Of a stretch of 64,000 bases of DNA, positions 1-64,000 are shown piece after piece. The stretch comes from Bacteroidota bacterium (GTDB lineage Bacteria > Bacteroidota > Bacteroidia > Palsa-965), in contig JACQAM010000006.1 in NCBI GenBank assembly GCA_016194975.1, positions 124,001 to 188,000 on the forward strand. The letters are read 5' to 3'. The position numbers and the translations under genes were made by a program. Under the pieces are notes generated by a model. The model was not told the DNA's origin. It was given only the letters and a program-made list of their open reading frames with translations, and did no database searches. Position 1 is the stretch's first letter. Each line of letters begins with the position of its first letter.

Positions 1-1573
1 GTATTGGTCGCCCGATAGTAAAAAAATAGCTTTCTATCGTTTTGATGAAACGCGCGTGAAAGAATTCCAGATGACGATGTACAACACCGGGCTTTATCCT
101 GAACCTTATTCTTACAAATATCCCAAAGCCGGAGAAGAAAATTCGATCGTTACTATTCACATTTACAATCTTGATTCGAAACAAACTATTCCTGTTGACA
201 TCGGTACCGAAACCGACCAGTATATTGCGCGTGTGAACTGGACGCAGGATGCGAATACACTTTCCTTTCAGCGTTTGAATCGTTTGCAGAATAAGCTGGA
301 ATTATTTCTTGCCAATGCAAATGACGGAACATCAAAAGTAATTCTAACCGAAAAGCGCGACACGTATGTGGAAGTGTATGACCATCTCACTTTTCTCAAA
401 GACAAACTTCATTTCATCTGGAGCAGCGACGAGAGCGGCTATCTTGAATTGTATGAATGCACGATGGACGGGAAAAATAAAATGCAGATTACCAAAGGAG
501 ATTTCGATGTGATCGATTTTTATGGTTACGATGAAAAAACAAAAACACTTTTTTACCAGTCCAATGAAGGAAATATTGTGGGACGCGATATTTATTCCAT
601 CAAAATAGACGGGAAAGAAAAAAAGAAAATTTCTACGCGTTCCGGAAATAATTCTGCATCCTTCAGTTCGGGAATGAAATACTATGTGAATTTTAATTCG
701 AATGCAAATACGCCTTATTACATTTCCATCAATGACGCGAGTGGCAAAGAAGTGAAAATGCTGGTGGATAATCATGAACTCGCGCAGAAAGCGAAAGATT
801 ATGGTTTTGCAAAAAAAGAATTTTTCACAGTGAAAGACCGTGATGGAGTTGAACTCAACGGATGGATGATAAAACCGGTAAAAATGGAAGAAGGAAAAAA
901 ATATCCGGTGTTGCAGGTTGTGTATGGCGGGCCGGGGCATAACACGGTGGTTGACCAATGGGAAAGCGCCGATTTTTACTGGCACCAGTATTTGCAACAA
1001 CAAGGTGTGATCATTGTTTCTGTTGACAATCGCGGAACAGAATACCGCGGCGTGAAATTTAAAAAATGCACGTACGGCCAAATGGGAAAATTAGAAAGCG
1101 CCGACCAGATTGATGTTGCGAAATATCTCGGCACTCTTCCTTATGTGGATGCAAAACGCATTGGTATCTGGGGATGGAGTTACGGCGGATACATGGCAAG
1201 TTTGTGTCTCGGTGTAGGCGCCGATTATTTTAAATGTGCAGTAGCCGTTGCTCCTGTTTCGAGCTGGAGATTTTACGATTCTATTTACACGGAGCGCTAC
1301 ATGGGATTGCCGCAGAATAATGCGCATGGCTATGATGATTTTTCGCCGGTGAATAATATGGATAAAGTGAAAGGGAAACTTTTATTAGTACATGGAACCG
1401 GCGACGACAATGTGCATTTCCAGAATTCAGTTGCGCTTATCAATGCGCTCATCGATGCAAATAAAGAATTTGAATTCTACATGTATCCCGACCGCAATCA
1501 CAGTATACGCGGAGGAAATTCCAGGATCCATTTGTACACCAAGATCACTGATTTTCTGAAAACCAACCTCTGA
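1..1573 (+). CDS. Dipeptidyl peptidase IV-type S9 peptidase (5' truncated by window edge)
   Basis: The reading frame is open from base 2, so the visible part lacks its N-terminus; a GTG at 56 is internal. The visible piece holds the last blades of the S9B propeller and the complete alpha/beta-hydrolase domain. The nucleophile motif GWSYGGY has its Ser codon at 1178-1180, the acid lies in GTGDDNVHFQ (about 1394-1423), and the His is in DRNHSI (codon 1499-1501), so the Ser-Asp-His triad is intact. Family members cut N-terminal dipeptides, typically after proline, in the periplasm. Two peptide transporters follow directly, which fits release and uptake of short peptides. Family call is secure; exact specificity is inferred. 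Confidence 0.93.
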   Translation, partial: YWSPDSKKIAFYRFDETRVKEFQMTMYNTGLYPEPYSYKYPKAGEENSIVTIHIYNLDSKQTIPVDIGTETDQYIARVNWTQDANTLSFQRLNRLQNKLELFLANANDGTSKVILTEKRDTYVEVYDHLTFLKDKLHFIWSSDESGYLELYECTMDGKNKMQITKGDFDVIDFYGYDEKTKTLFYQSNEGNIVGRDIYSIKIDGKEKKKISTRSGNNSASFSSGMKYYVNFNSNANTPYYISINDASGKEVKMLVDNHELAQKAKDYGFAKKEFFTVKDRDGVELNGWMIKPVKMEEGKKYPVLQVVYGGPGHNTVVDQWESADFYWHQYLQQQGVIIVSVDNRGTEYRGVKFKKCTYGQMGKLESADQIDVAKYLGTLPYVDAKRIGIWGWSYGGYMASLCLGVGADYFKCAVAVAPVSSWRFYDSIYTERYMGLPQNNAHGYDDFSPVNNMDKVKGKLLLVHGTGDDNVHFQNSVALINALIDANKEFEFYMYPDRNHSIRGGNSRIHLYTKITDFLKTNL

Positions 1574-1574
1574 A

Positions 1575-1658
1575 AATTTACGATTTACAATTTACGATTA
1601 GCAATTTTTTAGTATCAATAAAATCAAATTGTACATCGTACATCCTACATTGTAAATC
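1575..1658. repeat. AT-rich word palindrome between peptidase and POT transporter
   Basis: Reiterated words such as atttacga and atttacaat on the left are answered by reverse-complement-like words (gtacatcgtacat, attgtaaat) on the right. It can form an imperfect stem just after the peptidase stop codon and may help end its transcript. It belongs to the same class of spacer as those at 42967-43087, 46844-46932, 54225-54285 and 61907-62021. Confidence 0.5.
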
Positions 1659-1661
1659 CCT

Positions 1662-1669
1662 TATCTTAG
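1662..1669 (+). promoter_or_regulatory. Putative -7 box for POT transporter
   Basis: TATCTTAG resembles the Bacteroidota TANNTTTG box. It lies 26 nt before the transporter ATG at 1696. No convincing TTG -33 element at the usual spacing was found, so the call is weak. Confidence 0.35.
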
Positions 1670-1695
1670 CGACCTATCTAAAAACACACGATTAT

Positions 1696-3564
1696 ATGTC
1701 AGAAACTCCAAAAGGACATCCGAAGGGATTGTATGTGTTATTTGTAACAGAAATGTGGGAGCGTTTCAGTTATTATGGAATGCGCGCACTGTTTGTGCTT
1801 TTCATGGCGAAGGCACTTCTTTTCAGCGTTGCACTCAAATCGCAGATCTATGGAAGTTACACCGGGCTTGTTTACCTCACTCCACTCATTGGAGGATACA
1901 TGGCCGATCGTTATTGGGGAAACAGGAAATCGATCATCATTGGTGGAATTATGATGGCGGCCGGCCAATTCTTCATGTTCCTTGCCGGAACTTTCTACAC
2001 CAATTTAAGTTTTGCATCCATTCTGATGTTCGTCGGTCTTGGATTGCTCATTTTCGGAAATGGATTTTTCAAACCGAATATTTCCACGATGGTCGGACAA
2101 CTTTATCCTAAAGGAGATAAACGGATCGATTCTGCTTTCACCATTTTCTACATGGGAATCAATCTCGGAGCTTTTATCGCACCATTGTTATGCGGGTATC
2201 TCGGAGAACGTTACGATTCAGAAGGAAATAATCTTCCGCAATATTTCCGCTGGGGATTTCTTGCCGCCTGCTTCGGAATGATCCTGAGTGTGATCCTTTT
2301 CATCTGGCTGAAAAATAAATACATCGTTACTCCGGAAGGTGAGCAGATCGGTGTGAAACCAAACAGTCATCGTAATACAGACGACAATATCACGAATGAA
2401 GTAAAGAAGGAATTCCCGAAAAAACTTTTTGTGATCTGGGGTGCTGTTGCGGTTTTTCTTTTCTGGGCATTTGAATTTGGTTTTGGTTTTGCATCCGACA
2501 GCTGGAAATTTTCTTTCTCCAATGTCCACAGCAATCTCATCGCATTCATCCACGACCCGATGGGATTCACGCACCACACACTTGGAATCGATTTCGATCT
2601 TGTTGGAAGTATTATTTTCTCCATGGCTGTAGCAATCCCAGGACTTATCATCAGCGATCCTTCATTGACAAAAGTAGAGAAGCAGCGCATCTGGGTAATT
2701 TACATTGCTTGTTTCTTCGTTATATTTTTCTGGAGTGCATTTGAACAGGCGGGAGCATCACTCACTTATTTCGCGGATGAACAAACCAACCGGGTTCTTT
2801 TCGGATGGACCGTTCCCGCAGCTTATTTCCAGAGCATAAACGCGGTTGCTATCGTGATCTTCGCACCACTCTTTGCATGGTTGTGGACGAAACTCGGAAG
2901 TCGTGGCATGGAACCCGCTTCTCCTTTCAAACAAGCGCTCGGATTATTTCTTCTCGCTATCGGGTATGTGGTCATTGCATTTGGAGTAAAAGGACTTGCT
3001 CCCGGAATGAAAGTTTCCATGATGTGGTTGATCGCTCTTTACACCATTCACACATTCGGTGAATTGTGTTTGTCACCGATAGGACTTTCCATGGTAAATA
3101 AACTTGCTCCCGTGCGTCTTGCTTCTTTGTTGATGGGCGTTTGGTTTCTTGCCAATGCTACTGCGAATAAATTTGCAGGAACACTGAGCGGACTTTATCC
3201 CGAACCACTCGTACCAACTGAATTGGTTTCCGACATCAAAACAACAACAGGAATTGATATTGTGAAAAAAGATTCTAAATCGTCGGACTACAAAGGGAAA
3301 AAGGTTTACAGTATGGAAGTGATCGATTACAGTTCCATCAAAAAAGATTCTACTTACAACGGTATCAAAGGCGATTCACTGCGGAGTAACATTGTGATCA
3401 AAGTAGAAAAAGGAAGTGTCACCAAGGAAAAAGCATTCGCCGGATTCAGGATCGATAATTTATTTTCATTTTTCCTCATCTTCGTTTTCATGGCGGGAAT
3501 AGCTTCTGTTATTCTTTTCGTGATCAGCAGTATGCTCGTAAAAATGATGAACGGCATCCGGTAA
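1696..3564 (+). CDS. POT-family proton-coupled oligopeptide symporter
   Basis: A 622-residue polytopic inner-membrane protein. The POT signature ExxERFxYYG is present at residues 19-28 and the GGYMADRYWG loop follows helix 2. The family imports di- and tripeptides with protons. Between the last helices (about residues 510-580) is a hydrophilic Lys/Asp/Ser-rich insertion, as in many Bacteroidota POT proteins, which often carry long periplasmic loops. The gene follows a DPP IV-type peptidase and precedes an OPT transporter, so the locus looks dedicated to peptide nutrition. It is longer than enterobacterial DtpA-type members (about 500 residues) because of this insertion. Confidence 0.93.
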   Translation: MSETPKGHPKGLYVLFVTEMWERFSYYGMRALFVLFMAKALLFSVALKSQIYGSYTGLVYLTPLIGGYMADRYWGNRKSIIIGGIMMAAGQFFMFLAGTFYTNLSFASILMFVGLGLLIFGNGFFKPNISTMVGQLYPKGDKRIDSAFTIFYMGINLGAFIAPLLCGYLGERYDSEGNNLPQYFRWGFLAACFGMILSVILFIWLKNKYIVTPEGEQIGVKPNSHRNTDDNITNEVKKEFPKKLFVIWGAVAVFLFWAFEFGFGFASDSWKFSFSNVHSNLIAFIHDPMGFTHHTLGIDFDLVGSIIFSMAVAIPGLIISDPSLTKVEKQRIWVIYIACFFVIFFWSAFEQAGASLTYFADEQTNRVLFGWTVPAAYFQSINAVAIVIFAPLFAWLWTKLGSRGMEPASPFKQALGLFLLAIGYVVIAFGVKGLAPGMKVSMMWLIALYTIHTFGELCLSPIGLSMVNKLAPVRLASLLMGVWFLANATANKFAGTLSGLYPEPLVPTELVSDIKTTTGIDIVKKDSKSSDYKGKKVYSMEVIDYSSIKKDSTYNGIKGDSLRSNIVIKVEKGSVTKEKAFAGFRIDNLFSFFLIFVFMAGIASVILFVISSMLVKMMNGIR

Positions 3565-3585
3565 AATAGTATTCGAAAAAAAATA

Positions 3586-3642
3586 AAATCCCAAATTCCA
3601 AATTGCGCTGAAAACAAAATGGGATTTGGGATTTGTTTTTTT
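3586..3642 (+). terminator. Intrinsic terminator after POT transporter
   Basis: The arms aaatcccaaattcca and tgggatttgggattt form a stem with one mismatch, followed by a run of seven T. It separates the POT gene from the OPT gene, whose ATG follows at 3657, so the two are probably not one simple operon. Confidence 0.7.
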
Positions 3643-3656
3643 AATTTTTTAAATTA

Positions 3657-5753
3657 ATGGCTGAAGAAAAAGAATTCAAACCGTACGTAAGCGATCTCGT
3701 GAAAATGCCGGAGCTTACTGTGCGTGCAGTGATCTTCGGTTGCATTTTCGGCGTCATCTTCGGTGCGGCGAATGTTTATCTCGCACTCAAAGCAGGACTC
3801 ACCGTCTCTGCTTCCATTCCTATTGCTGTGCTCGCGATTTCTATTGGAAGAAAATTTCTGAAGACCACCATTCTTGAAAATAATATTATTCAAACCACCG
3901 GTTCCGCAGGAGAATCCATTGCATCCGGAGTAGTGTTCACGCTTCCCGCATTTTTATTTCTCAGCACCGACGCACACGGAGAAGTTTATTTCAATTACTG
4001 GACGATCCTCTCACTCGCAGTTGTCGGCGGATTACTCGGAACGCTCATGATGATCCCTTTGCGTCGTTCGCTCATTGTGAAAGAGCACGGAAAACTTCCT
4101 TATCCCGAAGGAACCGCGTGCGCGCAGGTACTCGTTGCGGGAGATAAAGGAGGAGATTTTGCAAAGACCGCTTATCTTGGATTGGCAGCAGCAACGATCT
4201 ACGCATTCGGCCAGAAAATTTTCCAGGTGATCTGTGATGTTCCAACGTATCTCGTTTCTGCGAAAAATAAATTCATGCCTTCGGCGAGAATCGATTGTGA
4301 AATCACTCCTGAATATCTCGGCGTTGGTTACATCATTGGCCCGCGCATCGCCGGACAATTAGTGGCGGGCGGAGTTCTTGCGTGGCTCGGACTCATTCCT
4401 CTTCTCGCTTATTTATTGCCGCCGGAAACGATCGCACTGCAACAAGTGAAATTGGGTTTTCTCCAGGATATTCATTCGGCAGGCGGACAAGGCGGATGGG
4501 ATCCGATCGCAAAAGTTTTTGCCGATCCTGCAGAAGCAGTTTATCGCGCGTACATACGCCAGATAGGCGCAGGCGCAGTTGCCGCCGGAGGATTCATTAC
4601 GCTTTTCAAAACATTGCCAACCATCATTTCATCTTTCCGCGAAGGATTGGCGTCAATGAAAAATCGGGAAAAAACTGATTCACGAAAAAGAACGGAACGC
4701 GATCTTTCGTTGAAAGTAACTTTATTCGGTTGCCTCGCACTCGTTTTCATCATTGCACTTCTTCCGAATCTTCCGACAGCAGGAATTCCCGGAAAAATTC
4801 TCATCGGATTTCTCGTCATCATTTTCGGATTTTTCTTCGTCACTGTTTCCAGCAGAATTGTCGGCATCATCGGATCGAGCAACAGTCCTGTTTCCGGAAT
4901 GACGATCGCCACCATCATGGGAACTTCACTCGTGTTCATCGCATTCGGATTGACCGGAAAAGTTTTTGAACCGATGGTGCTTGTGGTAGGAAGTTTAATT
5001 TGTATTGCCGCTGCGAATGCAGGAAATACTTCGCAGGATTTAAAAACCGGATATCTCATTGGGGCAACTCCACGCGCGCAACAAATCTCGCTTTTTATCG
5101 GCGCTGTTGTTTCCACTTTCATTGTCGGGCTCGTTGTGCATTTACTCGATACGCCAACAGCAGCACAGGTGTCAAAAGGAATTCATCACATGATCGGCCA
5201 GAAAGGATACGAAGCTCCGCAGGGAACATTAATGGCAACGCTCATCAAAGGTTTACTTTCTTTCAATCTCGACTGGCAATTTGTAATGGTCGGAGTTTTT
5301 CTCGCGATCACCGTTGAATTGATGGGAGTAAATTCACTTTCATTTGCAGTGGGCGCTTATCTTCCTCTTTCCACAACACTTCCGATTTTCGCCGGCGGAT
5401 GTGTAAAAGGAATAGTAGATTGGAAAGCAAAACGCAAAGGAGAAAAAGCAGAAGATACTGAATTAGGAAAAGGAAGTTTGTTCGCTACCGGGCTTGTTGC
5501 GGGCGGTGCGCTGATGGGAGTGATCGTGGCGATACTCGGAGTAGTTGCTTCGAATATGATCGAAAAGAAAAATGCGTTGCTCGCTCAGCAGAATCTTCCC
5601 GCTGAAAAAAGTTTTATGGAAAAACTCAGTGTGAGAGATCACCTTGTTTCTTTAACAGGCGAGCATGGTTATGCGCTGCTGGGAGTAGTTTTCTTCATGG
5701 CACTTGGTTATATCCTTTACCGCGTTGCCACCGGGAAGAAAGCGATGAAATAA
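3657..5753 (+). CDS. OPT-superfamily oligopeptide transporter
   Basis: A 698-residue integral membrane protein with about 16 hydrophobic helices. It begins with the OPT hallmark segment ELTVRAVIFGCIFG followed by ANVYLALKAGLTVSASIP and contains the NIIQTTGSAGESIASG motif. OPT proteins import oligopeptides or metal chelates by proton coupling; bacterial members of this length are usually annotated as oligopeptide transporters. Being the third peptide-related gene in a row favours a peptide substrate, but a metal-siderophore role cannot be excluded. Two central cytoplasmic-looking charged stretches (around 4650-4710 and 5410-5470) separate the helix bundles. Confidence 0.92.
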   Translation: MAEEKEFKPYVSDLVKMPELTVRAVIFGCIFGVIFGAANVYLALKAGLTVSASIPIAVLAISIGRKFLKTTILENNIIQTTGSAGESIASGVVFTLPAFLFLSTDAHGEVYFNYWTILSLAVVGGLLGTLMMIPLRRSLIVKEHGKLPYPEGTACAQVLVAGDKGGDFAKTAYLGLAAATIYAFGQKIFQVICDVPTYLVSAKNKFMPSARIDCEITPEYLGVGYIIGPRIAGQLVAGGVLAWLGLIPLLAYLLPPETIALQQVKLGFLQDIHSAGGQGGWDPIAKVFADPAEAVYRAYIRQIGAGAVAAGGFITLFKTLPTIISSFREGLASMKNREKTDSRKRTERDLSLKVTLFGCLALVFIIALLPNLPTAGIPGKILIGFLVIIFGFFFVTVSSRIVGIIGSSNSPVSGMTIATIMGTSLVFIAFGLTGKVFEPMVLVVGSLICIAAANAGNTSQDLKTGYLIGATPRAQQISLFIGAVVSTFIVGLVVHLLDTPTAAQVSKGIHHMIGQKGYEAPQGTLMATLIKGLLSFNLDWQFVMVGVFLAITVELMGVNSLSFAVGAYLPLSTTLPIFAGGCVKGIVDWKAKRKGEKAEDTELGKGSLFATGLVAGGALMGVIVAILGVVASNMIEKKNALLAQQNLPAEKSFMEKLSVRDHLVSLTGEHGYALLGVVFFMALGYILYRVATGKKAMK

Positions 5754-5768
5754 TTGGCCTGATTTTCG

Positions 5769-5776
5769 TAACTTCG
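5769..5776 (+). promoter_or_regulatory. Putative -7 box for thioredoxin-like gene
   Basis: TAACTTCG, one base from TANNTTTG, ends 17 nt before the ATG at 5794. Confidence 0.4.
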
Positions 5777-5793
5777 TTATATAAAATGCCATC

Positions 5794-6408
5794 ATGAAAA
5801 AGACCCTCGTATTGTTCTTCGTTCTCTCGCTCTCTGCAGCCGCTTATGCGTGGATGCACAGCATTGCTAAAGCGAATGATCTGAAAGTTGAGGATTCCAC
5901 GGAAATAAAATGGTACACGCTGGAAGAAGCGCAGAAACTCAGCGATCAGAATCCGCGGAAAATTTTTCTTGACATCAGTACCAGCTGGTGCGGATGGTGT
6001 AAGACGATGGATGCAAATACTTTTAAAAATCCTACCATCGCTAAATACATGAACGAACATTATTACTGTGTTCATTTCGATGCAGAAACTCATGACACTG
6101 TAATTTTCAACGGGCAGAAATTCTGGAACCGCGGGCCGGTGGGACAACGAAGCGCCAATGATTTTGCGATCACTGTTCTGCAGGGACGTCTCTCCTATCC
6201 TTCCTTTGCTTTTATTTCAAAAGACAGGATGACGTTTACCATCATGCAGGGATATATGTCGCCCGAACAATTCGAACCTTATATTCATTATTACGGGGAA
6301 GACAAAGAAAAGACAATGACGTATGATGATTTTCTGAAGATCTTCAAATCAGAACTTCCACCGCCTGATCCTAATCAGCAACAACAAAATGTTCCTGCTC
6401 CTCATTGA
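5794..6408 (+). CDS. Exported thioredoxin-fold protein (CGWC)
   Basis: 204 residues with an N-terminal signal peptide (about residues 1-19), then a thioredoxin fold of the Thioredoxin_7 / DUF255-like kind. The redox motif is CGWC at residues 66-69, inside the phrase ISTSWCGWCK. The C-terminal tail is Pro/Gln-rich (PPPDPNQQQQ). The protein probably acts as a disulfide reductase or isomerase in the periplasm. It has its own promoter-like box and is followed 24 nt later by an unrelated small HTH gene, so linkage gives no clear partner. Confidence 0.83.
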   Translation: MKKTLVLFFVLSLSAAAYAWMHSIAKANDLKVEDSTEIKWYTLEEAQKLSDQNPRKIFLDISTSWCGWCKTMDANTFKNPTIAKYMNEHYYCVHFDAETHDTVIFNGQKFWNRGPVGQRSANDFAITVLQGRLSYPSFAFISKDRMTFTIMQGYMSPEQFEPYIHYYGEDKEKTMTYDDFLKIFKSELPPPDPNQQQQNVPAPH

Positions 6409-6432
6409 ACGAAAAAGCGATCTGAAATTACA

Positions 6433-6843
6433 GTGAAGGAAATGGAAACTCCCGGCGAACTGCACACGGCTCCTGATCTCAAGGAAAGGATAGTTGCTGT
6501 ACTCAGTGCAAAAAATCTCACCTACAAACAACTGGTCGATTACATTGGCGTTTCAGAAGCTGCGCTCGATCGTGCGCTCGCGGAAAACACCATCGAGATC
6601 CGCACACTGGAATTGATCTCAAAGGAACTCCGCATTCCGCTTTACAGTTTCTTCCGTGATCCGAATGCCGTGCCGGGTGAGATTGAACAACCTTTCTACA
6701 ATGTGAATATCTGGGCGCCGGAAGAAATTCAACTGAGAACAGAGAATGAGAATTTGCGTCTTGAAGTGGAACGACTGAGAATGGAAATTGCGAAGAAAGA
6801 ATTATTGATACAGGGGCTGGAAGGACAATTGAAGAGTAAATAA
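6433..6843 (+). CDS. Small helix-turn-helix protein with C-terminal coiled coil
   Basis: 136 residues from a GTG at 6433, or 133 from the ATG at 6442, which is equally plausible. Residues about 15-75 look like an XRE/Cro-type helix-turn-helix (a KQLVDYIGVSEAALDRAL core). Residues about 95-135 form a heptad-rich Glu/Leu/Arg coiled coil that probably dimerises it. No effector domain is seen. It ends 17 bp from the convergently transcribed response regulator. Likely a DNA-binding regulator; the target is unknown. Confidence 0.7.
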   Translation: MKEMETPGELHTAPDLKERIVAVLSAKNLTYKQLVDYIGVSEAALDRALAENTIEIRTLELISKELRIPLYSFFRDPNAVPGEIEQPFYNVNIWAPEEIQLRTENENLRLEVERLRMEIAKKELLIQGLEGQLKSK

Positions 6844-6860
6844 TTCGGATTTTAAATCTC

Positions 6861-7613
6861 TCAGTGCAATCCCAGCCGTTCCATCAGCTCTTGTTTTTTT
6901 CTTCTTGAAACTTCCACCCGCGATCCGTCTGACATCACCACGCATCCTCCTTCTGATTTGATGAAACTATAAATATGATCGGCGTTCACGAGATGAGTTT
7001 TGTGAATACGGATGAATTTCTGCAACGGCGCCAGCATCTCTTCATAATCTTTCAGTGTTTTTGCAGAATGGAATTTCTCGCCGCTTGCCGTAAAAATAAA
7101 AGTGTAATTATTATCTCCTTCCATGCGAACGATATCATTGAGCGGCGTGAATTTAATTTCGTTCACTCCGTGAATCGCAAGTTTCTGAAGTGTTGGCGGC
7201 TGGCGCAGATTGCTATTGAGCGTTTGATAAACTTCGCGGTTATGATTGCCCGATTGAATTTTTTTCTCAGCCCTGTCCACTGCACTCTTCAATTCTTCCA
7301 CCTCCACCGGTTTCAGCAGGTAATCGATGGCGCTGTAACGCAGGGCGGGGATCGCGTAATGGCCGTAAGAAGTGACAAAAATTATTTCGGAATTTTTCCG
7401 TTCCACTTCGTCGAGTAAACGAAACCCGTTTCCACCGGGCATTTCCACATCGAGAAAAATAAGTTCAGGATCTTTTTCAGCAATAACTTTTTTTGCTTCC
7501 TCCACATTTCCTGCTGTCCCCACAATTTCTACCTGCGGGCAAAAACGGGTGAGCAGAGTTTGTAAAACTTCCCTGCTTTTGGGTTCGTCGTCTACGAGAA
7601 TGGAACGTATCAT
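6861..7613 (-). CDS. LytTR-family response regulator
   Basis: 250 residues. The N-terminal receiver domain has all expected residues: acidic pair D8-D9, phospho-acceptor D55 in FLDVEMPGG, T81 and K101. The C-terminal LytTR DNA-binding domain (about 150-248) contains IHKTHLVN and the closing RRKKQELMERL stretch. It lies 30 bp downstream of the kinase gene on the same strand, so the two form a classical Bacteroidota LytS/LytTR two-component operon. The regulon cannot be read from the window. Confidence 0.93.
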   Translation of the reverse strand: MIRSILVDDEPKSREVLQTLLTRFCPQVEIVGTAGNVEEAKKVIAEKDPELIFLDVEMPGGNGFRLLDEVERKNSEIIFVTSYGHYAIPALRYSAIDYLLKPVEVEELKSAVDRAEKKIQSGNHNREVYQTLNSNLRQPPTLQKLAIHGVNEIKFTPLNDIVRMEGDNNYTFIFTASGEKFHSAKTLKDYEEMLAPLQKFIRIHKTHLVNADHIYSFIKSEGGCVVMSDGSRVEVSRRKKQELMERLGLH

Positions 7614-7643
7614 GGATTTTCGGTGGTGAATTTACAAAACAAA

Positions 7644-10631
7644 TCATTCATTGGCATCAGTTTCCTTCTCAAATGAAACGCGTATTTCCACTTTTGTGCC
7701 CCGTGCTTTTCCGCCAAGATCTTTAAGATCGGTGATCGTGATAACAGGTTGCTGTTCGCCGGAACGATCGTTGAGCTGCAAACGTTCTTCCGTGATCTTC
7801 ATGCCATGTGATTTTCTTTTCTCACTTCCCAATGAAGGTTCAGCGGTTTTACTCACTCTTCTTCCCACGCCATTGTCTTCGATCGTGATGATCACTTGTC
7901 CTTTTTCATGTTTCAGTTTCACATTGATCAACGCTTCTCCTTCCTGTTTCGGAAGCAATCCGTGCCAGATGGAATTTTCCACGAAAGGTTGAATAAGCAT
8001 TCCGGGCAAACGGATATTATTTTCCGCAAGCCAGGGATCCACTTCAAGATCGAAACGGAACGTACGTTCAAACCGGAGTTTCTCCAGCTCTACATACAAT
8101 TTCAAAATATCTGTTTCCTGGTCCACGGGAACAAGATCGGAACGAGACTGATCGAGAACGAGACGAATGAGGCGTGAAAATTTCGAGAGATAGGAATAAG
8201 CCTGATCGGTATCGTTTTTCAGAATGAAATGCTGGATGGAATTGATAGCGTTGAAAATGAAATGCGGATTCATCTGCGCGCGCAATGCAGACAAGCGCAA
8301 CTCCGACATGCGCTGCTCGGTCCGGATCTTTTCTTCTTTTCTCCTGCGAAGTTGTTTCGTTCTCAACATCGCGATGTACCAGATGAAAGAAACAATGACG
8401 ATCAATGAAAGAAGAATGAACCACCACGTTCTCCAGATCGGTGGATGAACGATGAAATGAAAAACAGCAGGTTGTTTGCTTATCGTTCCATCGCCATTCA
8501 TCGCAAAAACTTCGAGTGAGTATTGCCCCGGTGCAAGACCTGAAAAAGTGATCTCCCTGTTCGAAGTGATCAGCCATTCTTCTTCATCACCACCGGCAAG
8601 ACGATAACGGAATTTCAATCCTGCGGGATCGCGGAATTCCAATCCATCGAGAAATACACGTATCGCCTCATCGCCATAATTGAATTCTGCAGTTTGGTTG
8701 AGATCATATTCCCTGTGCGCAGTACGCACGCTCGATATGTACACGGGAGGTGCGTGATGTTTCTCCACGAGCAGATCCATATTTATCCAGCAGAGTCCAT
8801 CGTTGCTACCGATCCATATCTTATTGTCGAAGACCAGCAGAAGTTTCACTTCATTCGTAAGTAAACCATTGGTGATATTGAAATTCCGGATGTCTGCTTT
8901 TCCTGATCCCGAATTGAAATTGCTGATCATCGCAAGCCCGTTATTCGTTCCAACCCAAATCCTGTTTTGCGGATCGATCGTTATGGTGCGACAAATATTG
9001 CTGGGCAATCCGTTTGACGTATTGAAAAAAAATCGTTTATCTCCATTCATAACAATAACACCTTCGCCGCGAGTCGAGATCCAGAGGTTTCCTGATTCGT
9101 CTTCACACATAGCGTCAATTCTCACCTGGAGATCTTTTATTTTTTCGGAATAATATTCCGGAACACTTTTCCCCATCTTCCATAAACCATTCAATGCGCC
9201 GAGCCACAGTGTTCCATCGTGCGTATAAAGCGCGGAGGTAAAACGCAGGGAAGTAAGCTGGATGGAATCGATCGAGAAATTCCGTTCGCACCACATAATA
9301 TCGGAATGAGAAAAAAGAAAATATTTCCCATTCACAGGGTTGCGCGTTATTCCTTTTTCATGGCCGGTAAGTTTTGACATCCCGATTGTTTTCAGGTTTG
9401 AATCGAGAATCAAATTCCTGTTTCCACTCAGGAAAACAGAATCGCCCGAGGAGATCATGGCTTCTATGGCAATATCCATATCAGTGCCGATGAATGCTGA
9501 TTTGAAATTTTTATTCCCGCTTTCGTCGGGCGAAAAAACCGTGACTGTTGCATTCGGCAAACCCAACAGCACTTTATTTTTTCCGAAACTGCTTAGTGAC
9601 AGGATCGTATTTGCCGGAATTCCATCACTCGCCGTAAGGTATCCGAATTGAATATCGGGGCGGTAATACAACCCTTCACCTACTGTAGCGAACCAGAATC
9701 CTCCTTCATTGTCTTCGAAAACTGTTCCGACCGTTTTCCCGGGAAAAAATATTTTTTCCTCCGCATTCAGATCACCATTGGTAAAAAGATCGACGCCACC
9801 GTAATAGAACGCCACCCATATATTTCCCTCCTTATCTTCATTAAGGCCGATGATTGTTTTTGCAAATTCTTTTTGAGTAACCCTACCGTTGCCATCAATA
9901 ATATAAAGTGTGTTCAGGAAAGAATAAAGTAAACGATTGTCTTTTGTAACAAGCATCCGGTTGTTCGTGGCGGAAGTAACCGCTTCCGGAAAAGTTATCG
10001 TAACCAGGTGATCATTATGAAAAAAAGCTCCATCAAGTTTGTCTGAGTTCATGGAACCATAAGAAAAAATATTTCCTGCAATATCGGTCCACGTAATTCG
10101 AAGCGAATTATAAACGATCGGGATCGGTGAAGGACAGGAATGCAAATGCGAATAATGATCGGCTTCTATCAGCTTGTAACAACCATTTGTGTAAAGCCCG
10201 CCGGTGGTAACGCTTCCGTCATTTCCCGTGACCATGCAGTAACTTACTTTTTGCCCGTTGCTGTAAATGATCTTCAGCGAATCATTCGCAGCAACAGGAT
10301 TGAATTTTTTTCCATCGAAAAAACTGAGCGCTCCGGAAAATCCTTGCGTCCATATTTTTCCGTCAGAAGCTTCTTCTATCCGGAAAATAGTATTGTCGGC
10401 AAGGCCTTCATGTGTTGTAAAATTCTGAAACGATGAACCGTTGTACCTGCACACGCCTGCATCAGTGCACATCCAGATATAACCTTTAGAATCCTGAATC
10501 ACCCTGTAAATTTCTGAACTCGGCAATCCATCTTTCACCGTGATGTGGCGGAATCCACCAATGACCGGCCCTTCCTGCGCGGAAAGAAAAAAATACTGGA
10601 GAAAAAAAAGTAAACTACAGAAGCGCTTCAT
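7644..10631 (-). CDS. Sensor histidine kinase with periplasmic two-component-regulator propeller
   Basis: 995 residues. A signal peptide is followed by about 600 residues of Reg_prop-type propeller repeats (many GxxWxGT/N-like strands such as GNLWISTRGEGV and NRIWVGTNNGLAMI), a Y_Y_Y-type Ig domain (about 665-730), one transmembrane helix (about 735-757), then a LytS-type His_kinase domain with MNPHFIFNAINSIQHF near residue 790 and a HATPase domain with the N and G boxes (VENSIWHG, EDNGVGR). It should sense an external ligand and phosphorylate the LytTR regulator encoded downstream. It is not the one-piece hybrid (HTCS) form, because the regulator is separate. Confidence 0.93.
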   Translation of the reverse strand: MKRFCSLLFFLQYFFLSAQEGPVIGGFRHITVKDGLPSSEIYRVIQDSKGYIWMCTDAGVCRYNGSSFQNFTTHEGLADNTIFRIEEASDGKIWTQGFSGALSFFDGKKFNPVAANDSLKIIYSNGQKVSYCMVTGNDGSVTTGGLYTNGCYKLIEADHYSHLHSCPSPIPIVYNSLRITWTDIAGNIFSYGSMNSDKLDGAFFHNDHLVTITFPEAVTSATNNRMLVTKDNRLLYSFLNTLYIIDGNGRVTQKEFAKTIIGLNEDKEGNIWVAFYYGGVDLFTNGDLNAEEKIFFPGKTVGTVFEDNEGGFWFATVGEGLYYRPDIQFGYLTASDGIPANTILSLSSFGKNKVLLGLPNATVTVFSPDESGNKNFKSAFIGTDMDIAIEAMISSGDSVFLSGNRNLILDSNLKTIGMSKLTGHEKGITRNPVNGKYFLFSHSDIMWCERNFSIDSIQLTSLRFTSALYTHDGTLWLGALNGLWKMGKSVPEYYSEKIKDLQVRIDAMCEDESGNLWISTRGEGVIVMNGDKRFFFNTSNGLPSNICRTITIDPQNRIWVGTNNGLAMISNFNSGSGKADIRNFNITNGLLTNEVKLLLVFDNKIWIGSNDGLCWINMDLLVEKHHAPPVYISSVRTAHREYDLNQTAEFNYGDEAIRVFLDGLEFRDPAGLKFRYRLAGGDEEEWLITSNREITFSGLAPGQYSLEVFAMNGDGTISKQPAVFHFIVHPPIWRTWWFILLSLIVIVSFIWYIAMLRTKQLRRRKEEKIRTEQRMSELRLSALRAQMNPHFIFNAINSIQHFILKNDTDQAYSYLSKFSRLIRLVLDQSRSDLVPVDQETDILKLYVELEKLRFERTFRFDLEVDPWLAENNIRLPGMLIQPFVENSIWHGLLPKQEGEALINVKLKHEKGQVIITIEDNGVGRRVSKTAEPSLGSEKRKSHGMKITEERLQLNDRSGEQQPVITITDLKDLGGKARGTKVEIRVSFEKETDANE

Positions 10632-10638
10632 TCCAGTC

Positions 10639-10646
10639 TAAATGTA
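10639..10646 (-). promoter_or_regulatory. Putative -7 box, near-leaderless start of sensor kinase
   Basis: On the minus strand TACATTTA, a TANNTTTG variant, ends 7 nt before the kinase ATG at 10631. Confidence 0.4.
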
Positions 10647-10880
10647 GAAATAAAAAAAAGTCTCCATCACTGAAAACTTTTTTCGGTAGTGTATCAGTTT
10701 GGATTTTGACAATATTTTCAGTTTGAAACTTAGTGCCATTGTGTCTTTGTGGCATCGCGAAATTTCATTGATAACAAAACAATTTTTATCTGGAAAATAC
10801 TTACGAGGTCACAAAGGCTCAAAGAAATATCAAAAATTTCAAACTGACCCACTACCCTTTTTTCGGGTGGCCAATGGGCT
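10643..10880 (-). pseudogene. Duplicated 3' tail and terminator of tRNA-His, split by a MITE
   Basis: Bases 10643-10684 joined to 10865-10880 align with 10948-11007, the 3' end of tRNA-His plus its terminator, at roughly 88% by eye, including 21 identical bases (ttttttcgggtggccaatgg and one more g). The MITE at 10685-10856 interrupts this copy. The rest of the tRNA is not present: after 10880 the sequence diverges into a more GC-rich block (to about 10942) with an imperfect hairpin, gttcagc paired with gccgaac. This is a tRNA tail duplication, possibly the scar of an integration event. Confidence 0.65.
10685..10856. mobile_element. MITE-like element, copy A (172 bp)
   Basis: Ends GGTAGTGTATCAGTTTG and, at the other side, the inverted CAAACTGACCCACTACC form 17-bp terminal inverted repeats with two mismatches. 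It is flanked by a perfect 8-bp direct repeat, cttttttc, at 10677-10684 and 10857-10864. No transposase is encoded. The interior differs from copies B and C except for the ends. It sits inside the duplicated tRNA-His tail. Confidence 0.8.
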
Positions 10881-10957
10881 TCCCTCTTTTCGTTCAGCAT
10901 TGCCGAACTTCACTCGGGATAAACTTCTCGCCCCATCGTTTTTTAATTATAGAAATC

Positions 10958-10990
10958 AAAAAAAAGTCTTCATCTCTGAAGACTTTTTTC
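10958..10990 (-). terminator. Intrinsic terminator of tRNA-His
   Basis: Read on the minus strand directly after the tRNA: A-run, GTCTTCA, loop GAGA, TGAAGAC, T-run. The seven-pair GC-containing stem is extended by A/T pairs. It insulates the downstream kinase gene from tRNA transcription. Confidence 0.88.
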
Positions 10991-10991
10991 G

Positions 10992-11066
10992 GGTGGCCAA
11001 TGGGGCTCGAACCCACGACCCTCAGAACCACAATCTGATGCTCTAACCAACTGAGCTATGGCCACC
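10992..11066 (-). tRNA. tRNA-His (GTG anticodon)
   Basis: A full cloverleaf reads on the minus strand. The acceptor stem is GGTGGCCA against TGGCCACC, with the extra G-1 opposite C73 that is diagnostic for histidine tRNA. The anticodon loop is TTGTGGT (anticodon GTG) and the T-arm is GTGGGTTCGAGCCCC. CCA is not encoded. The gene has its own terminator, and a partial copy of its tail lies just beyond. Confidence 0.97.
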
Positions 11067-11148
11067 GTATGCAAAAAATAAAACTGAAACGGGGGCAAAG
11101 ATACAATTTCCGACAGTTCATCAAAACAAACTCCGCTCTCAAAATGCG

Positions 11149-11156
11149 TAACTTTG
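11149..11156 (+). promoter_or_regulatory. -7 box, near-leaderless start of P-type ATPase
   Basis: TAACTTTG matches TANNTTTG exactly and ends only 3 nt before the ATG at 11160, so the transcript would begin at or inside the start codon. Confidence 0.55.
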
Positions 11157-11159
11157 TAA

Positions 11160-13301
11160 ATGAATATGCATCATCACGGAGAACATATTGACCTCAAAAT
11201 TGAGGGAATGGATTGCGCGAATTGCGCAACGGGCATCACGAAACGCCTTACCAAGAAAGGATATCATGATGTGCAGGTAAATTTTGCCACAGGCGAAGCT
11301 TCTCTGGAGATGGCGGAAAATGCATCCATGGAAGATGTGATAGGTGAAATTGAAGATCTCGGTTATAAAGTGCTCCGCGGGGAGGAGAAAAAAAAAATAA
11401 CGATCGGCATCCGTGAAAAATTCTGGTTCTGCCTGCTTTTTACGATCCCGCTTTTCTTCGGGCATTTTTTTCTTCCGCATGATCATTTTCTCCTCAGGCC
11501 GGCAACACAACTTCTTCTCTGTATTCCTGTTTTTCTCGTCGGTGCAATTCACTTCGGAAAAAGTTCGTTCGGCTCACTGAAAAGCGGCGTTCCGAATATG
11601 GATGTACTCATCCTGATGGGATCGACCGCTGCTTTTATTTACAGCATCGCCGGCTATTACCTGCATTCCGGAATGGAAGGCGCGGAAAAATACATGTTCT
11701 TCGAAACTACTGCCACCATCATAACGCTCGTTCTTCTCGGAAATCTTCTCGAACATATTTCAGTAAAAAAAACAACTTCTGCCATTTCGGAACTTTCTGC
11801 TCTTCAACCTGAAAATGCGCACCTGATTACGACGACCGGCAATGAAGAAAAAATAAACGACATCGCTTCACGCGAATTGAAAGTGCATGACCTCGTCCTT
11901 GTGAATACCGGGGAAAGTTTTCCTGCAGATGGAATTGTCATTGCCGGAAATGGTACAGTGAACGAAGCGATGATCACCGGTGAAAGTGTTCCCGCAGAAA
12001 AAAATACTTCATCTGTTGTTACTGGTGGAACTATTCTTCTCGCCGGCCCGCTTCGGGTGAAGATCACAAGCACCGGGAAAAACACTTCGCTTTCAAAAAT
12101 TATTCAGCTGGTAAAGCAGGCACAACAGGAAAAACCTCCTGTTCAAAAACTTGCGGATCGCATCAGCGCAATTTTTGTTCCCGTTGTGCTTGCCATTGCC
12201 ATTGCCACATTTCTGTTCTCCCATTTTCTTTTCAGCATGGAATGGTCAGTTGCCATGATGCATGCCATTGCCGTCCTCGTCATCTCGTGCCCGTGCGCAA
12301 TGGGATTGGCTACTCCCACCGCAGTCATGGTTGGAATAGGCCGCGCCGCGAGAAATGGAATTCTTATTCGCGGAGGAAGAACGCTGGAAGAAATTGCTGC
12401 GGTAAAAACTATTGTATTCGATAAAACCGGAACGCTTACGACCGGAAAATTTTCCAATTTCGAGATCAATGTCAATGGAAATGAAAGGGAAGAATCGTTG
12501 CAGAATATTCTTTTCACTCTTGAACAGAATTCTTCTCACCCGCTGGCAAAATCGATCTGCGGGATACTGGAGAAAAAAAATGCGGTGATCGTAAATGGTT
12601 TTACTTCTATACAGGAAAAAAAAGGGATCGGGATCAGTGGAACAGATGCTTCCGGAAATAAATGGGAGATCGGTTCGTGGAGAATTTTGCCGGAAAATAA
12701 TGGCAACGATGCCGACATTTATATTCTGAAAAATAACTTCATCGCTGCATCCATTACACTCAACGATGAGATTCGGCCGGGAATGAAAGAAATGATTGCT
12801 TTCCTGAAAATGAAAAAAATCCAAACAGTGCTGCTGAGCGGTGACCGGAAAAATAAATGTGATCATGTTGCGGCGCAAACCGGAATTGAAAAAGTTTTTG
12901 CAGAACAGCTCCCTGAAAATAAATCTGCTGTCATCGCACAATTGGTGAAGGAAGGAAAAACTGCAATGGTGGGCGACGGGATCAATGATGCGCCCGCGCT
13001 CGCACTTGCAAATGTGGGAATCTCTCCCGGTGATGCTTCACGTATCGCGATGCAGAGTTCGCAGGTGGTTTTACTGGGCAGTAACGAAATGAAAAAACTC
13101 AGGGAGGCATTTCTCATTGGCAAAGCAAGCGTGCGCACAATCCGTCAGAATCTTTTCTGGGCATTTTTCTACAACGTGGTCGCGATCCCCATTGCGGCAG
13201 CCGGGCTACTCAACCCGATGATCGCAGCGCTTGCGATGGCTTTTTCCGATGTGATCGTGATCGGTAATTCCATTCTTCTCCGCACAAAAAAACTTTCCTG
13301 A
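11160..13301 (+). CDS. Copper/heavy-metal translocating P1B-type ATPase
   Basis: 713 residues. One N-terminal HMA domain carries the GMDCANC metal site (Cys19, Cys22), preceded by a His-rich start (HHHGEH). The membrane metal motif is CPC (about residues 377-379), the phosphorylated Asp is in DKTGTLT (about 421), and the HP motif (SSHPLAKS) and GDGINDAPAL hinge are present. The CPC motif and SCPCAMGLATP context point to Cu+/Ag+ export (CopA-like). The next gene starts 1 bp after its stop, so it appears to head the glycan-type operon, which is an unusual partnership. Symbol withheld because substrate is inferred. Confidence 0.93.
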   Translation: MNMHHHGEHIDLKIEGMDCANCATGITKRLTKKGYHDVQVNFATGEASLEMAENASMEDVIGEIEDLGYKVLRGEEKKKITIGIREKFWFCLLFTIPLFFGHFFLPHDHFLLRPATQLLLCIPVFLVGAIHFGKSSFGSLKSGVPNMDVLILMGSTAAFIYSIAGYYLHSGMEGAEKYMFFETTATIITLVLLGNLLEHISVKKTTSAISELSALQPENAHLITTTGNEEKINDIASRELKVHDLVLVNTGESFPADGIVIAGNGTVNEAMITGESVPAEKNTSSVVTGGTILLAGPLRVKITSTGKNTSLSKIIQLVKQAQQEKPPVQKLADRISAIFVPVVLAIAIATFLFSHFLFSMEWSVAMMHAIAVLVISCPCAMGLATPTAVMVGIGRAARNGILIRGGRTLEEIAAVKTIVFDKTGTLTTGKFSNFEINVNGNEREESLQNILFTLEQNSSHPLAKSICGILEKKNAVIVNGFTSIQEKKGIGISGTDASGNKWEIGSWRILPENNGNDADIYILKNNFIAASITLNDEIRPGMKEMIAFLKMKKIQTVLLSGDRKNKCDHVAAQTGIEKVFAEQLPENKSAVIAQLVKEGKTAMVGDGINDAPALALANVGISPGDASRIAMQSSQVVLLGSNEMKKLREAFLIGKASVRTIRQNLFWAFFYNVVAIPIAAAGLLNPMIAALAMAFSDVIVIGNSILLRTKKLS

Positions 13302-13302
13302 T

Positions 13303-14094
13303 ATGCAATTGATCAGGGAAATTCTCAAACCGGCTTTCCGTTATATGCGCGACAGGAATTTCCGTGAATACCTGCGCGTCAAAAATAAATGCAGAAATGT
13401 AAAAGCAGGAAAAAATATTTCCCTGCGCGTCATGGGATATCATCTCGAAACAAATCATGCTGCCGCTTTTCTCCATCAATACGAAACGATCGTTCGCGAC
13501 CATGCTTTTGATTTTGTGAATGAAAATAATTCACCGCTCATTTATTCCATTGGCACCAACATCGGGCTTGAAATATTTTACCTCCGGAAAAAATATCCCG
13601 CTGCAAAGATCCGCGCATTTGAAGCGGATAAAAATTACGCTGAATTACTGAAAAAAAATCTTGCTGCTAATTCGATCACTGGTGTTGAGGTAATAACGGC
13701 GGCTGTGTGGATAGAAAAAGGAACAGTATCTTTTCGTCCGGATGGTGCGCTTGGTGGAAAAATAAATACAGGTTCGGAAAAAATTCCTTCTGTCCGCCTC
13801 CGCGATGAAATAAACGGAGAAAAAAAAATAGACCTGCTCATCATGGATATTGAAGGAGCGGAATTAAAAGTACTGGAAGACTGCAGCGATGTTCTTCACC
13901 AGATTGAAAATATTTTTGTAGAATGGCACGGAGAGCGAGGAGAGCGACAACAATTGCCCCGTTTGCTCGAATTGCTTTCCGCTGCTCATTTTCATTGCAG
14001 GTTCAACAATAATATTGCCTCTTCCCCGTTCAGGAATACGCCGGTTGAAAATGGTTTTGATTCCATGCTGGAAATCTTCGCTACGAGGAAATGA
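13303..14094 (+). CDS. FkbM-family SAM-dependent methyltransferase
   Basis: 263 residues with the FkbM Rossmann core: SIGTNIGLEIFYL (SAM-binding glycine region, about residues 82-95), the acidic FEADK that follows strand 2, and MDIEGAELKVLED, the most typical FkbM motif. FkbM enzymes O-methylate sugars, lipids or polyketides. It is sandwiched between the ATPase stop codon (1 bp) and a glycosyltransferase (3 bp), so it is probably co-translated with them and may methylate a sugar of the same glycan. The N-terminal 60 residues are basic and less conserved. Confidence 0.85.
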   Translation: MQLIREILKPAFRYMRDRNFREYLRVKNKCRNVKAGKNISLRVMGYHLETNHAAAFLHQYETIVRDHAFDFVNENNSPLIYSIGTNIGLEIFYLRKKYPAAKIRAFEADKNYAELLKKNLAANSITGVEVITAAVWIEKGTVSFRPDGALGGKINTGSEKIPSVRLRDEINGEKKIDLLIMDIEGAELKVLEDCSDVLHQIENIFVEWHGERGERQQLPRLLELLSAAHFHCRFNNNIASSPFRNTPVENGFDSMLEIFATRK

Positions 14095-14097
14095 ACT

Positions 14098-15273
14098 ATG
14101 CAGAACGAAAAAATGCATATCCTTTTTATTTGCAGCTGGTACCCGAACCGGAAGTTTCCTGCGCTCGGAAATTTTATCCGCGATCATGCGCACGCGCTCA
14201 GCACAACGCATCGCGTGAGCGTATTGTATGCGTGTGCGGATGAAAAACTCGAAGAAGGGCGAAGTGAAATTGTAAAAAACAAAAAGGATAATTTACTTGA
14301 ACTTGTATCCTATTACGGTAAAACAAAAATTTCGGCCCCGGTATTTTCCCAGCTTGCAAAAAAGAAGAATTACATGCGTGCGATGGAAAATATTTTTCAG
14401 ATGGCAATTACGGAACATGGATCTCCATCTGTTATTCACGCCCAGGTGATCTGGCCAGCGGCGATCGCAGTACTCCCCTTGCTGAAAAAATATCCGGTTC
14501 CTCTTGTAATAACGGAGCACTGGTCGGGTTATCTTCCTGAAGACGGAAATTATAAAGGTGCGATCCTGAAATATTATTCACGGAAAATGGTTGAAAAAGC
14601 CAGAGCCGTTACGGTTGTTTCTGACCGGATGAAACAAGCCATGCATAAACACGGCCTAACTAATAATTTTATTCTGCTGCCGAATTGTTCCGATGAAAGA
14701 ATATTTCACACCGCGGAAAATAAAGTGAAGAAAAACGGATTTCATTTGCTGCATGTTTCCATGCTTGTTGATCGGGAAAAAAATATTTCCGGTATCCTGA
14801 ATGTAATGGAAAAGCTGAAAATCCAGGATGGCATCACGCTCGATATTATCGGTGAAGGTCCCGAAAGAAATAAATTCGAAGCGATGGTTCATGAAAAAGG
14901 ACTTGAAGAAAATGTTTTTTTCAAAGGATTCGGAACGCCGGAGCAAATCGCATCCGCAATGAGAAATGCCGATGCTTTACTCCTCTTCAGTAATTTCGAA
15001 GGAATGCCGGTGACAATCATCGAAGCTTTACTTTCCGGAATTCCTGTCATCGCAACACGAACCGGCCACATTCCTCAAATGATCGATGCTTCCAATGGAA
15101 TTCTTGTGGAGACGGGAAATGAAACGGAACTTATAAATGCGATCCTTGATCTGCAAAAGTCTATTGATAAATTCGATGCAGTGGCCATCAGCAGAAATGC
15201 AAAAGAAAAATACAGTTACGCCGCCGCGGAAAAGATTCTTTCCGGAATTTATGACTCGCTGAAAAAAGAATGA
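14098..15273 (+). CDS. GT4-family glycosyltransferase
   Basis: 391 residues with the GT-B fold. The C-terminal half has the GT4 donor-site pattern: IIGEGPERNKFEAMV, FKGFG, and the EGMPVTIIEALLSGIPVIAT E-x7-E motif. The acceptor-binding N-terminal half begins HILFICSWYPNRKFPALGNF. It transfers an activated sugar to a membrane-linked or surface glycan in the cytoplasm. Its stop overlaps the next start by 4 nt (ATGA), indicating translational coupling with the formyltransferase-like gene. Confidence 0.92.
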   Translation: MQNEKMHILFICSWYPNRKFPALGNFIRDHAHALSTTHRVSVLYACADEKLEEGRSEIVKNKKDNLLELVSYYGKTKISAPVFSQLAKKKNYMRAMENIFQMAITEHGSPSVIHAQVIWPAAIAVLPLLKKYPVPLVITEHWSGYLPEDGNYKGAILKYYSRKMVEKARAVTVVSDRMKQAMHKHGLTNNFILLPNCSDERIFHTAENKVKKNGFHLLHVSMLVDREKNISGILNVMEKLKIQDGITLDIIGEGPERNKFEAMVHEKGLEENVFFKGFGTPEQIASAMRNADALLLFSNFEGMPVTIIEALLSGIPVIATRTGHIPQMIDASNGILVETGNETELINAILDLQKSIDKFDAVAISRNAKEKYSYAAAEKILSGIYDSLKKE

Positions 15274-17000
15274 CGGGAAAAAATAAAATACGCGTCGCCA
15301 TTCTCTGCAGGAAATATGAATTCGAATCCTGGGAAGCCGGTTGTATCCGCGAAGTGCTTTCCCTGCCGTCCGTGGAGATCGTATTGCTCATTGCCGAAGA
15401 AAAAGAAATTATTCCGCATAAGAATATTTTTCAACGGATCGTTTCTTATCCCTACCGGAATTTTCTCTGGAGATTCTTCAAACGCTTCCGACTTAAAATT
15501 CCGGCCATGAAGATCGTTTCCATGGAGGATGAATTGAAACACATTCCGATCATCCATTGTCAAACAGAGAAAAAGGGAAAGTATTCTGAATATTTTACGG
15601 AGGCCGATCTTGAAAAAATAAGTTCACAGCAACCGGATGTTATTCTCCGTTTTGCTTTCAATATCATCCGCGGAAAAATACTCACGCTTCCCCGCTATGG
15701 CGTCTGGTCTTTTCATCACGCCGATGAGCAACTGATTCGCGGCGGCCCCGGCGGATTCTGGGAAATTTATTTTCACATCAATCGCACAGGAGCGATCCTT
15801 CAGCGGCTTACTGAAAAATTGGACGGGGGAATCATTCTCCGTAAAGGATGGATCAAAACCATTCATCGTTCTTACAAAGCAAACCTCGACCGGTTGTTAT
15901 ATAACACAACCCCATGGATGAAGCAGGCGCTCATCGATATTCAACTCGGGAAATCTCCTGCACTCGCGGGTACGCCCGTTCGCACGGAGGTGCGCGTGTA
16001 CACGTTCCCGCGCAATGCACAGATGATCCGCTGCTGGCTCCTTGTAAAAAAAGCAAAATGGTCTTTCCGTTTCCGCAAACTTTTCCGGCCGGAAAAATGG
16101 CATGTTGCTGTTATCCATCAGTCGAAAAAAGATATGCTTGATTCCGGGCTCGTGAATAAACCGGAATGGCTTCCCGAACCTGCGAAGAATGAATATTACG
16201 CCGATCCCTTCGGATGGAAAAACGGAAATGAGTATTCCATTCTTTTCGAACATTACAGTTACAAAAAGAAAAAAGGGGTGATTGCCGGTGCGATGAATTA
16301 CCCGGGAACAGGAATAAAAACAATTCTCGAAAAAAAAGAGCATCTCTCCTATCCATTTGTTCTCCAATGCCCGCCCGTGCCTCCCGCCCGGACGAGCCAT
16401 TCGGACGGGGTACGGACGGGGAAAAATGAACCTGCTTTCATCCCGGAATGTTTTCAGTCGGGAAGAATTTCATTGTATTCAGGAATTGAAAAAAATAATC
16501 CTGCTGAGAATATTCTTCTTGAAAATTTTCCTGCAGTCGATACCACACTACTTCAATGGAAAAATAAATTCTGGATCTTCTGCACGAAAGCCGGCGAAGA
16601 AAGCAATACTTCACTTTATATTTTTCATGCTGATGATATTTCCGGTAAATGGTCGCCGCATTCCAACAACCCTGTGAAATGCGATATTGCATCGGCACGC
16701 CCGGCCGGAACTCCGTTCGTTGTTGATGGAAAATTATTTCGCCCCGCGCAGGATTGCAGTAAAACCTACGGAGGTGCTGTGGTTCTGCAGGAAGTTGTGG
16801 AATTGAGCGCGCATAATTTTTCCGAGAGAGAAGTGCAGCGCCTGGAAGCTCCGCCTCAATGGAAATACAACAGGGGATTGCACACGATCTCTTTCATTGA
16901 CGAGGATACTTTGCTTGTCGATGCCAAACGATTTGCTTTTAACTTTGATAACTTCCGCCACCAGTTTTCCCTGATGATCCGGAATATCTTCCGTTCATGA
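15270..17000 (+). CDS. Two-domain protein: formyltransferase-like N-terminus plus GH43/GINT1-like propeller C-terminus
   Basis: 576 residues. Residues about 5-215 resemble the Formyl_trans_N fold: SFHHADEQLIRGGPGGFWEI takes the place of the HASLLP..RG motif and LDGGII retains the catalytic-type Asp, while the usual Asn is Ser. Residues about 270-570 resemble the five-bladed N-terminal domain of glucosamine inositolphosphorylceramide transferases (YYADPFG, SYPFV, FRPAQDCS). A proline-rich segment of about 17 residues (around 367-383) inside the YPFV...FIPE core is encoded by a GC-rich palindrome and looks inserted. ATGA overlaps at both ends couple it to neighbours. It probably modifies or transfers an amino sugar; the exact reaction is unknown. 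Confidence 0.68.
   Translation: MTGKNKIRVAILCRKYEFESWEAGCIREVLSLPSVEIVLLIAEEKEIIPHKNIFQRIVSYPYRNFLWRFFKRFRLKIPAMKIVSMEDELKHIPIIHCQTEKKGKYSEYFTEADLEKISSQQPDVILRFAFNIIRGKILTLPRYGVWSFHHADEQLIRGGPGGFWEIYFHINRTGAILQRLTEKLDGGIILRKGWIKTIHRSYKANLDRLLYNTTPWMKQALIDIQLGKSPALAGTPVRTEVRVYTFPRNAQMIRCWLLVKKAKWSFRFRKLFRPEKWHVAVIHQSKKDMLDSGLVNKPEWLPEPAKNEYYADPFGWKNGNEYSILFEHYSYKKKKGVIAGAMNYPGTGIKTILEKKEHLSYPFVLQCPPVPPARTSHSDGVRTGKNEPAFIPECFQSGRISLYSGIEKNNPAENILLENFPAVDTTLLQWKNKFWIFCTKAGEESNTSLYIFHADDISGKWSPHSNNPVKCDIASARPAGTPFVVDGKLFRPAQDCSKTYGGAVVLQEVVELSAHNFSEREVQRLEAPPQWKYNRGLHTISFIDEDTLLVDAKRFAFNFDNFRHQFSLMIRNIFRS
16369..16421. repeat. GC-rich palindrome inserted in frame in a coding region
   Basis: Arms beginning cccgcccgtgcc and, inverted, ccccgtccgtacc pair over about 20 bp with several GC/GT substitutions that keep pairing. 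GC content is far above the surrounding gene. The frame is kept, giving a Pro/Arg/Ser-rich peptide within an otherwise conserved motif. Confidence 0.6.
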
Positions 17001-18274
17001 TCCGCAACATCCTCACTAATTTTTCCGCCCGGCTCAGTGTTGCTGCGCTGAATTTTTTTATGATGCTGCTTACCACACATTATCTCGGCAAGGATATACG
17101 CGGAGAAATTTCCATGCTCATGGTCGGCGTCGCCATCATTCACCTTGTGAGTGATCTCGCCGGAGGCCCTTCGCTCGTTTATCTTGTTCCGCGCACGAGC
17201 ATACGCAAATTGATGATAACTGGAATTGTGTGGAGTTTCATCGCAACAGCCGGTACCGGGTGGATACTGCTTAACCGGCAAATGGTTCCAACGGAATATT
17301 CAAAAGAACTTTTCATCATTGGAATTCTTATTTCACTGCATTCGCTCAATCAGAATATTCTCCTCGGGCAGGAACGCATTCGCGCATTCAATTTTCTTTT
17401 CATTTTCCAGGGCGCTATCCAGTTCCTTTCTATGTGCATCGCATTATTTTTATTTCACCAGCACAAATCTTATCCTTACCTGTATTCTGCAATGGCGGGC
17501 AACGGGCTTGCATTTCTAACCGGCCTTTATCTCGTCAGTAAAAAAGTAGAAACGATGCGCGTTGAAGAAACGAGAAATATTTTTCTTCTTTTATTCATGA
17601 ACGGTTACTTCACACAATTTGCAAGCTTAAGTCTTCAACTCTGCAAGAGCAGGAATTTCAATGTGCTTCAAAGCACACTTAAAGACGGCAAAGGCGCAGT
17701 TGGAATTTATTCGACTGCATTTTCTTTGTCGGAAGCCATTCTTTTATTGTCGGCGAGCGCTGCTGCGGTTACACTTTCGCGCGTTGCCAATAACGCGGAT
17801 CATAAACTCGAACGGAATGCGGTTCTGCGTTTGGGAAAATTCAGTTTCATTCTTACTTCGTTGGCGGTGATCTTTTTTGTTTGCCTTCCTTCCGGTTTTT
17901 ACACCTGGCTGCTCGGGAAAGATTTTTCAGAAGTGAAAAATGTTTTTATAACCCTCACACCGGGGATTCTCCTTCTTAGTTTCAGCACGGTCTTCTCCCA
18001 TTATTTTTCGGGAGCCGGAAAACATTACATGAATTTTCTCAGCAGCATTTTTGCACTTGGCTCGACGTGGCTGCTCTCGCAATACATGGTCGATCACTTC
18101 GGAACAAATGGCGCTGGATATACTTCTTCCCTCTCCTACGTTTTACTCGCTGGTTTCATTTTCGCAGGATTCATGATCATGAGCAGGAACCGCGGTGAAT
18201 GGAAAATTTTAATTCCGTCGAAGGAAGATCTCGCATTTGTAAAAAATTTCATGAAAAGAAATTCAGGGCGCTGA
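16997..18274 (+). CDS. Polysaccharide flippase (Wzx/MATE-like membrane protein)
   Basis: 425 residues with about 12 predicted transmembrane helices, starting MIRNILTNFSARLSVAALNFFMMLLTTHYLGKDIRGEIS-like in style: a short basic N-terminus followed by the first helix and a YLGKDIRGE loop, as in oligosaccharide repeat-unit flippases. It would move a lipid-linked glycan across the inner membrane. Its start overlaps the previous stop by 4 nt and its stop overlaps the asparagine synthase start by 1 nt. Sequence in this family is weakly conserved, so the class is inferred from topology and context. Confidence 0.8.
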   Translation: MIRNILTNFSARLSVAALNFFMMLLTTHYLGKDIRGEISMLMVGVAIIHLVSDLAGGPSLVYLVPRTSIRKLMITGIVWSFIATAGTGWILLNRQMVPTEYSKELFIIGILISLHSLNQNILLGQERIRAFNFLFIFQGAIQFLSMCIALFLFHQHKSYPYLYSAMAGNGLAFLTGLYLVSKKVETMRVEETRNIFLLLFMNGYFTQFASLSLQLCKSRNFNVLQSTLKDGKGAVGIYSTAFSLSEAILLLSASAAAVTLSRVANNADHKLERNAVLRLGKFSFILTSLAVIFFVCLPSGFYTWLLGKDFSEVKNVFITLTPGILLLSFSTVFSHYFSGAGKHYMNFLSSIFALGSTWLLSQYMVDHFGTNGAGYTSSLSYVLLAGFIFAGFMIMSRNRGEWKILIPSKEDLAFVKNFMKRNSGR

Positions 18275-20265
18275 TGTGTGGCATAACAGGCATAGTACGT
18301 TTTAATTCTTCGGTCAATGCAATTCACCGCGTTGCAGTGGAGATGAATAATGCATTGCGCCACCGCGGACCGGACGGAGAAGGATTTATTTGTGTGAATG
18401 AAAATGGGAAAATTGAAAAATGTTCCGGTGCAGAAACTCCGCAGGAAATAATTTCTTCTTCCTATCCGCACGCTCCCGTCAATTCCATTTCTGATCAGCA
18501 GGATCCAGTTCTTGTTTTCGGCCACCGCCGGCTTTCCATCATTGATCTTTCGCCCGGGGGCCACCAGCCGCTTTGTTTTGCCAATGAAGAATTGTGGATC
18601 ACTTTCAACGGCGAGATTTATAATTTTCCGGAACTGCGTGAAGAGCTTTTGGCGCTTGGTTATTTTTTCAGAACACAAACGGATACAGAAGTTGTTCTTG
18701 CCGCTTATCATCAATGGGGAGAAAATTGCACCACGCACTTCAATGGCATGTGGGCGTTCGTGCTCTTCGATAAAAAGAAAAATATCCTCTTCGGTTCGCG
18801 CGACCGATTCGGAGTGAAACCATTCTATTATTATTCTGATAAAAATATTTTCACTTTCGCCTCAGAACAAAAAGCTTTTCTTAAAAACAAATATGTTTCC
18901 ACTTCACTCAACCCATTGGCTGCGGCAGATTATTTTGTGGCGGGAGAAATAGAATACCGCGAAGAAAGTTTTTTCAAAAATATCATCGAACTTTTTCCCG
19001 GACATGCTTTTGTGCTGGGCCTCGACGGAAAGAATTTCAGGAAATGTCAATGGTATGCATTGCCGGAAAAAGAAGATCAGCCGGATCTTTCTGAAGAACG
19101 TTTCCAGCACTACATCGCCGAAACAAAAAATAATTTTATCAACGCGGTGAAACTCCGCCTGCGTTCGGATGTCCCGGTTGGATCCTGCCTGAGTGGCGGC
19201 ATCGACAGTTCTTCCATCGTAGGTGTGATCGCACATTTTATTGCTGAAAAAGAAAAAATAAATATCGGCGATCAGCTGAAAGTTTTTACGGCTGCATTTG
19301 ACGAACCGGAAATTGATGAAAGTAATTTCGCAGCGGAAGTCGTTGCACGCACAAAAGCAGAATGGCACAAGGTGACACCGGCTCCGCAGGAATTGATTAC
19401 TGATCTTGAAAAACTAGTCTTCTGCCAGGATGTTCCCATCTGGAGCACGAGTACCTACGCGCAATACCGCACGATGAAACTGGCCCATGATTGCGGAATA
19501 AAAGTAGTGCTCGACGGGCAAGGCGGTGATGAATTGTTTGCGGGTTATTTTCCTTATTACATTCCGTTCTGGAATGAATTGCGTGAAAAAAATCAGCGCA
19601 TGCGTGCGCGTGATGAGATGCGCGCTTTCGGGCCTGATGTGCGTGCGTACAGGAAAAGAGAATTTCTCAAACAGCGATTCGTTCCTTCACTTCCCGTTGG
19701 ACAACAGTTGCTGATACAGAAACAATATTTCCCGGATCTTGCTTACGTTGATCCTGAACTGCTCTCGCTCTACAGAAAAAATTTTGTAAAAAAAGAATTG
19801 CCTTCTTCACTGAATGAAACTTTGCGCGGCGAATTCATCAATACGCGGCTGAAAGGATATCTCAAATGCGAGGATCGCTGTTCAATGTGGCATTCGGTGG
19901 AATCGCGCACACCTTTCTCCGACGATCATTTGCTCATCGAATCGGCGTTCCGTATTCCCGGTATGATGAAGATCAGGAATGGATTCACAAAATATATTCT
20001 TCGTGAAGCCGTGCACCAATTCGTTCCCGAAAAAATTCTTGCGCGAAAAGATAAAATGGGATACAACACACCGAACAATAAATGGATCACGAAACTCAAA
20101 GATGAATTCCGCCCGTATTTTGAAACCGGGATGGAAGGTTATGTAAGAAAAGAAAAATTGCTCCGCGATTATGATTCTTTCTTTTCGGTGGAAGGAAAAC
20201 CGGAGAATGGAAGAACTTTCAAATTCATTGCATTCGCGGCGTGGAGAAAAGTAATGGGGCTTTGA
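18274..20265 (+). CDS. asnB: Asparagine synthase (glutamine-hydrolysing)
   Basis: 663 residues from the ATG at 18274. This start is certain because the N-terminal nucleophile Cys2 (MCGITGIVRF) must be exposed. The class II glutaminase domain (HRGPDGEGF, FNGEIYNF, SRDRFGVKP) is followed by the synthetase domain with the PP-loop LSGGIDSSS and GQGGDELFAGY. In glycan clusters such AsnB homologues often amidate sugars or amino-acid substituents rather than make free asparagine. Position at the end of a coupled operon supports that, but housekeeping asparagine synthesis remains possible. Confidence 0.9.
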   Translation: MCGITGIVRFNSSVNAIHRVAVEMNNALRHRGPDGEGFICVNENGKIEKCSGAETPQEIISSSYPHAPVNSISDQQDPVLVFGHRRLSIIDLSPGGHQPLCFANEELWITFNGEIYNFPELREELLALGYFFRTQTDTEVVLAAYHQWGENCTTHFNGMWAFVLFDKKKNILFGSRDRFGVKPFYYYSDKNIFTFASEQKAFLKNKYVSTSLNPLAAADYFVAGEIEYREESFFKNIIELFPGHAFVLGLDGKNFRKCQWYALPEKEDQPDLSEERFQHYIAETKNNFINAVKLRLRSDVPVGSCLSGGIDSSSIVGVIAHFIAEKEKINIGDQLKVFTAAFDEPEIDESNFAAEVVARTKAEWHKVTPAPQELITDLEKLVFCQDVPIWSTSTYAQYRTMKLAHDCGIKVVLDGQGGDELFAGYFPYYIPFWNELREKNQRMRARDEMRAFGPDVRAYRKREFLKQRFVPSLPVGQQLLIQKQYFPDLAYVDPELLSLYRKNFVKKELPSSLNETLRGEFINTRLKGYLKCEDRCSMWHSVESRTPFSDDHLLIESAFRIPGMMKIRNGFTKYILREAVHQFVPEKILARKDKMGYNTPNNKWITKLKDEFRPYFETGMEGYVRKEKLLRDYDSFFSVEGKPENGRTFKFIAFAAWRKVMGL

Positions 20266-20315
20266 ACCTTATTGAGATCTTCAATTCTGAAACAACACGC
20301 GCTCTTTTCCACGCG

Positions 20316-20393
20316 ATTAACTTTGCGCCTTTACGTCCTCGCCGTTCCAATCTTATTTTCTCATTTTACCGCTAAGGCGCGAAGGCGCAAAGG
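20316..20393. repeat. Imperfect inverted repeat of 'gcgcaaagg' words
   Basis: tttgcgcctt (20322-20331) and aaggcgcaaa (20382-20391) are perfect inverted arms, extended on both sides by similar words. The right side (accgctaaggcgcgaaggcgcaaag) resembles the internal accgcaaagacgctaaggcg segment of MITE copies B and C. The stretch fills the 174-bp gap after asparagine synthase and may act as a terminator. Confidence 0.5.
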
Positions 20394-20427
20394 AAAATTA
20401 AACCGGGATATTATCAATTTTCAGTCG

Positions 20428-20435
20428 TAACTTTA
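20428..20435 (+). promoter_or_regulatory. -7 box, near-leaderless start of rhodanese-thioredoxin gene
   Basis: TAACTTTA ends exactly 4 nt before the ATG at 20440. Confidence 0.5.
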
Positions 20436-20439
20436 TAGT

Positions 20440-21153
20440 ATGAAAAAGGTTTTCCCATTTGCTTTTATTTTTCTTCTGCTTGGGTCTTGCGGGAATCCAA
20501 ATCGATTGTACAATGAAAACCCGGAACGTTTTCATGCAGTAATGGATTCACTGAGTGATGAACATCTTATTGACGTGCGTGTTTCTGCTGAATTTAATAA
20601 AGGCCATATTGCCGATGCACAAAACCTCGAATGGAATACCGATCAGTTTTCAATAGCTCTGCAGTTTGATAAAAATGAGCCCGTGATGGTGTATGGTTCC
20701 TCCGGAGCGCAAAGCGCCGATGCTGCCTACTGGTTTCTCAATCACGGATTTCATAAAGTTTACCAGTTGGATGGAGGGCTGCAAGCATGGGAAAATTCAG
20801 GATTAGCATTGACAAAATCAACGGAGAACACGACTACAACTGATGTTCCTGTTTCAACAGCTTCTTATGCGGCATTGGTAAAATCGCAACATGTGGTGCT
20901 TGCCGATTTCAGTGCGGTGTGGTGTGGCCCTTGTCATCGCTTAGCGCCGAAGCTCGAAGAACTTTCGCAGGAAATGGCCGGAAAATTTTTGCTCGTGAAA
21001 GTGGATGTCGATCGTGACCGCCCTGTGGCCGATTCGATGAGCATCGCTGCAATGCCTACTTTAATTTTATACAAAGACGGAAATGTGGTGTGGAGAGCGG
21101 AAGGTGATATGGAAAAAGATTACATTGCCGGAAAACTTCGCGACGCACAATAA
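20440..21153 (+). CDS. Lipoprotein with rhodanese-like (inactive) and thioredoxin domains
   Basis: 237 residues. The signal peptide ends in lipobox LGSC (Cys17), so it is a periplasm-facing lipoprotein. Residues about 25-125 are a rhodanese-like fold (LIDVRVSAEFNKGHI, YQLDGGLQAWENSG). The catalytic loop that should read C-x-x-G-x-x-S is VYGSSGAQS, with Gly86 where the Cys belongs, so sulfurtransferase activity is not expected. Residues about 140-237 form a thioredoxin with active WCGPC (Cys162, Cys165). The rhodanese part may now serve as a docking domain. A strong terminator follows. Confidence 0.85.
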   Translation: MKKVFPFAFIFLLLGSCGNPNRLYNENPERFHAVMDSLSDEHLIDVRVSAEFNKGHIADAQNLEWNTDQFSIALQFDKNEPVMVYGSSGAQSADAAYWFLNHGFHKVYQLDGGLQAWENSGLALTKSTENTTTTDVPVSTASYAALVKSQHVVLADFSAVWCGPCHRLAPKLEELSQEMAGKFLLVKVDVDRDRPVADSMSIAAMPTLILYKDGNVVWRAEGDMEKDYIAGKLRDAQ

Positions 21154-21187
21154 AAAAATCCGGATACAACCGCAACCGGATTTTTTT
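21152..21187. terminator. Bidirectional intrinsic terminator
   Basis: aaaaaaatccgg and ccggattttttt form a 12-bp perfect stem with A- and T-runs on both sides. It lies between two convergent genes ending at 21153 and 21205 and can serve both. Confidence 0.9.
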
Positions 21188-21204
21188 AAAAGTATTTTTC
21201 AGAA

Positions 21205-21663
21205 CTATTTGCTTTTCTTCTTGCTGTCTTTCTGCGTTCCCACAAAGTCCCAGTGTTTTTTCACTTTCTCTTTTTTAGAAAGCTCTACGTTTCCTTCTAT
21301 CCCGTAACCATCGATGCTGCCGGTAACGTGAATGGTCTCTTCCATTTTGTTGGTCATCTCTCCGTCAAATTCCACATAAAGCATTTCCACATCCGATCCT
21401 TCTTCGGTGTAGGCGGAATCTTTGGTCAGATCAATAGGAATGGCATCTGCGCCGGCATTTTTTCCAAAAAATTTGCAATGAAATTTACTGCCTTTGAAAG
21501 AACATTCATCAGTGGCCTGCGGTCCCGATTTCCCTTTTTTATTTTCCGTGATCGTGATCTTGTACGTTTTATTTTCCACGCTCGAAGTATCTCCTTTGAA
21601 AAGGAAAGAAGCAGCGAGAAAAAAAGCCGGAATGCTGAGAAGGAGAGTTGACGTGCGGTTCAT
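21205..21663 (-). CDS. Exported protein of unknown function
   Basis: 152 residues. A signal peptide (LLLSIPAFFLAASFLF) is followed by a Lys-rich, beta-strand-like domain with two Cys residues (ECSFKGSKFHCKFFG) that could form a disulfide. The C-terminus is strongly basic (QKDSKKKSK). No family was recognised. The ATG at 21663 lies 20 nt downstream of a perfect -7 box, and it is divergent from rarA. Confidence 0.7.
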   Translation of the reverse strand: MNRTSTLLLSIPAFFLAASFLFKGDTSSVENKTYKITITENKKGKSGPQATDECSFKGSKFHCKFFGKNAGADAIPIDLTKDSAYTEEGSDVEMLYVEFDGEMTNKMEETIHVTGSIDGYGIEGNVELSKKEKVKKHWDFVGTQKDSKKKSK

Positions 21664-21683
21664 TTGTTTTTATTTTATAGAAG

Positions 21684-21691
21684 CAAAGTTA
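21684..21691 (-). promoter_or_regulatory. -7 box for the 21205-21663 gene
   Basis: Minus-strand TAACTTTG, an exact TANNTTTG match, lies 20 nt upstream of the ATG at 21663. Confidence 0.6.
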
Positions 21692-21703
21692 AACTTTCGG
21701 GTG

Positions 21704-21711
21704 TATTTTTG
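21704..21711 (+). promoter_or_regulatory. -7 box for rarA
   Basis: TATTTTTG, an exact TANNTTTG match, ends 41 nt before the ATG at 21753. With the minus-strand box at 21684-21691 it makes a compact divergent promoter. Confidence 0.55.
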
Positions 21712-21752
21712 GAGATGCGCATTTATTATTTACCAACGGATTTTTCATTACG

Positions 21753-23024
21753 ATGAGTATTCCGCTTGCAGAACGCCTTCGCCCGGTAACTATTGACGGA
21801 TACATCGGGCAACAGCACCTGGTGGGTGAAGGAGCTGTGCTTCGCAATATGATCAACTCCGGCAATATTCATTCCATGATCTTCTGGGGGCCGCCCGGCG
21901 TTGGAAAAACTACATTGGCAAATATCATTGCAACTACTTTAAAACGCCCGTTCTATTCGCTGAGCGCTATCAATTCAGGAGTGAAAGACATCCGCGATGT
22001 CATTGACAAAGCAAAGAGCCAGGCATTTTTCGGTACGAATCTTCCGGTACTTTTCATTGACGAAATTCATCGTTTCAGCAAATCGCAACAAGATTCTTTA
22101 CTGGGCGCTGTAGAAAAAGGAACCATCACGCTCATTGGCGCCACTACCGAAAATCCTTCATTCGAAGTGATCTCCGCTTTGCTTTCACGCTGCCAGGTTT
22201 ACGTGCTGAAGCCGCTGGAGAAAGAAGATCTGCTTCATCTTCTCGATGTAGCCATGAAAGAAGATGAAATATTAAAAAATAAAAAGATCATTGTCGAAGA
22301 GAACGAAGCGTTGCTGCGCTTGTCGGGCGGCGATGCCAGAAAACTCCTGAATATTTTTGAACTCGTTGTGCAATCGGGAAAAGAGAAAGTCTCCATTACG
22401 AATGAAATGGTGATGAAAAATGTACAACAGAATCTTGCGCTGTATGATAAAGCGGGCGAGCAACATTACGATATCATTTCTGCGTTCATCAAATCCATGC
22501 GCGGGAGCGATCCGAATGCGGCCGTGTACTGGCTTGCGCGCATGCTCGCGGGCGGAGAAGATCCGCTTTTCATTGCGCGGAGAATGGTGATCCTCGCTTC
22601 TGAAGATATCGGCAATGCAAATCCAAATGCGCTTTTACTTGCGAATAATTGTTTCCAGGCGGTGAATATGATCGGTTTGCCGGAAGGAAGGATCATTCTT
22701 TCGCAATGCGCAGTTTATCTTGCTTCCTCTCCGAAAAGTAATGCATCGTACATGGCCATTGAAAATGCGGTGGAATTGGTAAATGAAACCGGCGATCAGC
22801 CGGTGCCTCTTCATTTGAGAAATGCGCCTACAAAAATGATGAAGGATTTTGGTTACGGCAAAAATTACGGTTACGCGCACGCCTACGAAGGAAATTTTTC
22901 GGAGCAGGAATATCTTCCGGAAGATCTAAGCGGAACAAAACTCTACGAGCCGGGAAATAATTTGCGGGAAAATGAAATGAGAAATTACCTGAAGAATTGC
23001 TGGAAAGAAAAATATAATTATTGA
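21753..23024 (+). CDS. rarA: Replication-associated recombination protein A (MgsA/RarA AAA+ ATPase)
   Basis: 423 residues. It has the RarA N-terminal signature PLAERLRP..IDGYIGQQHL, Walker A GPPGVGKTT (about 46-54), Walker B with DEIHRFSKSQQD, and sensor GATTENPSFEV. The C-terminal MgsA tetramerisation region contains HYDIISAFIKSMRGSDPNAAVYWLARML and GEDPLFIARR. It acts at stalled replication forks. Length and motif order are canonical, so the name is safe. Confidence 0.97.
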   Translation: MSIPLAERLRPVTIDGYIGQQHLVGEGAVLRNMINSGNIHSMIFWGPPGVGKTTLANIIATTLKRPFYSLSAINSGVKDIRDVIDKAKSQAFFGTNLPVLFIDEIHRFSKSQQDSLLGAVEKGTITLIGATTENPSFEVISALLSRCQVYVLKPLEKEDLLHLLDVAMKEDEILKNKKIIVEENEALLRLSGGDARKLLNIFELVVQSGKEKVSITNEMVMKNVQQNLALYDKAGEQHYDIISAFIKSMRGSDPNAAVYWLARMLAGGEDPLFIARRMVILASEDIGNANPNALLLANNCFQAVNMIGLPEGRIILSQCAVYLASSPKSNASYMAIENAVELVNETGDQPVPLHLRNAPTKMMKDFGYGKNYGYAHAYEGNFSEQEYLPEDLSGTKLYEPGNNLRENEMRNYLKNCWKEKYNY

Positions 23025-23096
23025 TTTTTCATTTTCGATTATGGATTTGCGGCGAATAGAAAACAATTGCAAATTCAAAATAAAAGATCCAAAATG

Positions 23097-23543
23097 TTAA
23101 TCGTTCTCCTCTTCTGCCGAATGCGGAAACGGTTCGAATACTAGCATATAAATTATCCCGATCAGAAATCCACCGAGCGCCTGTTCTATTCCCTGCCAGG
23201 TAATGTCCAGCACAAGAAATTTTAAACTGAAATCTTTATTGAAGTTCACGTGCACCACTGTTGCAATTATATAAACAAGAACACCGCATGCAAAGCCAAC
23301 CATCGGTCCGCGGAGCAATGGATGCTGCGAGAGTTTGTCGAAAAATTTTATGGTGAACGCTTTGCTGACAACAAAACCGATGAACAGATAGGCAACTGCC
23401 GCAAACGAAAGATAAACCTGCAGCGGATAATTGATGAAAGAATAATCCGTGCAAACGATCCCGTGCCAGAAGTAAGAAAGACCGAACATTCCTATTGAAG
23501 AAACGATCCAGCCGATCATAAACCTTTTTCCGTAAGTGCGCAT
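23097..23543 (-). CDS. Small integral membrane protein of unknown function
   Basis: 148 residues from the ATG at 23543. An upstream GTG at 23582 is open, but a perfect -7 box lies between the two, which decides for the ATG. Four hydrophobic helices are visible (GWIVSSIGMFGLSYF, YLSFAAVAYLFIGFVV, MVGFACGVLVYIIATVV, ALGGFLIGIIYMLVF), with an acidic C-terminus. Pattern is like that of small uncharacterised Bacteroidota membrane proteins. No family name can be given. Confidence 0.7.
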   Translation of the reverse strand: MRTYGKRFMIGWIVSSIGMFGLSYFWHGIVCTDYSFINYPLQVYLSFAAVAYLFIGFVVSKAFTIKFFDKLSQHPLLRGPMVGFACGVLVYIIATVVHVNFNKDFSLKFLVLDITWQGIEQALGGFLIGIIYMLVFEPFPHSAEEEND

Positions 23544-23558
23544 GGTGTCTTTATCCTT

Positions 23559-23566
23559 CAAATTTA
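23559..23566 (-). promoter_or_regulatory. -7 box that fixes the start of the 148-aa membrane protein
   Basis: Minus-strand TAAATTTG, an exact match, ends 15 nt upstream of the ATG at 23543 and lies downstream of the alternative GTG. Confidence 0.6.
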
Positions 23567-23650
23567 CGAATAACGGGCTCACAGGGTTTCAGTCATTTCT
23601 GAACAGGTAAGAACCAGCGAATTAACCTCTATGCAACGAATGATTTGCGT

Positions 23651-23658
23651 TATCTTCG
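23651..23658 (+). promoter_or_regulatory. -7 box, near-leaderless start of the 537-aa lipoprotein
   Basis: TATCTTCG (one mismatch) ends 5 nt before the ATG at 23664 and so supports that start over the in-frame ATG at 23631. Confidence 0.45.
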
Positions 23659-23663
23659 TTACC

Positions 23664-25277
23664 ATGAAAATCATTGGAAGAAACCTGCTTCTTATCCCGG
23701 CACTTTGCGTTCTTCTGTGCACCTGCAGGCGCGGAGATCCTTCCTGGGAAACCGGTTTGGTTTTTCCTATCGCGCATGCCTCCATGTCTATTGATAATCT
23801 TGTTCCCGATTCGCTGACCAGCATCAATTCCGACGGATCGGTGAAACTTGTTTACTCTACAGATTTTCTCGGGTTGAACATGGACACTCTTTTTGATTTT
23901 CCGGATACTACCATCACGAACAGTTATAATATTCCATTCGGCAATCCGACTTTTTTGCCCGGCCAGGCCGTCACACCGAATACACCGAATCAAACCACAT
24001 TCGCAGTGAACAGCGCACAATTGGTTTTCGGAATCCTTGAAAGTGGAATTCTCACTATGAAAATGAAAAATGATATCCGCAGAAGAATTATTGTCAATTA
24101 CCAGATTCCGAATGCAACACTGAATGGAAATCCTTTTGATACCAGTTTTACAGTGCAGGCAGCGCCCGATTCCATTCACGCAAATTATCTCACTGTTGCG
24201 CTCGATCTTTCCGGTTACTCCATCGATTTCACCGGAACGAATCATGATCGCGTAAATACACTCACCACACTTTTCACCGCTACAATCGATCCAACTGAAA
24301 CGCTTCCTGTCATTGTTTATCCTGCCGATACCGTTGCGGTCATTGCAACTTACGCGGGCGTGCGTCCTTCTTACATCCGCGGTTATTTCGGAAATCAGAA
24401 TATTCACATCGGGCCGGAAGAAAGTTATTTTTCTGTTTTTCATAAAGTGCGTTCGGGTTCAATTGGTCTTGATTCATTGAAGATGTCTTTGTCGATCGAC
24501 AATTATGTGGGAATGGATGCGCGCATCACCATGAACAGTATCTGGTCGAGAAATTCACGGACCAATAATTCTGTTTATCTCAATCATCCCATCATCGGAA
24601 CAACGATCAATGTGAATCGAGCCACTTACACGTATTCCGATCCTCCTTCGGCGCCGAGTTCTTACAATTATGTTTTTGATAATTCCAATTCGAATGCAAA
24701 AGCATTGCTTGAAAATCTTCCGGATGAACTGGGTTATGATGTAACGCTCATCACTGATCCGCTGGGAAATGTTTCGGGCAATAATGATTTTCTTTATACA
24801 CAGTATGGCATCAAAGCAAAATTAGATGTGGAAATGCCGCTGAATTTTTTCGCCGATCAGCTCGTTATCGCAGATACATCTGCAGTGAATTTTTCTTCTG
24901 TTAAAAACAAGGAGAAAATTGAAAAGGGAACACTCACACTTTATGCGCAAAATGAATTTCCGTTCGAAGCCGGGATGCAGATCTATTTACTGGATGCTTT
25001 CGGCAATGTGAATGATTCCATTGTTCTTGCGCCGGGAAGGATCAATGAAGCGATCACCGGTGTGCAGAATAATTATACGGTTGCCATCGGTTACAGTTCG
25101 AGTGAAATAAAAATTCCAATCAGCGCCGATCAGACTCAGCACTTGCTCAACAGCACAAAAGTTATTTTCAAAACCACGTTCGACACGCATACGAATCCGA
25201 CGTATGTGAAAATTTTCAGCAGCAATCATCTCGACCTGCAACTCTCTGCAGATTTCGATTACCTCATCGGAAAATAA
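23664..25277 (+). CDS. Large lipoprotein of unknown function, paired with an outer-membrane protein
   Basis: 537 residues from the ATG at 23664. The upstream in-frame ATG at 23631 would place 11 extra residues before the signal peptide and lies before the promoter box. The signal peptide IIGRNLLLIPALCVLLCTC gives lipobox-like Cys residues. The mature part is beta-rich with many Asp/Asn/Thr turns and looks like an Ig- or jelly-roll-type surface protein. Its TAA overlaps the next ATG (TAATG), so it is translationally coupled to the DUF5723-like protein and probably forms a complex with it at the outer membrane. Confidence 0.72.
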   Translation: MKIIGRNLLLIPALCVLLCTCRRGDPSWETGLVFPIAHASMSIDNLVPDSLTSINSDGSVKLVYSTDFLGLNMDTLFDFPDTTITNSYNIPFGNPTFLPGQAVTPNTPNQTTFAVNSAQLVFGILESGILTMKMKNDIRRRIIVNYQIPNATLNGNPFDTSFTVQAAPDSIHANYLTVALDLSGYSIDFTGTNHDRVNTLTTLFTATIDPTETLPVIVYPADTVAVIATYAGVRPSYIRGYFGNQNIHIGPEESYFSVFHKVRSGSIGLDSLKMSLSIDNYVGMDARITMNSIWSRNSRTNNSVYLNHPIIGTTINVNRATYTYSDPPSAPSSYNYVFDNSNSNAKALLENLPDELGYDVTLITDPLGNVSGNNDFLYTQYGIKAKLDVEMPLNFFADQLVIADTSAVNFSSVKNKEKIEKGTLTLYAQNEFPFEAGMQIYLLDAFGNVNDSIVLAPGRINEAITGVQNNYTVAIGYSSSEIKIPISADQTQHLLNSTKVIFKTTFDTHTNPTYVKIFSSNHLDLQLSADFDYLIGK

Positions 25278-26545
25278 TGATGAAAAATTTTTTCTTCGCA
25301 TTCGTCTTTTTTTCTGCAACGGAACTCTCCGCACAGGATCCGCAGGTTTTCGCTTATCATCCTTCGTGGCCATTGCCCGATTCCTCGTTGCGCGAATGCA
25401 TTTCCGTTTCGAGCGAATACGCTGCAGCTTCCGATGCATTGACGAATTCTTTCATTGACAAATTCTACCAGGGAGGATTCATTGATTCGTCCATGAAAGC
25501 AGAACAGGGACAACGCCTTCTTCCTTCCAACCGCTTCGGCGCTTATTCCGGATTTTCTGTTTCGTGTTCGTGGCGGCCACACCCCGACAGTCTCAAATGG
25601 GAATATCTTGTTGCCGTGCGCGACCGCCAATCGCTTTTCGGAAAATTTTCTGATGATGCATTTCATCTTGCGCTCGAAGGGAATCGCTCGTTCCTCGGAA
25701 GCACGGCCGATGTGGGCAATACAAAATTCACACTCATTCACTGGCAACAGATCCAGTTCGAAGCAAAATATTATTCTCCCGATAAAAGATCGCAAATGGT
25801 TTTGGGAATTTCATTTCTCAACGGGCAGCAATTCCAGGAAGCAAATATCCGCAGCGGAAAATTATTCACATCGAGCGACGGAACTTTCATCGACGCGAGC
25901 GCAGATGCGTCCTGGTACGCGAGCGACACCGCACATAAAGTTTTCGGCAGCAGGAACGGTTCGGGAAACTGTTTCAATTTCCGTTTCATCACTGCACTTG
26001 GAGATCCGAATAAAAAAATGAATTCGCAACTAATGTTCTCGGTGCAGGATCTCGGTTACATTCGCTGGAACACACATTCGCAGATCTACTCTACCGATAC
26101 TTCCATTCATTACACAGGTGTAGATGCATCGCAGGCCATTCTCAATCCGAAAAATGTTTCCGGTGTTCCCGGAATAGATTCATTGATCGGCAAAGTGAAA
26201 AACGGACAGGTCATTTCTTTTTTACCGATCGGTTTGCGCGGGAGATATACGTTGTTCCTTCCTTCCCGCACGTGGATGGGAATTGATGTGCGTATCTGGA
26301 GTTACACGGGAGCATCAGCACAATTCACTTTATTCGGAGGATGGCATTGTCCCGATTCAAAATTCAACATCAGCGGCGGAGCATCGTGGGGAGGATTTGC
26401 GCGATTGCAGTTTCCATTGCAGGTGGGCTACACACCTTGTAAAAGATTTTCTGTCACCGTCGGTACCATCAATGCGGCGGGTTACATTCTTCCGGCAAAA
26501 ACATACGGGCAGGGCGCGTATATGAATCTCTCATTCGGAATATGA
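25277..26545 (+). CDS. DUF5723-like outer-membrane beta-barrel protein
   Basis: 422 residues. A signal peptide ending around ELSAQ is followed by alternating hydrophobic strands typical of a barrel (YILPAKTYGQGAYMNLSFGI at the C-terminus, ending in an aromatic-hydrophobic pattern). Size and partner match the Bacteroidota DUF5723 group, but the assignment is from memory of the family pattern only. Coupled by one-base overlap to the upstream lipoprotein. Function unknown. Confidence 0.62.
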   Translation: MMKNFFFAFVFFSATELSAQDPQVFAYHPSWPLPDSSLRECISVSSEYAAASDALTNSFIDKFYQGGFIDSSMKAEQGQRLLPSNRFGAYSGFSVSCSWRPHPDSLKWEYLVAVRDRQSLFGKFSDDAFHLALEGNRSFLGSTADVGNTKFTLIHWQQIQFEAKYYSPDKRSQMVLGISFLNGQQFQEANIRSGKLFTSSDGTFIDASADASWYASDTAHKVFGSRNGSGNCFNFRFITALGDPNKKMNSQLMFSVQDLGYIRWNTHSQIYSTDTSIHYTGVDASQAILNPKNVSGVPGIDSLIGKVKNGQVISFLPIGLRGRYTLFLPSRTWMGIDVRIWSYTGASAQFTLFGGWHCPDSKFNISGGASWGGFARLQFPLQVGYTPCKRFSVTVGTINAAGYILPAKTYGQGAYMNLSFGI

Positions 26546-26584
26546 ACATGAAAACAAAATTTTTGCTGATTCAAAATAAAAAAA

Positions 26585-28093
26585 ATGAAAACGAAAAAAA
26601 ATAAAAAAATATTTTCCCGCTTTTTTTTCCTTATTGCTGCTCTGTCTTTTTTGTTGCCGCGTTTTTCATGGGCTCAAAATTCCCTGCGTTGGGAACAAGC
26701 AATCGGTGGACCGGGAATAGAATATGGTTACAAGGTAAAATCGTGTTTGGATCAGGGATATATTGTTGCGGGAAGCACTTCGAGCGGTGGAATTTCCGAC
26801 GGCTATTTAGTTCGTACGGATAGTTTGGGTTTGGTCATGTGGTCAAAATATTTTGTTGGAAATAATGTGGATGTTTTTCGAAGTGTAAAAATTCTTCCCG
26901 ATTCCGGATTTATCGTAGCGGGATTTTCAAATTCTATTGGTACTCACGGCGGCTACGACGGATTTGTAGAACGCTTCGATAAAAATGGCGATTCGCTTTG
27001 GGCGAAATTTATTGGAACCGGCGATTGGGATTTTTTCTACGACGTAGCGCCAACGTATGATGGCGGATTTGTTTTGGCAGGAGGAACTTATGGTTTGGGA
27101 CAAGGCGATGAAGATATTTATTTGGTAAAAATAGATTCCATTGGAAATACAATTTGGGTTGGCGCTTATGGTGGAACAAAACAAGATGAAGGAAGGGCGA
27201 TTATCCAAACCGGCGATTCGATGCTGGCAGTTGTCGGATTTACTTTTTCTCTCGGAGATTCACTTGGTGACAGTTGGATTTCGCGATTGACGCCAAATGG
27301 TGGGACTGTTTGGAGTAGGACCGCTGGGTATGCAGGAATTGAAGATAAAGCTTGGGATTTAACAGACAATTATTTGACCGGAAGAATTTTCTATTGTGGA
27401 GAAAATGAATCAGTACCTGGAAATGGAAAGGATGCATATTTTGGTGCGTTTTATTACAATGGAAATAATCAGTTTATTTATTCTACTGGAGGTAATTTAG
27501 ATGAAGCATTTTATGGAATCGCTTCCCGTCCTGATGGTTCTATTGCAGCAGTAGGAGTTGATTATACTGTTGGAGCAGGAAATGGAGATATGTATTTTTT
27601 CGAAGACTATCATCCAATTTGGAACAGTACAAATTTCGGTTCAGCACAAATTGATGTTGGTTATGGTGTTGACATGGCTCTCGATGGCGGTTATATTTCT
27701 GTTGGGTATACCGAAGGATTTAATTCTATTCTTGCAAATGTTTACTTGGTAAAAATTGACACCAGTGACCAATCAACAGGACTGTTAAGTATCAGGGAAC
27801 AACCTACTCCACTTTCTTTTGGTTCTACTGTTGTTTTTCCTAATCCTGTACAAGATGAAGCAGTAGTTAATTTTGATTCATTTCAATCTATAAATGACGA
27901 AATAAAAATGGAAGTATTTGATATTGCAGGAAGATCCGTTATGAATATACCTTCATCTCAATGGGAAATTACAAGTTCCAAAAATGCGAAATGTATCCTT
28001 GCTACAAATAAACTTAATGATGGAATTTACCAGTATATAATTTCAGATCGTTCCGCTGGAAAATGTTCAGGGAAATTTATTGTCGCACATTAG
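26585..28093 (+). CDS. T9SS-exported protein with delta-60-type repeat propeller and sorting domain
   Basis: 502 residues. The signal peptide ends near RFSWAQ. Six or seven repeats of the form GGF(V/I)LAG(G/S)T..G.GD.D.YLVKID..GN..W form a propeller-like domain (about 30-390). The C-terminal about 85 residues are a type A sorting domain (VVFPNPVQDEAVV, VFDIAGRSV, NDGIYQYII), removed on export by the type IX system. Probably a secreted or surface-attached protein. From about 27.4 kb the DNA becomes clearly more AT-rich than neighbouring genes. Confidence 0.88.
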   Translation: MKTKKNKKIFSRFFFLIAALSFLLPRFSWAQNSLRWEQAIGGPGIEYGYKVKSCLDQGYIVAGSTSSGGISDGYLVRTDSLGLVMWSKYFVGNNVDVFRSVKILPDSGFIVAGFSNSIGTHGGYDGFVERFDKNGDSLWAKFIGTGDWDFFYDVAPTYDGGFVLAGGTYGLGQGDEDIYLVKIDSIGNTIWVGAYGGTKQDEGRAIIQTGDSMLAVVGFTFSLGDSLGDSWISRLTPNGGTVWSRTAGYAGIEDKAWDLTDNYLTGRIFYCGENESVPGNGKDAYFGAFYYNGNNQFIYSTGGNLDEAFYGIASRPDGSIAAVGVDYTVGAGNGDMYFFEDYHPIWNSTNFGSAQIDVGYGVDMALDGGYISVGYTEGFNSILANVYLVKIDTSDQSTGLLSIREQPTPLSFGSTVVFPNPVQDEAVVNFDSFQSINDEIKMEVFDIAGRSVMNIPSSQWEITSSKNAKCILATNKLNDGIYQYIISDRSAGKCSGKFIVAH

Positions 28094-28197
28094 GGTAAAT
28101 ACTCCGTTCTTGGTAATGCAACCCTTGAAATCAATCTTATTCGGTATAAACTCTAATAAACTAAAACATTTTATTTCAAGTTTCATCTTTCTAATTA

Positions 28198-29595
28198 ATG
28201 GTTTTAGAAAATCGCAACCAATTTAACTTCCCTTCTTTCCAAAAGATAGTTGGGAATTTGTTTTTTATAATTCTTCTTGTTTACTCAATTGTGTATGCGG
28301 TCGAACGTGTGACATATATTGATTCGGCATGGTTATTTTTTGAACGTGTGAATGGAGAAAAATTTTCTTTTCCCGGTCATCGATACAGCGCATTTTTTTC
28401 GGAGATACCACTTTTTATCGCTGTGAAATTTCACTTTCCCTTGAAGGCATTGATTTATATTTTTTCAACGAGTTACATAGTTCTATATTATTTTGTTTGG
28501 CGAATTTGCACTTTCACTTTGAAAAACCCCGTCGCTGGACTTACAATTATTTTAGGAACAATTATTGGAGTAAGGGAAACATTTCTTCATACTGTTTCTG
28601 AAACACATCAGTGTTTCGTTTATAGTGCTTTGCTCTTTGCTGTAATGAATGCCGATTTTAATGGAACAATTATTCTAAAAAATATTTCATGTGGCATTAT
28701 TGCGTTACTTATTTTGTTTGCTCACCCATTTGGAGTTTTTACATCAAGTTTTGTTTTGCTGTATTATTTCATTGAAAGAAAAAAAATAAAAGACAATTTG
28801 TTTTGGCTAATTGGTTTAATTATTGTTGGATTTACAGTACTTAGTTTTCTTCATCCTGCCAATCCTTATGATGCTGCACAATTCCAACGACTGGCATCTT
28901 CGACAGGAACTGATTCTTTTTTTGACAGTGCTGCATTAAAATTTTTTGTAATTCACATTAAACATTTTTATTGGTTACCTCTATTAACTATTTTGATCGT
29001 TATCATTTGGTTGACAGTAAAGAAAGAATTATTAAAACTCGCAACAATAATAATTTCAGTCGTCGGCTATTTTATTATCGGATGCGTCACTTTCAAAAAC
29101 GGCGATTCCTCCATCATGCTTGAACGAATTTTCCTTCCGGCATTTTTCATGATCAATTTGGGTTTGGCAGATTTAATTGTGCATGAAATGAAAATCAACA
29201 AATGGATTTTAATGTTCGCCGTTGTTTTTTTTATTTTCAACGGAATCCATTACATCAATGTTGGGTGTCTCATGTACAAAAAACGCGTGGCTTATCTCGA
29301 CAAAATTGTTTCCACAGGAATTAAAAATGGTAAAGACACGTATTATCTTTCGCCGGAACAAATGGAAAAAGATAAAGACCTCATTCTTGTTCCCTGGGCG
29401 CTGGGCACGGAGACTCTTTTGTATTCAAATTTCAAATACGGAAAAAATATTTCTGTTTCTGCCGGCAGTGATCCTTGTGGCCCGGGTTGCGTGCGAATGA
29501 CTTCTTTCTTCTGCATTCCGGCATCTGAACTGAATAAAAAATATTTCTCGCTTTCCGGAAATGCCTCGGCTGCATTACCATTCGATAACCATTAA
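28198..29595 (+). CDS. Polytopic membrane protein, GT-C-like topology, unknown function
   Basis: 465 residues with about 9-10 hydrophobic helices and a long C-terminal soluble tail (about 385-465). The first extracytoplasmic loop contains DSAWLFFERVNGEKFSFPGHR, an acidic loop where GT-C glycosyltransferases have their catalytic residue, but no family is firmly recognised. The first two thirds of the gene are unusually AT-rich with poor codon bias; from about 29.08 kb the base use returns to the local norm. Alternatives are an O-antigen-ligase-like or mannosyltransferase-like enzyme. Confidence 0.65.
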   Translation: MVLENRNQFNFPSFQKIVGNLFFIILLVYSIVYAVERVTYIDSAWLFFERVNGEKFSFPGHRYSAFFSEIPLFIAVKFHFPLKALIYIFSTSYIVLYYFVWRICTFTLKNPVAGLTIILGTIIGVRETFLHTVSETHQCFVYSALLFAVMNADFNGTIILKNISCGIIALLILFAHPFGVFTSSFVLLYYFIERKKIKDNLFWLIGLIIVGFTVLSFLHPANPYDAAQFQRLASSTGTDSFFDSAALKFFVIHIKHFYWLPLLTILIVIIWLTVKKELLKLATIIISVVGYFIIGCVTFKNGDSSIMLERIFLPAFFMINLGLADLIVHEMKINKWILMFAVVFFIFNGIHYINVGCLMYKKRVAYLDKIVSTGIKNGKDTYYLSPEQMEKDKDLILVPWALGTETLLYSNFKYGKNISVSAGSDPCGPGCVRMTSFFCIPASELNKKYFSLSGNASAALPFDNH

Positions 29596-29614
29596 CTTGA
29601 TAAAACAAATTCCC

Positions 29615-30013
29615 ATGAAAACAGGTTCCATAAAACAAAAAGTAAAATTCAGTGTTTCCCCGAAAGAAGTTTATGAAGCGCTCATGAATTCGAAAAAACA
29701 TTCGGCATTCACCGGGACTAAATGCACGATCGGTAAAAAAGAAGGAAGTGTATATTCTGCATACGACGGATACATTGTTGGCAAGAATTTAAAACTGGTA
29801 CCCGGAAAAAAAATTGTTCAAACGTGGAGAGCGGTCGATGGCAAGTGGCCCGACGATCATTATTCTGAAATTACTTTTGATCTTAAATCTTCTGGGAAAG
29901 GAACTGAACTTACTTTTTCGCAGAAGAAAATTCCCATCGGCCAGGTTGCGGAATTCACGCAGGGATGGAAGGAACATTACTGGGAAAGAATGCATGATTA
30001 TTTTTCAAGGTGA
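29615..30013 (+). CDS. AHSA1/SRPBCC-family protein
   Basis: 132 residues from the ATG at 29615; an open frame extends to 29561 but that would overlap the previous gene. The pattern FSVSPKEVYEALMNSKKHSAFTG at the start and QGWKEHYWERMHDYF at the end is typical of START-like AHSA1 domains (Hsp90 activator-like / SRPBCC), small hydrophobic-cavity proteins. No enzymatic role can be assigned. Its last 16 bp overlap the end of the convergent kinase gene. Confidence 0.85.
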   Translation: MKTGSIKQKVKFSVSPKEVYEALMNSKKHSAFTGTKCTIGKKEGSVYSAYDGYIVGKNLKLVPGKKIVQTWRAVDGKWPDDHYSEITFDLKSSGKGTELTFSQKKIPIGQVAEFTQGWKEHYWERMHDYFSR

Positions 30014-30840
30014 AAATCAACGAGTCCATCCATGGGAGATGCAACTATTCTTCCCGGCGCAATAGAAAATTTTTCAAGAAGTGGCAGAAGTAATTCACGG
30101 TTGTGCCAGGCAACAGAACCTGTAAAAGACAATTTCATTTTACTGCCACGCGAAAATTTTTTGAAATTTTCCAGGAAGTTTATGAAACTTTCTTCAATAA
30201 TATTCCGGCATTCTTCATAGTGAGAATTAGTTGTTGCAATTTTTGAGAAGGAAGCAATGAAACGTGCAGGATAAGGATGATGATAAACCTGGTCGAGGAT
30301 CTCTGCTTCACTTTTCCCACATTCCTCTTCAATTTTTTTCTGAAGTACCGGCGACAACTCGTGGCGAAGATATTTTCCGAGAATCTTTTTTCCAATGTGC
30401 ACTCCTCCTCCTTCATCGCCAAGAATGAATCCGGGCGACGGCATACTCCTGCAGATATTTTCTCCATCATACTCGCCGGCATTTGATCCGGTTCCGAGAA
30501 TTGCTGCAAATCCTTTTTCTTTTCCGCACAATGCGCGCGCGGCCCCGAGCAAATCAGTGCTCACCTGTACGCGGGCGTGCGGGAATGCGCGCTCAAGAAT
30601 GATCAGCCATGAATTTCTTTTCAGTTCATTGCCGCATCCGGCTCCATAAAAAAACAGTTTCAATTCATTATTCCCGCTGCAAAACGGAAAAATTTTTTCT
30701 TCGATCAATTTCCGGAAATCTTCACCGGAAATATGCCACGGATTCAGCCCGGTTGTGAATATTTTGTGCTGTTCACGCGCGTCATCAATGAATCTCCATT
30801 CTGTTTTGGAAGAACCGCTGTCAGCTAAAAGCAACTTCAT
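29998..30840 (-). CDS. BadF/BadG-type ATPase, N-acetylglucosamine kinase-like
   Basis: 280 residues of the ASKHA fold. The phosphate-1 motif is DSGSSKTEWRF near the N-terminus, the phosphate-2 motif GTGSNAG (about 117-123) and GDEGGGVHIG (about 141-150) follows. Members of this group in Bacteroidota are usually annotated as GlcNAc kinase-like and phosphorylate amino sugars salvaged from cell wall or chitin. A near-leaderless promoter box sits in front. Substrate is inferred only. Confidence 0.8.
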   Translation of the reverse strand: MKLLLADSGSSKTEWRFIDDAREQHKIFTTGLNPWHISGEDFRKLIEEKIFPFCSGNNELKLFFYGAGCGNELKRNSWLIILERAFPHARVQVSTDLLGAARALCGKEKGFAAILGTGSNAGEYDGENICRSMPSPGFILGDEGGGVHIGKKILGKYLRHELSPVLQKKIEEECGKSEAEILDQVYHHPYPARFIASFSKIATTNSHYEECRNIIEESFINFLENFKKFSRGSKMKLSFTGSVAWHNRELLLPLLEKFSIAPGRIVASPMDGLVDFHLEK

Positions 30841-30844
30841 GGGT

Positions 30845-30852
30845 TGAAGTTA
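30845..30852 (-). promoter_or_regulatory. -7 box, near-leaderless start of kinase-like gene
   Basis: Minus-strand TAACTTCA (two mismatches) ends 4 nt before the ATG at 30840. Confidence 0.35.
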
Positions 30853-30920
30853 TAAATTAAGAGCTGGAATAAAATGAAAAAGGACATTCCGCAGAATGTC
30901 CCTGATGAAAAGATATTTGT

Positions 30921-31592
30921 TCAATTCGTATTGAAAAGAAAATGATTCGGCGTTACGATATTATTTTTAATAGCGAAGAGCACCAGCCCTGCCGTATTGT
31001 TTACACCCAGCTTCGACATGATGTTTTTCCGGTGAGTAGTAATGGTATGTGTACTGAGGAATAATTTATCGGCGATCTCTTTATTGGTGAGTCCTTCCGC
31101 AATGAAAGAGATGATCTCCGCTTCACGGTCAGATATCCGCAAACCGTCGCAGGAAATTGTTTCTGCAGAAATTTCTTCCCCGTTATTTTTCACAACACTA
31201 CTCAGAATTTTTCCGCAAAAGAATTTTTCGCCCTTGGCAGTGGCGTGTACGGCATCAAGTATTTCATCTTTTTCACAATCGCGGAGAAGATAGCTTGTGA
31301 TGCCGGTCGACATCGCATCTGCAAGCATCCACCGGCTTGGTTTTTCCGAGATAGTAAGAAAACGTGTGGAAGGTGATTCGGAAATAATTCTTCTCAAAGT
31401 TGAAATTCCGAAAGCCGGATCGAGATGATCGATGATAATGACGTCTGGTTTCCCTGCCAGGGCAATTCTTGACAATTCATCTCCATTTGAAGCTTCCCCT
31501 GATAATAGAAGACTTTTATCACTAATAATCAATGATTTAAGACCTTCTTTTACAAGGTAATTACTTTGCGCGATAAGTATCGTTGTGATCAT
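30921..31592 (-). CDS. NarL/LuxR-type response regulator with degenerate receiver domain
   Basis: 223 residues. The C-terminal GerE/LuxR helix-turn-helix (about 150-215) is standard: ISDREAEIISFIAEGLTNKEIADKLFLS. The N-terminal receiver fold aligns with NarL proteins, keeps the phospho-acceptor position D55 (IIIDHLD) and T80, but the acidic pair normally before the first helix is Gln9-Ser10 and the conserved Lys is Arg104. Phosphorylation via Mg2+ is therefore doubtful. No kinase gene adjoins it. It may work as a phosphorylation-independent regulator. Confidence 0.87.
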   Translation of the reverse strand: MITTILIAQSNYLVKEGLKSLIISDKSLLLSGEASNGDELSRIALAGKPDVIIIDHLDPAFGISTLRRIISESPSTRFLTISEKPSRWMLADAMSTGITSYLLRDCEKDEILDAVHATAKGEKFFCGKILSSVVKNNGEEISAETISCDGLRISDREAEIISFIAEGLTNKEIADKLFLSTHTITTHRKNIMSKLGVNNTAGLVLFAIKNNIVTPNHFLFNTN

Positions 31593-31624
31593 TTTCTTAT
31601 TTAGACTAATTAAAAATAAGTAAA

Positions 31625-31632
31625 CAAAGATA
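31625..31632 (-). promoter_or_regulatory. Promoter of the NarL-type regulator
   Basis: Minus-strand TATCTTTG, an exact box, lies 32 nt upstream of the ATG at 31592. A TTG trinucleotide 22 nt further upstream could be the -33 element. Confidence 0.55.
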
Positions 31633-31666
31633 TTTATTCAAGCCGGATTAACCACAAGTATATTTC

Positions 31667-32608
31667 TTATTTATTCACAAGGAAAACCTCCGGAATTGTG
31701 AATTTCGTCCCCTCTTCGGCTAGCTGGGTTTGCGGAAATTCTGTTCTTGCTTCTTCGAGCAATGGAAGAAGATCGGTATAACGAACAGAAAAATGACCGA
31801 TCACTAATTTTTTCACGCCTGCTTTTTTTGCTGCGAGGCCTGCTTCAAGTGCCGTAGTGTGAAAAGTTTTTTCAGCACGCTCCAGCATCTCGTGCAGAAA
31901 AGTAGATTCATGATAAAGGAGATCGACATCTTTCACGGCTTCAATTACTTTCTCATTATATCGCGTATCAGAAACAAACGCATACGATCGTGAAGCGTAT
32001 CTGCCTTTTGTAAGTTCCTCATTCCGGAATTTTCTCATTCCATCGGGCATAATGTCTTTCCCATTTTTCAGATCAGAAAAAAATTCGCGGGATATTCCGT
32101 ATTCCGCAAGTTTTTCTTTATCCAGAGAAAACATTTTTTCTTTTTCCCGGAAAATAAATCCGCAGCAGGGAATTCGGTGATTGAGAAGAACGGTCTCGAC
32201 ACTCAAAACATGATCTTCGAATATTATTCCTGCCTTGTGAATATCATGTTCATGCCAGTTAATCTTGTAATTAAGTACGGTGCCCGATAATTCAAATTGA
32301 AGGTCAATAATTGTTTTCAATCCCGGCGGATGATAAATGGTCAACTCTTTTTTTCTTCCGAGCAAATGCAAAGAAGAAAGAAGTCCCATTAATCCGAGAT
32401 AATGATCGCCGTGAAGATGACTGATGAAAATATGATCGATGCGCTGAAAACGGATCTTGTACTTTCGCAACTGGATTTGCGTTGCTTCTCCGCAGTCAAT
32501 TAAAAAAAAACGCTCAGCCACATTCAGTAGCTGAGCCGTAGGATGACGTTTGGATGTTGGTGTTGCAGAACTACTTCCGAGTATGGTCAATTCAAAAGCA
32601 GCAGCCAT
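31667..32608 (-). CDS. rnz: Ribonuclease Z
   Basis: 313 residues of the metallo-beta-lactamase fold. The zinc motif is HLHGDH at residues 64-69, with later ligands in SDTRYNE, YHESTF and VIGHFSVRY. It processes tRNA 3' ends, needed here because the two visible tRNA genes do not encode CCA. The start lies 3 bp after the upstream gene on the minus strand, so it is the last gene of a STAS / T9SS-protein / rnz operon. Confidence 0.95.
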   Translation of the reverse strand: MAAAFELTILGSSSATPTSKRHPTAQLLNVAERFFLIDCGEATQIQLRKYKIRFQRIDHIFISHLHGDHYLGLMGLLSSLHLLGRKKELTIYHPPGLKTIIDLQFELSGTVLNYKINWHEHDIHKAGIIFEDHVLSVETVLLNHRIPCCGFIFREKEKMFSLDKEKLAEYGISREFFSDLKNGKDIMPDGMRKFRNEELTKGRYASRSYAFVSDTRYNEKVIEAVKDVDLLYHESTFLHEMLERAEKTFHTTALEAGLAAKKAGVKKLVIGHFSVRYTDLLPLLEEARTEFPQTQLAEEGTKFTIPEVFLVNK

Positions 32609-32611
32609 TCA

Positions 32612-33409
32612 TCAGTGAGATACTGTGATCCTTTTTGTAACAACAGAATTTCCCATTCTGAAAGAACACAAATAAACGCCGGAAGAAAGTTCTGAAGTAT
32701 TCAAATCGTATTGCGCGGTTCCTTTTGCAACACTGATAATATCCTGCTTTATCACATTACCCAATACATCGTATATCACCAAATTCACATTACCTGCATT
32801 CGGAATATTAAAACGGAAATCGGTATGATCATCAGCAGGATTCGGAGAGTTAGTTGCAACAGAAAATTGTTTGATCTCGTAACTGTTGAATCCGTTTGCA
32901 GGCTGAATGACGAGTTTATAGCCGGTCTTGGTTGTTGCCTCAGGAGTAGGCACACTAAAAATTACAACCGTCGCAGTATAATAAACGATCAACGGATAAA
33001 CTCCATCGCTATTAGGTCCGCCAAGTTCCTGTCCCGCTACTGCTAATCCCGTCACCGCCACGCATCCATAACCTGTACCCGGAGGAGTGGCTGTTGGAGT
33101 TGTAAAAGTTCCGGTACTTGGATTAGGAAGGTAAGTGAAGTTGGCAGGAATTCCGGTTACACTGTCTATCTGAACCTGCGTGATCGGAAATGTTCCGAAC
33201 ATAGTGACCGTGTCGGGTTGAATATGAAACTGGAGATCGGTGTTATAAGGCGTGCCCACGTAAGCGATCGGCAGATTCGTGATCGTATCGGGAATGATGG
33301 AGTAATTTGTATTGTTAGGCGGGCCGAATAATGAACTATTGATCGTGCACTGCGAATGTGATGCAATTGCGAGAAGAATTCCGGGAATGAGCGTGTAAAT
33401 TTTTTTCAT
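32612..33409 (-). CDS. Secreted protein with T9SS type A sorting domain
   Basis: 265 residues. Signal peptide (LIPGILLAIASHSQ), then a Thr/Pro-rich beta-type region without recognised family, and a C-terminal sorting domain (NSPNPADDHTDFRF, VIYDVLGNVIKQDI, SSGVYLCSFRMGN). It should be exported by the type IX system. The position between a STAS gene and rnz, with gaps of 18 and 3 bp, is odd for a secreted protein and suggests shared transcription rather than shared function. Confidence 0.87.
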   Translation of the reverse strand: MKKIYTLIPGILLAIASHSQCTINSSLFGPPNNTNYSIIPDTITNLPIAYVGTPYNTDLQFHIQPDTVTMFGTFPITQVQIDSVTGIPANFTYLPNPSTGTFTTPTATPPGTGYGCVAVTGLAVAGQELGGPNSDGVYPLIVYYTATVVIFSVPTPEATTKTGYKLVIQPANGFNSYEIKQFSVATNSPNPADDHTDFRFNIPNAGNVNLVIYDVLGNVIKQDIISVAKGTAQYDLNTSELSSGVYLCSFRMGNSVVTKRITVSH

Positions 33410-33427
33410 GTGGGGTAAGGTTGATTT

Positions 33428-33802
33428 TCAATCGCGCCCATTGTGCTCCACATCTTCAGCAACAAGAAGATCAATGGCAGAGGGAAGATCGGTAGCTATT
33501 TTGAGAATACTGTCGAGCTGGGAAATTGAAATGAGTTTTTTTACGGGATCCTGCAAACCGGTGATCACGAGAAATCCGTTCGCATTTTTACAAAGGCGAT
33601 TTGCAACCAGGATTGCACTGAGCCCCGAGGAATCACAATATCTTGTTTCGCCAAGATCAATGATCAGGTTTCTAACTCCGTCTGCATTCAGAACAACAAG
33701 TTCAGATTTTAAAGCAGGAGCGATCATCGTATCCAGTTTTTCAACATTGATTCGGATGAGGGAATACCGTTCGCTTCTTTCAACTACAAATGGCTGATTC
33801 AT
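33428..33802 (-). CDS. STAS-domain protein (anti-sigma-factor-antagonist type)
   Basis: 124 residues forming a single STAS domain. The phosphorylatable serine region is RYCDSSGLSAIL (about residues 55-66), as in SpoIIAA-like antagonists. No anti-sigma kinase adjoins. It is the first gene of the operon that ends with rnz and has a near-leaderless promoter. Partner-switching regulation is inferred from the family. Confidence 0.88.
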   Translation of the reverse strand: MNQPFVVERSERYSLIRINVEKLDTMIAPALKSELVVLNADGVRNLIIDLGETRYCDSSGLSAILVANRLCKNANGFLVITGLQDPVKKLISISQLDSILKIATDLPSAIDLLVAEDVEHNGRD

Positions 33803-33807
33803 ATTTG

Positions 33808-33815
33808 CAAAAATA
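33808..33815 (-). promoter_or_regulatory. -7 box, near-leaderless start of STAS gene
   Basis: Minus-strand TATTTTTG (exact match) ends 5 nt before the ATG at 33802. Confidence 0.55.
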
Positions 33816-33879
33816 GGTTTTTTCCCTGCGAATGCAAAATGAAATTCTGAACGTGAAAAAGCGTAGATCGACCGGAACC

Positions 33880-34818
33880 TCAGTCATCTGTTCTTCCTGC
33901 GAGGAGATAAAGCACAGCCATGCGCACAGCAACACCATTCTCCACCTGGTCGAGTATGATGGATTGTGCCGAATCAGCAACTTCACTCGTGATCTCCACG
34001 CCCCGGTTGATCGGCCCGGGATGCATGATCGTGATCTCCTTCCCTACTTTGTTCAGCATTTCCATATCGAGCCCGTATTGCATAGTGTATTCGCGCAGCG
34101 TTGGGAAATATTTGATGTCCTGTCGTTCCAACTGAATGCGGAGCATATTGGCAACGTCGCACCATTCGAGCGCTTTTTTCAGATCGTATTCCACTTTCAC
34201 ACCGAGCGAAGAAATATAGCGCGGCATCAGCGTTCGTGGTCCGCACACCATCACTTCTGCGCCGAGTTTCTGCAGGCAGAAAATATTGGAGATCGCAACT
34301 CTCGAATGAAGAATGTCGCCGACGATCACCACTTTTTTCCCTTTTACGCTTCCGTGTTTTTCGCGGATAGAGTAAGCATCTAGCAACGCCTGCGTTGGAT
34401 GTTCGTGCGCGCCATCTCCTGCATTCACAATTTTAGCATCAATATATTTTGACAGAAAAACACAAGCTCCCGGATTCGGGTGGCGCATCACCACCATATC
34501 CACCTTCATCGCAAGAATATTATTTACGGTATCAATGAGCGTTTCTCCTTTTTTCACAGAAGAATTGGAAGCGGCAAAATTCACCGTGTCCGCAGAGAGG
34601 CGGCGTTCTGCAAGTTCAAACGAAACGCGCGTACGGGTTGAATTCTCAAAAAACAAATTAGCAATGGTAATATCGCGTAACGAAGGGACTTTTTTGATCG
34701 GGCGATTGATCACATCTTTGAACGTGTTGGCAGTATCCAGTATCAATTCAATATCTGCAGCATTCAGTTGTTTGATACCGAGCAGGTGTTTAACACTGAG
34801 TTTTTTTCCGTTACTCAT
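33880..34818 (-). CDS. pyrB: Aspartate carbamoyltransferase catalytic subunit
   Basis: 312 residues from the ATG at 34818, chosen because this ATG overlaps the pyrR stop (ATGA); an earlier ATG at 34836 would lie inside pyrR. It has the carbamoyl-phosphate loop ENSTRTRVSFE, HPTQALLD, the aspartate-site RIQLERQD and HPGPINRG, all intact. It catalyses the committed step of UMP synthesis. No pyrI is seen. The dihydroorotase-like gene at 60.7 kb may be a structural partner, as described for inactive PyrC' proteins in other bacteria; that link is speculative. Confidence 0.97.
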   Translation of the reverse strand: MSNGKKLSVKHLLGIKQLNAADIELILDTANTFKDVINRPIKKVPSLRDITIANLFFENSTRTRVSFELAERRLSADTVNFAASNSSVKKGETLIDTVNNILAMKVDMVVMRHPNPGACVFLSKYIDAKIVNAGDGAHEHPTQALLDAYSIREKHGSVKGKKVVIVGDILHSRVAISNIFCLQKLGAEVMVCGPRTLMPRYISSLGVKVEYDLKKALEWCDVANMLRIQLERQDIKYFPTLREYTMQYGLDMEMLNKVGKEITIMHPGPINRGVEITSEVADSAQSIILDQVENGVAVRMAVLYLLAGRTDD

Positions 34819-35351
34819 CCGTTCGTGTTTAACCATACTTTATCTTCTCCGCCATTCTCACTCCATTCCACTGTTACATTTTCCGAACTCACCGTATCCA
34901 CGGTTCTTCCGGTGTATTTTGCCTGGATCGGAAGATTGCGGCTGAAGCGTCTGTCAACCAGAACAAGCAATTCCACATCTTTCGGACGGCCGAATGCCAT
35001 CATTGCATCCAGTCCTGAGCGAATGGTTCTTCCGGTGAAAAGAACATCATCGATCATGATCACATTTTTATCTTCGATGATGAAATCAATATTTGTTTTA
35101 TTCGGGACGAGATCCTTTCTCCGGAAATCATCGCGATAAAAAGTAACATCGAGTTCTCCCAATGGAATTTTATCGTTGGAAAGAATTTTTCCGAGCGTTT
35201 TGTGAATGCGCCTTGCAAGCAGGATCCCTCGTGGCTGAAGGCCAATGATCACTGAGGAAGAAAAATCGTCGTGTACTTCGATCAACTGGTGGCAAAGACG
35301 ATTGATCGTAATGGAGAACTGCTGCGGATTGAGTATTAATCGTGGAGCCAT
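34815..35351 (-). CDS. pyrR: PyrR-type uracil phosphoribosyltransferase/regulator
   Basis: 178 residues of the type I phosphoribosyltransferase fold with the PRPP motif VIMIDDVLFTGRTIRSG (about 96-112). PyrR in Firmicutes binds pyr mRNA leaders to attenuate transcription. Here the promoter box lies only 11 nt before the ATG and no leader hairpin is present, so leader attenuation at this operon is unlikely and the phosphoribosyltransferase activity may matter more. Translationally coupled to pyrB. Confidence 0.94.
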   Translation of the reverse strand: MAPRLILNPQQFSITINRLCHQLIEVHDDFSSSVIIGLQPRGILLARRIHKTLGKILSNDKIPLGELDVTFYRDDFRRKDLVPNKTNIDFIIEDKNVIMIDDVLFTGRTIRSGLDAMMAFGRPKDVELLVLVDRRFSRNLPIQAKYTGRTVDTVSSENVTVEWSENGGEDKVWLNTNG

Positions 35352-35362
35352 ATTCGGCGATT

Positions 35363-35370
35363 CAAAGATA
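35363..35370 (-). promoter_or_regulatory. -7 box of the pyrR-pyrB operon
   Basis: Minus-strand TATCTTTG, an exact match, ends 11 nt upstream of the pyrR ATG at 35351. Confidence 0.6.
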
Positions 35371-35429
35371 ATTAATCGGCGCTTTGAACTTCACCCGACA
35401 TTCAATTGTTTCAAACCAAAAATGAACAT

Positions 35430-36137
35430 TCACCGAATAAACTTTCCTGTTTCCGGATCGCATTTGAGCGTGTCGCGTATTTCTCTTCTTCCTTCGATCG
35501 GAAAATCTACAAAGTGAATAGCGTGTTCGTGAACCAATGCGGGTTCGAATTTCTGATATGCATAATGAAGCTGGTCGTAAAGAGAATCATGCCTCCAGAA
35601 AAAATTTCCATTATCCGAATTCAGTTTACCAACCATGCCGAGCGAGGAAACATAAATTGCATTTCCATCCAATACCGGCTGACCGGGATTCGGCACTTTA
35701 AAAACACTTTCCCATTCCGGTTTAGTTGCTCCTTCGGGGAACGCTGCAAAATAAGTTTTCACTCCTTCATGATCTGTTTCCTGCCAGTTCACAAAATATT
35801 TTCCGGAGGAAAGGGGGATAATAAAAATCTTGTCGACAAGAAATTCCGCCTTCAGGTCAAACAAAAATTTCCGCCGTGAAGAAACAGTATCTGAACATTC
35901 CACTTTTCCTTTGTAAGAAGAATAGAAGCGATTACCACCAATCAAACCGGTGAAATCATCGTAGGCAGACCGCTCGTCTTTATTGAGTTCAACTCCTTTC
36001 ACCACTCCGGGCTTCAGATCTGCAACTGCATTCTTCGGCGCAACAGAAATATTCTTGTCAATGACAACCGGCCTGTTCCCGCACGCGAATCCGGCAACAG
36101 CCAGCACAAGTACCGATAAATTTTTCATTGACATCAT
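35430..36137 (-). CDS. Lipoprotein of unknown function
   Basis: 235 residues from 36137, or 232 from the ATG at 36128. The signal peptide ends VAGFAC, a good lipobox. The mature part is mixed alpha/beta with aromatic-rich segments (NGNFFWRHDSLYDQLHYAYQKFEP) and ends EGRREIRDTLKCDPETGKFIR. No recognised family. It has its own -7 box and is separate from pyrR, which starts 78 bp beyond its stop. Confidence 0.72.
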   Translation of the reverse strand: MMSMKNLSVLVLAVAGFACGNRPVVIDKNISVAPKNAVADLKPGVVKGVELNKDERSAYDDFTGLIGGNRFYSSYKGKVECSDTVSSRRKFLFDLKAEFLVDKIFIIPLSSGKYFVNWQETDHEGVKTYFAAFPEGATKPEWESVFKVPNPGQPVLDGNAIYVSSLGMVGKLNSDNGNFFWRHDSLYDQLHYAYQKFEPALVHEHAIHFVDFPIEGRREIRDTLKCDPETGKFIR

Positions 36138-36144
36138 CGAAAAG

Positions 36145-36152
36145 CAAATTTA
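36145..36152 (-). promoter_or_regulatory. -7 box for the 35430-36137 lipoprotein gene
   Basis: Minus-strand TAAATTTG (exact) ends 7 nt before the first ATG (36137) and 16 nt before the ATG at 36128. Confidence 0.55.
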
Positions 36153-36335
36153 CACAGAGGGCAATGATATTGAAAGTGATCTCAAAATTGACATTCAATC
36201 ATGAAATAATAAAACAAAATTCACAGAATGTGGCAGGAAGAGAAATCACAAACTGTTAAAGCCACCAATGAATTTTGGAATTTGTTATTTGAGATTTTCC
36301 GGAAATGCATATTCAATTTTGAGGACCTGATTATA

Positions 36336-37070
36336 CTATCGCTGATTGTGCAGGTGAAAATTCTGTGCCGCCCGGTATTGAAGAAATTTCTGGCGGATAA
36401 AAACAGCGAGATCATATTCTGATGCAGTTTTCAGAAATGATTCCGGGATATTTATAAAATCAATGAAGTTGTCAAATTCATTTTCCTGCAGATCGATCAC
36501 GCCCGACTTATTATAGGTGCGGAAAAGTTCTTTCAGTATATCGCGCTTGTTGTCTTCATTCTCCAGCATGGCCACTGCTTCTTTCGAGCGCCCTTCCCTG
36601 CTGTAGCGCTCATAGAGGTAAGTGATCGGGCTCTCCACTGCGTCGGTAACGCCCGAGGTTGTTCGCGTTTGTACAGCGCCTATGTGTTCTCTTTCTTTCT
36701 GAATTTCGCTGAGATCTTTTGCGGGATAAATGACGACTGAGTTCATCACGTTCGCTTTCATTTTTAAACCGATCCGCTCTGAATATTCATTGCGCATCAC
36801 AGAATCGCGAAAACAAATACGGACAGGATTATATCCACCGGAAGAAATAACAAACGTATCTGATTTCAATCCGCCAATCCTGAATTCACCACCGGCAGCC
36901 GCATTTTGCCCGCTTCCAGTTCTATGGTTTACCACGATCGGCATCAGTTTCAGCGAAGAGTCCATCACATCATACACGCGTCCTTTGAAGACGATGCGTG
37001 TGGTGTCATTCTGTGCGTGTACTTCCGAACAGAGGAAAAAAATAAAAAAATATGCAAGGAGATTTTTCAA
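36336..37070 (-). CDS. Exported protein with carboxypeptidase-regulatory-like domain
   Basis: 244 residues from a TTG at 37070 that overlaps the upstream stop (TTGA); a GTG at 37097 is the alternative. The TTG places the signal peptide (LLAYFFIFFLCSEVHAQ) at the very N-terminus. Residues about 25-110 resemble a CarboxypepD_reg-like beta-sandwich (FKGRVYDVMDSSLKLMPIVV, GGEFRIGG). The C-terminal half is helical and charged. It is coupled to a probable outer-membrane protein gene upstream, so both are probably envelope components. Function unknown. Confidence 0.65.
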   Translation of the reverse strand: MKNLLAYFFIFFLCSEVHAQNDTTRIVFKGRVYDVMDSSLKLMPIVVNHRTGSGQNAAAGGEFRIGGLKSDTFVISSGGYNPVRICFRDSVMRNEYSERIGLKMKANVMNSVVIYPAKDLSEIQKEREHIGAVQTRTTSGVTDAVESPITYLYERYSREGRSKEAVAMLENEDNKRDILKELFRTYNKSGVIDLQENEFDNFIDFINIPESFLKTASEYDLAVFIRQKFLQYRAAQNFHLHNQR

Positions 37071-37786
37071 TTCTGTGAGCGGCGGTTCTTCATCCACTTA
37101 TAGATCCTTCCGGGTTTTCCTTTGTTCTGCTTTTTGTCCATGTCGTGCTGATTCTCACCGTAAAATTTCTTTCCGTGAATATTCCAGGCAACATCAAAAT
37201 AAAAACCGGTATCGGAAATACTAAGGAGATCTTTTTTCTCCGAAGCAAAACGCATGCGATAATCGGCTGAGATCATAAACCCACGTCCAAGTGTTCGTGC
37301 AACACCACAACCGAGATTTCCGCAATACCATTTTTCCATGAGACGCATACCGATGTAATATTTATTATTGTCGTTGAGCGAAGGGCCAATGTAAGTTCCT
37401 CTCCAGTCGAGATGGCCGGCACCGAATAGAAATTTAAAAAGGTATTTTGTCTGGCCTATGTCGAAAAGAAAATTTCCGTCGAGTTCAGAATTCCACGCCT
37501 TAATATCATTGATGGATCCCGAAGCGTGATTCACAAAACCGGAATACTCGAAACTCCAGTAGAACCAGGGTTTAGTATGAATACCAATAAAAAAATGATC
37601 GCCCGGTTTATAATTTCCTTTCACTTCTTTCCTGTTATTGATAACGGAAAAACACGGACCTCCGCCAATGGAAATAAAGGGATGGAATTTTGCCGAACCC
37701 GGAACAATACCCATGTAGGTTTCCTGCGCGCCCAGGTGTGCAGCAAAAAACAAAATCAAGAGAAGAAAAATTCCCGGAACCTTCAT
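37067..37786 (-). CDS. Outer-membrane beta-barrel-like protein
   Basis: 239 residues from the ATG at 37786; upstream in-frame codons to 37834 are open but lie before the promoter box. Signal peptide VPGIFLLLILFFAAHLGAQ, then barrel-like alternating strands with Gly/aromatic turns (FHPFISIGGGPCF, WFYWSFEYSGFVNH, FMISADYRMRF). The C-terminal 40 residues are very basic and hydrophilic (MDKKQNKGKPGRIYKWMKNRR), unusual for a barrel end. No family recognised. Confidence 0.62.
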   Translation of the reverse strand: MKVPGIFLLLILFFAAHLGAQETYMGIVPGSAKFHPFISIGGGPCFSVINNRKEVKGNYKPGDHFFIGIHTKPWFYWSFEYSGFVNHASGSINDIKAWNSELDGNFLFDIGQTKYLFKFLFGAGHLDWRGTYIGPSLNDNNKYYIGMRLMEKWYCGNLGCGVARTLGRGFMISADYRMRFASEKKDLLSISDTGFYFDVAWNIHGKKFYGENQHDMDKKQNKGKPGRIYKWMKNRRSQN

Positions 37787-37790
37787 ACTA

Positions 37791-37798
37791 TAAAGATA
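37791..37798 (-). promoter_or_regulatory. -7 box, near-leaderless start of the barrel-like gene
   Basis: Minus-strand TATCTTTA ends exactly 4 nt before the ATG at 37786. Confidence 0.5.
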
Positions 37799-37962
37799 AG
37801 ACGAAGTTCCCAGTGAAAAGATGCTCTGCTGCAAATGGTTCAGCTGCCAAGAGTGATCCTGCTATGAAAATTACAATGACGCAGAAGGGGTATATTACAA
37901 AACGGGCGTTTGTTTCCCCCGTGCTAAAGAATGCTACATAATGATCCGGAAAGAGAAAATCG

Positions 37963-38036
37963 TCGGGGTGAGAGGACTCGAACCTCCGGCCTCCACGTCC
38001 CGAACGTGGCGCGCTAGCCAACTGCGCTACACCCCG
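37963..38036 (-). tRNA. tRNA-Pro (CGG anticodon)
   Basis: On the minus strand CGGGGTG pairs with CACCCCG in the acceptor stem, the D-arm is GCGCAGTTGGCTAGCGC, the anticodon stem CCACG/CGTGG encloses TTCGGGA (anticodon CGG), and the T-arm is GGAGGTTCGAGTCCTC. Discriminator A; CCA not encoded. Confidence 0.97.
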
Positions 38037-38144
38037 AATTGAATCGGTTTCCGCAAAAGTAATATTTTCATTATTCCCGATTGGTTTTGCTTCTGCCTCC
38101 GGCGGCGATAACTTCATTTTCATCGCGGAGATGGAAAAAAAAAC

Positions 38145-38152
38145 TATTTTTG
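38145..38152 (+). promoter_or_regulatory. -7 box for the 38166 lipoprotein gene
   Basis: TATTTTTG (exact) ends 13 nt before the ATG at 38166. Confidence 0.5.
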
Positions 38153-38165
38153 CTGAAACAGGTCA

Positions 38166-39089
38166 ATGACCAAAAATCCTACTATGAAAAACCGTTTTAT
38201 CAAGTCGTGGCTTCTCCCGGCCGCTGTTCTTGTCTTTGCACTTCATTCCTGTGGTAATGATGGCGATGGAAAAACTCCTACTGATTCTACTGCGGGAGAT
38301 TCTACAGCTACAAAAGGGGATACAACCAAAAATCTGAACATGATCTCCGTGCCTTCTCCAACAGAAGTTTTCGGTTACATGAAAATGGTTGGTGCATCAA
38401 ATGCCAATTCGAATTATCTCAATCCTACTGATAATGAGAAAAAATATGAGAGCAAAAAATCGCAGTCTTTAAATCTTGGCATATATTCTGCTGACCTGCT
38501 GTATTGCTCCACGTTCGGAGTCTCCGATAAAGTTCTTGGCTATTTCGGCACCTGCATGCGCATGGGCGATAAACTGAAAGTAGCAACCAACCTCACGGAT
38601 AAAGACAAAGACCGCATCAGCAAAAATACCGGTAACGGCGATTCACTTGTTGCAATTTCGAATGACATGTATCTTTCTTCATTCGAGAATCTCGAGAATA
38701 CCGATCGCGGCGGAGACCTTAGTCTCATGCTTGCAGGAGGATGGGTGGAAAGCCTTTACCTTATGAGTAACATGGTTAAAGATTTTGACAAAGACAAATC
38801 AACGGCTGAACACATAGCTGAACAGCGTCTCGCACTTGGAAATCTTATTGAATTCATGGACAAGTACGCTGCTAAAGATGCCGATGTAAAAGCTGTTCAG
38901 GATCAGATCAAAGATTTAAAAACACTTTTCGATGCATCGCAAACCTCGGGAACCAACAGTGCCACCTCCAAGAAAAATGGAAAACTTGTCATAGGCGGCG
39001 GTGCAAAAACAACACTCACCAAAGATCAGTTTGATAAGATCCAGAGTAAACTCAATGAAATACGTACCGGTTATATTAACCTCCAGTAA
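38166..39089 (+). CDS. Lipoprotein of unknown function
   Basis: 307 residues, or 301 from the ATG at 38184. Signal peptide with lipobox ALHSC, then a low-complexity Thr/Asp/Ser linker (about 30-55) and an all-helical domain (about 65-307) rich in Lys/Asp/Leu. The stretch NLGIYSADLLYCSTFG is the most distinctive piece. No recognised family. It is followed after 24 bp by a small secreted protein that shares a terminator, so the two form an operon. Confidence 0.72.
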   Translation: MTKNPTMKNRFIKSWLLPAAVLVFALHSCGNDGDGKTPTDSTAGDSTATKGDTTKNLNMISVPSPTEVFGYMKMVGASNANSNYLNPTDNEKKYESKKSQSLNLGIYSADLLYCSTFGVSDKVLGYFGTCMRMGDKLKVATNLTDKDKDRISKNTGNGDSLVAISNDMYLSSFENLENTDRGGDLSLMLAGGWVESLYLMSNMVKDFDKDKSTAEHIAEQRLALGNLIEFMDKYAAKDADVKAVQDQIKDLKTLFDASQTSGTNSATSKKNGKLVIGGGAKTTLTKDQFDKIQSKLNEIRTGYINLQ

Positions 39090-39113
39090 GAATCAACCTC
39101 AGAAAAAATAACT

Positions 39114-39587
39114 ATGAAAAAGCTGTCGAAATATGTTTTGATTGCCGCAATGATCGGCATCACTGCACCTATTCCTTCACAGAATACCTGTTTAATGTAT
39201 CACCGCCAGCCGGGATGCAGCCAGGCGTCTGAAGAAGGTTTCATTTACAATTCACAATCGAAAAGCGGTTTGTTCGCAAAAGGAACAACTTCTAAACTCA
39301 AAGCTATTTTCTACGCAGGATTCGATTATTCGATCTCTCTCTGCGCAGATCCGGCATTGGGAACCGAAATTGGTCTTGTTCTTTCTGATGCATCCACAGG
39401 CGAAGTGCTCTATGATAATGCAACAGATAACAAATCCAGTCACATGGAATTCTCCTGCGAATCTACTCGCAACATGTTCGTCACCGTCACCATTCCCGGC
39501 GAAGGTGTTAGCCGCGGCAAAGCAGTAGATGCTGCCTGCCTCGGAATTCTCATTGAGCAAAAAGTTACCCCGAAAGTCGGTTTCTGA
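39114..39587 (+). CDS. Small exported protein of unknown function
   Basis: 157 residues with a signal peptide (YVLIAAMIGITAPIPSQ) and a beta-rich body containing five Cys residues in the mature part (CLMYHRQPGCSQ, LCADPA, SCESTRN, DAACLG), which suggests disulfides. Second gene of an operon with the preceding lipoprotein, ended by a strong terminator. No family recognised. Confidence 0.7.
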   Translation: MKKLSKYVLIAAMIGITAPIPSQNTCLMYHRQPGCSQASEEGFIYNSQSKSGLFAKGTTSKLKAIFYAGFDYSISLCADPALGTEIGLVLSDASTGEVLYDNATDNKSSHMEFSCESTRNMFVTVTIPGEGVSRGKAVDAACLGILIEQKVTPKVGF

Positions 39588-39607
39588 CCGCTCGTCAATT
39601 TTATTTC

Positions 39608-39652
39608 AAAAAAGCCCTGTCTTCATTACGAACGACGGGGCTTTTTTATTTT
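39608..39652 (+). terminator. Intrinsic terminator after the two-gene lipoprotein operon
   Basis: aaaaaagccctgtc and gacggggctttttt pair across a short loop and are followed by a T-rich tail. Confidence 0.82.
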
Positions 39653-39686
39653 CTTTGATTCACCTCAAAACAAATTCCTGAAAATT

Positions 39687-42600
39687 ATGCGCTACCAGAA
39701 TGTGCTACTGATCGCTTCCTGTTTTATTCTCTTCGCTGCAACCGGCGGCGACAAAAAAAAATGGAATGTAAATGATCCTCCCGGCGATTATAAAGATGTT
39801 TCCTTCACCGTTACAGAAGGGACGTGGATGAATCTCGATGTGAGCCCTGACGGAAAAACAATTGCATTCGATCTGCTTGGTGATATTTATTCCATTCCGA
39901 TCACAGGAGGAACTGCTACTCCTTTACAAACAGGTCTTGCCTGGCAATGTCAACCTCGATTCAGTCCCGATGGAAAAACAATTTGTTTTACAAGTGACGG
40001 TGGTGGTGGAGATAATATCTGGACGATGAAAGCAGATGGCTCCGATGCAAAACAAGTGACCAAAGAAAATTTCCGCTTGCTCAATAATGCCGTATGGTCT
40101 GGCGATGGCCAATATCTCATTGGAAGAAAACATTTTTCCTCTACCCGTTCACTCGGTGCCGGAGAAATGTGGATGTATCACAAAACCGGCGGTGATGGAA
40201 TTCAACTCACGAAAAAGAAAAATGCACAACAGGATGTGAACGAACCCAGCGCTTCTCCCGATGGAAAATATTTATACTACAGCGAGGACATGTATCCAGG
40301 CGGATTTTTCCAGTACAACAAAGATCCCAACAACCAGATCTATGTGATCAATCGCTATGATCTTACCAGCGGAGAAATTACAAACGTTACGGGCGGACCC
40401 GGTGGCGCATTTCGCCCGCAGGTGTCACACGATGGAAAATTACTGGCATTCGTGCGACGCGTTCATGAAAAATCTGTTTTGTACCTGCGCGATCTTGCAA
40501 CTGGAGAAGAATGGCCTGTGTATGATGATCTGAGCAAAGATCAGCAGGAGGCATGGTGCATCTTCGGAGTGTATACTGGTTTCAACTGGATGCCCGATAA
40601 CAAACACATCATCATCTGGGCGAAAGGAAAAATTAAAAATGTGGACATCTCTACTCAGAAAGCAACTGAAATTCCTTTCTCCGTTACTTGTCATCACAGA
40701 ATTTATAACGCGCTTCATTTCGATCACGATGCTGCTCCCGATAAATTCACCGCGAAAATGATCCGCAACGCAGTGACTTCTCCCGATGAAAAATGGCTCG
40801 TGTTCAATGCGGCCGGTTATCTCTGGAAAAAACAATTACCGAACGGAACTCCATCGCGACTCACAACGGGAACTGATTTTGAATTCGAACCCGCATTCTC
40901 GAACGATGGAAATAAACTCACTTATGTTTCATGGAACGATGAAAATACAGGAGCGGTGATGTCGCTCGATATGAAAAATCCGAAAGCCGTTCCGGTGAAG
41001 ATCACCAGTGAAAAAGGAATTTTCCGCACGCCATCTTTTTCTCCTGACGGAAAAACAATTGCATTCTGGAAAGAAGGCGGCAATGATCACCAGGGATTTA
41101 CCTATAGCGTAAAACCCGGAATTTATTCTGTTTCATCTTCGGGAGGAAATGCAGCTTTTCTTTTTGATAACGGCGGACAAAAACCAATGTATTCTTCTGA
41201 TGGAAAAGAAATTTTTTATTATTTGGACAATGGCGATTCGAAAGAACTCGATGCTTACGATGTGGAAAAGAAAACTTCGAAGCAAGTAGCCACTTCTCCT
41301 TACGCTTGGGAAATAATTCCGAGTCCCGATAATAAATGGATCGCATTCCGCGAGCTTTTCAAAGTTTACGTCTGTGCTTTTCCTCCTTCCGGAAAATCGC
41401 TCGATCTCAGCAAAGACATGAGCCAGGTGCCAATGAATTGTGTAACGCGCGATGCAGGTCAATCCATTTGCTGGAGCAGCGACAGTAAAAAAATTCACTG
41501 GACGATGGGCAGTAAATATTTTGAAAGAGAAATTAAAAACACATTCACATTCGTCAATGGAGCTTCCGATTCTCTTCCTGCACTTGATACCACTGGAATT
41601 GAGATCGGCCTGGAATTGCAATCGGATAAACCAAAAGGAACGATCGCATTGACCAACGCACGCATCATTACCATGAATGCAAACAGTGATGTGATCGAAA
41701 ACGGAGTAGTTGTGGTAAAAGAAAATAAAATAATCGCGGTTGGAAAAACCGGTGATGTGCAGATTCCTTCCGATGCAAAAGTCATTGACTGCAGTGGCAA
41801 AACAATTATGCCCGGGCTCGTGGATGTGCATGCGCACCTGGGAACTTTCCGCCAGGGATTGTCTCCTCAAAAACAATGGAGCTATTATGCGAATCTTGCT
41901 TTCGGTGTAACCACTACGCACGATCCTTCTTCGAATACAGAAATGGTTTTTTCACAATCGGAAGCAGTACGTGCCGGAAACATGATCGGCCCGAGAATTT
42001 TTTCTACCGGTTGGATTCTTTATGGCGCTGAAGGAGATTTCAAAGCCGTCATCAACAATTATGACGATGCACGTTCTGCAGTTTACCGCACAAAAGAATG
42101 CGGCGCATTTTCAGTGAAGAGTTATAATCAGCCGCGGCGTGAACAAAGACAACAGGTGATAGCTGCTGCACGCAGCATGCAGATGGAAGTTGTTCCAGAA
42201 GGCGGATCCTTTTTTTATCACAACATGACGATGATCCTCGACGGACACACCGGCATCGAACACAATATTCCTGTTGTTCCTGTTTATGATGATGTCGTGA
42301 AATTGTGGAGCGCAAGTAAAACCGGTTACACGCCAACACTCATTGTCACTTACGGCGCTACAAGCGGAGAAAATTACTGGTACCAGCATTCCAATGTGTG
42401 GGAAAATTCAAAACTGCTTAATTTTTATCCACGCGGTGAGATCGATTCACGCTCGCGCCACCGCACGATGATCCCGGAAGAAGAATACAACAACGGTTTC
42501 ATTCTTGTTTCCCAGTCGTGCAAAAAATTAGCGGATGCCGGAGTGAAAGTTAATCTCGGCGCACACGGGCAATTGCAGGGGCTGGGCGCTCACTGGGAAT

Positions 42601-42953
42601 TGTGGATGCTGCAGATGGGTGGAATGACGAACATGGAAGCGTTGCGTTGCGCAACAATGAACGGCGCCTATTACATTGGCATGGACAAACAGATCGGTTC
42701 AATAGAAACAGGAAAATTAGCCGACATCATTGTGCTCGACAAAAATCCGCTGGAGGACATTCATAATTCGCAGTATGTGAAATACACAATGATCAATGGA
42801 AGAATTTACGATACGGAAACCATGAACGAGATCGGCAATTACGATAAGAAACGCACAAAATTCTGGTGGGAGAATCCAAAATATTCGGCGCAGTACAACT
42901 GGCACGAAGAAACAAATTCATTCATGGACGATAATTGCGGAAATATTGAATAG
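39687..42953 (+). CDS. TolB-like propeller fused to an amidohydrolase, exported
   Basis: 1088 residues. After a signal-type N-terminus come about 600 residues of PD40/TolB-like repeats (many SPDGKTIAF-type strands), then an amidohydrolase domain from about residue 650 with an N-terminal beta-sandwich piece (NARIITMNANSDVIENG). The metal motif is VDVHAHLG, with further candidate ligands in SVKSYN, GIEHNIP and LGAHGQLQG. Proteins with this architecture are periplasmic or secreted amidohydrolases of the imidazolonepropionase-related group; the substrate is unknown. No partner gene is evident. Confidence 0.9.
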   Translation: MRYQNVLLIASCFILFAATGGDKKKWNVNDPPGDYKDVSFTVTEGTWMNLDVSPDGKTIAFDLLGDIYSIPITGGTATPLQTGLAWQCQPRFSPDGKTICFTSDGGGGDNIWTMKADGSDAKQVTKENFRLLNNAVWSGDGQYLIGRKHFSSTRSLGAGEMWMYHKTGGDGIQLTKKKNAQQDVNEPSASPDGKYLYYSEDMYPGGFFQYNKDPNNQIYVINRYDLTSGEITNVTGGPGGAFRPQVSHDGKLLAFVRRVHEKSVLYLRDLATGEEWPVYDDLSKDQQEAWCIFGVYTGFNWMPDNKHIIIWAKGKIKNVDISTQKATEIPFSVTCHHRIYNALHFDHDAAPDKFTAKMIRNAVTSPDEKWLVFNAAGYLWKKQLPNGTPSRLTTGTDFEFEPAFSNDGNKLTYVSWNDENTGAVMSLDMKNPKAVPVKITSEKGIFRTPSFSPDGKTIAFWKEGGNDHQGFTYSVKPGIYSVSSSGGNAAFLFDNGGQKPMYSSDGKEIFYYLDNGDSKELDAYDVEKKTSKQVATSPYAWEIIPSPDNKWIAFRELFKVYVCAFPPSGKSLDLSKDMSQVPMNCVTRDAGQSICWSSDSKKIHWTMGSKYFEREIKNTFTFVNGASDSLPALDTTGIEIGLELQSDKPKGTIALTNARIITMNANSDVIENGVVVVKENKIIAVGKTGDVQIPSDAKVIDCSGKTIMPGLVDVHAHLGTFRQGLSPQKQWSYYANLAFGVTTTHDPSSNTEMVFSQSEAVRAGNMIGPRIFSTGWILYGAEGDFKAVINNYDDARSAVYRTKECGAFSVKSYNQPRREQRQQVIAAARSMQMEVVPEGGSFFYHNMTMILDGHTGIEHNIPVVPVYDDVVKLWSASKTGYTPTLIVTYGATSGENYWYQHSNVWENSKLLNFYPRGEIDSRSRHRTMIPEEEYNNGFILVSQSCKKLADAGVKVNLGAHGQLQGLGAHWELWMLQMGGMTNMEALRCATMNGAYYIGMDKQIGSIETGKLADIIVLDKNPLEDIHNSQYVKYTMINGRIYDTETMNEIGNYDKKRTKFWWENPKYSAQYNWHEETNSFMDDNCGNIE

Positions 42954-42966
42954 TGGATGTAGGTGA

Positions 42967-43087
42967 ATTACGGATTTTCTACGGAATACGGATTACAGAG
43001 GTAAACCGATTTTACAGTGGGTTTGCATACAATACTCCGTAATCTCCGTTCCAATTCGTAATCTGTATTCCGTAGAAAATCCGTAAT
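42967..43087. repeat. Perfect 21-bp inverted repeat, 79-bp loop
   Basis: attacggattttctacggaa plus t (42967-42987) is matched exactly by its reverse complement at 43067-43087. The loop also contains related words (aatactccgtaatctccg). The structure fills the gap between the amidohydrolase and the next gene and can form a cruciform or strong mRNA hairpin. Confidence 0.85.
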
Positions 43088-43140
43088 CCTCCCCCTAAAT
43101 GGGAACGGTTATTGCAAATGAAAATCACCACCTTTTGTCT

Positions 43141-43148
43141 TAACTTCA
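43141..43148 (+). promoter_or_regulatory. -7 box, near-leaderless start of the MORN-like protein
   Basis: TAACTTCA ends 5 nt before the ATG at 43154. Confidence 0.4.
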
Positions 43149-43153
43149 TCGTC

Positions 43154-43771
43154 ATGAAAAAATTACTGCTCTTCCCCGCCCTTCTTTTTTCATTCATTTG
43201 TTTTGCACAAAAAGATTCTTCGCACGTTGTCACTTATCACAAGAACGGAAAAGTGAACGAGGATTATCATTTGAATGCGAGTGGCGACAAGGATGGTCCG
43301 TATCTGAAAATGGGACGCAACGGAAAAAAATATGTTTCGGGCCAATACAAAGACGGAATTCCAATTGGTGTGTGGGAATATTTCGCTTCCGATACCACCG
43401 GAGATCTTGTGCAGAAACTGGATTTCGATTCGCACAAAGAAATTTTTGTGGATCCCGTGAGGCAGAATATGCTCATTTGCGGCCCGCGCTATTTCGGTGG
43501 CAATATGCTGAAGCAGGAATACATTCAGCACAGGATAAAAACAGATTTCACGGCAGAGGAAAGAGAAAAACTAAAGGGTGAGAAATATACTGTTTCATTC
43601 ACAATCGATAGTGTTTCTCTGAAACCGGTGCTGGTCAATTGCAATGAAACTGATGTTCCACCGGATGTAAAACCAAAACTTGAAAAAATTGTTTCTGAAA
43701 TGCCGGCGTGGCTCCCACCTGTTTGCAAAGATGAAAAAGTGTGGAGATTCAGTGTGACGTTTGCGTTTTGA
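43154..43771 (+). CDS. Exported MORN-repeat (YwqK-like) protein
   Basis: 205 residues from the ATG at 43154, which starts a clean signal peptide (KKLLLFPALLFSFICFAQ); an open frame to 43112 adds an implausible prefix. Residues about 25-85 contain MORN-type strands (TYHKNGKVNEDYHL, DGPYLKMGRNGKKYVSGQYKDGIPIGVWEYF). The C-terminal half resembles a TonB-C/energy-transducer-like alpha-beta fold but this is not certain. Three other proteins or domains of the MORN type occur in the window (52202, 57305). Confidence 0.72.
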   Translation: MKKLLLFPALLFSFICFAQKDSSHVVTYHKNGKVNEDYHLNASGDKDGPYLKMGRNGKKYVSGQYKDGIPIGVWEYFASDTTGDLVQKLDFDSHKEIFVDPVRQNMLICGPRYFGGNMLKQEYIQHRIKTDFTAEEREKLKGEKYTVSFTIDSVSLKPVLVNCNETDVPPDVKPKLEKIVSEMPAWLPPVCKDEKVWRFSVTFAF

Positions 43772-43857
43772 ATGACACAACAAATTCACAACCGGAAGAA
43801 TTTTCTTCACCAAAATAATTTTCTTTTAACAAAATCACTTTCTCTCCAATCCCATCG

Positions 43858-43865
43858 TACTTTTG
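43858..43865 (+). promoter_or_regulatory. -7 box for recQ
   Basis: TACTTTTG (exact) ends 7 nt before the ATG at 43873. Confidence 0.5.
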
Positions 43866-43872
43866 AATTGCA

Positions 43873-45774
43873 ATGCACTCTCCTTCTTCCATTCTAAAAA
43901 AATACTGGAGCTTTGAAAATTTCCGTCCGAACCAGGAAGAAATTATAAAAAGTGTGCTTGATGGAAAAGATACGCTCGCATTGCTTCCAACAGGCGGCGG
44001 AAAATCAATTTGCTTTCAGGTGCCTGCATTATGCAGCGACGGAATCTGTATTGTTGTTTCTCCGCTCATTGCGCTCATGCAGGACCAGGTTGAAAATTTA
44101 AATGCACGCGGAATAAAAGCCATCGCCATTACTTCTGTGATGTCGAAAAAAGAAGTGGATGTTGCTTTTGATAATTGCGTTTATGGCGATCTGAAATTCC
44201 TTTATCTCTCGCCCGAACGATTGCAAACAGAAATGGCGCGCATACGCATTTCAAAAATGAATGTGAATCTTTTCGCGATCGATGAAGCGCATTGCATTTC
44301 CCAATGGGGATATGATTTTCGTCCGCCGTACCTGCAGGTTGCCGCTTTGCGCGAAATTCATCCTCACATTCCCGTGCTCGCGCTTACTGCTACTGCAACG
44401 CTTCGTGTTGTAGATGATATCCAGGAAAAATTATTATTCAAAAAGAAAAATGTTTTCCGGAGCAGTTTCGCGAGAACAAATCTTGCTTACACCATTCGCA
44501 AAACAGAAAATAAAATTGACCCTGTCGTAAAATTATCTTCCACACCCGAAGGAAGCGGCATCGTGTATGTGCGCAGTCGCCGGCGCACGCGGGAGATCTC
44601 AGATTTTTTGAAACGGAAAGGAATTGCATCTTCATTCTATCATGCCGGGCTTCCTGCTGCAGAACGGATCACCACGCAGAAAGAATGGTTGAGCGGAAAA
44701 TCGAAAGTGATCGTGGCAACAAATGCATTCGGAATGGGAATTGACAAAGCCAATGTCCGTTTTGTGGCGCATCTCGATCTTCCCGATTCTCCCGAAGCTT
44801 ATTTCCAGGAAGCGGGTCGCGCGGGCAGAGATGGAAAACTTTCTTATGCCGCTTTATTCTGGCAGGAAAAAGATATTGAAGAACTCGAACGCAATCATAA
44901 ACTTTCTTTTCCTTCATTGACAGAAATAAGAAGAGCGTATCAATCCATCGCGAATTTTTTTCAGGTGGCTATCGGGAGCGGGAATGCGCTCACCCTCGTT
45001 TTCGACCAGCAGAAGATCTGCGAATCGTACAAACTGGATCCGGCTGTTTTTTTTCATTGCATAAAATTTCTTGAGCGTGAAGGTTACATTGCGGTGAATG
45101 ATGCCGTGTACACGCCTGCACGTTTGAAATTCCTGGCGAACAACGATCAGCTTTATAATTTTCAGGTTCAGAATCCGGCTTTCGATAAATTCATCAAAAC
45201 CATTCTTCGCTCTTATGGAGGATTGTTCGACGAGTATGTGCGCATCCGTGAAAAAGATATTGCGCGCAAAACTTCGCTGGGAGATGAGGAAGTGAAACAA
45301 AAACTTTTTTATCTCGACAAACTGGATCTGCTCCACTACATTCCGCAGAATGATAAACCCATGCTCACATTCATTCAGCCAAGAGCAGATGCAAAAAAAC
45401 TTTTCATCTCGCCGGAAAATCTTTCGGAGCGGAAAAAAATTGCAGAAGAGCGACTGCGCGCCATGATCCGCCTGGTGAGCGATGAACGGAATTGTCGGCA
45501 GAAATTATTGTTGCGTTATTTTGGTGAAGAAAATTCTTCCGATTGCGGGATATGTGATGTGTGCAGAAAAAAAAGCAGTTCCGGTAAAAAAGCGGGGCGT
45601 AATGATCTCGCTAAAATAATCGTCGAACTCCTTTCTCAAAATCCGAAAAATATCCGCGAACTTCCGGCCGCTCTTCCTTCCTGCACCGAAGAAGATATCA
45701 GTTTTGTGGTAAGGCAACTGCTTGATTCGGGAAAAATAAAATTCAATACCAAACGGCACCTCGTCGTAAGCTGA
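43873..45774 (+). CDS. RecQ-family ATP-dependent DNA helicase
   Basis: 633 residues. Helicase motifs in order: Q-motif region FRPNQEEII, Walker A LPTGGGKS, DEAH with AIDEAHCISQWG, motif III LTATAT, motif V/VI ATNAFGMGIDKANVRFV and QEAGRAGRDGK. The zinc-binding region is reduced to a Cys cluster near residue 560 (NCRQK, CGICDVC), and no clear HRDC domain follows, so it is a short RecQ of the Bacteroidota type. It unwinds recombination and replication intermediates. Confidence 0.94.
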   Translation: MHSPSSILKKYWSFENFRPNQEEIIKSVLDGKDTLALLPTGGGKSICFQVPALCSDGICIVVSPLIALMQDQVENLNARGIKAIAITSVMSKKEVDVAFDNCVYGDLKFLYLSPERLQTEMARIRISKMNVNLFAIDEAHCISQWGYDFRPPYLQVAALREIHPHIPVLALTATATLRVVDDIQEKLLFKKKNVFRSSFARTNLAYTIRKTENKIDPVVKLSSTPEGSGIVYVRSRRRTREISDFLKRKGIASSFYHAGLPAAERITTQKEWLSGKSKVIVATNAFGMGIDKANVRFVAHLDLPDSPEAYFQEAGRAGRDGKLSYAALFWQEKDIEELERNHKLSFPSLTEIRRAYQSIANFFQVAIGSGNALTLVFDQQKICESYKLDPAVFFHCIKFLEREGYIAVNDAVYTPARLKFLANNDQLYNFQVQNPAFDKFIKTILRSYGGLFDEYVRIREKDIARKTSLGDEEVKQKLFYLDKLDLLHYIPQNDKPMLTFIQPRADAKKLFISPENLSERKKIAEERLRAMIRLVSDERNCRQKLLLRYFGEENSSDCGICDVCRKKSSSGKKAGRNDLAKIIVELLSQNPKNIRELPAALPSCTEEDISFVVRQLLDSGKIKFNTKRHLVVS

Positions 45775-45859
45775 TCTTTCAGGTCAATGAAATTTTTTCC
45801 TACCTGATAAAAGACAAAAAAATATTCCAGCCGGCTGAGATCCCGCTGAAAAACTTTCG

Positions 45860-45867
45860 TATCTTTT
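45860..45867 (+). promoter_or_regulatory. -7 box for the 45896 gene
   Basis: TATCTTTT (one mismatch) ends 28 nt before the ATG at 45896. Confidence 0.4.
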
Positions 45868-45895
45868 TATTCCAAATATTTTAAAAACAAAAAAC

Positions 45896-46249
45896 ATGAA
45901 ACCAGGAACTTTTTTTTCGGCCATTCTCATTTCCGTTATTTTTCTTTTTGTTTCCCATCCACTTTCCGCAACTCCCGCCGGTAAAGGGAAAATAGAAATA
46001 GTCATTACCAGTCATACCACCCGCGCGCAATTGGATTCCATGGAAACTGCACTGGCTGCACAGGGCGTAACGCTGGATGTGGACATGGCTATTTTCAGCA
46101 AGGCAGGGCAATTGGAAAGAATTTCCGGGAAAGTAACTTTTTCTGCTAAACAATTCGGAACATTCTCAAGCGATAATGTGGGAACCATTACTATCACCAA
46201 AAAAGGCGGGGCAATGAAAATAAATGTGCAGGATCCTGTTCAACAGTAA
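45896..46249 (+). CDS. Small exported protein of unknown function
   Basis: 117 residues. Signal peptide (FFSAILISVIFLFVSHPLSA) then a small alpha/beta domain, EIVITSHTTRAQLDSMETALAAQGVTLDVDMAIFSKAGQLERISGKVTF, that looks like a ferredoxin-type fold found in other Bacteroidota exported or membrane-linked proteins. No function is known. The following gene starts 23 bp later. Confidence 0.7.
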   Translation: MKPGTFFSAILISVIFLFVSHPLSATPAGKGKIEIVITSHTTRAQLDSMETALAAQGVTLDVDMAIFSKAGQLERISGKVTFSAKQFGTFSSDNVGTITITKKGGAMKINVQDPVQQ

Positions 46250-46272
46250 CGTTTTTTTCTAAACCGGATTTT

Positions 46273-46851
46273 ATGCTTGCAAAATCTTTTTATGCGGGCG
46301 CTGATGTAACACGCATAGCAAAAAAATTACTCGGAAAAAAGATCTGCACAAATTTTCGTGGACAATTCACTTCGGGGGTCATCACCGAAACAGAAGCTTA
46401 TGCAGGCGTAACCGACCGCGCATCACACGCACACGGGGGAAAATTTACCGAACGTACGAAGATCATGTATGAAAAAGGCGGGACAGCTTACATCTATCTG
46501 TGCTATGGAATTCATCACCTTTTCAACATCGTAACGAATAAAAAAGGAATTCCTCACGCTGTTCTGATCCGTGCGATAGAACCGAAAGACGGAATTGAAA
46601 TTATGATGAAGCGACGGAAGAAAAATAAGATCGGAAAGAATTTTTCCTCAGGGCCCGGAACAGTTTCACAAGCATTGGGAATTCATGTAAAATATTCCGG
46701 CGCGGATCTTACGTCAAAAAAAATCTGGCTCGAAGAAACAGGAATAGTAGTCCCGAAAAATGAAATTATCATTGGCCCCCGAATCGGTGTAAGTTACGCA
46801 GGAGAAGATGCGAAGTTGCCGTATCGGTTTTTATGGAAGAAAAGGTATTAG
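46273..46851 (+). CDS. DNA-3-methyladenine glycosylase (AAG/MPG type)
   Basis: 192 residues. It has the AAG active-site stretch ITETEAYAGVTDRASHAHGG with the catalytic Glu, and YLCYGIHHLFNIVT and RAIEP as in family members; GPRIGVSYAGEDA closes the fold. It excises alkylated purines in base-excision repair. Length is typical. Its final codons overlap the left arm of an inverted repeat that separates it from rlmI. Confidence 0.93.
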   Translation: MLAKSFYAGADVTRIAKKLLGKKICTNFRGQFTSGVITETEAYAGVTDRASHAHGGKFTERTKIMYEKGGTAYIYLCYGIHHLFNIVTNKKGIPHAVLIRAIEPKDGIEIMMKRRKKNKIGKNFSSGPGTVSQALGIHVKYSGADLTSKKIWLEETGIVVPKNEIIIGPRIGVSYAGEDAKLPYRFLWKKRY

Positions 46852-46932
46852 GTAATTTAGGTATTGAGGTAATTTTTGTGTCGTGAAATAATTCCTCCCG
46901 CCGAATACCTCAATACCAAATATCCCAATACC
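46844..46932. repeat. Imperfect inverted repeat with perfect 12-bp core
   Basis: ggtattgaggta at 46860-46871 is the exact complement of tacctcaatacc at 46906-46917, and both are flanked by further related words (ggtattaggtaattt; aatatcccaatacc). The left arm covers the AAG stop codon, and the right arm abuts the rlmI -7 box. Confidence 0.75.
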
Positions 46933-46933
46933 T

Positions 46934-46941
46934 TACCTTTG
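46934..46941 (+). promoter_or_regulatory. -7 box, near-leaderless start of rlmI-like gene
   Basis: TACCTTTG (exact) ends 6 nt before the ATG at 46948, supporting this start over the open frame to 46876. Confidence 0.55.
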
Positions 46942-46947
46942 CCATCT

Positions 46948-48129
46948 ATGGAACGTACCGCTGTCATACTAAGTTCAGGAAAAGATCAGTCGCTGAAAAG
47001 ATTTCATCCGTGGGTTTTTTCGGGCGCGATAAAAAAAATTAAAGGCCCCGTTCAGGAAGGCGATCTCGTTGACGTTTTTTCAAATAAAGAGGAATACCTC
47101 GGCACCGGGCATTATTCTTCGGGTTCCATTGCCATCCGTGTTTTTTCATTCGACAGTAAAGAGATCGGCGCACAGTTCTGGAATGAAAAAATTTCAAAGG
47201 CATGGGAGTACAGAAAAAATATTGGAATTACCGAAGATAAAAACACCAATGTGTATCGCCTCATCTATGCCGAAGGAGATGGAATGCCCGGGCTCATCGT
47301 TGATTATTACAATGGAATCGCAGTAATGCAGGCGCATTCTCCCGGAATGCATTTTCAGCGAATGGAAATTGCAACTGCGCTGAAAGAAATTCTCGGCGAT
47401 AAACTGAAAGCGGTTTATGATAAAAGTGCGGAGTCTTTGCACAAAAATTCTGAACAACAGGTGACGAACGGATATATTCTCGGCGAAGCAGAGAACCACG
47501 TGGAAGTAACCGAGAATGGAAATAAATTCCTGATCGATTGGGAGAACGGGCAGAAAACCGGTTTCTTCATTGATCAGCGTAATAACCGGAAATTGCTTTC
47601 ACAATATTGTAAAGGAAAAAAAGTAGCAAATACTTTCTGCTACACCGGCGGATTTTCCGTGTACGCAGGCACAGCGGGCGCGAGCGCAGTACACAGCGTT
47701 GATTCATCGAAAAAAGCAATTGCGCTTGCAGAAAAAAATATGGAACTGAACGGTCTGAAAGATCATGCTGCTTTTGCTATGGACACTTTCGATTTCCTGA
47801 AGGATAAAGAAAATGTTTACGATGTGATCATACTCGATCCACCGGCATTTGCAAAATCGATGAGTGCAAAACATCATGCAGTGATGGGATACAAACGGTT
47901 GAATGCAGAAGCGATCATGAAAATAAAACCCGGCGGAATTATTTTTACTTTTTCCTGTTCGCAGGTCGTGAATCGCGGATTATTTGCCGATACGATCATG
48001 TCGTCAGCAATCGTAGCCGGGAGAAATGTGCGCGTGCTGCATCACCTCACTCAACCGCCCGACCATCCTGTGAATATTTTTCATCCCGAAGGAGAATACC
48101 TGAAAGGGCTTGTACTTTACGTGGAATGA
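46948..48129 (+). CDS. rlmI: 23S rRNA (cytosine) methyltransferase of the RlmI type
   Basis: 393 residues from the ATG at 46948; the 24 extra codons upstream lie in an inverted repeat and are rejected. N-terminal PUA domain (about 1-75, HPWVFSGAIKKIKGPVQEGDLVDV), then an EEHEE-like domain and a Rossmann methyltransferase with NTFCYTGGFSVYAG (SAM) and LDPPAFAKS. RlmI methylates C1962 of 23S rRNA in E. coli. Length and domain order match. A tiny ORF starts inside its stop codon. Confidence 0.9.
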   Translation: MERTAVILSSGKDQSLKRFHPWVFSGAIKKIKGPVQEGDLVDVFSNKEEYLGTGHYSSGSIAIRVFSFDSKEIGAQFWNEKISKAWEYRKNIGITEDKNTNVYRLIYAEGDGMPGLIVDYYNGIAVMQAHSPGMHFQRMEIATALKEILGDKLKAVYDKSAESLHKNSEQQVTNGYILGEAENHVEVTENGNKFLIDWENGQKTGFFIDQRNNRKLLSQYCKGKKVANTFCYTGGFSVYAGTAGASAVHSVDSSKKAIALAEKNMELNGLKDHAAFAMDTFDFLKDKENVYDVIILDPPAFAKSMSAKHHAVMGYKRLNAEAIMKIKPGGIIFTFSCSQVVNRGLFADTIMSSAIVAGRNVRVLHHLTQPPDHPVNIFHPEGEYLKGLVLYVE

Positions 48130-48278
48130 AAAAATTATTTTTCATTCCTGCTGTTCCGTTGTTTCTTTCACTAAAAGGAGATAACACGATCAACCTGCCT
48201 GTTTTCAATATTACTTTCAAAGTTCCTTCCAAATGGAAAGTTCAACCGTCACTGCCGCACGTGCTAATGAACTTTTAA
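48126..48278 (+). CDS. Possible 50-aa exported peptide coupled to rlmI
   Basis: An ATG overlaps the rlmI stop (ATGA). The 50-codon frame starts KKLFFIPAVPLFLSLKG, a signal-peptide-like segment, and continues NLPVFNITFKVPSKWKV before a TAA at 48276-48278. It may be a genuine small secreted peptide or the truncated N-terminus of a longer lost protein. Too short for a family assignment. Confidence 0.4.
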   Translation: MKKLFFIPAVPLFLSLKGDNTINLPVFNITFKVPSKWKVQPSLPHVLMNF

Positions 48279-48326
48279 ATGTTCTTAACACGATGTGGCC
48301 GGCATCAGCCAATCACTGAGTTTTTA

Positions 48327-48334
48327 TAATTTTG
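48327..48334 (+). promoter_or_regulatory. -7 box for the 48350 gene
   Basis: TAATTTTG (exact) ends 15 nt before the ATG at 48350, so that ATG is preferred to the TTG at 48332, which lies in the box itself. Confidence 0.55.
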
Positions 48335-48349
48335 AAAAAAATCATACCC

Positions 48350-48694
48350 ATGAAAAGTTCACGACTCATTATCATTCTGCTTCTCCTCTCTCCCATTCTT
48401 TTTTACCGGGCAAGTTGTCACCAGGTGAAAGAAGCTGTCACTTATAAAGCCGATCCTAACTATGATTACCCGGGAAACGGGTACATAAAAGCATTCGTTA
48501 CCGATGTGGAACTCGACGGATGCAAATGGATGCTGCAACAGGAAAGTGATAATAAAAAACTTGAACCCGACGGATTGCAACCGGAATTCGAACACGACAG
48601 TCTCAAGGTCTGGTTGAAATTCGAACCGGAAGACCGGATGAGCGTGTGCATGGCCGGGCAAACGATCAAAGTACTCGATATTAAAATTCGATGA
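48350..48694 (+). CDS. Small exported protein of unknown function
   Basis: 114 residues from the ATG at 48350. Signal peptide LIIILLLLSPILFYRASC; the Cys lies in a lipobox-like position but the residue at -3 is Arg, so lipidation is doubtful. The mature part is a small beta-type domain with paired Cys residues (ELDGCKWML, MSVCMAG). Resembles short uncharacterised Bacteroidota secreted proteins. Confidence 0.65.
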   Translation: MKSSRLIIILLLLSPILFYRASCHQVKEAVTYKADPNYDYPGNGYIKAFVTDVELDGCKWMLQQESDNKKLEPDGLQPEFEHDSLKVWLKFEPEDRMSVCMAGQTIKVLDIKIR

Positions 48695-48699
48695 TTTGA

Positions 48700-48717
48700 T
48701 CCCGATAAATATCGGGA
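48700..48717. repeat. 18-bp palindrome tcccgata-aa-tatcggga
   Basis: Eight perfectly paired bases on either side of two A. It is located between the 48350 gene and fmt, with no T-run, so more likely a dispersed palindromic repeat than a terminator. Nearby gaaatttgaaatt and aatttcaaatttt form a second inverted pair closer to fmt. Confidence 0.6.
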
Positions 48718-48789
48718 CGAAATTTGAAATTGAATTCATTTCTATTGTACTGATCTCCGCTATCGAATCACGAATTTCAAATTTTCGAA

Positions 48790-49722
48790 ATGGATCCTGA
48801 ATCTTTAAGAATTATTTTCATGGGAACTCCCGGATTCGCTGCAGGAGTTCTTGAAAAATTAATTACTGAAAAGTACAAGGTGGTGGCGGTGATTACTGCG
48901 CCGGATAAACCTGCCGGTCGTGGAAAGAAGTTGAACGAAAGTGAAGTGAAACAACTCGCAGAGAAAAATAATATTCCAGTTCTTCAACCTGAAAAATTAA
49001 GATCGTCTGACTTTCTCGATGAACTTAAAAATTTAAAACCCGATCTCGGTATCGTGGTCGCATTCCGCATGCTTCCCGCAGTTGTGTGGCAACTTCCTCC
49101 AATGGGAACCTTCAACCTGCATGCATCACTTCTTCCGCAATATCGCGGCGCGGCTCCCATCAATCGCGCAATTATGAATGGTGAAAAGAAAACGGGGATC
49201 ACTACTTTTTTTCTACAACAGGAAATAGATGCGGGAAATATTATTTTCCGCGAAGAAATGGAGATTGCTCCCGATGAAACTGCCGGCCAACTTCATGACC
49301 GAATGATGCATTCAGGAAGTGAATTGGTGGTGAGAACTATAAATGCCATTACCAATGGAAATGCTCCACGCGAAAAACAAATTGTTCCCCAGAATAGCAA
49401 ACTTAATGAGGCGCCGAAAATTTTCCGGAATGATTGCCGCATCGACTGGACTGCTACTGGAAAAAAAATTCACGATCATGTGCGCGGACTTTCTCCTTAT
49501 CCCGGTGCATGGACAACTTTTGAAACGAAAGATGCCGAACTCATGGAAATGAAGATCCTTCGCACAAAATTCATTCCGGGTGAACTGCGTAGCGATTTTC
49601 CTCATGTAAAAACTGCAGATGGAAATATTCTCATTGAAGAATTGCAGGTTGCAGGCAAAAAAAGAATGAGCGCTGCGGAATTCATGAATGGATATGCGGT
49701 GAATGAAATACGTTTCATCTGA
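48790..49722 (+). CDS. fmt: Methionyl-tRNA formyltransferase
   Basis: 310 residues. N-terminal Formyl_trans_N domain with FMGTPGFAAGVLEKLI and the active-site phrase FNLHASLLPQYRGAAPI, followed by EIDAGNI with the catalytic Asp region, and an OB-like C-terminal domain (FRNDCRIDWTATGKKIHDHVRGLSPYPGAW). It formylates initiator Met-tRNA. Length and motifs are canonical. Confidence 0.97.
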   Translation: MDPESLRIIFMGTPGFAAGVLEKLITEKYKVVAVITAPDKPAGRGKKLNESEVKQLAEKNNIPVLQPEKLRSSDFLDELKNLKPDLGIVVAFRMLPAVVWQLPPMGTFNLHASLLPQYRGAAPINRAIMNGEKKTGITTFFLQQEIDAGNIIFREEMEIAPDETAGQLHDRMMHSGSELVVRTINAITNGNAPREKQIVPQNSKLNEAPKIFRNDCRIDWTATGKKIHDHVRGLSPYPGAWTTFETKDAELMEMKILRTKFIPGELRSDFPHVKTADGNILIEELQVAGKKRMSAAEFMNGYAVNEIRFI

Positions 49723-49795
49723 AATTTTTTCTTTCGTTCGCACAAAAAAGAAAAAAATCTTTATCACCATTTTTTGAACAAAAGCTCTACAACCC

Positions 49796-49825
49796 TTGAC
49801 TGATGCGGGTTTGCGCGTATATTTG
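49796..49825 (+). promoter_or_regulatory. Consensus promoter of the HU gene
   Basis: TTG at 49796-49798, 19-bp spacer, and TATATTTG at 49818-49825 match the Bacteroidota -33/-7 consensus. The leader to the ATG at 49885 is about 55 nt, long compared with the leaderless-like genes in the window, as expected for an abundant protein. Confidence 0.75.
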
Positions 49826-49884
49826 CTCCCCGCAATTCAATCATTGTTTAACAGGACAAATAGTCCACCCCAAAAAAAAATAAG

Positions 49885-50160
49885 ATGAACAAAGCAGAAC
49901 TGATCGAAGCGATCTCCACCAGCGCCAGGATTTCCAAAGCAGATGCCGGCCGCGCACTTGATTCCACCATCGAGAACATTTCAAAAGCACTTAAAAAAGG
50001 AGAAAAAGTTTCTCTCGTCGGATTCGGAACATTTTCCGTATCAAAACGCGCTGCCCGCACAGGACGCAATCCGCAAACAGGAAAAGCAATTCAGATCAAA
50101 GCAAAAAAAGTGGCAAAGTTCAAAGCCGGATCCGATCTTGCAGGAACGGTGAATAAATAA
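49885..50160 (+). CDS. hup: HU-family DNA-binding protein
   Basis: 91 residues, the normal HU length. [11 protein letters not shown], the [22 protein letters not shown] beta-arm and the KFKAGSDL end are all typical. It bends and compacts DNA as a dimer. It has the best promoter in the window and is followed by its own terminator. Confidence 0.95.
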
Positions 50161-50179
50161 CTGAGAAAAAAACTATCGG

Positions 50180-50208
50180 AAATCCTCTCGAAATCGGGAG
50201 GATTTTTT
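50180..50208 (+). terminator. Intrinsic terminator after HU
   Basis: aaatcctc and gaggattt pair around a loop containing tcgaaatcg, followed by T-run. Confidence 0.85.
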
Positions 50209-50220
50209 ATTCTGAGAATT

Positions 50221-51264
50221 ATGAATACTGATAAAATAAAATCTTTCGACCCCAACTGCCCCGGCGATCCCGATGGAAATATTTACGGGCTTCCTTTCAC
50301 TCCGAAAGAAGCAAACATCGTGATCGTTCCTGTTCCCTGGGATGTAACGGTTTCTTATTCCGATGGAAGTTCAAAAGGGCCGGAAGCAATTTTCGATGCT
50401 TCATTCCAGGTTGATATTTATGATCCGATGATGAAAGATGCGTGGAAGATCGGATTGGCAATGGAAGAAATTTCTTCGGAAATAAAAAGAAAGAACAGTT
50501 CGCTGAGAAAAGAAGCAAAAAAATATATTCACGCATTCACCAATAATAAACTGAACAAAACTTCCGGAACAATTCTTGAAAAAATAAATGCAGGATCGGA
50601 ATGGCTGAATGAAAAAGTGAAACAGCAATGCCTTCATTGGATGAATAAAGGAAAAATGGTGGTGTTGCTCGGCGGTGATCACAGTACGCCGTTCGGTTTC
50701 ATGAAAGCGCTGGCAGAAAAATATTCTTCATTCGGAATTCTCCAGATCGATGCGCACGCCGACCTCCGCGCCGCGTACGAGGGTTTCACGTACTCGCACG
50801 CGTCCATCATGTACAACGCGCTCACGATCCCGCAGGTGAGCAAGCTCGTGCAGGCGGGCATACGCGATTATTGTGAAGACGAAGCAAAACTCATTGCAAA
50901 AAATCCTGCGCGCATAAAAACTTTTTTCGATCGCGATCTCAAACACGATAATTATTTAGGAAAAAACTGGAGCGAACAGGTGGAAGATATCATTTCTCAT
51001 TTGCCGAATAACGTTTACATCAGTTTCGATATCGACGGACTTGATCCTAAACTCTGTCCGAACACGGGAACTCCTGTTGCCGGTGGATTCGAATTTGAAC
51101 AGGCGGCTTATCTAATTCAGAAAGTTGCGCAGAGCGGAAAAAAAATAATCGGGATGGATCTGAATGAAGTTGCGCCAGGACATGATGAATGGAATGCAAA
51201 TGTGGGGGCAAGGATGCTGTTCCGCATGTGTACAATGATGGCGCTCTCCAATGAAAAAGTCTGA
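50221..51264 (+). CDS. Ureohydrolase (agmatinase/arginase/formiminoglutamase family)
   Basis: 347 residues. The di-manganese ligands are all present: GGDHST, DAHADLR, and FDIDGLDP; the C-terminal MDLNEVAPGHDEWNAN stretch is conserved. Enzymes of this family hydrolyse agmatine, arginine or related guanidino compounds to urea or formamide. Within it, about 50751-50866 carry almost only G or C at third positions, unlike the rest of the gene. The last 14 bp overlap the trmH-like gene. Exact substrate unknown. Confidence 0.88.
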   Translation: MNTDKIKSFDPNCPGDPDGNIYGLPFTPKEANIVIVPVPWDVTVSYSDGSSKGPEAIFDASFQVDIYDPMMKDAWKIGLAMEEISSEIKRKNSSLRKEAKKYIHAFTNNKLNKTSGTILEKINAGSEWLNEKVKQQCLHWMNKGKMVVLLGGDHSTPFGFMKALAEKYSSFGILQIDAHADLRAAYEGFTYSHASIMYNALTIPQVSKLVQAGIRDYCEDEAKLIAKNPARIKTFFDRDLKHDNYLGKNWSEQVEDIISHLPNNVYISFDIDGLDPKLCPNTGTPVAGGFEFEQAAYLIQKVAQSGKKIIGMDLNEVAPGHDEWNANVGARMLFRMCTMMALSNEKV

Positions 51265-51949
51265 AACGGGACAATACAGCAGTGCGTTGTACGAATATCT
51301 CTCGGGTTTTCTCACCGAAGAGCGCAGGAAAAAATTCGAAAAACATATTGCACTCCGCAGCCGCTATGTAACCATCGTAGTTGAAGATATTTTTCAGCCG
51401 CATAATGCAAGCGCAGTTCTCCGCAGTGCAGAATGTTTCGGCTTACAGGATGTTCACATCATTGAAAGCAAAAACAAATACAATCCCAACCCCGATGTGG
51501 TAATGGGCGCAAATAAATGGCTCACCCTTCATCATCACAGCGGAAAAGAAAATAATACCGATGAATGTATTTCGTTTCTTAAAAAAAATAAATATCGTAT
51601 TGTTGCCACCACTCCGCACAAAAATGATCAGCTCATCAGCCAACTCGATCTTTCGAAAGGAAAAGTGGCGCTCTTTTTCGGAACAGAACTCGAAGGAATT
51701 TCAAAAAATATCATGGATGCTGCCGATGAATTTGTAAAAATTCCCATGTTCGGTTTTACAGAAAGTTTCAACATCTCTGTTTCAGCCGCCATCTGCATGT
51801 ATGAATTAATGACAAAACTCAGAACATCAAATATTGACTGGCAATTAAGCGAAGAAGAAAAAAATAATATTTTGCTGGATTGGGCGCGGAATTCCATTAA
51901 GAAACCGGAACTTCTCGAAGAGGAATTTCGAAAAAAGTTAACTCAATAA
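51251..51949 (+). CDS. trmH: TrmH/SpoU-family tRNA 2'-O-methyltransferase
   Basis: 232 residues. The SPOUT core has VEDIFQPHNASAVLRSAECFGLQDVHI (motif 1), FFGTELEGIS (motif 2) and IPMFGFTESFNISVSAAICMYEL (motif 3), and the N-terminal extension matches TrmH, which methylates the ribose of G18 in tRNA. The start overlaps the ureohydrolase by 14 bp, so the two are likely cotranscribed. Confidence 0.9.
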   Translation: MKKSETGQYSSALYEYLSGFLTEERRKKFEKHIALRSRYVTIVVEDIFQPHNASAVLRSAECFGLQDVHIIESKNKYNPNPDVVMGANKWLTLHHHSGKENNTDECISFLKKNKYRIVATTPHKNDQLISQLDLSKGKVALFFGTELEGISKNIMDAADEFVKIPMFGFTESFNISVSAAICMYELMTKLRTSNIDWQLSEEEKNNILLDWARNSIKKPELLEEEFRKKLTQ

Positions 51950-51953
51950 CCAT

Positions 51954-51961
51954 TACATTTG
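51954..51961 (+). promoter_or_regulatory. -7 box for the bTHX gene
   Basis: TACATTTG (exact) ends 28 nt before the ATG at 51990. Confidence 0.55.
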
Positions 51962-51989
51962 CACCACACCAAACGAAAAAAAATCAATC

Positions 51990-52154
51990 ATGGGAAAAGG
52001 AGATAAAAAATCAACCAAAGGAAAACGCTGGAGACATTCTTACGGCAATACCCGTCCGAGAAAAAAGGCGATGGCAAAAGCAAAAGCGAAAGCAAAAGCA
52101 GGCGCAGCACCTAAGAAAAAAGCTGCAAAGAAATCTGCAAAAAAAGCTGATTAA
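51990..52154 (+). CDS. Ribosomal protein bTHX (30S protein Thx)
   Basis: 54 residues. MGKGDKKSTKGKRWRHSYG followed by NTRPRKK matches the Thx family, which sits at the top of the 30S head in Thermus and is common in Bacteroidota. It is longer than the usual 25-40 residues because of a Lys/Ala tail (AKAKAKAKAGAAPKKK) reminiscent of histone-like tails. It has its own promoter box and terminator. Confidence 0.85.
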   Translation: MGKGDKKSTKGKRWRHSYGNTRPRKKAMAKAKAKAKAGAAPKKKAAKKSAKKAD

Positions 52155-52156
52155 AA

Positions 52157-52190
52157 AAAATCCTCCGCAACAACGGGGGATTTTTATTTT
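52157..52190 (+). terminator. Intrinsic terminator after bTHX
   Basis: aaaatcctccg and cgggggatttt form an 11-pair stem with one G-T pair and a T-rich tail. The tail overlaps the first base of the next promoter box. Confidence 0.8.
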
Positions 52191-52197
52191 AACTTTC
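52190..52197 (+). promoter_or_regulatory. -7 box, near-leaderless GTG start of the 52202 gene
   Basis: TAACTTTC ends exactly 4 nt before the GTG at 52202, which supports the unusual start codon. Confidence 0.5.
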
Positions 52198-52201
52198 TAT
52201 A

Positions 52202-52570
52202 GTGAAAGCGCAAATCATTTTCATTCTTTTTTTCGTTTCTGTCATTGGTTGTGCGGCGCAGAAAGACAGTATTGTTCATTCGAAAGATGGAAAAGATTCC
52301 ATTATTTTTCATTTCAAAAAAGAGCACATCAGGCGGGTAGAGCGTTTTTACCCCGACGGAAAATTGAGCGAGAAGACGCTCGAGAGAAAAAACGGAGACT
52401 TCAGATGGGATAAAAATTTCTATGAAAATGGAAAATTAAAATCACTCATGAAAAACAGAATCATTCTCCGGAACATCAAAAGAAAGTTTTGGGATGAAAA
52501 TGGTAAAAAAAGCAGCGTAGAAAAAACTTCTTACCGAATGAAAGATATTACCGCAAGGAAAAAATGGTAA
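52202..52570 (+). CDS. Exported MORN/YwqK-like protein
   Basis: 122 residues from a GTG supported by the promoter box. Signal-type N-terminus IIFILFFVSVIGCAAQ with a lipobox-like GC. The body has MORN-type strands (RRVERFYPDGKLSEKTL, WDKNFYENGKLKSL, KFWDENGKKS). Such repeats are common in Bacteroidota envelope proteins. The 184 bp after its stop contain only AT-rich word repeats. Confidence 0.72.
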   Translation: MKAQIIFILFFVSVIGCAAQKDSIVHSKDGKDSIIFHFKKEHIRRVERFYPDGKLSEKTLERKNGDFRWDKNFYENGKLKSLMKNRIILRNIKRKFWDENGKKSSVEKTSYRMKDITARKKW

Positions 52571-52754
52571 CTGCAACTTAATTTAGTGCGCCCTAAGCGT
52601 CGCGGAAAAACACCTTGCCTCTTTTTCTATCGGACCGAAGTCCATCTTCACCGAAACAATTGCAATCTGTAATTTGTATTCGGTAATCATTTCTTCATTA
52701 ATTGAACCAAGCATAATCTCGAATTTCAAATTTTGAATTTCAAATCGTTAATCA

Positions 52755-53405
52755 TCACGGCGCTTTCCTCATAATTTTCCATCCCCCATTCGCGTGCACG
52801 TAGCAGATGCGATCGTGCAGGCGACTCTCCCTTCCCTGCCAGAATTCAATTTCATCAGGCATCAAAACATATCCGCCCCAGAATTCCGGGCGATGCACAT
52901 TTTTTCCTTCGAAATTTTTTTTCTGTTTGTTCAATTCTTCTTCAAGCCATTTCCGGTCGGGAATAATTTCACTCTGCGGAGAAGTCCACGCTCCTATCCT
53001 GCTCTCCAATGGACGCGTACTGAAATATTCTTCCGAATCTTTTTCATTTATTTTTTCTATTCTTCCTTCTATGCGAACTTGCCGTTGCAACTCGGGCCAG
53101 AAAAAATTCAGGCATGCAAACGGATTTTCATCAATGTCTTTTCCTTTTGCACTTTTGTAATTCGTAAAAAAAGAAAATCCTTTTGCACTGAAATCACGGA
53201 GTAAAACAACGCGCGCAGAAGGGCGCATGTCTTTTCCTGCAGTTGCAAGCGTCATCGCAATCGGATCTGTTACATTCGCATCCATCGCTTCACGAAACCA
53301 TTTTTCAAATTGCCGCACCGGATCTTTTTCCACCATCGACTCATCGAGTGAGGCATGCGAATACTCCGTTCGCAATTTACTGATGTGAGCATTGAGTTTT
53401 TCCAT
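52755..53405 (-). CDS. pdxH: Pyridoxamine 5'-phosphate oxidase
   Basis: 216 residues. FMN-binding motifs ARVVLLRDFSAKGFSFFTNY, PFACLNFFWPELQRQVRIEG and the C-terminal RESRLHDRICY with the ending MRKAP are typical of PdxH. It makes pyridoxal 5'-phosphate from PNP/PMP. Length is canonical. The gene has a box four nt in front of its ATG. Confidence 0.97.
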   Translation of the reverse strand: MEKLNAHISKLRTEYSHASLDESMVEKDPVRQFEKWFREAMDANVTDPIAMTLATAGKDMRPSARVVLLRDFSAKGFSFFTNYKSAKGKDIDENPFACLNFFWPELQRQVRIEGRIEKINEKDSEEYFSTRPLESRIGAWTSPQSEIIPDRKWLEEELNKQKKNFEGKNVHRPEFWGGYVLMPDEIEFWQGRESRLHDRICYVHANGGWKIMRKAP

Positions 53406-53409
53406 GTGG

Positions 53410-53417
53410 CAAAGTTA
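53410..53417 (-). promoter_or_regulatory. -7 box, near-leaderless start of pdxH
   Basis: Minus-strand TAACTTTG (exact) ends 4 nt before the ATG at 53405. Confidence 0.6.
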
Positions 53418-53430
53418 ATTTTTCCCGACC

Positions 53431-53575
53431 GTTTTCTGCTGATATAAATCATCAGGAGCGCACCGTCTGGTGCATTTAATTTCCTGCGTTCCTCCTGCCT
53501 CGCTGTACTCCGCGTGGCGCGCTGAGCAAGTTCCATCCCAAAAATGCGGGGTACTTGCGGGCATGAGGGCTATGA
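53431..53575. repeat. GC-rich structured intergenic block
   Basis: Several hairpins follow each other: ctgat/atcag, gcacc-gtct-ggtgc and gcaagt...acttgc with an internal ccc/ggg pair. The GC content is well above the neighbouring spacer. It could be a dispersed extragenic repeat or a structured RNA. Open frames on the minus strand through it (for example 53415-53633) are considered incidental. Confidence 0.45.
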
Positions 53576-53640
53576 AAAAAACTGCATCACTTTTAAAAAC
53601 CAAATAACTCATAACCAATAACCAATAACCCATTACTCAT

Positions 53641-53648
53641 TACCTTTG
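53641..53648 (+). promoter_or_regulatory. -7 box, near-leaderless start of the YqgE gene
   Basis: TACCTTTG (exact) ends 4 nt before the ATG at 53653. Confidence 0.6.
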
Positions 53649-53652
53649 TCAA

Positions 53653-54222
53653 ATGCTATTCGCAGAAAATAAAATGATTCCCAAAGCAGGACGACTTCTC
53701 GTTTCCGAACCCTTTCTTGCCGACGGATATTTTCGCAGGGCCGTGGTTTTGCTTACCGAGCACGGAGCGAATGGCAGCGTGGGATTCATTCTCAACAAAC
53801 CGCTCGATATTAAAATTGAAGAAGCTATTCCCGGTTTTCCTGAATTTAATTTTCCTGCTTTATTCGGCGGACCAGTTCAGCGCGACCAGTTGTATTACGT
53901 GCACACGCTTGGAGAAAAAATAAAAGATTCAGTGAAGATCGCGGAAGGATTGTGGTGGCTCGGCGATTTTGACCAGGTAAAAGACATGATCACGAAAAAA
54001 GAGATCGGCGTTAACGAGATCCGTTTTTTCATTGGCTATTCGGGCTGGGAAAAAGATCAGCTGAAAAATGAGATCAAAGAAAAATCGTGGTTCGTTTCCA
54101 AAGCCGATCTCGATCTTATTTTTTCTGAAAAGCCGGAAGAGTTGTGGCAGATTGCCGTAAAAAAAATGGGCGCCGATTTTGCAATGATGGCCAATTTCCC
54201 TGAAGATCCTTCTTTGAACTAA
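53653..54222 (+). CDS. YqgE/AlgH-family protein
   Basis: 189 residues. GRLLVSEPFLADGYFRRAVVLL, GSVGFILNKPL, FGGPVQRDQLYYVH and the ending FIGYSGWEKDQL are strongly conserved YqgE features. The family is widespread and of unclear biochemical role (AlgH was once linked to alginate regulation). No neighbour suggests a more specific function. Confidence 0.95.
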   Translation: MLFAENKMIPKAGRLLVSEPFLADGYFRRAVVLLTEHGANGSVGFILNKPLDIKIEEAIPGFPEFNFPALFGGPVQRDQLYYVHTLGEKIKDSVKIAEGLWWLGDFDQVKDMITKKEIGVNEIRFFIGYSGWEKDQLKNEIKEKSWFVSKADLDLIFSEKPEELWQIAVKKMGADFAMMANFPEDPSLN

Positions 54223-54224
54223 TT

Positions 54225-54285
54225 TACAATTTTTCAATTACAAATTACAGATTGGTTTATTGCCACTTTTCATTTGTAATTTGTA
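54225..54285 (+). repeat. AT-rich inverted word repeat after YqgE gene
   Basis: acaattttTcaattacaaatt-type words on the left face atttgtaatttgtaaaaag on the right, with tacaaattac/gtaatttgta as a perfect pair. Probably acts as a weak terminator. The rest of the 174-bp gap to 54397 holds no feature. Confidence 0.5.
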
Positions 54286-54396
54286 AAAAGCACTAAAATA
54301 AATTTCAGTTGAATCCGCATTCAAAACTATAATCGCGGAAACTAAAAAAGATACGTTTGTTTATTTCACTTCAGCGCTTCTCATCACTCATCACTC

Positions 54397-54834
54397 CTAA
54401 AACCTGCTTCCCTTCTTAGTCACGATCGCAGAATTCCCGTTGAAATTAAAATCCCATCCCGATTCGAAAATTTTCGGAAGAAATCTTTTGTAGAGTACCG
54501 TTCGTTTCGACGCTTTGCTTTCATCCTCTCCGTCCTTAGGAATGCCGGTAAATTCATAGCACATGATCTTCGTGTGTTCTGCCATGAACATTTTAATGAT
54601 CGCTGCAATCGTATTCATCACGCGAAAAACTTCCCCGCGATTAGTGACCACGTATTCTTCGCCGTCAAACTCATCATTGATCACACCGAAAACAATGGTA
54701 GCATGAAGAATATTATCCTGTCGCCGGCCGAATCGTACCTCGTAAACCAATCCGCTGTCGGAAGTAAAAAAATAAACACCTGCCGAAGCTATGGCAGGAG
54801 GAACGATCTTATAAATGGGCACCGGGGCCGGCAT
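54397..54834 (-). CDS. Conserved-type protein of unknown function (possibly DUF6934-like)
   Basis: 145 residues with no signal peptide. Opening PVPIYKIVPPAIASAGVYFFTS, central VYEVRFGRRQDNILHATIVFGVINDEFDGEEYVVTNRGEVFRVM, and a C-terminal MFMAEHTKIMCYEFTG alpha/beta part. I associate this pattern with small cytoplasmic Bacteroidota DUF6934-like proteins, but only tentatively. A TANNTTTA box lies 17 nt upstream. Confidence 0.65.
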   Translation of the reverse strand: MPAPVPIYKIVPPAIASAGVYFFTSDSGLVYEVRFGRRQDNILHATIVFGVINDEFDGEEYVVTNRGEVFRVMNTIAAIIKMFMAEHTKIMCYEFTGIPKDGEDESKASKRTVLYKRFLPKIFESGWDFNFNGNSAIVTKKGSRF

Positions 54835-54851
54835 ATAGCGTGTTTGAATTG

Positions 54852-54859
54852 TAAAAATA
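54852..54859 (-). promoter_or_regulatory. -7 box for the 54397-54834 gene
   Basis: Minus-strand TATTTTTA ends 17 nt before the ATG at 54834. MITE copy B is inserted 39 bp further upstream. Confidence 0.4.
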
Positions 54860-54897
54860 CGTTTTTCGCAGGGTTAGTGACCAATTTATTAAATTCA

Positions 54898-55038
54898 GGT
54901 AGTGGCTCAGTTTGAAATTTTCCGATTCAACTTCGCGCCGGATCCTGCCTGAAGAATTGAAGGGTGGTTCCTAAACCATTCTTTTATTAAACCGCAAAGA
55001 CGCTAAGGCGCTAAGAATTTTCAAACTGATACACTATC
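54898..55038. mobile_element. MITE-like element, copy B (141 bp)
   Basis: Left end GGTAGTGGCTCAGTTTG and right end CAAACTGATACACTATC are 17-bp inverted repeats with three mismatches. A perfect 8-bp target duplication, taaattca, flanks it at 54890-54897 and 55039-55046. The interior matches copy C at roughly 90% by eye and contains accgcaaagacgctaaggcg. No coding capacity. It sits upstream of the 54834 gene promoter. Confidence 0.85.
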
Positions 55039-55241
55039 TAAATTCATCTTTATTCCGGTGATGCACCTTCTACCGATAATATTTTCCTTTTCTCCGCTCT
55101 CCGGCTCATTCTGCGACATTACCGAATAAAATAATCCGGCTCCATTCCTGTATCTATTTTCTCCAATGGCGTTATAAAAATAAACCATGGCACCGCTGGA
55201 CTTCCGAATCTGGTGGGGAATATCCGGCGGCCTGGGAAAGC

Positions 55242-55276
55242 AAAGAACTGCCTTTTCGGGGGCGGTTCTTTTTTTT
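55242..55276 (+). terminator. Orphan intrinsic terminator, plus strand
   Basis: aaagaactgcc and ggcggttcttt form an 11-pair stem (one G-T) with a loop of about eight bases and a T-run of eight. No plus-strand gene lies immediately upstream. Confidence 0.65.
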
Positions 55277-55386
55277 ATGATCGTGCTAATGATTGTAATG
55301 AAGTTGATGTGGTAAGTCTGAAGAAAAAAAATGACCTGCAACAAATAAAAATTTCACTGACTCAATAACTCATTACCCATTACTCC

Positions 55387-55394
55387 TAACTTTA
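55387..55394 (+). promoter_or_regulatory. -7 box, near-leaderless start of the TlpA-like gene
   Basis: TAACTTTA ends exactly 4 nt before the ATG at 55399. Confidence 0.5.
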
Positions 55395-55398
55395 CATT

Positions 55399-55881
55399 AT
55401 GCACCGGTTTCCCATTCTGCTATTTTCCATTATTTTATTTTCCTTCTCGGGAAAACAACCTCCTTCATTGATTAAAGTCACTCCGCTAATGCAGCGCATA
55501 GAAAAAAACAGCGACACCACTTACGTTGTTAATTTCTGGGCAACATGGTGCGGTCCGTGCGTAAAAGAGTTGCATTGCTTCAAAGAGATCGATTCTGCTT
55601 ATGCAGGAACAAAAGTGAAAGTGATCCTGGTCTCGCTCGATTTCAAACGGGAAATTCCCACCAAGCTTGTTCCATTCCTCGAGAGCAGGAAAATGAACCA
55701 GGAAATTTATGTACTCGATGAAACGAATGACAATGTGTGGATTCCGCGCGTGGACAGTTCCTGGCAGGGGAATATTCCGGTCACGCTGATATCGAATTCA
55801 AAAAACAAGAAAAGAGTTTTTCTCCCGCGCGAAACTTCTTATCCTGAACTGGATAGTTTAGTGAAAGACGCGAAAAAATAA
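55399..55881 (+). CDS. TlpA-like exported thioredoxin-family protein
   Basis: 160 residues. Signal peptide FPILLFSIILFSFSGKQ, then a TlpA/ResA-type domain with VVNFWATWCGPCVKELHCF (redox Cys pair about residues 55 and 58) and VKVILVSLDF. It should reduce or rearrange disulfides in the periplasm, for instance in cytochrome maturation. It ends 10 bp before a convergent TfoX-like gene. Confidence 0.88.
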   Translation: MHRFPILLFSIILFSFSGKQPPSLIKVTPLMQRIEKNSDTTYVVNFWATWCGPCVKELHCFKEIDSAYAGTKVKVILVSLDFKREIPTKLVPFLESRKMNQEIYVLDETNDNVWIPRVDSSWQGNIPVTLISNSKNKKRVFLPRETSYPELDSLVKDAKK

Positions 55882-55891
55882 TTCCTGATTT

Positions 55892-56203
55892 TTATTTCGC
55901 TTTCTTCCGCACGTACGCGAGCGCAGACTTTGCAAATTCTTCCCAGCGGTTATTATGAGTTGCAGGAAGCACCACCCACTCTTTCATTGGCCTTCCCTTC
56001 ATTGGTTCGAAAAGTTGCGCGCCTTTTAATTTCAAAGCAGAGGCATGCGTTTCTCCTGTGAGTTTGAACACCATCGCTTTTCCGTGCAGGCCGGCCAGCG
56101 CTTTGCCATTCACTTTAATGATGGGCATTCCGAACATCTGCCCCATTGCAACGCCTTTCAGATTTGTTCCGATCTCGCGGAACAGTTTTTCTTCTTTCAC
56201 CAT
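55892..56203 (-). CDS. TfoX/Sxy N-terminal-domain-like protein
   Basis: 103 residues. GVAMGQMFGMPIIKVNGKALAGLHGKAMVFKL matches the TfoX_N fold (MFGG..V.GK.F core). Stand-alone TfoX_N proteins are common and not necessarily competence regulators. It starts 5 bp after the upstream membrane-protein gene on the minus strand, so they are cotranscribed. Confidence 0.72.
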   Translation of the reverse strand: MVKEEKLFREIGTNLKGVAMGQMFGMPIIKVNGKALAGLHGKAMVFKLTGETHASALKLKGAQLFEPMKGRPMKEWVVLPATHNNRWEEFAKSALAYVRKKAK

Positions 56204-56208
56204 AAATT

Positions 56209-56724
56209 TTATTTTTCAGCAGACCATTTTCCGAGTTGCTTCAGCACTTTTTCTGCTTCTTCCATTTTCTGCGTTCCGAAAAGTATACGTTTATTATTTT
56301 TCATTACGAATTGAATTCCATTTTTGCCGGAAGTATTATAGCACCATCCCTGTTTACCGGCCCAGCGTATTCCCCATCCGCCAAATTCCATCAGCGGCCG
56401 ATATTCTCTGGTGTAAACATGCTGCACATTTTCCCAATCGATCTTTCTCTTCGAAAAAAGGAAAGGATAAAACGTGTAAGTGAAACCTGACGAATCCATT
56501 CCGGTATTCAGTCTGCACAAAAGGAACATGAGCGTCATCAATGCGACAACGGATTCGCCGATATACAAGACCACGTTTGGCGCGGGTTTATTTCCGAAAG
56601 GATGGCCGGCAATGACCTGCCAGTAAATTCCGAAAAGAAAAATTCCATTGGCAATGAGCATCAGCACCCAAAGCCAGATCTGTTTGAATCGCTGTGATTC
56701 AGAAAAACTTGAAGTGGTTTCCAT
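56209..56724 (-). CDS. Small membrane protein, PH-like domain, unknown function
   Basis: 171 residues with two N-terminal transmembrane helices (IWLWVLMLIANGIFLFGIYW, VVLYIGESVVALMTLMFLLC) and a cytoplasmic PH-like or DUF6141-like domain (FTYTFYPFLFSKRKIDWENVQHVYTREYRP, KNGIQFVMKNNKRILFGTQKMEEA). The ATG lies 21 nt downstream of a TATCTTTC box within the left copy of a 56-bp direct repeat. Function unknown. Confidence 0.7.
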   Translation of the reverse strand: METTSSFSESQRFKQIWLWVLMLIANGIFLFGIYWQVIAGHPFGNKPAPNVVLYIGESVVALMTLMFLLCRLNTGMDSSGFTYTFYPFLFSKRKIDWENVQHVYTREYRPLMEFGGWGIRWAGKQGWCYNTSGKNGIQFVMKNNKRILFGTQKMEEAEKVLKQLGKWSAEK

Positions 56725-56725
56725 T

Positions 56726-56781
56726 TTAAGCGGGTTTGTTTGCCCGAAAGATACAATTTTACCCGGGATGGAATTTTCTCA
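56726..56781. repeat. 56-bp direct repeat, left copy (carries promoter of the 56724 gene)
   Basis: Differs from 57252-57307 at two of 56 positions. It holds a cgggtttgtttgcccg hairpin and, on the minus strand, the -7 box TATCTTTC at 56746-56753. Its right end, ttttctca, equals the stop-codon region of the gene ending at 57305. Confidence 0.9.
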
Positions 56782-56948
56782 ATAAAATCCTTTGCGCATG
56801 TCGGTTTTGCCTGCGTAAAAAAAATAGGGTTGTGCGCTGGTGAGTGAAAGCATTTTTTATTTCAGCACACGGCGTAAATAATCAGCGCCCACTTCACGGT
56901 GAAAAACACCGAAGTTTTTCCAAATGAACAATAGCCCGCGACAGTCTG

Positions 56949-57242
56949 AAACCGAGGATCACACATCTCAAACCGAGGGTCACATATCTGAAACCGAGGA
57001 TCAGATGTCTCAAACCGAGGATCACATATCTGAAACCGAGGATCAGACATCTCATTCCGAGGATCACATATCTCAAACCGAAGATCAGATGTCTCAAACC
57101 GAGGATCACATATCTGAAACCGAGGATCAGACATCTCAAACCGAGGGTCACCTATCTCAAACCGAGGATCAGATGTCTCAAACCAAAGATCAGACATCTC
57201 AAACCGAGGATCACACATCTCAAACCGAGAGTCACATATCTT
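56949..57242. repeat. 21-bp tandem satellite, 14 units
   Basis: Fourteen complete 21-bp units beginning aaaccgaggatca follow each other without spacer (294 bp). The units differ mainly in the last ten bases. Types are A (cacatatct), B (cagatgtct), C (cagacatct) and D (cacacatct), in the order D A B A C A B A C A B C D A. Units 2-5 and 6-9 therefore form an 84-bp higher-order repeat. The core octamer of B (agatgtct) is the reverse complement of that of C (agacatct). Frames remain open on both strands because 21 is a multiple of three. Confidence 0.93.
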
Positions 57243-57251
57243 ATCCGATAA

Positions 57252-57307
57252 TTAAGCGGGTTTGTTTGCCCGCAAGATACAATTTTACCCGGGTTGGAAT
57301 TTTCTCA
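57252..57307. repeat. 56-bp direct repeat, right copy (ends in the stop codon of the GldN-like gene)
   Basis: Near-identical to 56726-56781. Here the -7 box is changed to TATCTTGC and the hairpin extends to gcggg/cccgc. The final bases include the TGA (minus strand) of the gene at 57305-58225. Confidence 0.9.
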
Positions 57308-58225
57308 CTTCGCGGATTCTCCCGTCCACATATCATTCTCCGTTTCAATCAATGAAATTTCAATACGCTCGGCTTCCAGTTCTGCTTTTGCACCGGTGGC
57401 GTAATCCGAAATTTTTCTATTGTAAATATTCGTCTCCTTGTAAATTTCGCTGGCAAAATGCCCGTAGTCGAGCAGGTCGGCAGAATTGTGAATATAGGTG
57501 GGGCCGTTCTGGATGAATAAAAATGTTTTGCTTTTCAATACCGGTTCCAGTTCGGAATAATTTATCCAGCATACATCCGTATCCTTATTCATTGCCGCAA
57601 GATGCATTACCGGGCAAATGCTGACGATCTTCGTTTCCGCGTGAGGGATCTTTCCACCGTACCAAACTATATCTTCCTTGATACGATAACCGGTAATGTG
57701 ATGGAGCGAATCGTACATTACATATTCCGGAAGTTTTCCCGCACATTGTTTCTGTAATTGATCATCGTCGTAGATCGTGATCTCCCCATTCTCAAAAGAA
57801 TTCTCGATGGTGCGATAAAAAGTATCATCTCCGAAAAGTGACATGCGATCATCGCGCGGGATCAAACGCCAGATCCTTTTGGTAATGAGCACCCCGTCTT
57901 TTTTGTCGGCATCTTTTTTCCCGGAAACAAAAATTACGGAGTCAGGAACTCCCATTTTGTAATTCACCTTTGCACGCACTTTTCCTTTTTTATCATACAT
58001 CGTCCATTCGCCATCGCGCAAACTCCATTTGAATGAACCGGTAGATTTAGTTGTTCCGTCGGAGTAATAAGAAACATAATCGCCGAAGAGTTCTCCGCGC
58101 TTGGTCTGGTAAGTCACAGAAATGTTATCGTCCTTATAGGAATGATCGATGATGGGTGTAATGAAAAAAGCTACAGGAACCAGCAGCAGCGGCAGCAACA
58201 GAATTTTTTTCGGGAGAAGTTTCAT
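57305..58225 (-). CDS. MORN-repeat protein with C-terminal GldN-like domain
   Basis: 306 residues. After a signal peptide or anchor (LLPLLLVPVAFFITPI), residues about 35-110 hold MORN/YwqK strands (YYSDGTTKSTGSFKWSLRDGEWTMYDKKGKVRAKVNY). Residues about 115-300 follow the GldN/PorN pattern: RIWRLI, FENGEITIYD, GYRIKEDIVW, IVSICPVM, WINYSELEPVL, FASEIYKETNIYNRKISDYATG, then E.ERI..S....END.W. GldN is a periplasmic ring component of the type IX system. This copy is not next to gldKLM, so it is an orphan, fused form. Function is inferred. Confidence 0.68.
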   Translation of the reverse strand: MKLLPKKILLLPLLLVPVAFFITPIIDHSYKDDNISVTYQTKRGELFGDYVSYYSDGTTKSTGSFKWSLRDGEWTMYDKKGKVRAKVNYKMGVPDSVIFVSGKKDADKKDGVLITKRIWRLIPRDDRMSLFGDDTFYRTIENSFENGEITIYDDDQLQKQCAGKLPEYVMYDSLHHITGYRIKEDIVWYGGKIPHAETKIVSICPVMHLAAMNKDTDVCWINYSELEPVLKSKTFLFIQNGPTYIHNSADLLDYGHFASEIYKETNIYNRKISDYATGAKAELEAERIEISLIETENDMWTGESAK

Positions 58226-58341
58226 AATGGAATAACGCCGAATGGCAGGAAAGTGACAGCAGGAAGGAAAAATAATCCTGAGTACCTGTGCAAATCCAAC
58301 ATCCTCAATCCAAATACCTCCATACCACCGCGCCGGTAACG

Positions 58342-58484
58342 GGTAGTGGCTCAGTTTGCTCTTTTCCGATTCAACTTCACGCCAGAGCTTGCCCTGAAGA
58401 ATTGAAGGGCGGTTCCTAAACCATTCTTTTATTAAACCGCAAAGACGCTAAGGCGCTAAGAATTTTCAAACTGAACCCACTACC
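58342..58484. mobile_element. MITE-like element, copy C (143 bp)
   Basis: Left end GGTAGTGGCTCAGTTTG and right end CAAACTGAACCCACTACC. The flanks cggtaacg (58334-58341) and cattaacg (58485-58492) agree at six of eight positions, an aged target duplication. The interior is near-identical to copy B, including the 3' half with accgcaaagacgctaaggcg. Confidence 0.83.
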
Positions 58485-58515
58485 CATTAACGCATTACTC
58501 GCAACCATTTTTCCT

Positions 58516-58523
58516 TAACTTTA
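58516..58523 (+). promoter_or_regulatory. -7 box for the BatA-like gene
   Basis: TAACTTTA ends 7 nt before the ATG at 58531; the neighbouring taacctttg overlaps the same region. Confidence 0.4.
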
Positions 58524-58530
58524 ACCTTTG

Positions 58531-60654
58531 ATGAAGTTTGTTAATCCTCTTTTTCTTTTTGCGCTTTTTTCTCTTGCGATCCCCATTATTATTCATCTTT
58601 TCAATTTCAGAAAATTCAAGCGGATCTATTTCACGAATGTCCGCCTGCTGAAAGAAGTGAATCTCGATACTAAAGCAAGAAATAAACTCAAGAATCTTCT
58701 CATCCTCGCCTGCCGGCTCCTAACTGTTTTCTTTCTCGTATCTGCATTCGCGCAACCTTACATTCCACAGGAGAATGCTGCCATTCGCACCGGCGACAAA
58801 GCGGTAAGTATTTTTATTGATAATTCCTTTAGCATGGATGCGATCGGGAAAAACGGGACGCTCCTCGATGAGGCGAAAAAAAATGCGAAGGAAATTGCAG
58901 CCGCGTATAAAGCCACCGATCGGTTCCAGTTGCTTACGAATGATTTTGAAGGAAGGCATCAGCGCCTTGTGAATCGCGAAGAATTTCTTTCGCTCGTGGA
59001 TGAAGTGAAATCTTCTCCTTCAGTACGCACACTTTCAGAGATCACCAAACGGCAACAGGATGCACTGAATACAGAACCGGGAATTCAGCCGGGAAATAAA
59101 CAGGCATTCATCATCAGCGATTTTCAGAAGACGATCACCGATCCGGCAAAAATAAAAACCGACTCTTCCATAGTTTTCAAAACACTACAGCTTTTTGCGC
59201 AAAGCAGGAATAATATTTTTGTTGACTCGGCATGGTTCTCTTCGCCCGTGCGCAATCTGAATTCACCGGAACAATTACACATTCGCATTCGCAGCAAATC
59301 AGACCAGGAAATGGTGAACGTGCCCATGCGGCTTTACCTGAACGGGGAAGCGCGCACACCTTCTTCATTCAGCATTCAACCGAATGGAACCATAGACACT
59401 TCCATTTATTTTACCATTCGTGAACCGGGCTTGCAACAGGGCCTCGTGGAGATCAATGACGACCAGGTGACCTTTGATGACCGGTTGTATTTTTCATTCA
59501 ACGTTTTAAAAGCGATTCCGATTCTTTCTGTAAATCCATCGCCAGATGATGCCAGAATTCATTTGCCCGCAGGCCTTGATTACCCGGATTCACTTTTCGG
59601 AAAAGATTCATCTTTTAAATTCACTGAATCGGAAGAAAAAAAACTCGACTACTCTTCCTTCTCCGGTTTCCGTTTTATTGTGCTGAATAATCTTCCGGAA
59701 ATTTCTTCCGGGCTTGCAACAGAACTGAAAAATTTTGTGAACCAGGGCGGAAGTATTTTTATTTTTCCGGGAGAGAATATCAACCTTGCTTCTTACAATG
59801 ATCTGCTCAGCCAGGTGAATGCCGGAATGATCCAGGCAAGAGATACGATGAACACGGTGGTGGACCGGCTGAGTTATGATCACCCGCTTTACCAGGGAGT
59901 TTTTGAAAAACAATCGGGCAATATTGATCTTCCTGTTGTTTACGATCATTATAAAATTGTTACCGGATCGCGCACTACAGGTGAACCGCTCATGCACCTG
60001 CGCAATGGCGATCCGTTCGTGGTGGACTGGCGCTCCGGAAAAGGAAGTGTTTATCTCTGCGCTGTTCCTACGCTTGATGCGTGGAGTAATTTTCCGCAGC
60101 ACGCCCTATTCGTTCCCACGCTCGATCAGGCGGCTTATTTCAGCGAACCGCAGGGAAATTTATTTTACACGATCGGTTCCGATGAAAATATTGACATTGG
60201 TGATCCCGGTGTAGCGGGCGAAAATGCTTTTCATCTTTCCAATCCGAAATTAAGTTTCGATGTCATTCCCGTGCATACCATCATTGACGGGCACACGATC
60301 CTTGATGTGCATCGCGAAGTAAAAGATCCTGGAAATTACATTGTAAAATTAGGGCCCGATAACGTGGGCGGAATTTCTTTCAATTACGACCGGAAAGAAT
60401 CGGACCTCAGTACAAATACGAGTGATGAACTCAGTGAAAGTTTTGCAACTGCGGGATTGAAGAATTTTTCCGCACTCGAAAATGACGGCAAGGGAATTAC
60501 CGCAGCATTAACCGAGATTGATAACGGAAAAAGATACTGGAAGATCTGCATCTGGCTTTCGCTGCTTTTCCTGCTCGGAGAAATTCTCATTATCCGCTTC
60601 TGGAAAAATTCAGCGATCACAACTAAAATTAAAACTACACCTATAACAAGATAA
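58531..60654 (+). CDS. BatA-type protein with VWA domain
   Basis: 707 residues from the ATG at 58531; a TTG one codon earlier is less likely. The BatA N-terminal double-helix region (NPLFLFALFSLAIPIIIHLFN, FRKFKRIYFTNVRLLKEV) and a second helix (LILACRLLTVFFLVSAFAQ) precede a VWA domain with MIDAS-type DNSFSM (about residue 93). A beta-rich periplasmic region follows and a final transmembrane helix (WLSLLFLLGEILII) ends it. Such proteins belong to aerotolerance or envelope-integrity clusters. The dihydroorotase-like gene starts 4 bp later. Confidence 0.9.
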   Translation: MKFVNPLFLFALFSLAIPIIIHLFNFRKFKRIYFTNVRLLKEVNLDTKARNKLKNLLILACRLLTVFFLVSAFAQPYIPQENAAIRTGDKAVSIFIDNSFSMDAIGKNGTLLDEAKKNAKEIAAAYKATDRFQLLTNDFEGRHQRLVNREEFLSLVDEVKSSPSVRTLSEITKRQQDALNTEPGIQPGNKQAFIISDFQKTITDPAKIKTDSSIVFKTLQLFAQSRNNIFVDSAWFSSPVRNLNSPEQLHIRIRSKSDQEMVNVPMRLYLNGEARTPSSFSIQPNGTIDTSIYFTIREPGLQQGLVEINDDQVTFDDRLYFSFNVLKAIPILSVNPSPDDARIHLPAGLDYPDSLFGKDSSFKFTESEEKKLDYSSFSGFRFIVLNNLPEISSGLATELKNFVNQGGSIFIFPGENINLASYNDLLSQVNAGMIQARDTMNTVVDRLSYDHPLYQGVFEKQSGNIDLPVVYDHYKIVTGSRTTGEPLMHLRNGDPFVVDWRSGKGSVYLCAVPTLDAWSNFPQHALFVPTLDQAAYFSEPQGNLFYTIGSDENIDIGDPGVAGENAFHLSNPKLSFDVIPVHTIIDGHTILDVHREVKDPGNYIVKLGPDNVGGISFNYDRKESDLSTNTSDELSESFATAGLKNFSALENDGKGITAALTEIDNGKRYWKICIWLSLLFLLGEILIIRFWKNSAITTKIKTTPITR

Positions 60655-60658
60655 GATC

Positions 60659-61933
60659 ATGAATGTGCTTCTGCAGAATGTAACAATAATAGATCCGTCG
60701 TCACCGCACCATGATACGAGAACAGATATTCTCATTGAGAATGGTAACATCCGCCAGATCGGAAAATATATTTCTCCCGAAGGAATAACACTGGTTAAAG
60801 GAAATGATCTGTATGCAGCGCCTGGTTTCATGGATCTTCACGCACACCTGCGCGATCCCGGATTTGAATACAAGGAGTCGCTCGAATCGGGAGCAGCAGC
60901 AGCAGCAGCCGGCGGATTCACAGCCGTACTCGCCATGCCCGATACTTTTCCCGTGGTGCAAACAAAATCTTCTGTTGAATATATTCTGAAACGTTCGCAG
61001 ATTTTACCAATAGAAATAGTTCCTTCCGGCGCTATCTCGCAGGACCTTGATGGAAAAGAAATGGCGGAGTTGTACGACATGCATCTTGCAGGAGCGAAAG
61101 CTTTTACTGACGGTGAACATCCCGTTTCCAATTCAGGATTACTCGTGCGCGTACTCATGTATGCGAATAATTTCGGCGGAAAAATTCATGTGCGCTGCGA
61201 CGACCGCACTATTTCTCATGGCGGACAAATGCACGAGGGGCCAATGAGCACCACACTCGGGCTGAAAGGAATTCCTTCACTAAGCGAAGAACTGATGATT
61301 GCGCGGAATATTTATCTCGCAGAATATGCAGGATCGCCCATTCATTTTATGGCGGTGAGTACTGCGAGAAGTGTTGAACAGATACGCTCGGCGAAAAAAG
61401 TAGGATTGAATGTTACTGCATCGGTCAATGCTGCCAATCTTTTCTGGACTGATGAAATGCTTTCCGATTTCAATACAAATTTCAAAGTGGATCCTCCATT
61501 GCGTTCGGAAGAAGATCGTCTTGCATTGCTCGAAGGGATCATTGACGGAACGATCGACTGCATCACCTCGGGCCACGCGCCGGAAGATGTGGAATCGAAA
61601 GTGGTGGAATTCGATCTCGCTGCTTTCGGAATGACGGCTCTTGAATCGGCATTCTCTGTTGCGAACAGCAGCGGAAAATTAAAACCTGCTCATCTCGTAC
61701 GCGCACTCTCACTCGCGCCACGCATGATAACAGGAATGGAAATTCCGAAAATAAAAGTCGGAGAAAAAGCAAACCTTACCGTCTTCGATCCGACAATGAA
61801 ATGGACCTTCACGGAAAAAGATAATAAGAGCCGATCGAAAAATACTCCGCTCCCTGGAAAAGAACTCACCGGAAAAGTGGTTGGAATATTCTGTAAAGGA
61901 AAATGGATAATGCATAATGAAATAATGAAATAA
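60659..61933 (+). CDS. Dihydroorotase-like protein with lost active-site residues
   Basis: 424 residues with the full class I dihydroorotase fold: metal-motif DLHAHLRDPGFEY (His61, His63), KAFTDGEHPVSN, GGQMHEGPMSTTLGLKGIP. However the position of the third metal-binding His (HCED motif) is Arg179 (VRCDD), the next His (HVST motif) is Ala232 (MAVST), and the catalytic Asp of the TDHAP motif is Gly305 (SGHAP). Activity is thus not expected. Inactive dihydroorotases in other bacteria support assembly of aspartate carbamoyltransferase. It is cotranscribed with the BatA gene. Usual annotation pyrC would be misleading. Confidence 0.85.
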   Translation: MNVLLQNVTIIDPSSPHHDTRTDILIENGNIRQIGKYISPEGITLVKGNDLYAAPGFMDLHAHLRDPGFEYKESLESGAAAAAAGGFTAVLAMPDTFPVVQTKSSVEYILKRSQILPIEIVPSGAISQDLDGKEMAELYDMHLAGAKAFTDGEHPVSNSGLLVRVLMYANNFGGKIHVRCDDRTISHGGQMHEGPMSTTLGLKGIPSLSEELMIARNIYLAEYAGSPIHFMAVSTARSVEQIRSAKKVGLNVTASVNAANLFWTDEMLSDFNTNFKVDPPLRSEEDRLALLEGIIDGTIDCITSGHAPEDVESKVVEFDLAAFGMTALESAFSVANSSGKLKPAHLVRALSLAPRMITGMEIPKIKVGEKANLTVFDPTMKWTFTEKDNKSRSKNTPLPGKELTGKVVGIFCKGKWIMHNEIMK

Positions 61934-62021
61934 TGTATAATGATTATTGCCACGAATAAGAGACAACCTTGCTATTATACATTCACCATTATACATCATC
62001 CATTATTTCATTATGCATTAT
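61907..62021. repeat. Perfect 21-bp inverted repeat between convergent genes
   Basis: ataatgcataatgaaataat plus g (61907-61927) is complementary to 62001-62021. A second inner pair, such as aatgtataat and attatacatt, lies inside. The left arm runs over the end of the dihydroorotase-like gene and the right arm abuts the stop codon of the transglutaminase gene, so it likely ends both transcripts. Confidence 0.85.
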
Positions 62022-64000
62022 TCAATTTCCCATTAACAGCTCTTTCTGTTTGATCAGCCGTTTCTGAATTTTTCGGTGCATGGCGTTGTGAAATTTTTCT
62101 TCCTTCCTGATCTTTCTCAATAGCGCACGTTTCATTCCTTTCACTTTCGTATGCAGTTCTTTTGCGATGCGCATATCGTTACTGAAGATGAGGTTGAGTG
62201 ATTTTCCGTATTTCCTGAAGAAATTTCCCCACATCGCGTAACGCCATTTTTCACTCTGTAATTCGTCAGCGAACTGACGGCTGAGTATCCATCGTTTCCA
62301 TCGTTCCTTTTTGTACATGTGATTGTAAATTTCCAATTCACGTTTTCTTTCTTTGTTGAATCGCACGAGCGAATCGTCAATATCACGGATCTGTTTTTTG
62401 CACGATTTGAATTCTGCTTTTTCGTCGAGCGTTCCCTGCGGAAGTTTCCCCATTTGTTTCAGCATTCCCATTGCCAGTTTCAGATCTGCTTTTGCTTTTA
62501 CCGCATTGGCTTTGCTCACCGCGTAAGATGAATCCAAACTCCATTTGCCGGGATCACGAAGAAGTGATTGCAAAGAATCTTCCTGTTCCTGCACCAGCAT
62601 CACTTCATTCTTGCGCGTGTACACGAGCGTGTCGAAAGCATTCTTGCCCATGCCGCGATAATAATTCACAAATTTCATGTCGTTGGTTTGAATGAGAAGG
62701 AATCTTTTTTTGTCCTTCACCAGCGAATCATAATACGGCCCTTCCCAATAGAACTGATCGTAACCTGCATCATTCATCGCCTGCTTTTCATCGGTGATCT
62801 TTTCCTGCAGCATTGCATATTTTTCTTCGAGATCGTCGTGCATTTTCTGTTGCTGCGGATTCAACTGGCCGGGCCGGTCAATATTTAATTTTCTTCCTTT
62901 CACAACGTGCGACTCCCATTCGAGATGAACATCGTCTATCCGCAATTTTCTTTTCTGCTTTACGATCAGGAATTTTGTTTTGCGCAATGCACCGAGTGCA
63001 GTGTGCTGTTTTCTCATCAGTGGTTTTGTTTCCGATTCCGTTTGAATTTTCATTCGCTTATTACGCCGCATATAGAATTTTCCTTCGTTGGAACCATCCT
63101 TCGCCGCTCTCTTGTAATAAAATGAAAGCGTATCGAGATAATCGAGCGCCGAATCATAATAAGCCATTCGCGTTTGCCACCACATATTCGTGTCGGCAGA
63201 AATGATGAGGTGATATTTTGCGCACGTGAGCATTCCGTAAGCAATGTCCTGGTGATTTTTTTCATTGAGATGCATGGCCTGGTAACCTTCCACAATTTGT
63301 TGCTCGTACTGTCGCGCATCAATGATGGGCGGAATGGAATCATACCACGAAATACAATTCACCGGGTTCTCTAAATAATTTTTTGTGGAGTTCGGAGAAT
63401 ACTGGAATGAATCAATGGGAACAGGACAATCCAGCAATTGCCAGGAAGCAGTCGCGGGATAATGATCAAGTATCATTTTTTCCGGTGGAGGGAGGTAATA
63501 ATTCTCGTTGTGTTTTTTACGGAAACGATAACGCGGTGTGAATGGCAAATGAAAAAGACGGCAGAAAAATTTTCTTGCAGAAGATTTTTTTAATCTGAGC
63601 GAACCTCTCGACCACGTAACGTCGATCAGTTTCCATTCTCCATCAAGGTAAACTGCATTCCACGCATGATTATCGAGGTACAACGTGTCGCGCGCTTCGT
63701 ACCAGGGCTCATACGCGTAACCGAAAATGATGGACGACTGAACGCCGGCAACCGAACAAAGCGAATCGAAAAGAATGCTGTAACCGAGGCAAACTGCCTG
63801 CCTGTTGAGAAGAATATCATTCGGATCTTCAATTGGCAAACCGTAACGGATGTGTTTGGTCATCCACAGAAAAATGCTTCTCACTTTTTCATCATCGGTC
63901 ATCGTCGAATCCGTGAGCGCGTGTGCGAGCGTAATGTAATTGAACGAAGAAAGAAAAGGAGCTTTGCCGGGTTTCTTATTCTGGGAAAAAAGAAAAAGCG
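62022..64000 (-). CDS. Transglutaminase-like protein (5' end beyond window)
   Basis: The frame is open to base 64000, so the gene continues past the window; the ATG at 63902 is internal. The first visible residues (LFLFSQNKK) look like the end of a signal peptide. The transglutaminase core has Cys in AVCLGYS, His in DNHAWNAVYLDGEWKLIDVTW and the Asp that follows, so the Cys-His-Asp triad is intact. The last about 350 residues are Lys/Arg-rich, largely helical and of unknown kind. It may act on or bind peptidoglycan or proteins in the periplasm. Confidence 0.85.
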   Translation of the reverse strand, partial: LFLFSQNKKPGKAPFLSSFNYITLAHALTDSTMTDDEKVRSIFLWMTKHIRYGLPIEDPNDILLNRQAVCLGYSILFDSLCSVAGVQSSIIFGYAYEPWYEARDTLYLDNHAWNAVYLDGEWKLIDVTWSRGSLRLKKSSARKFFCRLFHLPFTPRYRFRKKHNENYYLPPPEKMILDHYPATASWQLLDCPVPIDSFQYSPNSTKNYLENPVNCISWYDSIPPIIDARQYEQQIVEGYQAMHLNEKNHQDIAYGMLTCAKYHLIISADTNMWWQTRMAYYDSALDYLDTLSFYYKRAAKDGSNEGKFYMRRNKRMKIQTESETKPLMRKQHTALGALRKTKFLIVKQKRKLRIDDVHLEWESHVVKGRKLNIDRPGQLNPQQQKMHDDLEEKYAMLQEKITDEKQAMNDAGYDQFYWEGPYYDSLVKDKKRFLLIQTNDMKFVNYYRGMGKNAFDTLVYTRKNEVMLVQEQEDSLQSLLRDPGKWSLDSSYAVSKANAVKAKADLKLAMGMLKQMGKLPQGTLDEKAEFKSCKKQIRDIDDSLVRFNKERKRELEIYNHMYKKERWKRWILSRQFADELQSEKWRYAMWGNFFRKYGKSLNLIFSNDMRIAKELHTKVKGMKRALLRKIRKEEKFHNAMHRKIQKRLIKQKELLMGN

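Follow-up and report, generated by a model that had tools for sequence, protein, structure and literature searches.

What is a tandem array of 21-bp units doing between two genes of a Bacteroidota bacterium, and how did it come to be there? The array lies in a 64,000-nucleotide stretch of DNA, analysed as a whole and called the window here, where it separates two minus-strand genes. The reading that we favour, with a probability of roughly 0.68, is that of a passive, non-coding intergenic minisatellite which grew by slippage or unequal exchange and was copied to a second site.

TRF placed the array at 56945-57241 (no strand assigned; consensus TCTCAAACCGAGGATCACATA), with a period of 21 over 14.1 copies (score 398) and also a period of 84 over 3.5 copies (score 496, 91% match). 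This agrees with the original prediction of 14 head-to-tail units without spacer, whose limits (56949-57242) were off by 1-4 bases; the same arrangement, lacking unique spacers, rules out a CRISPR array. Identity at a lag of 21 is 0.83 in the array, compared with a mean of 0.27 for the window and 0.35 for the next-best 276-bp stretch, and the repeat is therefore far beyond chance within the window. To the left the array is bordered by unique sequence, while its right neighbour resembles a decayed unit (TCTTATCCGATAA, 57239..57251, no strand assigned), at which the array appears to fade into unique DNA.

The units are not interchangeable. Their types run D A B A C A B A C A B C D A, as predicted, with type A covering several variants (AA or TT at positions 6-7, GA, GG or AG at positions 13-14, and CCTA). 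On average, 1.90 positions differ between units that are four apart, versus 3.16 ± 0.36 after shuffling of the unit order (P = 0.0005; 0.003 after correction over lags), so that, as in higher-order satellites, units at a distance of k = 4 are more alike than neighbours. The 84-bp higher-order period is thus borne out. It is mostly confined to units 3-11, with a core of two successive B-A-C-A blocks (units 3-6 and 7-10; 56987..57154, no strand assigned) visible in both the unit list and the lag-4 similarity. Such a pattern is what unequal exchange or slippage would give, which supports the proposal that the higher order arose by block duplication.

The genome (4.10 Mb in 28 contigs), of Bacteroidota type to judge by its GldN-like, BatA and GS-III genes, holds one further locus of the same family. 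This is an array of 20 full units on contig 24 (L004:8517-8936), with tatA on one side and a glnA of the GS-III type on the other, both named from reading the proteins rather than from a family search. Variable positions common to both arrays are 4, 6-7, 13-14, 18 and 20-21; four unit variants are identical between them, and they match exactly over at most 40 bp. Units differ as much between the arrays (3.36) as within them (3.27; P = 0.2), and no similarity was found between the flanks of the two arrays. Because the flanks are unlike and between-array differences equal those within arrays, either a piece of the array was copied without its flanks or the two loci are still exchanging sequence. 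The second locus also bears on the accuracy of the assembly. Tandem arrays are described as a known cause of mis-assembly (PMC6868369), and copy number or block order could in principle be wrong here; we consider this extremely improbable, as the array comprises 297 bp of diverged, distinguishable units with unique flanks within a 217-kb contig and a related array of different order was assembled at another locus.

A pseudogene fragment on the minus strand of contig 24 (L004:9051-9281), ending ...YTYALVVDGQVVDSKRMAKTQ, resembles the C-terminus of other proteins encoded in the genome. The fragment, about 290 bp from the contig 24 array, matches the satellite unit at 18 of 21 bases and could possibly represent its seed, but one other match of 18/21 exists in 880 kb and the similarity is therefore near chance.

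The family has a narrow distribution. It is absent from 11 other genomes of the host's taxonomic family, and about 394-395 genomes of the class gave two weak matches only, both rejected: one to a 7-bp ATATCTC microsatellite and one a short chance match in an apparent coding region. A 29-copy ATATCTC heptamer array lies at L058:1442-1640 in a distant relative of the same class (genome G016). An exact-pattern search of GTDB contigs, which may leave out records very near the window, gave no match to the unit, and Rfam had no match to the array. A phage or plasmid origin was rejected since searches of phages, plasmids and viral contigs also returned no match. No second strain of the host species was found; glnA proteins of the same genus are 81-86% identical.

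Might the array encode a protein? The original prediction took it to be non-coding and named a translated heptapeptide-repeat protein as the finding that would speak against it. A plus-strand frame of 143 aa with SQTEDHI heptads and an ATG in register runs through the array (56924..57355), minus-strand frames would give CDPRFEI or YVILGLR repeats, and each of the two arrays has several open frames. Open frames are, however, expected, because a stop-free 21-bp unit keeps the frame open throughout. Substitutions in the 143-aa frame comprise 63 nonsynonymous and 2 synonymous codon differences; nonsynonymous differences dominate all six frames and are spread over codon positions, with no frame constrained. 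Moreover, the equivalent frame of the contig 24 array meets a TGA five codons upstream and lacks any start beyond the array itself, and no Pfam family scored above cut-off. A heptapeptide-repeat protein is accordingly highly improbable; we judge the 143-aa frame spurious, and the non-coding status of the array stands.

Evidence for a role in the nucleic acid itself was sought in the B and C units, whose core octamers (AGATGTCT and AGACATCT) are indeed reverse complements, as had been claimed. Inversion is not needed as their source because the ending of C (GACA) differs from that of D (CACA) by a single base. The predicted B/C hairpins found no support: RNA and DNA folds of the array are no better than those of dinucleotide shuffles (z = -0.56, +1.32 and +0.34) and the contig 24 array folds worse (z = +3.9), so the complementarity of the octamers makes no unusual hairpin. 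A protein-binding core fared no better. The 14 distinct substitutions in 34 units spare 9 of 21 positions, compared with 9.7 under random placement, the spread across the unit is as expected at random (P = 0.87), and the proposed core is intact in just 16/34 units. The suggestion that a 21-bp unit spans two helical turns holds as arithmetic, but as arithmetic alone, and 21 is equally 3 × 7 in a genome rich in repeats with periods that are multiples of seven (7n).

These results weigh on a regulatory or architectural reading, in which a protein would bind every unit on one helix face and act on the promoters of the glnA gene and of the 171-aa gene beside the window array. In both arrays the distance to the gene start downstream is 144-220 bp, with the gene in the same relative orientation (n = 2), unit variants are common to the two loci, and a 21-bp period occurs in two unrelated families of this genome. 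Set against this are the absence of a conserved core, the lack of a copy in other genomes of the family even though glnA is present in 10/11 of them, and the absence of the array from the relatives searched. We regard such a role as unlikely. Overall, the array most likely has no function: it can be explained without one, and no function was detected.

Two genes flank the window array. On one side is a gene for a GldN/MORN-like protein of 306 aa (57305..58225, minus strand; PF19841, E = 8.6e-27), which is too diverged for comparison of the orthologous array site. On the other is a gene for a membrane-type hypothetical protein of 171 aa (56209..56724, minus strand), with its start 220 bp from the array and no homologue found in the genus. 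A 56-bp direct repeat, its two copies 54/56 identical, brackets the array together with a neighbouring 163 bp: copy 1 (56726..56781, minus strand) immediately precedes the 171-aa gene, and copy 2 (57252..57307, minus strand) includes a GC-rich stem-loop as well as the GldN-like stop codon. Since no further copy was found in the genome, the repeat is probably a local duplication made as the intervening DNA arrived. Given that one copy holds the GldN-like stop and the other just precedes the 171-aa gene, only one copy probably stood between the two genes originally.

From its sequence, the 163 bp beside the array reads as the junction of an IS66-type element (remnant at 56779..56944, minus strand), truncated at one end by the array and at the other by the 56-bp repeat. 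It would comprise the final part of the gene that precedes tnpB (about 56857-56943, minus strand; terminating in ...VFHREVGADYLRRVLK and a stop) and the first 23 codons of tnpB (56785-56853, minus strand; start MLSLTSAQPYFFYAGKTDMRKGF), whose frame stops at 56779. The two pieces are 12/23 and 10/16 identical to an IS66 element of a family relative with the same junction; being short, they are not called by Pfam/NCBIfam profile searches. This setting raises the alternative that a mobile element (MITE or IS) carries the minisatellite within it, in the manner of BrickBuilt, a minisatellite-in-MITE of Porphyromonas gingivalis with a 23-nt unit (PMC4596501). The proximity of the IS66 remnant, the bracketing direct repeats and the presence of the family at two loci would fit. 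We nevertheless hold carriage by an element to be very unlikely: the two arrays share no flanks, terminal inverted repeats were not found, neither the 56-bp repeat nor the IS66 remnant DNA was found elsewhere in the genome, and the genome has no intact IS66 tnpB. BrickBuilt resembles the arrays in being intergenic, in Bacteroidota, at several loci and built of tandem units of about 20 bp with variable sites, whereas its leader and tail segments and IS5-type terminal inverted repeats were not seen at the arrays here.

The array is not the only repeat of its kind in this genome. A second, unrelated 21-bp family is present at three loci, with near-palindromic GGCATAATTATGCC stretches: 12 units of two alternating types with an 84-bp higher order on contig 3 (L067:15939-16187), a piece at the apparent broken 5' end of a gene (contig 6:208749-208870) and a piece beside heptamer-like repeats (contig 1:84338-84390). 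Contig 3 also carries a pure heptamer array of about 19 TGAGAAC/TGAGAGA units (L098:15338-15471), and since this too has a higher order, of 42 bp, block duplication of this kind is general in this genome. In 880 kb, 74/175 tandem repeats have a period that is a multiple of 7, compared with 3/35 in dinucleotide-shuffled sequence; over the 1.28 Mb of stretches of the 4.10-Mb genome that the repeat statistics cover, the figure is 99/241 (about 41%). One genome of the same family is also 7n-rich (10/17 tandem repeats) and other relatives are less so. Descent of the 21-bp unit itself from heptamers is only weakly suggested, by a lag-7 identity of 0.36-0.37 in the array against 0.27 expected (P = 0.05 for the consensus). 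It is conceivable that several unrelated 21-bp families, with a two-turn unit, higher order and inter-locus exchange, exist because a length of exactly 21 bp is preferred by some process of replication or recombination or by an architectural protein, although we think this quite unlikely.

Intergenic heptanucleotide direct repeats are established in bacteria, including TAACTGA repeats (MacGregor 2015, PMC4679880) and GGGAATC and GGGGA(C/T)T repeats (Rehm 2015, PMC4692102). They have been described in Bacteroidetes, where close relatives lack the arrays (PMC4679880, PMC4692102); among long simple repeats, heptamers are reported to form the most frequent class in the majority of genomes surveyed (Mrazek 2007, as cited in PMC4679880), and PMC4679880 contains the proposal that polymerase-linked slippage causes them. 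The array is best read, by analogy, as akin to these repeats: it is non-coding and intergenic in a host with a genome-wide 7n-period excess, and both are lineage-specific, degenerate tandem arrays at many loci. It differs in having a unit of 21 bp rather than 7, with an 84-bp higher order, and in its motif, which is unrelated to the TAACTGA and G-rich heptamers (TAACTGA is absent from the listed units).

In eukaryotic DNA of the alpha-satellite type, variant monomers form multi-monomer blocks that recur along the array, an arrangement attributed to unequal exchange. The array in the window shares variant monomers in repeated multi-unit blocks but is far smaller, bacterial and without a centromeric or known binding role.

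For the origin of the array as a passive minisatellite, a short seed sequence would probably have arisen in heptamer-rich, pseudogene-rich intergenic DNA. Slipped-strand replication or unequal exchange would have multiplied it in units of 21 bp, and point mutations would then have produced a handful of unit variants. Later duplication of four-unit blocks would have created the 84-bp higher order; growth is evident from the pattern, while the enzyme-level route is our inference. A stretch of the array may have been copied between the window locus and the glnA-tatA region, without flanks, by recombination or template switching. This account is supported by the lag-4 order, the second array, the unrelated second family, the 7n excess, the decayed edge units and the IS66-remnant setting, together with the lack of frame constraint, conserved core and fold and the absence from the relatives searched. 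Three observations sit less easily with it: the heptamer ancestry of this unit is weak, the downstream gene has the same relative orientation at both arrays (n = 2), and the three longest short-unit arrays observed all have a unit of exactly 21 bp, which neutrality alone leaves unexplained.

The locus offers a clean, small bacterial case of satellite behaviour mostly discussed for eukaryotes, with blocks of higher order, decayed edges and a single pool of variants common to two loci. It is useful for the study of how bacterial satellites grow and spread, and implies no function. With its second 21-bp family and 7n repeats, the genome could be used to test why multiples of 7 nt dominate intergenic repeats in some bacteria.

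The genome-wide 7n excess is also visible elsewhere in the window, as short intergenic 7/14-bp repeats of the AACCAAT, AATGAAT and ATTTACG types (53598-53644, 61902-62006 and 1575-1659). The repeats at 61902-62006 look like an inverted pair.
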